A stretch of 25,559 nt of DNA from a virus, in IMG/VR virus record IMGVR_UViG_3300025137_000260, positions 1 to 25,559 of that record; one strand, written 5' to 3'. A program made the position numbers and the translations under genes. Positions within the stretch are counted from its first letter, which is position 1. Every line of letters starts with the position of its first letter. The notes under the pieces are model-generated. The model was not told the DNA's origin, searched no databases, and was given only the letters and a program-made list of their open reading frames with translations. Below are positions 1-25,559 of this stretch, piece after piece.

Positions 1-2374
1 AACCTGTAATGTTTGATCCTGCTACTGTTGAGTTGTTAGTTATAGTGCCTACTGAAATGTTGGGGTTACCTGTAAGACCTGCAGCATTTGTAGCAGAGGC
101 TGCGAAAGTAGCGTGTGAGGCACTTACTGCAAATGAAGCACTATGGGCGTTAGAGGCACTTGTAGCAAATGAGGAAAATGACGCAGTGCTTATTAAATTA
201 CCTGTAAAGGAGCCTGTAAATGAGCCCGTAAGGTGGGTTTCGGATACTGAGCAAGAGTTTAATAAGGTTGATGAGGTAAAAGGAGCGAAGGTATCTGTGA
301 GTAAAGATGCCATAGATGCTACTCCACCAGTTCCCGAGTGTAAATTAATTCTTGTGGCAGCACCAAATATAAAGGTTGTACTAGAGGAACTTACAAACGT
401 AGAACCAAGATGTTTGTAGGTATTAGCATTTATATGTCCACTAGAACTTATATTATTACTTGCAGTAATAGGTCCTCCTACAAATAAGGAAGCACCTAAA
501 GAATCGTCGAATTTAAAACCAGCATTGCCTCCAAAACTTCCTCCATCATTATATTGAACTTCTTGATCACTTCCCGCAGCATTTGTTTGACCTGTGTTTA
601 AAGCATGGGAGGCCGTTATTGAAAAGGATGATGATTCAGCATGAGATGCAGTACCTGTTAAAGTACCTGTTAAAGATCCAGTAAATGATCCTGTAAGGAT
701 GGTTTGTGCTACTGTTGAATCATTTATTATTTTTTTAGTTATAAAAGTATTACTAAAAGGATTAAAGTTAAAAAAATCAATCCCACTACCATCTTTAAAT
801 AAAGATGATTGGCTTACAAATACTATAGGAAGATTTTCATTACTTCCTGTTGCAATTACTTCAACAAATTCAGCATAAGAAGCAGTAGTAGAAGATGCAG
901 CAGAAGTAGCTTGTGAGGCACTTACTGAAAATGAAGCACTGTGAGCATCTGAAGCACTAGTAGCAAATGAGGCAGTACCCGTTAAAGTACCTGTAAGTGA
1001 ACCTGTAAATGAACCTGTTATTTTACTGTTTGCTACGGTACCTGTATTTATAAAATTAACAGTTTCTACATTATTAAGAGATTTAATGTTACCTGAAGCT
1101 GTAATGTGACCCTGGTTTGCATTGGCCCCTACTCCTGATGATGTAATAGAAAAAGAACCTGTGGCTCTAATTTTTTCTTTAGTGCTAATTTCGGTAGTAG
1201 AAAATTTAGCTATTACCGAGTTAGCACCCTTAATAGTAAGAGTATCTGATCCTAAGGCAATTCCAGTATTAGCATCTTCTGCGTGGCCAAAGAAGTCTCG
1301 AGCAAACACACTTCCAGCATTTACCTCACTAGCGCTTATATTACCACTAGCACTTATATTACCTAAAGCCGTTATATTTGTAAAGGGTTGATCTACATTA
1401 GAAGCTGATACATAAGAAGCAGTAGTAGCTGTTGCAGCAATAATTGCAGTAGAAGCAATAGTAGCAGAGGCTGCAAAAGTAGCTTGTGAGGCACTTACTG
1501 CAAATGAAGCACTATGAGCATCTGAAGCACTAGTGGCAAATGAGGCAGTACCCGTTAAAGTACCTGTAAGTGAGCCTGTGAAGGAACCTGTTATTTTAGT
1601 GTCAGCTACTGTTGAATTATTTTTAATGTTACGAGTAAAGAATATGTGGGAATTGGGGTTATAACCTAAATCCGCAGCAGTTGTATCTGAAAGTACAATG
1701 GGAGTATTAAGAAATGGAATTTTTCTTACTGCATCAAATTCTGAATCAGTAACTTGAATTGTTAGAGCATGAGATGCAGTACCTAATAAACTACCTGTTA
1801 TTCCACTACTTACACTTATTATAGAAGCGGTAATTGGTATGGAGGTTATAGCTCCTTCAGTTGTTACTTCTTCAAGTGTAGGAGTAGATCCATCACCCCC
1901 TATTGCCGTAGATGCAGTAAAGAAAAATTGACCTGATCCAGAATCATAAACAACTACTACACCATCTCCAGGTCCTTCAGATGCACTAGCAAACAAGAGA
2001 CCACTTGCCGTAATAATACCACTTGAAGTAATAGGTCCTCCTACAAATAAAGAAGCACCTAAAGAGTCATCAAATTTTAATCCAGAATCTCCTCCAAAAC
2101 CACCCCCATCATTATATTGGATTTCTTGGTTATTTCCCCCAGGGGTTCCACCCCCTCCCCCTCCTACTGCAGAAGATGCTGTAAAGAAAAATTGACCTGA
2201 TCCAGAATCATAAACAACTACTACACCATCTCCAGGTCCTTCAGATGCACTAGCAAACAAGAGACCACTAGAACTTACAGCAGATCCAGTAATAGAACCA
2301 CTAATAAATTCACCTTCTAAAACGGCAAAATTACCTAAAGGTACAAATTTTCCTGTTACTCCAATTCCTGACAT
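1..2374 (-). CDS. Long repeat-rich tail fiber protein, 3' end outside window
   Basis: The frame is open from an ATG at 2374 to the window edge, about 791 codons with no stop. It starts 1 nt after the stop of the upstream fiber gene and begins MSGIGVTGKFVPLGNF. The protein is dominated by Ser/Thr/Gly/Ala. Modules of the type TGSFTGSLTGTLTGTAS followed by FATSASDAHSASFAVSAS occur three times, a LLFASASEGPGDG module twice, and a QEVQYNDGGSFGG type module twice. Such repeats are typical of long trimeric beta-structured fiber shafts in uncultured marine myoviruses (recalled, not searched). The likely role is a distal or side tail fiber in host recognition; the receptor-binding tip would lie beyond the left edge. 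The fiber class is well supported, the exact role is not. Confidence 0.8.
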   Translation of the reverse strand, partial: MSGIGVTGKFVPLGNFAVLEGEFISGSITGSAVSSSGLLFASASEGPGDGVVVVYDSGSGQFFFTASSAVGGGGGGTPGGNNQEIQYNDGGGFGGDSGLKFDDSLGASLFVGGPITSSGIITASGLLFASASEGPGDGVVVVYDSGSGQFFFTASTAIGGDGSTPTLEEVTTEGAITSIPITASIISVSSGITGSLLGTASHALTIQVTDSEFDAVRKIPFLNTPIVLSDTTAADLGYNPNSHIFFTRNIKNNSTVADTKITGSFTGSLTGTLTGTASFATSASDAHSASFAVSASQATFAASATIASTAIIAATATTASYVSASNVDQPFTNITALGNISASGNISASEVNAGSVFARDFFGHAEDANTGIALGSDTLTIKGANSVIAKFSTTEISTKEKIRATGSFSITSSGVGANANQGHITASGNIKSLNNVETVNFINTGTVANSKITGSFTGSLTGTLTGTASFATSASDAHSASFSVSASQATSAASSTTASYAEFVEVIATGSNENLPIVFVSQSSLFKDGSGIDFFNFNPFSNTFITKKIINDSTVAQTILTGSFTGSLTGTLTGTASHAESSSFSITASHALNTGQTNAAGSDQEVQYNDGGSFGGNAGFKFDDSLGASLFVGGPITASNNISSSGHINANTYKHLGSTFVSSSSTTFIFGAATRINLHSGTGGVASMASLLTDTFAPFTSSTLLNSCSVSETHLTGSFTGSFTGNLISTASFSSFATSASNAHSASFAVSASHATFAASATNAAGLTGNPNISVGTITNNSTVAGSNITG
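906..1027 (-). repeat. Long internal repeat of fiber gene, copy 2
   Basis: Second copy of the approximately 120-bp module, differing from 1479-1600 at only a few positions. The offset of 573 bp is a multiple of three, so the reading frame is kept. Confidence 0.8.
1479..1600 (-). repeat. Long internal repeat of fiber gene, copy 1
   Basis: This stretch of about 120 bp is nearly identical to 906-1027, and a more diverged copy lies near 92-215. It encodes the TGSFTGSLTGTLTGTAS plus SDAHSASF module, so the duplication is in frame and keeps the shaft repeat. Confidence 0.8.
1911..2005 (-). repeat. 95-bp direct repeat, copy A
   Basis: Almost identical to 2175-2269 with an offset of 264 bp (88 codons). 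It encodes the LLFASASEGPGDG to SGSGQFFFTAS module of the fiber. Confidence 0.85.
2175..2269 (-). repeat. 95-bp direct repeat, copy B
   Basis: Second copy of the module at 1911-2005, with about one mismatch seen by eye. Such near-identity at DNA level suggests recent duplication or ongoing gene conversion. Confidence 0.85.
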
Positions 2375-2375
2375 A

Positions 2376-5246
2376 TTATTGGTCTATTTTTATTTGAAAA
2401 TTACTTGTTACTAGCTGATTTGTAGATCTATAAAGTTTATACTCTTCAAAAAAACCTACAGGATTACTTGCACTAATTCCTGTAGGTGAATTTAATGCTA
2501 TTGCTAAATTTGTAGAATTATCTTTTAAAGTAAAATCTGTTCCATTTACTCCATATCTTGCAGGAATACCTATGTAAATAAAAGCATCAAAATCACCCGT
2601 TACTATAAGGATATTTGGGTTAGATGTGTCAACTATTGAATTACTAAATGAAGAAGAATAATCTAAGTTTCTAACATTATCTTCAGATGATAAACTTGCA
2701 TTAGAACTAGTACCCCAGTGTAAATAATTAAATACTACTGAGTCACTAGTAAGTGTTTGGAAAGTAGTTGAATGGGCATCTAGATTAGAACCCGAACTAG
2801 CTACTATAGCATAGTTTTCTGTAAATCCTAAAGTGTTGGTATGAGATATTCCACTTGTTACATTTGCTGTTTTATCTGCCCTATCAGTATGATCCATAGC
2901 AACTGTTATTCTATTAGGACCTGATCCACATGTAACCATTTTTACATCTGAAAGTGCATCTCTATAAGCATAACAAAAGAATTCATCATTATCTAAAGCA
3001 GTAGTGACAGTATCGGCAACTGTTGTAGATGATTGTAATTGGGCATTTGATTGTGATAAAGTAGTTATTTTAGCTGAGTTTAGAGAGGTATTAGTATCTA
3101 ATCCCCCAAAAGCTAAAAAGTTACGGAATGTAACTGTTTGGTCTGAATTATCAGTATCAAGGTCAGAACTTCTAGTAGCTATTAATCTAAATCTCAATTG
3201 GTGATTTACAGCACTAGGGTAATTAATGGCTTCACCTGTAGTACCATTTGTAAAAGCACTAGCATTCATAGAATGGGTAATATCCTGTAAGGTTTGGGCA
3301 CTTGAGCCTGTACGTAGCTGTACAAATGGAGGTTTTGGTGAACCATTAGGGGGTCCATTATTATACGAAGCTACAAATGAAATTGCACCTGATGATTTAT
3401 ATACTCCGCTTCCTATAAGTTGGCTGCTATTTCCCTGACCACTAATATCAAAGTCAGCAATAGAAAATACAAACGTAGTATCAGGTGGAGCAGGTACAAA
3501 ACTAGTACCATTAAATGTTAAAAGGTCATTAACTGAGGCACCCGCCGCATCTACTATTCCTTTTATCATTGAAAATGATCCTGTACCACTAGCACTTACA
3601 TCACCAGAAGACGTTATGTGACCAAGTTCTCCTTCTACAGATAAAGTTCCTGAAATAGCTGCGGAGCCTGTAAATGGGAAAGTATCACCAGTTGATCCTC
3701 CTCCTCCATAAGAGCTTGTAACGTAAAATCTTCCACTAGCGGTATCTGCTACTACTACATTTGAAAAAGCACCTGCATTATCATGGGAAGTAGAAATAAA
3801 TAGTAAACCACTTGCACTTACATTACCCTTAGCAGTAAGTGTGACTTTAGCATTTAAAGCATTGTTGGGATCTCCACTGGTCGCATGTCCAAATGCAAAG
3901 ACATCACTAGCACCATCTTGATCACTTACACAAAATTCCATTCTACCAACATCAGGCGACAGCTCAGTATGTCTTATAAATGCAGGATCGTTTTCATCAC
4001 CACTAGAACTTTGAGGAAATTCTATTATAGCTCTGGAGTTATTATCTTTATTAATAACTAGTCGGGAGGTACTAGTTCGATCGTTTCTATGACCTACTTC
4101 AATTCTATCTATAAACGCAGTACCACTTGCACTTATACTTCCAGTTATATCTAAATTTCCAGAAATAAACATACTTCCAGTACGTTGGTGGGTATCATCT
4201 ATAGTATCACCAAATTTTGTAGAACCACTTGTGTATATTATAGAAGCAGATTCATAATATGAATGTAAATAACTTATAGAAGCAGTATTAGTAATAATAA
4301 TATCACTTGCACTTATAATCCCTGATGAGGAGATATTTGGAACATTAAAAGTATTAAGAGAAGGATCGTATCCAAAAATACTAGCTCCATCAGGATCTAT
4401 ATTTAGTATTTTCATTCCTTTTCCCGATACATAAGGAATAGAAAATTTAGAGTTAAAACTAAAGTCTCGCACTAGAACCTTCTCAGCATTTGATGAAGAA
4501 AATGCCATTGATGATGAAACTGCATATGATGCAGTACCTAATAAACTACTAGTTACACCACCACTAGCTGATATAGTACCATCTACATTAAGACTACCTA
4601 ATATTCCTGCAGAGCCTGTAAATGGGAAACCTGTGTCCGCTAAAGCTGTAATTTGTATACAAACTTTTTCTCCATTTATAAAAGGAGTATCAGTGTTAGA
4701 AGTTAATACTGATAAGCTTGAAGAACCTTGTATAGATGCAGTTTGATCTGTTTGTCCTAAACTTATTTGGTTACCAAAAAATTGAGCTTGGTTATTATAT
4801 TTAAACTGGACGTTTTTAGTAGAAGTAGAAAATCTAATAGAACCAGATTCGGCATTTTGTAGTAAATAATTTGTTAAATCTCCCGAGTTGTTAGATTGGG
4901 TGTTAAAAAGTAAATATAAAGCTTCACTTACACTGTTAGTAGCTCCATTTACTGTTGAGTTTAAAGAAGATGTAGTAACAAATTGAAATTTTCCACTGCC
5001 TGCAGATGGGACAAGAAATGATTTACCCTCTCTAATGGTAGATGGGTAAAGTGTATTATCAAAAACATATTCATAACAAAAATCTGTTGAGGATGTTTGA
5101 TAACATACTACTCCAGTATTTAAATCATAATAAATTGAAGCTAGTTCTTGGGTAGAAAGACCTGGGGGGCAAGCCTGTGCAGTTAGTGCAACTGTACCTA
5201 TAAAACTTTGAGTAAAGTTTCCGTCTATTATAAATCTTTCTGCCAT
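2376..5246 (-). CDS. Tail fiber / receptor-binding protein, 956 aa
   Basis: A large fiber-like protein. The N-terminal part (MAERFIIDGNFTQSF onward) should attach it to the virion. The middle (roughly residues 200-580) carries repeated shaft modules of the type FPFTGSAAISGTLSVEG followed by ITSSGDVSASG, also seen in the neighbouring fiber. From about residue 590 the composition changes to a mixed, non-repetitive region ending with DAFIYIGIPARYG and a YKLYRST motif near the C terminus. I recall such YIYxxxPARxG tips from fibers of marine phages, but this was not checked. The tip is the best candidate for receptor contact. The gene starts 3 nt after the preceding stop, inside the long baseplate-fiber operon. 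The GGAGG upstream of the ATG is also coding sequence of the previous gene. Confidence 0.8.
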   Translation of the reverse strand: MAERFIIDGNFTQSFIGTVALTAQACPPGLSTQELASIYYDLNTGVVCYQTSSTDFCYEYVFDNTLYPSTIREGKSFLVPSAGSGKFQFVTTSSLNSTVNGATNSVSEALYLLFNTQSNNSGDLTNYLLQNAESGSIRFSTSTKNVQFKYNNQAQFFGNQISLGQTDQTASIQGSSSLSVLTSNTDTPFINGEKVCIQITALADTGFPFTGSAGILGSLNVDGTISASGGVTSSLLGTASYAVSSSMAFSSSNAEKVLVRDFSFNSKFSIPYVSGKGMKILNIDPDGASIFGYDPSLNTFNVPNISSSGIISASDIIITNTASISYLHSYYESASIIYTSGSTKFGDTIDDTHQRTGSMFISGNLDITGSISASGTAFIDRIEVGHRNDRTSTSRLVINKDNNSRAIIEFPQSSSGDENDPAFIRHTELSPDVGRMEFCVSDQDGASDVFAFGHATSGDPNNALNAKVTLTAKGNVSASGLLFISTSHDNAGAFSNVVVADTASGRFYVTSSYGGGGSTGDTFPFTGSAAISGTLSVEGELGHITSSGDVSASGTGSFSMIKGIVDAAGASVNDLLTFNGTSFVPAPPDTTFVFSIADFDISGQGNSSQLIGSGVYKSSGAISFVASYNNGPPNGSPKPPFVQLRTGSSAQTLQDITHSMNASAFTNGTTGEAINYPSAVNHQLRFRLIATRSSDLDTDNSDQTVTFRNFLAFGGLDTNTSLNSAKITTLSQSNAQLQSSTTVADTVTTALDNDEFFCYAYRDALSDVKMVTCGSGPNRITVAMDHTDRADKTANVTSGISHTNTLGFTENYAIVASSGSNLDAHSTTFQTLTSDSVVFNYLHWGTSSNASLSSEDNVRNLDYSSSFSNSIVDTSNPNILIVTGDFDAFIYIGIPARYGVNGTDFTLKDNSTNLAIALNSPTGISASNPVGFFEEYKLYRSTNQLVTSNFQIKIDQ

Positions 5247-5249
5247 AAC

Positions 5250-6113
5250 TTAATATCCTCCAGGTGTGTTAGATGATCCGTTATAAATATCTGCAGATGG
5301 GGGGTTAATTGGGGGTGAGGATTGGTTTTGTGGATTGTTTACTTCTGTAGATGGGGGTGAGATATTAACAGGAGTTAATGCTTGATGGAAATAAGGTACA
5401 TGTCTTCTTCCTACCATAGGGCCCTTATCAGGATGAATATGATAAAGTCCTACATAATCCTTCCCATTAGGTAATAAAAATTCTCCTCCAGGTGTATATA
5501 AACTATAAAGTTGAATATAGTTATTTTTTAAATAAGAACTTAATCCTATATAATTTTTATTTGATTCCTTATTAAAAACTGTGCTTTTATTTTCCAGTGC
5601 AACTTTTTCTTTATTTCCAGAAATAACCCAAGTTAAAATAAAAGGGTTGTAAAGATCAAAAGATATAGTTTTATCTTTATTTTTTAACTTTAGATATTCT
5701 TCTACTGAAATTTCAATAAAAATCGGTTCATTAATTTTTTTACAGAAATATCTATTAAATTCTCTAATTTTATAATCTTCTAATGATGGAGAAGGGGGGA
5801 TGTGTCTAGGAATGCTAGGGGCTATCATTTTAGTAATATCCTTTAAACGTAGATAATCTAAAGTTCGTAATGTAAAATTATAGTAAGGTTTTTCTTCGGG
5901 TTCAGGTTCAAATTTAGCTACATTAGAAGCAGCATTTTCGGAATATTTTATAAGCTCAATTATACTATCTATACTGTTAGGAGATTTACCTGCAAAATAT
6001 TTTCCAGTTGAAGTAGACCAATAAAAACCAACATAAGGCACCCCCGTAGTAAGGATAGTAAGTTCTCCATTACTATATAAATTGGTTTCTATTTGGGATT
6101 TTGGAAAATACAT
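5250..6113 (-). CDS. Virion-associated protein with YHIHP motif, 287 aa
   Basis: No secure function. ATG at 6113 is chosen because it overlaps the hub stop codon as TGATG; the alternative TTG at 6116 adds one residue. The N-terminal segment contains PYVGFYWSTSTGKYFAGKSP, and a related segment near residues 217-245 reads DYVGLYHIHPDKGPMVGRRH followed by VPYFHQAL, so the protein seems to hold two versions of one small Y-x-G-x-Y...G...G motif. The C-terminal 40 residues are rich in Pro, Asn and Ser and look flexible. Similar histidine-bearing motifs occur in structural proteins of marine T4-like phages (memory only). The position between the hub and the fibers fits a baseplate or fiber-attachment protein. 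Histidine-based metal binding is conceivable but unproven. Confidence 0.65.
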   Translation of the reverse strand: MYFPKSQIETNLYSNGELTILTTGVPYVGFYWSTSTGKYFAGKSPNSIDSIIELIKYSENAASNVAKFEPEPEEKPYYNFTLRTLDYLRLKDITKMIAPSIPRHIPPSPSLEDYKIREFNRYFCKKINEPIFIEISVEEYLKLKNKDKTISFDLYNPFILTWVISGNKEKVALENKSTVFNKESNKNYIGLSSYLKNNYIQLYSLYTPGGEFLLPNGKDYVGLYHIHPDKGPMVGRRHVPYFHQALTPVNISPPSTEVNNPQNQSSPPINPPSADIYNGSSNTPGGY

Positions 6114-9100
6114 CAAGTGCTTGGATATGTAGAAGCATCAGGACCTGGTCCAGGATAGAATGCAAATTTCATGTCTTTAATTTCAAATGCCGTTACGTCT
6201 CTTTGACGTTTACCTTGTTCTTTTGCTATTCTGGCATATTCTGCCTTACCTTGTGTTTTGCTAAATTTAATTCCAAAGTGTAAAGGATCATATCTGTTAA
6301 AAGTTGCTCCCCAACTAGAAAGTTTAGCGGCACTTGCAACATCTACTATTCCAGTTTCTACCCATTCTTGAGGAGAGTTAGTGTTATTTCTAAGTTGTTT
6401 ACCAGTACCTAAATCAAAAAGAGTAATATCAAATGCCATTCCAAATTGGTGTGGGGAAGTTCCAGGCTTTGCTGCTACTTTTGGAGCAGTTTTAGTAACT
6501 TCTTCTTGTTGAGGAATAGTTCTTATTGTAGAATTTATTGAAACTTTTAATCCTTGCATGCGGGGTTCAACTAAAAGCCCATTTAAAAAGTCTAATGCAT
6601 AAGGTTTAAACTGAGTGTTTATGTACTTAACTACTTCATTAGGAGATGTTCTAGCAAATGGTTTAATACCAAAACTGTCTCTTGTAGTATAAGCATCACC
6701 CCACCATATCTCTGTAGGGAGGGATGGGTTACTAGCTATAGTAGTTACTTCTGAGGATGGATTATTATTTTTTCGTGTTGGGGGAGATAATTCTTGTCCT
6801 TTTATGATGTCCGAAAAATCTTGGAGTTCTACTGATTGTTCAGAGGGCCAAGATAGAGTATTAAGGGTAGTGGTCCATTTATTATCTCTTAAATCATGAG
6901 TTACTCCTTGGATTATAAAATTTACATTATTAGGATACGATTGGGGGAGAATATAATCGGGACCTATGTCGAATTTTTCATATAATTTAAACCCAGATAA
7001 ACCTTTTATAGTTAAAGATAATTCTACGGGAATGAAAAAAGGAGAAGTTATTTGTCCTTTAGTAGCTCTGTATTGTATGTCATAAGATAAAATATCTTTT
7101 AAAGCCGTAGTAAAATCTTCAATTACGCTTTCTTCGGGTAATCTATAACCATTATAACATTGAGCAAAATGCTCTTTTACTTTTATAATTTCTTCTATAT
7201 AAAATTCAAATGGGGTTTGTTCATTAGTTTTATTAAAGGGTTTAGCTCCTTTAGATACTCTATCTCTTAATCCTTTATTTAATCTTTGATATGAAGATAC
7301 TTGTTCACCTGCTGTAGTTTCTGGGTTTTGGGCTGCAATTGCTACTGCATTTTGTAATGATGGGAAGATTTTACTTGTAAAACTTAAATTTTCTACAAAA
7401 CTACCTACTCCTGTACTTGATCCTAATCCTTTTCCTAAATTAGCTAGTAAATCTGTACTATTTTTTAATTCCCCATTTGTTATTCCATAAACATGGAATT
7501 TTCCAACTGAATTACGTTTTGGAGTTACTCCAGGGATGCTTGTGTCGTCTTTTATGTTTAAAGTGTTAGTGTCTTCATCATAAGATACATTAAATGAGTT
7601 TATATTACCTGTGACTCTAGATACTCCGGTTAAAATATTTTGAAGTAAAGGACCTAAAGGAACTACACCATCATCTGTTTTAGTACTATTAACTTGGGAA
7701 ACAATATAATCCATATTAACCATTATTCCCATCATGTCTCCTTTAAAAGGATTATCCGTTTCAAAAAAATTAAGAGGGTCACCTACCAGTTTTATTGGAA
7801 AACTATCAGCACCTATAATATCTCCTATTTTAGGAGAAGCACTAGTTAACATACAAATCTTGGGGTCAACTGAATTTTGGAAAGGATGACGAAGCATAAA
7901 AGTAGTTTCATAATCTGTTTCTATATCAATAATAGGGTCACCATTATCATTATAAAACAATCCTTGCTCTTTTATAAATCTTAAAAAACATCCTAAAGAA
8001 ATATAATATTGGCTAGTGAATCCACTTTTAGTAGAGCTTGTACTCATTTCATATCTTAAAAGTTCACCATCTAGTAATAATTTAAGACCGTATACGCTTT
8101 CAACACTTAAACCCGGAAATATATTTCCCTCTTCATCTTCACTAGGGTCTCTATCATATATTGAAGAAGGAGAAAAACTAAAAGGTCCAATACGGGAAAG
8201 GCCTGCGTCATCATTATCAGATTTTAACGTTTGTTTCCAATTTTCTAAATACGCTACTAAAATAGTAGCTTTACTTGTTTCATTTCCTGATTCATCTTTG
8301 GGTACCGACTTAGAATTTACAACATGGTTTGTTTTTAAAGAATCTATAAGACCTCCTCTAGTTATTACATTTAAGGTAGCTTTGTAAGTACCATCTGCAC
8401 CAAAAGTCCAATTAAAATTACTAATATATCCAATAAAACCATCATAATTATAATTTGATAAATTCCTTTCTTCTATAAGTTGTTTAGTAACAGTAGAAAA
8501 AACATTACTATCTCCACCTTCCATAAAGGTTGAAAAAGGTAAAGTAGAAAAATCTGATCTTTGTTGTAAATTACCTTGGTTATTATAATATATAGTGTGA
8601 CCCCACTCTACTAGAATAGTAAATCCTAATCTTAAATAAAGAGCTTCAATTAATCTAAATTGGTCTGGGTTGTGGGCTACTAGACTAATATTTGCTTTTC
8701 TTATAGCTCCTCTATTTAAAGCTGTAATAGACATGTTTTCAACTGCAGGGGGAGGTGTGTAACCCCATTTGTTTATGTTACCCCCCCAACCATAGTTATA
8801 GTAAGTTGAACTATCAAGACTACTTCCTTCAGCAAATCCAAAAGCACCGAATCTGCCTAGAGGATCTTCATCACGGCCCGCCGGACCAAAAAGTACTGCG
8901 TTTTTGGCAAATCTATTTCCTCCTCCAACTGCAGAAAAATCATCTAATCCCGCTAATTGGGTATCTTCTACATCAACACTAGATGCTACTCTTAACCAAG
9001 AAGTATTGCTATTATTATATATAATATCATTATGATCTAAGACAGGTTTTCCTAACTTTGATTGTCTTATGTCAATTTGGTTAATAAGATCTTGATCAAG

Positions 9101-9121
9101 ATTTTCTCCAATAATACCCAT
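6113..9121 (-). CDS. Baseplate hub protein with C-terminal M15 peptidoglycan peptidase, 1002 aa
   Basis: The N-terminal two thirds resemble hub proteins of marine contractile phages, with LYLRLGFTILVEWGHTIYY near residue 160 and, near 680-770, a region ending FIIQGVTHDLRDNKWTTTL like gp27/gpD-type hub domains. From about residue 775 a zinc peptidase domain follows. SPHQFGMAFD supplies H891 and D898, and YDPLHFG supplies D945 and H948. This matches the His-x6-Asp ... Asp-x2-His pattern of M15 L-alanyl-D-glutamate or D-Ala-D-Ala peptidases such as Ply500, where three residues bind zinc and the second Asp is catalytic. Role (inference): the puncturing tip degrades cell-wall peptide crosslinks during entry. 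The start overlaps the LysM gene stop as TAATG. The exact bond cleaved cannot be read from the sequence. Confidence 0.85.
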   Translation of the reverse strand: MGIIGENLDQDLINQIDIRQSKLGKPVLDHNDIIYNNSNTSWLRVASSVDVEDTQLAGLDDFSAVGGGNRFAKNAVLFGPAGRDEDPLGRFGAFGFAEGSSLDSSTYYNYGWGGNINKWGYTPPPAVENMSITALNRGAIRKANISLVAHNPDQFRLIEALYLRLGFTILVEWGHTIYYNNQGNLQQRSDFSTLPFSTFMEGGDSNVFSTVTKQLIEERNLSNYNYDGFIGYISNFNWTFGADGTYKATLNVITRGGLIDSLKTNHVVNSKSVPKDESGNETSKATILVAYLENWKQTLKSDNDDAGLSRIGPFSFSPSSIYDRDPSEDEEGNIFPGLSVESVYGLKLLLDGELLRYEMSTSSTKSGFTSQYYISLGCFLRFIKEQGLFYNDNGDPIIDIETDYETTFMLRHPFQNSVDPKICMLTSASPKIGDIIGADSFPIKLVGDPLNFFETDNPFKGDMMGIMVNMDYIVSQVNSTKTDDGVVPLGPLLQNILTGVSRVTGNINSFNVSYDEDTNTLNIKDDTSIPGVTPKRNSVGKFHVYGITNGELKNSTDLLANLGKGLGSSTGVGSFVENLSFTSKIFPSLQNAVAIAAQNPETTAGEQVSSYQRLNKGLRDRVSKGAKPFNKTNEQTPFEFYIEEIIKVKEHFAQCYNGYRLPEESVIEDFTTALKDILSYDIQYRATKGQITSPFFIPVELSLTIKGLSGFKLYEKFDIGPDYILPQSYPNNVNFIIQGVTHDLRDNKWTTTLNTLSWPSEQSVELQDFSDIIKGQELSPPTRKNNNPSSEVTTIASNPSLPTEIWWGDAYTTRDSFGIKPFARTSPNEVVKYINTQFKPYALDFLNGLLVEPRMQGLKVSINSTIRTIPQQEEVTKTAPKVAAKPGTSPHQFGMAFDITLFDLGTGKQLRNNTNSPQEWVETGIVDVASAAKLSSWGATFNRYDPLHFGIKFSKTQGKAEYARIAKEQGKRQRDVTAFEIKDMKFAFYPGPGPDASTYPST

Positions 9122-9429
9122 TAAGAATTTAGTTTATTAAATAGATTAATAGCTAATCCTGTGTTACGAGGAATACGTAATTGGGTTCCTAAAGGAATAT
9201 TTAATGAGTTTTGGGATAAATTCCCATTTGCTGAAGAAATAATCCACCATAAATTAGGGTCACTATAAAATTGTTGGGCTAATAAATCTAACCTATCACC
9301 TTTATTTGTTAAAACATATATATCGTTTTCTGATAGAGGGATTTTAGGGTAAAAAGAAGTTGAGTAAAATTTAGCTCCATTATTATCCTTGGGATTTTGT
9401 ATGGTTTTTATTCTAGAGTACCTACTCAT
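9121..9429 (-). CDS. LysM-domain baseplate wedge protein (gp53/gpX-like), 102 aa
   Basis: Residues 37-87 form a LysM-like domain: DIYVLTNKGDRLDLLAQQFY, then SDPNLWWIISSAN, ending PLGTQLRIP. The GDRLDLLA, LWW and LRIP signatures are those of small tail proteins such as P2 gpX and the LysM part of T4 gp53, which build the baseplate around the hub. In phage tails the domain serves assembly rather than cell-wall binding. The start lies 2 nt after the 598-aa gene stop, and the stop overlaps the hub ATG (TAATG), so the three are translationally coupled. Class membership is firm; equivalence to gp53 specifically is inference. Confidence 0.85.
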   Translation of the reverse strand: MSRYSRIKTIQNPKDNNGAKFYSTSFYPKIPLSENDIYVLTNKGDRLDLLAQQFYSDPNLWWIISSANGNLSQNSLNIPLGTQLRIPRNTGLAINLFNKLNS

Positions 9430-9431
9430 AA

Positions 9432-11228
9432 TTACTTAGTATTATTAATATTTTTTCTTTGAGAAAAAGTAGTTTCATAACCCCCCGCCTGATTTCCTAA
9501 TGAAATGTAGTTAGAACTTGGGAATACAGATGTGCCTTCAACATAGGATGTTTTAACTGTGTCTTCAACAAAATTATGAATAGGAGTAAATGCAAAATTT
9601 CCTACTGTAATTCTATGAGGTAATTGTAATGAATTAGCATCTTCTTTTCCATCTAAATCCCTTCCTATATCCCATGTAGAATCGTCGGGAATGCTAAAAT
9701 TAAGTCCATTTAATATGCCAAATTGGTTACTTAAATAATCTCCAACAGTTAACTTTATAATATTTCCTCTCATAAACCCACCATCAGAGTAATTAGGAGC
9801 AGTTAATGAGGCTAAATAATTTAATTTATCATATACAAAACCCTGTTCATATTTTGAATGTATAGCTACATCAAAACCCATAGAAATAGTGCGAGTAAAT
9901 CCGTTATATTTGTAAAAAGAATTACCTCTTCCCATATATTTAAAAGATTGCCAATCTGCCCCATAATTGTCTGCGAAGTTATTAATATAGGCTCTTAAAT
10001 GGATCCAGTTAGTTTTAGGGGGACTTGAGGAGCCTGCACTATTTAAATCTATAACACCTATATTAAATTTAATAATATCAGTGTACCCATCTTCTTTTTT
10101 AGCACTAACTTCTGAAGTTGAGTATAAAGGTATAGCATTAACTGAGTCGGGGGTATAAGTATCTTGTATAGTTTTATTAGTTAATGCCTCAGATCTTAAA
10201 TTAGTAGTATAATATACTGATCTATCTCCTTCGGGTTTTTTCTTTCCAGGGTCTCCTTCACCGTAAGTTTTTGATCTATTAAATGTATTATAATCAGTAG
10301 GTTCTCCTATTAGTTGTTTTCTTCTTATTTCAGGAACACCGGTTAATGAGGGATCTAATAAATCACTTTGAAAATTAGCAATACCTGCTCCTCCAAATCC
10401 TGTTGAACCTACATTTCCAATTACAGTTTTATTTATAATTAAATCAGGTGTATAAACTAAAAATTTGTTAACATCCGCTGTATCTTTAGAATTTCTTTCT
10501 AAGCCCTGACTAGTATTAAATTTAGAGTCTTTCCTAATAATAGTTCTTCCACCTATAACAGAATTTGGTCCTCCTCTATATTGTAATAATATATTTGGAT
10601 CTTCAGATATTCCAAATGCTTTAAGATTTTCAGAAAAAGCATTAAGTCCAGTTTCTCCATCTGTATTTGATAAACTATTTAAAAGTTGGGTTACATCTGT
10701 AGCACCTCCTATTGAGGTAGCAGTAGGAGAAATTATATTAGTTTCATATAAAAGTAATAACTTATTTTTATTTTCTACTCCTAATTGATTAGTATTATAT
10801 TTATTTTTAGTTAAAAATTCATACTTATTCTCATCATTTATAATAGGACCTAAATGAATCCCTAGGGGATTAACAGCTACCTGGGCTAATGTTTTTGCTG
10901 GGGTGTAACCTCTAATAGGACCCGCACCTGTTTTAGGATTTTGAAGAGAGAGAAGATTTTGTTTTGCAATAAATAAAGCGCCATTAGGAGATTTAAAATC
11001 TGTAAGAAATCTTCCTAATCTAATTTCATCCTCTAATACATTTACTGCTGATAGGGCTCCTCCTCTAATTAAAAAATCAGTACCTAATACACTGTTTCTT
11101 TGATCTATAGACTCTAGCCTTCCAGGGATGTCTTTAGTGAAGTAAGGTTGTCCACTATTACCACCACCCCTTCTATCCCTCCCAAATTTTAGGGAGGTTA
11201 GATCGGAAGTCATTTCTATTAAGGGCAT
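9432..11228 (-). CDS. Tail/baseplate structural protein, 598 aa (tube-initiator-like candidate)
   Basis: Not assignable to a named gene with certainty. Two blocks stand out. Near residues 83-130 are LFIAKQNLLSLQNP and TLAQVAVNPLGIHLGP. Near 485-580 is a beta-rich C-terminal domain with GNIIKLTVGDYLSNQFGI, FSIPDDSTWDI and LPHRITVGNFAFTPIHNF. The C-terminal block has the look of a tail-tube-related fold, and its place between tape measure and LysM/hub genes is where a tube initiator or baseplate cap (T4 gp48/gp54 role) would be expected. That equivalence is inference. The start overlaps the 62-aa gene stop as TAATG. An AAGGAGGT stretch 8 nt upstream is a good Shine-Dalgarno match but also encodes the Gln-Gly-Gly-Arg end of the previous gene. 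Confidence 0.7.
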   Translation of the reverse strand: MPLIEMTSDLTSLKFGRDRRGGGNSGQPYFTKDIPGRLESIDQRNSVLGTDFLIRGGALSAVNVLEDEIRLGRFLTDFKSPNGALFIAKQNLLSLQNPKTGAGPIRGYTPAKTLAQVAVNPLGIHLGPIINDENKYEFLTKNKYNTNQLGVENKNKLLLLYETNIISPTATSIGGATDVTQLLNSLSNTDGETGLNAFSENLKAFGISEDPNILLQYRGGPNSVIGGRTIIRKDSKFNTSQGLERNSKDTADVNKFLVYTPDLIINKTVIGNVGSTGFGGAGIANFQSDLLDPSLTGVPEIRRKQLIGEPTDYNTFNRSKTYGEGDPGKKKPEGDRSVYYTTNLRSEALTNKTIQDTYTPDSVNAIPLYSTSEVSAKKEDGYTDIIKFNIGVIDLNSAGSSSPPKTNWIHLRAYINNFADNYGADWQSFKYMGRGNSFYKYNGFTRTISMGFDVAIHSKYEQGFVYDKLNYLASLTAPNYSDGGFMRGNIIKLTVGDYLSNQFGILNGLNFSIPDDSTWDIGRDLDGKEDANSLQLPHRITVGNFAFTPIHNFVEDTVKTSYVEGTSVFPSSNYISLGNQAGGYETTFSQRKNINNTK

Positions 11229-11416
11229 TATACTCTACCTCCTTGTCCTTCCGGTGCAGTATTTGAATATTTAGTAGGAGTTTGACCATCTAAATCTAAA
11301 GATGATCCTTCAAAGTATTTATTTCCTGAGTCGTCTGTTGGTGTAGAAGCGGGAGGGGTTTGACCTCCTAAGCCTAAAGTAGATCCAATTGATTGAAGCA
11401 TGTCTAAAAGTGCCAT
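11228..11416 (-). CDS. Small virion-operon protein, 62 aa, function unknown
   Basis: First gene of the long baseplate-fiber operon, directly behind the tape measure gene. It begins MALLDMLQSIGSTLGLGGQT, a short amphipathic or hydrophobic N terminus, followed by a Gly/Pro/Thr/Ser-rich disordered tail. No enzyme motif or clear transmembrane helix is visible. It is judged real because the 50-bp gap upstream carries the recurrent AATATTTAT element and an A-rich leader (AATAAATAAAAAATATG), and because its stop overlaps the next ATG as TAATG. A minor tail component or an assembly factor is possible; nothing narrower can be said. Confidence 0.65.
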   Translation of the reverse strand: MALLDMLQSIGSTLGLGGQTPPASTPTDDSGNKYFEGSSLDLDGQTPTKYSNTAPEGQGGRV

Positions 11417-11452
11417 ATTTTTTATTTATTAAAGATTAATATAAGGTTTATT

Positions 11453-11461
11453 ATAAATATT
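11453..11461 (-). promoter_or_regulatory. AATATTTAT element upstream of 62-aa gene (putative late promoter)
   Basis: In the gene sense the site reads AATATTTAT, 36 nt before the ATG. It is the only such element ahead of the seven-gene operon that ends at the left edge. Confidence 0.5.
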
Positions 11462-11466
11462 ATAAA

Positions 11467-14115
11467 TTATTGAGTCTTATATGAAGTCATTCCTAAAGCC
11501 GTACCTACTTTATTACCATCCATCATTACAACACTACCCTGTTCTACAGCGTTTACTAAGCGTTCTAATAATTTAACAGCCTCTCCATCACCACCTCCGC
11601 CAAATGGACTTGTAGCACCTATAATAATGTCATCTTTGCGGAATTTTTGGACTGGTTGGCCTGGTCTTGATATAAAGTCTGCTGCTTCATCCCCACCAAA
11701 TAGATCTACTGCTGTTTTACCTACAGATGAAACATCTACATTATCTGCAATTGTTCCCGCTACCCATCTACCTAAAGCATCACCTGCAATACCACCTAAG
11801 AATGTACCTATACCAGGGACAGGAATTAATGATCCTAAAATACCTCCTACTATACCACCTCCTAAACCTCCTACAGCTTGGAGTGACTTTTTACCTACTT
11901 CCTGATAATCTATAGTTCCATCTAATGTGCCTGCTGCTGCATTTTTTACTTCCATACCCGCTATAATAGCTGAAATAGCTGTTCCTAGAATAGGAATCTT
12001 TTTTAAAAGTTTACCTACACCACCTCCTTTAAAGAAACCTTTAATAGCATTCATAGGGTTTAATGATTTAACTCCTGAAACTACTGAACCTGCAAGTTTG
12101 GATACTCCTCCCAATAAACCTTTTCCTGCACCTTTTATCATACCCATTAATCCACCACCTCCAGCTTTTGCTGCACCTCCTGCAACTGTTGAAGCTGTTC
12201 CTGTAACTGCTTTAACGGCATCATCCGCAGCTCCCCCCATTTTACTTAACCCTCCTGTTATTTTTGAAATAGTATTACTGATTGTTTTGAAGGGATTCAT
12301 TAATGCTTTTACACCATCTAATAATTTTCCACCAGTTAGTATACTTCCAAACTTTGCAGCCATGATTGAAATTTGCTCAATGTTACCCATTATAAAATCA
12401 AATATGCTATGGATAGTATCTAAGATAGGAATCATTTTAGCAAATACATCACTCATTTGCTCCATTACTTGCTCTTGCTTTTCTTGGAGAGTAAGGTTTC
12501 TTTGCTGTTGTACTAATTCTTCAGCTCCTTTTGTTTTCTTTAATTCTTCTAATGCTAATTTTCTTTCATCAGCATCTTCAATTTTATTAATTTGCTCTAA
12601 CCTTTGCTTAATAGCATCATTCATACTATCAGCATTAATCCCTTCCATTTTATTTAAATTAGCTAGTGCTGACTTTTTAACAAACATATCTGCCATAGAT
12701 TCACGAGTCATACCCATTGCTTTAGCAATGCCCTCTTGCTCGATTCTATTCATATCCGCAAACTTTGCTTGAGTAATACCTTGTTTTTGAAGTTCTTTAC
12801 CAAGTCCCACTAAATCTCCATCTAAAGCAAATTGTCTTGCTTTTTCTAAGTTAAGGTCCTGGCCCAATAATAATTCAGCTTCTAACTCATTAGCAATAGA
12901 TTGTTCGAAGTCTAGTAATCCTCCAGCAATGTTATCTAATTCACCCATACTTAAACCCATTTTTTTAGCTTGGAATGCTGCTTCTGCTAAATTTTGTCCT
13001 TGGGCTTTGGTTGATAATTTAACAGCATTAGATACATTACTTACATCTTTTAAAATAGCTTTATAGTCTATTGCTGTGTCGTTCTGTGCATTTAAGACTT
13101 TAACAGTACCTATAGCTTCTTCAGTAAATTCAGTAGTGTTTTGACCCGCAGCTAAAGTAAATTCTGCTAATTTTGAAGCTTCAGCTCCACTTACCCCTAA
13201 TCGTTTAGTAAGAGTATTAAATGTAGTTAAGGTTTGAGCAGAAAGCATAGAAGTTGTACCTAATGCTTGGTTAACTTCCGTTAAAGATTCAGCAAGATTA
13301 CTAGCTGTAACTCCATTTATACTAGAGGCAGCTGTAACTAATTGGTTATTTAGTTTAAGTCCCTCTTTTCGGGACATTCCTAAATTACGACTTAAATTAA
13401 CGGATCTTTCATCCGCACTTTTTAAACCTTTTACTAAAGCACCTATAAAGGCAGCAGATGCTGCTTTTGCTAAATCACCTGCTATTTCTTTAGAAGAAGC
13501 TGCAAGTGCTTCACCTGAATCGTTTGATTCAGCTAATTTTGAATTAAAAGTATCAGCCGCTCCCGCCATTCCCGAAAATACTTTTCCTAAAACTGGGATG
13601 TCTTGAGTTACATCGGATAATCCTTTAAATGGATTAGCCTTTTCCATTTTATCCGTAGTTTCAGAAATTTTTTCAAATTCTCCTCTTACGGCCTTTGCCG
13701 CATCTTCTTGTTCTTGGAGGGCTACTAATACTTCAACTAAAGCATCAGCTTCTTTTTCGGCCTCTTCTCCTCCTTCTGCAATTAATAAATTTAATAATTC
13801 TGAAAGATTATTAATTTTTGCTTGTCGAGCAGCCTGCTCTGCATCTAACTTAATAAGTTGCTTTTTAAACTTTTGGTTTTTATCTAATCCCTTTAGCTGG
13901 TCTTTAGTTAAGTTTTGTAGTTCTTTGGCTAAGTTTTTAGCAGTTGAACCAGACGCCAGAAATCCTTCTGCTGTGTCTCCTGTTAATTTAGCCGCTGATT
14001 TAGCTGCATCTCTAAGTTGTTTATCTACACCTAGTAAAGTCCTGCCTAGGATTTCAGCTTCCTCATTAACTTTTTTAAGGTTTGCTGCGTTTAAATTAGG
14101 ATCAAATTCTGCCAT
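11467..14115 (-). CDS. Tail tape measure protein, 882 aa
   Basis: Sets tail length and is injected with or ahead of the DNA. Residues 1-160 are Ala/Lys/Glu/Leu-rich helix and coiled coil (ELQNLTKDQLKGLDKNQK). The middle has long alpha-helical repeats. From about 560 hydrophobic and glycine-rich segments appear, including GGGIVGGILGSLIPVPGIG, suited to membrane insertion. The C terminus has DDIIIGATSPFGG, LLERLVNAVEQG and VMMDGNKVGTALG, a tail end typical of phage tape measures. It lies right after the chaperone gene, as usual. By the rough rule of 1.5 angstrom per residue the tail would be about 130 nm, a loose estimate. The ATG at 14115 lies only 4 nt after the putative promoter element and has no Shine-Dalgarno sequence. 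Confidence 0.9.
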   Translation of the reverse strand: MAEFDPNLNAANLKKVNEEAEILGRTLLGVDKQLRDAAKSAAKLTGDTAEGFLASGSTAKNLAKELQNLTKDQLKGLDKNQKFKKQLIKLDAEQAARQAKINNLSELLNLLIAEGGEEAEKEADALVEVLVALQEQEDAAKAVRGEFEKISETTDKMEKANPFKGLSDVTQDIPVLGKVFSGMAGAADTFNSKLAESNDSGEALAASSKEIAGDLAKAASAAFIGALVKGLKSADERSVNLSRNLGMSRKEGLKLNNQLVTAASSINGVTASNLAESLTEVNQALGTTSMLSAQTLTTFNTLTKRLGVSGAEASKLAEFTLAAGQNTTEFTEEAIGTVKVLNAQNDTAIDYKAILKDVSNVSNAVKLSTKAQGQNLAEAAFQAKKMGLSMGELDNIAGGLLDFEQSIANELEAELLLGQDLNLEKARQFALDGDLVGLGKELQKQGITQAKFADMNRIEQEGIAKAMGMTRESMADMFVKKSALANLNKMEGINADSMNDAIKQRLEQINKIEDADERKLALEELKKTKGAEELVQQQRNLTLQEKQEQVMEQMSDVFAKMIPILDTIHSIFDFIMGNIEQISIMAAKFGSILTGGKLLDGVKALMNPFKTISNTISKITGGLSKMGGAADDAVKAVTGTASTVAGGAAKAGGGGLMGMIKGAGKGLLGGVSKLAGSVVSGVKSLNPMNAIKGFFKGGGVGKLLKKIPILGTAISAIIAGMEVKNAAAGTLDGTIDYQEVGKKSLQAVGGLGGGIVGGILGSLIPVPGIGTFLGGIAGDALGRWVAGTIADNVDVSSVGKTAVDLFGGDEAADFISRPGQPVQKFRKDDIIIGATSPFGGGGDGEAVKLLERLVNAVEQGSVVMMDGNKVGTALGMTSYKTQ

Positions 14116-14119
14116 GGTA

Positions 14120-14128
14120 ATAAATATT
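14120..14128 (-). promoter_or_regulatory. AATATTTAT element upstream of tape measure gene
   Basis: Sense AATATTTAT, immediately behind the terminator at 14132-14158 and only 4 nt before the ATG. If it is a -10-type element, the transcript would be leaderless or nearly so. Confidence 0.5.
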
Positions 14129-14131
14129 CAA

Positions 14132-14158
14132 AGAAAAAAAGCGTCATTTCTTTGACGC
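14132..14158 (-). terminator. Rho-independent terminator between chaperone and tape measure genes
   Basis: In the sense strand the stem GCGTCA / TGACGC with a 6-nt loop is followed by a run of seven T. The stop codon TGA of the frameshifted chaperone product lies inside the hairpin (14144-14146). The opposite strand also has a short T run, so weak bidirectional action is possible. Confidence 0.8.
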
Positions 14159-14447
14159 CTTTTTCATAGTAGAAGTATATGTAGGTACTTTAGGTTTTGA
14201 TTTTTGTTTAGCTTCATCACGAGCTGATCCTTTCAACCAGCTTTTTTCTGCTTGTTCTTTAGATTTATTATTTTTATCCTCGTAATGTTGTTTTATTTTT
14301 TGGAAAGTAAATTTTCTTAACCATGTAGGCATTGAATAAACATCATGCCAAGAATAACCTCCGTTGCCGTGAAATACAATTTCATGTATTTGGGTAAATA
14401 AATTCGCCCTAATTAGGGTTGCGGCATCAGAGGTCAGGCCAAAAAAA
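14144..14447 (-). CDS. Frameshift-encoded C-terminal extension of the tail assembly chaperone
   Basis: From the T run the alternative frame reads FGLTSDAATLIRANLFTQIH, then EIVFHGNGGYSWHDVYSMPT, WLRKFTFQKIKQHYEDKN and a Lys/Ser-rich end (TMKKASKK). Only the last 62 codons have their own ATG (14332), in the middle of the conserved-looking WHDVYSMPTWLRKF stretch, so independent initiation would cut the domain. Relative to zero frame (AGC TTT TTT TGG) the shift is +1 or -2, giving a fusion of about 340 or 341 residues. A palindrome CCCTAATTAGGG lies about 22 nt downstream and might stimulate slippage. The alternative is a homopolymer length error in the assembly, which would make this one continuous gene. 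Confidence 0.72.
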
Positions 14448-15167
14448 GCTCAAGCCAATTGGAAGTGATACTATTTCTTCATCACCCTCATCATTAAATA
14501 CTATAACATCCATATCTACGTCTGGGTTTATGGTTTTATAGTATTTTCTAAACTCACGGATGTCTTTAGCTAAGAAATAGTTAGAAGTAAATTCTTTAAT
14601 GTCCTTAGCTTCAGTAGAACCATTTATTGAGGTAATAGTTCTATAAAGTCTTACTGTTACATCATTAGAAGCTGTTTTACTTATTTTTTTAAGACTTTTT
14701 AATTCAGCATCAATTTTTCTTTCATCATGCCCTGTAAGGAATTTAAAGGTAACTTCATTTTTAGTGTGGGGTAACGTGTAAGAAAATTCATTTTCACCCC
14801 TTTTATATAAACTTTCGTCTATAGGTAAATTTTCTAAAACAGATAAATCAATTTCTTGACCTACTCCATTGTATGTAACGTCATACTTTGCTCCATACGC
14901 CAAAATACGTGCCGCTATCATAATAGCGTTTTTATCACCCGTTAGTAAATCATTATAATCAAATTTAGTTACAATCAGTGATTGAAGGAGTCGATCAATC
15001 ACGGATCCATTTTTAATATAATTTTGATTAGTAAGGATGTCTTCTTCTTTAGCAGTCATGTATTTTATTTCGACTTTTCCTTCTGCTAAAGGGTGACCTT
15101 CGGGGTATAATAAGCCTTTGGAAGGCAATTCTATAACTTCTGTTGGTAGATTAAATTTATCACTCAT
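14427..15167 (-). CDS. Tail assembly chaperone / baseplate hub-assembly protein (gp26-like), zero-frame product, 246 aa
   Basis: The N terminus (FNLPTEVIELPSKGLLYPEG, then KVEIKYMTAKEEDILT) matches the T4-like baseplate/hub assembly family usually called gp26 (or gp51) in marine T4-like phages. The rest is a mixed alpha/beta protein without catalytic motifs. It sits between tail tube and tape measure, the classic place of tail assembly chaperones (lambda G/GT, P2 E/E'). The zero frame ends LSFFWPDL just after a run of seven T (14447-14441), while another frame stays open on both sides of the stop and continues to 14144. The short protein is therefore probably one of two products. The family call is good; the chaperone role and the frameshift are inference from position and sequence. 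Confidence 0.8.
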   Translation of the reverse strand: MSDKFNLPTEVIELPSKGLLYPEGHPLAEGKVEIKYMTAKEEDILTNQNYIKNGSVIDRLLQSLIVTKFDYNDLLTGDKNAIMIAARILAYGAKYDVTYNGVGQEIDLSVLENLPIDESLYKRGENEFSYTLPHTKNEVTFKFLTGHDERKIDAELKSLKKISKTASNDVTVRLYRTITSINGSTEAKDIKEFTSNYFLAKDIREFRKYYKTINPDVDMDVIVFNDEGDEEIVSLPIGLSFFWPDL

Positions 15168-15189
15168 TGTAAATAACTTTGTTTTGAAT

Positions 15190-15198
15190 ATAAATATA
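15190..15198 (-). promoter_or_regulatory. TATATTTAT element upstream of chaperone gene
   Basis: One mismatch to the AATATTTAT element. It lies just behind the terminator at 15201-15231 and 22 nt before the ATG at 15167. Confidence 0.45.
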
Positions 15199-15200
15199 TT

Positions 15201-15231
15201 AAAAAATAAGAGGAGCGCATTTCTGCGCTCC
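15201..15231 (-). terminator. Rho-independent terminator after tail tube gene
   Basis: The sense strand has an 8-bp G+C-rich stem GGAGCGCA / TGCGCTCC closed by a GAAA (GNRA) tetraloop, followed by TCTTATTTTTT. It would limit read-through from the strongly needed tube gene into the chaperone gene. It is the best hairpin in the window. Confidence 0.88.
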
Positions 15232-15256
15232 TTCTTTTTATTATTTTTGGCTTGTA

Positions 15257-15745
15257 TTAGAAATTCAACACGCAGTAGTCCATATCTATTGTAAGGGTTA
15301 AATTGGTTGGGGTATCTACTGAATCATAATCGTAGTCTCCAAAGTTGGCTTCAGTAATTATGGCTCCTTTAATTACCCACTCACTTACTACATCACCTAC
15401 AGGTCCTACTATGTCAAGAGTTAAATCTTTTTTATAGAAGTCAGAGTAACCATCTCTACCCGTTACTGATTCGTGACCTAAACGTACCCATTCCATTGCA
15501 GCTTGCGCTCCAGAAGGAGTAATTGGATCATAAAGAGTTAAAGTAATTGGGTTCCAAGTTGTTTTACCTTTAATTTTACGATATACGTTTATGTAATTAA
15601 GAGTAATTGCGTTTTGGGTAAGTGAAATTGCGCTTACACCCTTCACCATGTAGCTGGGGAAACCATCCACATACAGTATGAACCTATTTGCTTGTTTGGG
15701 TTCAAATGCTGTGAAGAAAATTTCGTTTGAATCTAATACTGCCAT
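15257..15745 (-). CDS. gp19: Tail tube protein gp19
   Basis: At 162 aa it is almost the same length as T4 gp19 (163). It begins with a short leader then FEPKQANRFILYVDGFPSYM, followed by VKGVSAISLTQNAITLNYIN, TLTLYDPITPSGAQAAMEWV and a C-terminal beta segment ending LTIDMDYCVLNF. This is the usual tube fold order: an N-terminal strand with R-F-x-(L/V), a central PSGAQ...W helix and late strands. The protein forms the inner tail tube through which DNA passes. It lies directly after the sheath gene, as in T4, but is preceded by its own AATATTTAT element and followed by a strong terminator, so it is probably transcribed alone and abundantly. Confidence 0.93.
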   Translation of the reverse strand: MAVLDSNEIFFTAFEPKQANRFILYVDGFPSYMVKGVSAISLTQNAITLNYINVYRKIKGKTTWNPITLTLYDPITPSGAQAAMEWVRLGHESVTGRDGYSDFYKKDLTLDIVGPVGDVVSEWVIKGAIITEANFGDYDYDSVDTPTNLTLTIDMDYCVLNF

Positions 15746-15761
15746 TGTTGTTTATTTATTA

Positions 15762-15770
15762 ATAAATATT
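15762..15770 (-). promoter_or_regulatory. AATATTTAT element upstream of gp19
   Basis: The sense strand reads AATATTTATTAATAAATAAA and then CAACAATG, with 16 nt between the 9-mer and the ATG. Nearly the same 20 bases stand before the 176-aa fiber gene (near 18735-18753). Confidence 0.55.
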
Positions 15771-15799
15771 AGAATTTTTATTCTTTTAATTATTTTTGA

Positions 15800-17815
15800 T
15801 TAATATCCACCTCCATTTGCTCCTCCTGTAGCTCCCCCTGCTTCAGGGAATGTTGCTCCAGTTGGTTGGACGTTAAAGTTAAGAATTATGAATTCTGCTG
15901 TTTTAGTTGGTTGTAAGTAAACTTGACCAACTAATTCATTTCTATCAATTACTGCAGGAGTATTAATAGATTCATCCATTACTACCTTAAACGCATATAA
16001 ACCCTGTCTTTGTTGAACTGACTCTAAGTATGGGTTTACAACTGCTAAGAAATTATTTCTAGTAGCTACTGTGTTTTGTTCAAATACAACATTACCTGCT
16101 TGTTGATCCAAGAATTGTTTAATAGTAATTAATAATCTTCTAACATTAATACGATCTAATGCTGAGGCTTTAGATTGTAATGTTTTCTGACCAAATACTA
16201 CAACTCCTGATCTTGGGAATACGGCAATTGGGTTAATTTTGCCTTCGTATAAGGTATCTCTAGACGCCTTAGGTAATCCTTTTTGTGTTCTGACTACTGT
16301 TGGTAGTGAACCTCTATTTAATCCGGCAGGAGCAAACCAAGGTTCGCCTACTTTATCATTAAAGGCATAAACACCAGGTATAAAAGTTGAAGGTGGTGCC
16401 CATTTTAATCTACCAGTAGTAGGATCGCTACATAATAACCACGGGAAATATGTTGTAGCATACGAGTTATTAATTGTTTTAGCGGAATTTACAGCACTTG
16501 TAATATTAGCATTATCAGTATAATTTTGTAAATCAATTACTGCTAAAGCATCTGCTCTATCTTTAGTATTTGTTAAAAGAATATTTAATGCTGTTGAGTG
16601 ATCACCATAATTTAATCCTGGGGCAGCAATTGAAGTGTAAGAGTAGTTAGGATCATTTAGTAAGTAAAATGATTGAGTAAAATCATTTTGGTTTACTCCT
16701 TCAGTATTTTCACTTGTTATGTCCTTACCAAATTTAGCATCTGCTATTAATTCACCTTCTCCTCCTGTCATTGATTGAGATTGGATTTGAGGGATACTTG
16801 CAGTTGAAGCTTGGCTTCTTATATTACCTTCACTGTCTGTGTAGTTTGCAGTGTTATCAATACTACCCTGATCTACAAAGATGTATCTACTACTGTTGGG
16901 GTAATCTCCTTCTACTTGTAAGTAAGGAGCTGTTGTACCAGAATCTCCAATAGTTACTGTTTGAGTACCAATTGCTTTACCTATGTAATCATTGTCAAAC
17001 GGATCCAAAGATACGTTGTTAAATTGTTCTAATACAATTCTATTATTTAAATCATCATCTCCTCTTCTAACTAAAACATTAAATTTACCAGATGCAGTAG
17101 AAGCATTTTGAATTTCAACTCTAACATTTTCTTTACTTCCAGATTGTAATAAACCTGAAGTAGTAGGAGCGGTACCTCCATTATTTTGTTCAACTCCTTC
17201 AGAAAAGGTTTTTAATGTAAATGAATTTTGGAAATCAGTAGCAGCTAATGTAAGTGTTAAATCAACACCTACATCAGCAGAACCACCAAATGATGCAGTT
17301 GGGAAAATAACTTGATCTCCTATATTAAGGTGTGATACTTGTGAGGTAATTGTAATTGATTCAACTACCGTAGCATTACTCATAGAAATAGAGGCAGTTA
17401 CATTAAAGTTAGATGAACTTGCTACTAAAGCATTTGCTGTTACTGAGGAAGAAACAGCAGCAGCTGAACTTGTAGCTACTGTGGTAGCAAGTTTACCACT
17501 AACGACATTTGAACTTGCATTGCCATAAGACCCACTTACTACTCTAGTTACTAATAAAGTGTCACCACCATTATTAAAATAATTATAAGCTGCTGTAGAA
17601 GAAAAGAAAGAGTAAGTAGCACCACCACTAGTAATTAAGTCTCCAAATTTAGACACGTAGTCATTATATGAAGTAACTAAGGTTGGTCTTTCTACTGGGC
17701 CTTTTACTGTAGGGCCTACAATAGCAGCTCCCGCCTGAATTACTCCTTCAGGGAGAAAAGATTGGTCATTTTCATTAATGTAAATGCCAGGTGAAACGAT
17801 GTTGTTATTTGCCAT
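15800..17815 (-). CDS. gp18: Contractile tail sheath protein gp18
   Basis: At 671 aa it is close to T4 gp18 (659). The start is typical of the family: VSPGIYINENDQSFLPEGVI, then GAAIVGPTVKGPVERPTLVT and SYNDYVSKFGD. The C-terminal half has the conserved sheath core, with LNRGSLPTVVRTQKGLPKAS, NPIAVFPRSGVVVFGQKTLQ, RINVRRLLITIKQFLDQQAG and NFLAVVNPYLESVQQRQGLY. The middle (roughly 100-400) is the variable, surface-exposed protrusion domain, here Ser/Thr/Ala-rich. The C terminus ends with GATGGANGGGY, a flexible Gly tail. The sheath wraps the gp19 tube and contracts at infection. No Shine-Dalgarno sequence; the leader is CATAAATATAACAACTCATG. Assignment is very secure. Confidence 0.96.
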   Translation of the reverse strand: MANNNIVSPGIYINENDQSFLPEGVIQAGAAIVGPTVKGPVERPTLVTSYNDYVSKFGDLITSGGATYSFFSSTAAYNYFNNGGDTLLVTRVVSGSYGNASSNVVSGKLATTVATSSAAAVSSSVTANALVASSSNFNVTASISMSNATVVESITITSQVSHLNIGDQVIFPTASFGGSADVGVDLTLTLAATDFQNSFTLKTFSEGVEQNNGGTAPTTSGLLQSGSKENVRVEIQNASTASGKFNVLVRRGDDDLNNRIVLEQFNNVSLDPFDNDYIGKAIGTQTVTIGDSGTTAPYLQVEGDYPNSSRYIFVDQGSIDNTANYTDSEGNIRSQASTASIPQIQSQSMTGGEGELIADAKFGKDITSENTEGVNQNDFTQSFYLLNDPNYSYTSIAAPGLNYGDHSTALNILLTNTKDRADALAVIDLQNYTDNANITSAVNSAKTINNSYATTYFPWLLCSDPTTGRLKWAPPSTFIPGVYAFNDKVGEPWFAPAGLNRGSLPTVVRTQKGLPKASRDTLYEGKINPIAVFPRSGVVVFGQKTLQSKASALDRINVRRLLITIKQFLDQQAGNVVFEQNTVATRNNFLAVVNPYLESVQQRQGLYAFKVVMDESINTPAVIDRNELVGQVYLQPTKTAEFIILNFNVQPTGATFPEAGGATGGANGGGY

Positions 17816-17839
17816 GAGTTGTTATATTTATGCTTTGTA

Positions 17840-17848
17840 ATAAATATT
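17840..17848 (-). promoter_or_regulatory. AATATTTAT element upstream of gp18
   Basis: The sense 9-mer directly follows the TAA stop of the 89-aa gene and lies 24 nt before the sheath ATG. A CATAAATA, one base from the T4 late octamer TATAAATA, follows closer to the start. Confidence 0.5.
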
Positions 17849-18118
17849 TTAAGAGGTTTCAAGATTGGATTCAGATGAAGTGAAAGTTCCAGATATTAAA
17901 TCTATTGAACCATTTCCATATTTTTTATTTAAATCTTCACCAATCTCTTTTTCCGTCTTTTTTAGATTTTCAATTTCTTCAGTTAATTTTTCTTTTTTTA
18001 ACTCTAATAATTGAATATTATACTCTAGTTGACCTAAAGAATTAATAATATTATTTTGAGTTTCTTGTAACTGAGTTAAAATGTTTAATTCCTCTTGAGA
18101 TAACTTAATTTGTTCCAT
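17849..18118 (-). CDS. Small coiled-coil protein, 89 aa, function unknown
   Basis: Not recognised by name. Residues 4-70 are almost pure helix with leucine/isoleucine heptads (LSQEELNILTQLQETQNNII; LEYNIQLLELKKEKLTEEIE), so a coiled coil is very likely. The last part has KKYGNGSIDLISGTF and an acidic Ser-rich end. I recall small proteins with a similar helical body and a KYGxGxI(D/N)xxxGxF end in other environmental phages, without known role. It has its own promoter-like element and lies behind a terminator and just ahead of gp18, so a part in tail assembly or in the virion is plausible but unproven. Confidence 0.75.
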   Translation of the reverse strand: MEQIKLSQEELNILTQLQETQNNIINSLGQLEYNIQLLELKKEKLTEEIENLKKTEKEIGEDLNKKYGNGSIDLISGTFTSSESNLETS

Positions 18119-18130
18119 AATATTTTGTCT

Positions 18131-18139
18131 ATAAATATG
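18131..18139 (-). promoter_or_regulatory. CATATTTAT element upstream of coiled-coil gene
   Basis: One mismatch to AATATTTAT. It lies between the terminator 18151-18174 and the ATG at 18118 (12 nt away). Confidence 0.5.
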
Positions 18140-18150
18140 TAAAAAACATT

Positions 18151-18174
18151 AAAAAAAGCCCTTAAAAAAGGGCT
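18151..18174 (-). terminator. Rho-independent terminator after the 176-aa fiber gene
   Basis: The sense-strand stem AGCCCTT / AAGGGCT with a four-T loop is followed by six or more T. It closes the 176-aa gene transcript about 25 nt after its stop codon. Confidence 0.83.
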
Positions 18175-18199
18175 CTTTTAAAAGATATAAATTTAAATT

Positions 18200-18730
18200 T
18201 TATAATTTAATTTTAATTTCATCAAGGCTAGAACCTGTTCTGTATAATTGACCTGTAGATAAACCTAAAGATGAAGTAGGGATAGAACCGGTATCAAATA
18301 ATATAGATGCAGTTGCAAATACTGCTAAATTTTTGCGAGTTGAAAAGTTTCCATTACCAATAATAAAAGCATAGGGTTGGGAAAATTCTTTATTATATAC
18401 TCCAAAAACTGCTTGAGCAAGTTTATGAGCTTCTGTATTTTGACCTGCAGCAAAAGAAAAATTTCCAGAGGATGTGGTCAAATAACCCTGAGCATGGGAA
18501 GCTTGGCCAATTGATAAAGTCTGACGACCTTCGGCATGCGAATAACTGCCACTAGCTTTAGTAGAAAGCCCCTCTGCATGAGTATTTATGCCAGAAGCTA
18601 TTGTGGTTTGTCCATGAGAGAAGGATTTAAGCCCTGTAGCTGATGAACCCGATATTTGTAATTCATCGTTTATAGTTACGGGATTAGCTCCTGTAAAAGA
18701 TTCAATATTATTTACTTTAAGTGTACTCAT
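18200..18730 (-). CDS. Small fiber protein with YadA-head-like SHAEG repeats, 176 aa
   Basis: Residues 38-105 hold about five repeats of roughly 14 residues (SHGQTTIASGIN, THAEGLSTKASGSY, SHAEGRQTLSIGQA, SHAQGYLTTSSGNF, SFAAGQ...), the left-handed roll pattern of YadA/Hep_Hag trimeric adhesins. Next comes FGVYNKEFSQPYAFIIGNGN plus FSTRKNLAVF, which resembles the start of fiber maturation domains (Peptidase_G2 IMC type: x-G-x-YN...VGNG...R-x-N). It is too short to be a full autoprotease, and activity is not claimed. The end (IPTSSLGLSTGQLYRTG) resembles the C terminus of the 593-aa fiber. A trimeric decoration or adhesin of the virion is likely. Confidence 0.75.
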   Translation of the reverse strand: MSTLKVNNIESFTGANPVTINDELQISGSSATGLKSFSHGQTTIASGINTHAEGLSTKASGSYSHAEGRQTLSIGQASHAQGYLTTSSGNFSFAAGQNTEAHKLAQAVFGVYNKEFSQPYAFIIGNGNFSTRKNLAVFATASILFDTGSIPTSSLGLSTGQLYRTGSSLDEIKIKL

Positions 18731-18744
18731 CTGTTTATTTATTA

Positions 18745-18753
18745 ATAAATATG
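18745..18753 (-). promoter_or_regulatory. CATATTTAT element upstream of 176-aa fiber gene
   Basis: The sense strand continues TAATAAATAAACAGATG, with 14 nt between the 9-mer and the start codon. Downstream sequence is nearly identical to that before gp19. Confidence 0.5.
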
Positions 18754-18762
18754 TAGTTTTGA

Positions 18763-20019
18763 TTAAGAGGTTATAGAAACAAAAGAACCTGTTGAAATTG
18801 ATAGTGTTATACCTGTATTAATTGATATTGTAGGTCCTATAAATTGGTGATTAACATTTGGAGGAACAGTTTGGTTAGTTGCTATAATGTTAGGATTGCC
18901 GTAACCTGCTAGTACTAATAATAAGTCATTTACATTAACTTGCCCATCTAAATTAATATCACCTTCTGCTACTCCTCCTTCCCCACTACCAGTAGGAATT
19001 CCAGTTTGCCCATAATTAGCTAATAAATCTAATAAGTTATTTACATTAAAGGATCCTGTAGCAACAAAAGATCCAGTGTTTTCGAAGGATCCTGAGTTGC
19101 CAAATGATCCTGTAAATGAACCAGTGCCTTCACCTATGAATGAACCGCTAATGTCTGTTGAACCAGTAATTACTAAAGATCTTTCTCCTATCCCCCCTCC
19201 ATCAATCACTAATGAACCCGTAATACTATTACTACCACTAGCACCAAATCCTGCTAATACTGTTAATAAATCATTTACATTAACAGCACCATCCATATTA
19301 ACATCACCTTGGAATGTTGAGGATCCACTAACCCCAAAGCTGCCTGTTTGGCCATAGTCAGCTAGCACTGTTAAAAGATCTGTTACTGTAAACGATCCAG
19401 AAACTACTGTTGAGCCCGAAACTTCAAATGATCCTGTAAATGAACTTGAACCCTCATTATTAAATGATCCAGAGTTATCGAATGAGCCCGTATTTGAAGT
19501 AGATCCTGTTATAGCAATAGTAGTACCTATTAAAGTTACTGGGACTGTAGCATCTCCTAAATCAAATGAACTTGTTTGAAGTTTAATAAGGGTTGTATTT
19601 GAGGCAATGTGAAAAGCTTTACCTGCAACTCCCATTCTTACAAAGGTGGTGTCATCTAATTCATTAACAATTTGTTTAGAGTCAGTTCTTAAGCTTTTAC
19701 CTGATTTAAGATTTGTTACATCATCTTTAGTAAATTTAGTAATAACACCTGCGGCATCTACGAAATTAATAGAAGCTGTAGATACATAAAGTTCTCTCCA
19801 TGCTGCTGATGGGGAACCTAAATCAAATGAAGATGTTGTATCATCCCCAGCAGTAACAGGAATTAAATTTCCACTAATAGCAGTACCAGCAGCTACAAGA
19901 AATTCATCAACTTTAATTTTTTTAGTTGTAGAACCATCATTAATTATTATTACATCTGTTTCAGGAATAATATTTACATTAAGTGCTTCTGCCAGTTCTG
20001 ATATTTTTACGTTACTCAT
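18763..20019 (-). CDS. Fiber-like virion protein with dockerin-type calcium loops, 418 aa
   Basis: Residues 1-150 look like a fiber base (SFDLGSPSAAWRELYVSTAS, the common 'LGS..WR.LY.S' pattern). Residues 170-325 carry GSF repeats (NTGSF, DNSGSF, ENTGSF). Two dockerin-like units are embedded: residues 237-258 with GDVNMDGAVNVNDLLTVLAG and 353-374 with GDINLDGQVNVNDLLLVLAG. Both show the full DxNxDGxVNxxD calcium loop plus helix (loops at 239-250 and 354-365). Each is preceded by a loop-less half repeat (VTDLLTVLADYG at 212-223; VNNLLDLLANYG at 326-337), so each pair mimics the two-fold dockerin. Calcium binding is expected from family knowledge; a cohesin partner is not evident in the window. 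The gene stands alone between gp15 and the small fiber. Confidence 0.8.
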   Translation of the reverse strand: MSNVKISELAEALNVNIIPETDVIIINDGSTTKKIKVDEFLVAAGTAISGNLIPVTAGDDTTSSFDLGSPSAAWRELYVSTASINFVDAAGVITKFTKDDVTNLKSGKSLRTDSKQIVNELDDTTFVRMGVAGKAFHIASNTTLIKLQTSSFDLGDATVPVTLIGTTIAITGSTSNTGSFDNSGSFNNEGSSSFTGSFEVSGSTVVSGSFTVTDLLTVLADYGQTGSFGVSGSSTFQGDVNMDGAVNVNDLLTVLAGFGASGSNSITGSLVIDGGGIGERSLVITGSTDISGSFIGEGTGSFTGSFGNSGSFENTGSFVATGSFNVNNLLDLLANYGQTGIPTGSGEGGVAEGDINLDGQVNVNDLLLVLAGYGNPNIIATNQTVPPNVNHQFIGPTISINTGITLSISTGSFVSITS

Positions 20020-20034
20020 AGTGGTTATTTAAAT

Positions 20035-20043
20035 ATAAATATT
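20035..20043 (-). promoter_or_regulatory. AATATTTAT element upstream of dockerin-like gene
   Basis: The sense 9-mer overlaps the TAA stop of gp15 (TAATATTTAT) and lies 15 nt before the ATG at 20019. Confidence 0.5.
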
Positions 20044-21022
20044 AAAATTGGAATTCAGTTGTTATGATTAAATCATCTTCTGTTGTTAATATGTTTCCTC
20101 CTTCTGTTGAAAATTGTTTCACTATAAGAGGATTAGTAACTAATGGTGGTAAATCTAATTCTGGAATAGGTGATTCTGGTATAGAATTAACAACTTCAGA
20201 TGTAAAATTAATTTTAGAAGGACTTAGTACTTTTTTAGGTGCAATTAAATCCTTTTGTATAACATCTGGGATAAGGTACCCTTTAAGGGTTAAATCAAAT
20301 GTTGCTCTTACATTTCTATATTCACCAGTATTTACTTCATTTAAAGTAGCAAAAGAATCAATAAGAGCTTTAAATTTAAATCTTTCGGGATCACCCCAAT
20401 AGCTATTAGCTGCAAAATTAATAGCTTCAATAATTTTATTTAATTGTTCTACATAATAGGTGTAAATAATACAACTATAAGTTAAAGTTACATAATCGGG
20501 TATTACAATAGCGTAAGATTCTCTTTTAGGAATAGTATGATTTAAAATATTAAATTTACTATATGCATTTTTTTGAGTGTAAGATTTATTAAAATACTCA
20601 AAATGGTGTAGTCTATTAGCGTCTAGTTTATTTGTAAGGGTATTAGTTTGTATTGTATTTCTTTTAAAAACAATAAGAGGTGCCATAATTTTACCTTTAT
20701 CATCTCTAAAATACCCATCACGTTGAGCATCTTTCCATCTTTCGGGGTCACCATATTTTATAGGAACAGCAATACGGTTGCCATTTTGTACTACTGAAGG
20801 TTTAATAACATTAGCAAAATAGTAGGCAATAGCCTCATCTATGTCTTTAATACCTAAACTAAAAGGTTTAGTAGTATCTCCTCTAAAAGAAACTTGTTCT
20901 CCTCTATTTAAAGTAGTTCTAGTATTAGGATTTCCTCTTCCTAATTTATCATAAGGTTGAACTAAATTATTACTTATCTCTTCTTGAGATTTAGGTGTTG
21001 GGGTTCTTCCTTTTGCTTCCAT
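20042..21022 (-). CDS. gp15: Tail sheath stabilizer and completion protein gp15
   Basis: Similarity in pattern to T4 gp15 is visible. YYFANVIKPSVVQNGNRIAV followed by PIKYGDPERW parallels the T4 'LFSNIQIKR...IRVPITYAS' region. Later PDYVTLTYSCIIYTYYVEQL, then NKIIEAINFAA, WGDPERFKFKALIDSF and RNVRATFDLTLKGYLIPD parallel the helix and strands before 'WSLTFEVNGWMYPP' in T4. It is longer than T4 gp15 (326 vs 272), with a disordered N terminus and extra residues after about 260. gp15 caps the tube and sheath at the neck end and joins tail to head. The start overlaps the gp14 stop (TAATG), so gp13-gp14-gp15 form one coupled operon in T4 order. Confidence 0.85.
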   Translation of the reverse strand: MEAKGRTPTPKSQEEISNNLVQPYDKLGRGNPNTRTTLNRGEQVSFRGDTTKPFSLGIKDIDEAIAYYFANVIKPSVVQNGNRIAVPIKYGDPERWKDAQRDGYFRDDKGKIMAPLIVFKRNTIQTNTLTNKLDANRLHHFEYFNKSYTQKNAYSKFNILNHTIPKRESYAIVIPDYVTLTYSCIIYTYYVEQLNKIIEAINFAANSYWGDPERFKFKALIDSFATLNEVNTGEYRNVRATFDLTLKGYLIPDVIQKDLIAPKKVLSPSKINFTSEVVNSIPESPIPELDLPPLVTNPLIVKQFSTEGGNILTTEDDLIITTEFQF

Positions 21023-21531
21023 TATAATCTTTCTTTAGTAATTCCTAATTGATCGCCAGGAACATATATAGTATTACAAATAGTAGATAAATTAGCACCA
21101 AAATTTTCTAATCCTGGATTTAAGGGATTAGAATTATTAGGATAATCAGGATTTTTGCCAAAGAAATATTGATTAGAATTTATATTAGTTACTTCATAAT
21201 ATCCTTCCTGGTAGAGGATGATGTCACCAATTTCAGCAGCTACATTAGCGTCTACTAAGTCTGCTCTTAAAAATCTAAATTCAATCCCCCATTGGAAATC
21301 TACACCAAGGTCACTTTCAGGAAATTCTTGATCTTGTCTGCTTATTAAAGCATTAAATAAAGTAGGACCATCAAAATATTTACCTCCTGCAGCCTCTCCA
21401 TATATGTTAATAGTGGTTTGTTCTAATCTATATTTGTAAAAGGCACATTGTTGGGTAATAACATTCCCCATTAACTCACGGTTAATTTTTCTAATTAAAC
21501 TGGTATCTCTTACTCCTCCAAATAATGCCAT
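21022..21531 (-). CDS. gp14: Neck protein gp14 (short form)
   Basis: At 169 aa it is shorter than T4 gp14 (256). Segments in T4-like order are QQCAFYKYRLEQTTINIYGE and KYFDGPTLFNALI early (compare the T4 'VECYYVPRE' and 'LIFGED' regions), a central FRFLRADLVDANVAAEIGDI with LYQEGYYEV (compare 'EPKEGDLIYFPM...FEINWVE'), then YFFGKNPDY. The C-terminal extension of T4 gp14 is missing, which is common in distant relatives. It lies between gp13 and gp15 with 1-nt overlaps (TAATG) on both sides. The neck complex seals the filled head and docks the tail. The assignment rests on pattern plus gene order. Confidence 0.78.
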   Translation of the reverse strand: MALFGGVRDTSLIRKINRELMGNVITQQCAFYKYRLEQTTINIYGEAAGGKYFDGPTLFNALISRQDQEFPESDLGVDFQWGIEFRFLRADLVDANVAAEIGDIILYQEGYYEVTNINSNQYFFGKNPDYPNNSNPLNPGLENFGANLSTICNTIYVPGDQLGITKERL

Positions 21532-22682
21532 TATGCAATGTATATAGTATAAGGTACTGCTGCTAAATCTTTTTGTAAAAATTCTGCTTCATTTGCTTTT
21601 TTTTCTAATAACTTAGTTCTTGATGTTTCTTCTAAATAAGATCTTAATCTTTCTAATAAAGCTGTTTTTTCAGATGTAGCTGCTGTAATAAGATCCGATT
21701 GATTAAGAGTTGCTTCTGCTCCTGGGATTGGGATAGTTCCATATTTACCCCTTACATAGCCTAACATTTCTTTAGCTAATGCTAGAGTATATTCAAATAC
21801 CCATTGCCTCCCTATTGAATTAATATAAGCATACGTAGGATTAGTGTAGGGAACAGTTGAAATATCTGTGACTACTCCCGTTCCTAGACTACCAGAAACA
21901 TAAGGATTATTTCTATCTGATTTAAGAATGTATTTAAAAAATAATTTTTGATTTGCCTTAGGTATAGGAAATATTCTTATTTTATTATTAACTAATTCAA
22001 AACTATAGTTAGATTTTCTAATTTGATCATTAAATTCTATAGCTTGGATTTTTGCTATATCATGGTTTAGGGGCATCAATAAAAAATTAATCCCAGGAGA
22101 AAAATTTCCAAATCCAAAAGCATCCATTAATCCTTGAGTACTTGTTCCTGTACCAGCATATGGATCAAAATATCTAACGATTGCGGGAGGTGATTCATAG
22201 TATATTTTTTTGACTTCTATGTCATTTTTTTCTATACTCTGAGATAGAGCAAATTCTTCTAAGTCATATACTTGTGTACCCGCTGTCATTTGAATACTAC
22301 CTGTTCTGTATTCTACAGATCCTCCAACACCTGCTTCACTACCATATTCATCAGCTAATCTTATAATAGCCCCTAAATTAGGTTTTTGCAGTTTGTAATT
22401 AGCTTGAGAACTAGTATTAGATCCTTCAAAATCTAAGTAATTTTCACTTGCTTGATAAGCATACACTTCGTTACCATATGTAGTAACTGCTTCTTCAAAT
22501 GCTGTATAAAAATTAATATCTTGTAATTCTACATCAGTAAGAGGATACCCTAAACGACGAGCACAAAATACTGTTACTTTATCTGCATCCTGTTGGAATT
22601 CAGTATCATTATCATAAAACCCAAAAGGAGTATCTCCCGGAAAAAATGAACTAGAGCCGGGCCATATTGAGGGGTTTGCCAT
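21531..22682 (-). CDS. gp13: Neck protein gp13
   Basis: 383 aa (T4 gp13 has 309). The N-terminal part has the family hallmark VFCARRLGYPLTDVELQDIN followed by FYTAFEEAVTTYGNEVY. The central region has EVKKIYYESPPAIVRYFDP and FNDQIRKSNYSFELVNNKIR with IFPIPKANQKLFFKYIL. A C-terminal helical part, QWVFEYTLALAKEMLGYVRG followed by KYGTIPIPGAEATLN, is typical of gp13-like head-closure proteins. It is first in the gp13-gp14-gp15 operon, behind an AATATTTAT-like element that overlaps a perfect TATAAATA. The protein builds the ring below the portal. The assignment is good on motif and context. Confidence 0.85.
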   Translation of the reverse strand: MANPSIWPGSSSFFPGDTPFGFYDNDTEFQQDADKVTVFCARRLGYPLTDVELQDINFYTAFEEAVTTYGNEVYAYQASENYLDFEGSNTSSQANYKLQKPNLGAIIRLADEYGSEAGVGGSVEYRTGSIQMTAGTQVYDLEEFALSQSIEKNDIEVKKIYYESPPAIVRYFDPYAGTGTSTQGLMDAFGFGNFSPGINFLLMPLNHDIAKIQAIEFNDQIRKSNYSFELVNNKIRIFPIPKANQKLFFKYILKSDRNNPYVSGSLGTGVVTDISTVPYTNPTYAYINSIGRQWVFEYTLALAKEMLGYVRGKYGTIPIPGAEATLNQSDLITAATSEKTALLERLRSYLEETSRTKLLEKKANEAEFLQKDLAAVPYTIYIA

Positions 22683-22689
22683 ATTGTTT

Positions 22690-22703
22690 TATTTATAAAT
22701 ATC
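22690..22703 (-). promoter_or_regulatory. Late promoter candidate upstream of gp13: GATATTTAT element plus TATAAATA
   Basis: The sense strand reads GATATTTATAAATAAAACAA then TATG. The recurrent element (22695-22703) overlaps a perfect T4 late-promoter octamer TATAAATA (22690-22697) ending 7 nt before the ATG. Confidence 0.55.
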
Positions 22704-22713
22704 AAAAAGGATA

Positions 22714-24495
22714 TTATCCTGTTGATATTTTTAAATCATTACCAGTTCTAAATACTGCTCCCGCTATCCCAGGATCAGATGTAGGTAAATTAGGAAGAAA
22801 CATATAACCAAATGAACCTGTTCCACTTGCAGTTATATTATTTGAAGCCGTTATATTTCCTTCTAATGTAAAATTACCGCTTGCACTTATGTTGCCCCCT
22901 ACTGTTAGTTTTTCGGGAGCTACAGTTGATACTGTTGGGGGATTAATTCCTACATTAGCATTTCCAAGAAAATTAGTTCTAGTACTAACAGTAAAATTAG
23001 CAACTGCGGTATCAGCGTTGATTGCCGTACTTGAAAATTTCAGCTCGGAGTTTCCAGTAAGATCCTTTATTGTTCCATTTTGTTTTAAAGTAATATTACT
23101 TGAGCTTATACTTGAAGCTGTTATATGATTAATAATTAAACTATTAATTGTTAAATCAGCACTTTTACTAATAAAAGGTATAGCATATATTGTTGAGGCT
23201 GCGGAAACAGGACTTTCATCACCTAATGAAGCTGCTATGTTGGGAGCATAAATACCACTAGATGTTCTATATGCTATTTCAATTTTATTAATTGTTGTAT
23301 CAGCATTAGTTACACCTGTTCCCTGTATAGTTCCTACTCCTGCTGAATTATCCCAGATCATTTCTACTGTGTCCCCTTGATCAGGATAGCCTCCACTTCC
23401 TGTTATCATAATACCTTGTAAGAAATTATATTGAAATTGTTGTACCTTAGAAGTTACCTCGGCAACTTTAATTCTAACAAATTTACCTGAAGATGTTGAT
23501 ATAAGAGTAATTTGGGATCCTACATCTTCAAAATATTGTCCAGGGGATGAAGGATTTCTAGAAGGATCAGCTCCTGTCATTTTTACCCCATTAGCTGATT
23601 GGGATGAAAAGTAAAGAATTCCAACAGTACCACCTCCTATAGATCCAGCAGGGGTAAACCCAGCAATACTTTCAGAAAATATAGTAGGACCTTGAGTGGA
23701 TGATGTCTGTAAAGTAAATAAGAAAGGGGTTTTAGTCTTAAGTGAAGTAATGTCGGTAGCATTAGTAGTAGTGACATTAGATCCTATTATTGTACTACTT
23801 GCACTTATTGAAGATGCTGTAATAGGGGCATTAAATTTAACTGTAGTACTTCTTCCATCAATTCCCCCACCCTCGAATCTACTTGCACTTATAATATTAG
23901 CAGTAATATTACCTGAGGATGTTAGATGGGCAGTTGATGCGTCAATTTGAATTTTTGGTACTAATGCTGGTGCAAAGGTAGATCCACTAAATATAGTTAA
24001 TATTCCACTTTTACCTGATATGTTAATATTATTTGCCGCATTGGTGGTAGCCCATCCTATTTTAGAAGTATCGGGGAGGATGAAATTATTACTATATAGA
24101 TCACCACTTAAACTTATTATTGAGGCCGTAATAGCAGTTGTAGTAGAAGATCCTTGAGCTGTTACTTGAGCAAGTGATGGGGTTGTAGTTGAAATTTCTA
24201 CATTAAACGTATTACCATTTCCTTTAGTAAAAGTTAAATTTGGATTAGAGTAAGAAGCTGTAGTTAATAAAGAACCTGTATCTTGAGAAGATCCAGCGGG
24301 ACCTTGTGAGCCACTAGGTCCACTAGCTCCGGAAAGACCTTGAGGACCTATAGTAACAACATTTACTATATCAGTAACGGGTTGAGTTATATTAACTATT
24401 TTTTCTTGCACATTATCCGTAATCGTAATTTTACGATTTTGATCTTGTAAAGATACAGTATTATTGTTTTGGTTAACGTTTATAGAACTAGCCAT
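22714..24495 (-). CDS. Tail fiber protein with short collagen-like stretch, 593 aa
   Basis: The first 50 residues (NQNNNTVSLQDQNRKITITD and similar) probably attach to the virion. Residues 50-70 are seven Gly-X-Y triplets (GPQGLSGASGPSGSQGPAGS), a short collagen-like linker. Then come Ser/Thr/Ile-rich shaft repeats (SSGNITANIISASRFEGGGI; ITASSISASSTIIGSN), an insert domain around 250-430, and more shaft. The end, YMFLPNLPTSDPGIAGAVFR followed by TGNDLKISTG, is a short C-terminal segment I recall from many marine phage fibers and which recurs in the 176-aa protein. The start is 1 nt after the 133-aa gene stop, so the two are probably expressed and assembled together. A trimeric tail fiber is the best reading. 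Confidence 0.8.
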   Translation of the reverse strand: MASSINVNQNNNTVSLQDQNRKITITDNVQEKIVNITQPVTDIVNVVTIGPQGLSGASGPSGSQGPAGSSQDTGSLLTTASYSNPNLTFTKGNGNTFNVEISTTTPSLAQVTAQGSSTTTAITASIISLSGDLYSNNFILPDTSKIGWATTNAANNINISGKSGILTIFSGSTFAPALVPKIQIDASTAHLTSSGNITANIISASRFEGGGIDGRSTTVKFNAPITASSISASSTIIGSNVTTTNATDITSLKTKTPFLFTLQTSSTQGPTIFSESIAGFTPAGSIGGGTVGILYFSSQSANGVKMTGADPSRNPSSPGQYFEDVGSQITLISTSSGKFVRIKVAEVTSKVQQFQYNFLQGIMITGSGGYPDQGDTVEMIWDNSAGVGTIQGTGVTNADTTINKIEIAYRTSSGIYAPNIAASLGDESPVSAASTIYAIPFISKSADLTINSLIINHITASSISSSNITLKQNGTIKDLTGNSELKFSSTAINADTAVANFTVSTRTNFLGNANVGINPPTVSTVAPEKLTVGGNISASGNFTLEGNITASNNITASGTGSFGYMFLPNLPTSDPGIAGAVFRTGNDLKISTG

Positions 24496-24496
24496 A

Positions 24497-24898
24497 TTAA
24501 AATGAGCCTGAAGTTACGTTTTTACTTAATTGTACTTTACCCTCTAATATTCTAGTTACTACAGGGTGAGAACTTCCAGAAGATATTTCTAAATCATAAA
24601 ATGCTTCTGTAAAATCGAGTAGTGATGAAGTATGAGCTGAGATTTTTACTCCTATTGAACCCGATTCTATATGGGTTGATCCATTAGAACCACTTAGATT
24701 TAATCCTGTGCCATCATTTTCCAAACTACTGCTTAAAGTTAAAATTAAGGTACCCGTTACGTCTTGAGTAGACCTAACTTGCATCCTAGCTTGATGGTTT
24801 TGTAGACTAATAGGATTAGATCCTGAGTCTTGGTATACTACCTCAAAATCCGTAGTAGCACCTTGTTCTATTACAAAAGAGTATCTTCCTGCAGCCAT
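24497..24898 (-). CDS. Small beta-rich virion protein, 133 aa, fiber-anchor candidate
   Basis: Begins GRYSFVIEQGATTDFEVVYQ and has alternating beta strands: QARMQVRSTQ, GTLILTLSSSLEND, SIGVKISAHTSSLLDF, YDLEISSGSS, VTRILEGKVQLS. This FxIEQGAT...RxQVR...L...G.v.LS layout is that of small immunoglobulin- or BppU-N-like domains at the base of phage fibers, recognised by pattern only. The ATG is preceded by AATATTTATATGAAAAACC with no Shine-Dalgarno. It is followed 1 nt later by the collagen-tagged fiber, so an adaptor for that fiber is a reasonable guess. Real gene: high confidence; role: modest. Confidence 0.75.
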   Translation of the reverse strand: MAAGRYSFVIEQGATTDFEVVYQDSGSNPISLQNHQARMQVRSTQDVTGTLILTLSSSLENDGTGLNLSGSNGSTHIESGSIGVKISAHTSSLLDFTEAFYDLEISSGSSHPVVTRILEGKVQLSKNVTSGSF

Positions 24899-24908
24899 GG
24901 TTTTTCAT

Positions 24909-24917
24909 ATAAATATT
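24909..24917 (-). promoter_or_regulatory. AATATTTAT element upstream of 133-aa gene
   Basis: The sense 9-mer overlaps the TAA stop of phoH and lies 10 nt before the ATG at 24898. Confidence 0.5.
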
Positions 24918-25559
24918 AATAAACAGGGTTATCTACATAATAATCTCTTAAATCTTCAACAATTTCATTACGATGGTTAGATGTAAGTGTAATTGCTTCA
25001 AGATTTTTAACTTTATAGGATGCCTTATATAAATATTTAAAACCTGAGTCTGCCTTCTTTTTTAAATCAATTTGGTAATCATCGCCACATACCATCATTT
25101 TAGATCTTAAACCTAAACGAGTAGTAATCATTTCCATTTGATCGTGGGTTACATTTTGTGCTTCATCTACAATAACACATGAATCTAAAAATGTTCTACC
25201 CCTCATAAATGATACAGGCACAATTTCTATCTTACCATCTGCTATAAGTTTTTCAACTTTAGCTTTATCATATAACATATATAAATTTTGATAAATAGGT
25301 TGAACCCAAGGATCCATTTTTTCCCTTAAATCCCCTGGTAGGAATCCTATTTCTTCTTTTGAAACTGTTGGGCGAGTAATAATAATTTTATCATAAATTC
25401 TTCTTAATAAACCATCTAAAGCTACTTGACAGGCTAATAAGGTTTTACCAGAACCTGCTTGACCCGCTAAAAGTGTTATTGTGTTATCTAAAATTAGCTG
25501 TTTAGCTTCTTTTTGTTCTTCATTAAGTGGAATCTTAAATTTTATAGGGTTTTTCACTA
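24916..25559 (-). CDS. phoH: PhoH-like P-loop ATPase, 5' end uncertain
   Basis: Walker A GQAGSGKT at residues 32-39 and Walker B CVIVDEAQN around 127-135, counting from a GTG at 25557. Also present are IITRPTVSKEEIGFLPGDLR, the PhoH-specific stretch, and GDDYQIDL (158-165), where PhoH proteins have GD..Q.DL. The end is LTSNHRNEIVEDLRDYY. This is the NTPase core of PhoH, widespread in marine phages; its role in infection is unsettled, with RNA metabolism or phosphate stress suggested. The frame is open to the window edge: the GTG may be the start, or the gene may extend further upstream. The stop is 17 nt before the 133-aa gene. Confidence 0.93.
   Translation of the reverse strand, partial: VKNPIKFKIPLNEEQKEAKQLILDNTITLLAGQAGSGKTLLACQVALDGLLRRIYDKIIITRPTVSKEEIGFLPGDLREKMDPWVQPIYQNLYMLYDKAKVEKLIADGKIEIVPVSFMRGRTFLDSCVIVDEAQNVTHDQMEMITTRLGLRSKMMVCGDDYQIDLKKKADSGFKYLYKASYKVKNLEAITLTSNHRNEIVEDLRDYYVDNPVY

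Follow-up and report, generated by a model that had tools for sequence, protein, structure and literature searches.

The gene between the tail tube and tape measure genes of this virus very probably encodes two proteins by way of a programmed +1 ribosomal frameshift: a short tail-assembly chaperone of about 246 aa, and a longer form of about 340 aa with an additional C-terminal domain. Such a pair would be of the G/GT type. Many aquatic phages related to T4 appear to do likewise. The case is made from the sequence of the window—the whole 25,559-nucleotide stretch of DNA analysed here (IMG/VR record IMGVR_UViG_3300025137_000260)—and from comparison with its homologues. In the mechanism that we propose, the majority of ribosomes would complete the zero frame and produce the 246-aa, gp26-like chaperone (the G form). 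Occasionally, peptidyl-tRNA-Phe on a UUU codon that precedes a pyrimidine would slip forward by one base, prior to decoding of the next zero-frame codon; in homologues with CUU UGG, tRNA-Leu may be the slipping tRNA instead. Translation in the +1 frame would then yield the ~340-aa protein with its C-terminal helical domain (the GT form). If the pair acts as lambda G/GT does, the short form would cover the tape-measure protein in many copies, and the long form, which is the rarer, would bring in tail-tube subunits. The two would be expected in a skewed ratio, and neither would be part of the virion.

The two overlapping frames and their neighbours

The features of the locus are collected in Table 1. 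The zero frame starts with the ATG at 15167 and ends AGC TTT TTT TGG CCT GAC CTC TGA, giving the C-terminus ...GLSFFWPDL. The +1 frame contains no stop from 14449 until the TGA at 14146-14144. If one T is skipped after the two TTT codons, and reading resumes at GGC (14440), the product is 242 + 98 = 340 aa. When the 305-nt region was shuffled, the given frame was stop-free in 3 of 20000 trials; this, together with conservation of the layout among homologues, makes it unlikely that the +1 frame is open by chance. The first-pass annotation of this DNA had proposed a frameshift layout at 14144-15167, with a zero frame that ends four codons past a seven-T run, a long product of about 340 aa and no ATG ahead of the downstream domain, and in all of this it was right. 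Indeed, neither ATG, GTG nor TTG was found in the window's +1 frame upstream of the extension domain. Its figure of 80-100 bp for the region after the zero-frame stop needs correction, the actual length being about 283 nt.

Table 1. Features of the chaperone locus, in window coordinates
Feature	Position	Strand	Basis
Tail tube protein gene, upstream neighbour	15257..15745	-	phrog_4542, E 5.3e-27
Zero-frame gene, 246-aa short tail-assembly chaperone (TAC-N / G-like), T4 gp26 family	14427..15167	-	PF12322, phrog_150, fold
Codon before shift site, AGC	14448..14450	-	
T7 shift site, AGC UUU UUU U|GG CCU GAC; contains UUU_Ynn, one U predicted to be skipped	14441..14447	-	
Zero-frame stop TGA, four codons past shift site	14427..14429	-	
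+1-frame extension (T-like domain), 98 aa + TGA stop, helical	14144..14440	-	
Tape measure protein gene, 28 nt downstream	11467..14115	-	phrog_167, E 1.9e-13

The 246-aa protein was thought from the outset to be gp26-like, and family, profile and fold comparisons agree. It matches PF12322 (T4_baseplate) over residues 29-242 at 25.4 bits (curated cut-off 24.5), and phrog_150 (baseplate hub) over residues 3-243 (E 6.6e-13). The short protein and the extension were folded as two separate AlphaFold models. The former (pLDDT 90.4) gave 49 matches with E <= 0.001 in a BFVD fold search, the best at 3.7e-18. Most of those that carry a name are baseplate hub or hub-assembly proteins of T4-like phages. 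In the corresponding PDB fold search, the HK97 tail assembly chaperone (2ob9) had the highest probability among the matches listed, although the match is weak (prob 0.28, E 2.2). Sequence searches of the PDB returned no matches for either the short protein or the extension; NCBIfam gave no usable match and the plasmid search no match, and the search of bacterial genomes matched two MAG contigs, one of them labelled Flavobacteriales. T4 gp26 and gp51 have zinc-ribbon cysteine pairs, which the family model does not require, whereas the window protein has no cysteines at all; cysteines are also present in one homologue, L083.

A role as chaperone was first suggested by gene order, and the location of the gene, with the tail tube on one side and the tape measure on the other, bears this out. 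Flavobacterium phage immuto has the same order (tube, chaperone gene, tape measure), and in Mel-JY01 the order is tube, gp26-like gene, then large ORFs. The nearest named relative infects Flavobacterium. Elsewhere in the window, a 1002-aa protein (6113-9121) weakly matches an endolysin family towards the C-terminal end (phrog_2649, E 3e-5). The 102-aa protein encoded at 9121-9429 has a match among baseplate wedge proteins (phrog_7145, E 8e-13). On the + strand, a 281-aa open frame (11927-12772) lies opposite the tape measure gene, whose composition probably produced it by chance.

Conservation of the two-frame layout

The best IMG/VR homologues, together with six further scans, provided 274 loci with a gp26-like gene, the window included. 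All of the best 80 IMG/VR homologues have the two-frame layout. The downstream domain was found at 259 of the 274 loci, and occupies the +1 frame at 257, the one remaining frame at two and the same frame at none. The first-pass annotation had looked to homologues for the decision: a shared two-frame layout on one side, and on the other both parts read in one frame with the slippery run missing. The outcome, 257 of 259 against none, falls on the side of the former.

The junction itself is conserved as well. An in-frame UUU_Y lies in the overlap at all 257 of the +1 loci, against 2.5% of 5-codon windows elsewhere in the gene. Codon-position constraint passes from the zero phase to the +1 phase past the shift site, and conservation in the +1 frame sets in with the first base beyond the slip codon (FFGLT).

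A sequencing or assembly error in a true gene with six T, and hence one frame, would be a natural suspicion for a homopolymer run in a metagenomic contig. It merits next to no credence here: the layout is shared by 257 loci from many samples, including the isolates immuto, Mel-JY01 and RM378, and many of the sites have no homopolymer (e.g. TTTCTTT and TTTCTATGG), such that the lineages with CTT and CTA refute it.

The domain might instead be a separate gene, reached by reinitiation or coupled translation near the stop codon of G, and never fused to it. An ATG occurs in the +1 frame somewhere upstream of the domain in 47 of 125 dereplicated homologues (38%), so that some of these, though not the window, may have a separate start, and at two loci, L261 and L266, the domain's ATG is just past the G stop. 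But ATG, GTG and TTG are all absent before the domain in the window and in 37 of the 125 homologues, and an independent start would need no constraint on the +1 frame from the base past the slip codon. The two exceptional loci themselves speak against separate genes as the general arrangement. They form one clade on the tree, they are the only loci without UUU_Y at the junction, and in both (L261:2640-2830 and L266:2640-2830) the extension is a separate ORF with its ATG beside the G stop. By sequence, this clade appears to be a natural loss of the frameshift, and is what such a loss should look like. For the family at large, then, we regard separate genes as improbable and favour the +1 shift.

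The putative shift site

The window's 15-mer, TTTTTTTGGCCTGAC, is the junction sequence at 134 loci, and TTTCTTTGGCCTGAC occurs 35 times; TTCTTTTGG and TTTCTATGG are also found. The seven-T run, whose conservation the first-pass annotation had asked about, is common but not universal: TTTCTTT takes its place at 36 loci, TTCTTTT at 14 and TTTCTA at four, and it is the in-frame UUU_Y that is kept throughout. On the tree, CTT requires six changes and CTA four, which indicates repeated substitutions that preserve the shift.

These variants also bear on how the frame is changed. Transcriptional slippage on the T7 run, a homopolymer, could give mRNAs with altered numbers of U. The variants show that no long homopolymer is needed, and the C before the run is constrained even where the run is three T; slippage of this kind is hardly credible. 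A -2 ribosomal frameshift, as in phage Mu, was offered at first alongside +1, and in a pure T7 run re-pairing on UUU after such a shift is feasible. At TTT CTT, TTC TTT and TTT CTA, however, the P-site tRNA cannot re-pair two bases back, whereas re-pairing one base forward is possible. We therefore retain the +1 half of the original proposal and drop the -2 half as very improbable. A canonical -1 site (X XXY YYZ, here U UUU UUU/UUC with the extension in the -1 frame) is ruled out by the C or G before the run and by the frame of the extension, which is +1.

Which codon slips may differ among the sites. At TTC TTT TGG, a +1 slip is possible solely on the second codon, and at TTT CTA TGG solely on the first (UUU to UUC). 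At TTT TTT TGG and TTT CTT TGG it is possible on either, and in the window's T7 site a slip on either codon would give the identical protein. After dereplication to 146 loci, UUU serves as slip codon in 117, CUU in 26, CUA in three and UUC in none, although 22% of the gene's other Phe codons are UUC. This silent-site argument is fully valid if it is the second codon that slips, and less so otherwise, since a slip on the first needs T as the third base of the second codon in order to encode the +1 Phe. Away from the junction, by contrast, UUU_Y is seemingly avoided in the G genes of the 146 loci: Phe is encoded by UUC before pyrimidines in 114 of 267 cases and before purines in 143 of 916, figures that are no more than suggestive, the loci being related.

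The codon that precedes the site is constrained, too. Its third base is C in 101 of the 104 pyrimidine-ending cases among the dereplicated homologues, compared with 16-55% by the same measure at the 13 codons that precede it. A change of this base would leave the zero-frame protein as it is, and in the +1 frame the base is not translated. Because the loci are related, counts such as these do not represent independent events. A C here might merely avoid longer homopolymers, but that explanation is weakened by the clade with TTTCTTT, in which the C is likewise fixed; across the CTT and CTA lineages, which have no long T run, it is present in 23 of 23. We infer that it either blocks backward slip or acts via the E-site codon; E-site effects are described in work cited in PMC5009743.

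Stimulators of the usual kinds were not detected: no conserved RNA structure was found around the shift site, and no Shine-Dalgarno-like sequence upstream, where silent positions -25 to -4 are unconserved (0.02-0.25 bits). Efficient frameshifting without a stimulator is unusual in bacteria. The motif itself, UUU_Ynn, is reported to be especially prone to +1 shifting in bacteria (PMC5009743). In Bacteroidota, Shine-Dalgarno pairing by the ribosome is rare (PMC8710568).

Related systems and the link to gp51

The best-known bacterial +1 shift, in prfB (RF2), is similar in that it takes place at a pyrimidine-rich site, CUU_U or, in a minority, UUU_U (PMC5009743). It differs in having a stop codon in the A site, where nearly all loci here have UGG, and an AGGGGG-like sequence three bases upstream, of which no conserved counterpart occurs here. 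One locus alone, L043, has TTT TTT TGA, so that its zero frame stops right at the shift site with UGA, as in RF2. Influenza PA-X (UCC_UUU_CGU; PMC5009743) likewise combines UUU with a pyrimidine and lacks an evident stimulator, although gene and host are unrelated; its UUU CGU recurs in the Streptococcus phage GXN1 homologue, as UUC UUU CGU.

In lambda, as here, the gene precedes that for the tape measure, the two products that are expected share their N-terminal part, and the C-terminal extension is in another frame. Lambda has another slippery sequence and shifts by -1 (Xu et al. 2004; review, PMC5009743), whereas the window's site points to +1, and the window's G has the T4 gp26 fold. Long-tailed phages are described as generally retaining the G/GT shift, T4 being the exception, with -1, -2 or +1 in use in different phages (PMC5009743). 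Homologues of the window's gene in other named phages have their own versions of the +1 layout: TTC TTT CGT with an open +1 extension in Streptococcus phage GXN1, TTT TTT TGG with a +1 extension in Rhodothermus phage RM378, and TTT TTT AGT with an open +1 extension in Listeria LIS04. Only among far relatives is the extension found in the -1 frame (L087, L088 and L272-L274, which comprise Agrobacterium phage Atu_ph07, L087, and huge-phage relatives; the huge phage LR756511 also has it in -1). In all these distant phages, +1 and -1 alike, the extension was called by open frame and position, with no profile match. In L087, L272-L274 and their kin, a T before the run creates U UUU UUC, a standard -1 site. 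The tail chaperones of Vandenendeviridae and Andersonviridae shift at a GTTTTT motif (PMC12846349), and so resemble the window's in that a poly-T shift site lies at the end of a myovirus's short chaperone; the difference is that their shift is -1.

In T4-like phages, the tail-assembly chaperones are gp26 and gp51, and some of these phages need no shift for theirs, having one short gene and one longer gene that is a fusion (Vladimirov, Gautam and Davidson 2022, Virology 566:9-15, as represented in the citing papers PMC10885494 and PMC12846349). T4 and the window's short form have the PF12322/phrog_150 family in common. In T4, however, genes 26 and 51 are separate—adjacent, and on opposite strands—with no frameshift, whereas the window would make both forms from one gene. 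The C-terminus of T4 gp26, ...EFFELL, apparently falls at the position of the window's FF shift site. T4 gp51 consists of a PF12322 protein with an extra C-terminus, as does the predicted frameshift product.

The extension has the motif GLT..YR..LF.QIHEIVFHGxGGY....VYNMPIWLR. Its model consists of three helices (pLDDT 78), and gave no matches in the fold search. Its commonest family match is phrog_634 (T4 gp51), which 10 of 37 members hit weakly (best E 0.0024). The next is phrog_32580 (tail assembly chaperone), also weak, with six of 37. In direct profile-profile comparisons with T4 gp51 and gp26, neither the extension nor the fused protein reached significance (E 0.24 by hhalign for the extension against gp51); shallow T4 alignments are the probable reason. 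A common origin of the extension and the gp51 C-terminus is thus a lead, suggested by these sequence matches, and not a proof. In the annotations of immuto, Mel-JY01 and RM378 (L081, L082 and L085), the extension is absent or appears as small hypothetical proteins.

We give about an even chance to a broader proposal: that a broad class of the T4 superfamily, at least some of whose members infect Bacteroidota, makes a gp26/gp51-type pair by a stimulator-free +1 shift for which UUU_Y (or CUU_U), with a codon ending in C before it and UGG after it, is sufficient; that +1 and -1 have flipped at the same junction; that T4 uses two genes; and that one lineage uses a separate start. No description of a conserved +1 site in the gp26 family was found in the open-licence literature, and the relevant terms are absent from the paper on Baltic Flavobacterium phages (PMC7077304).

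Published genomes miss the extension or annotate small hypothetical proteins in its place, a practical consequence. These loci also provide a set of natural +1 sites, of a kind hard to find by sequence, for the study of mechanism, and a test case for +1 shifting in Bacteroidota. The sequences point to a +1 shift in the T4 gp26 family itself, shared by hundreds of phages and conserved deeply; and T4 genes 26 and 51 look like one outcome among several—+1 shift, -1 shift, split gene and two genes—at a single junction.
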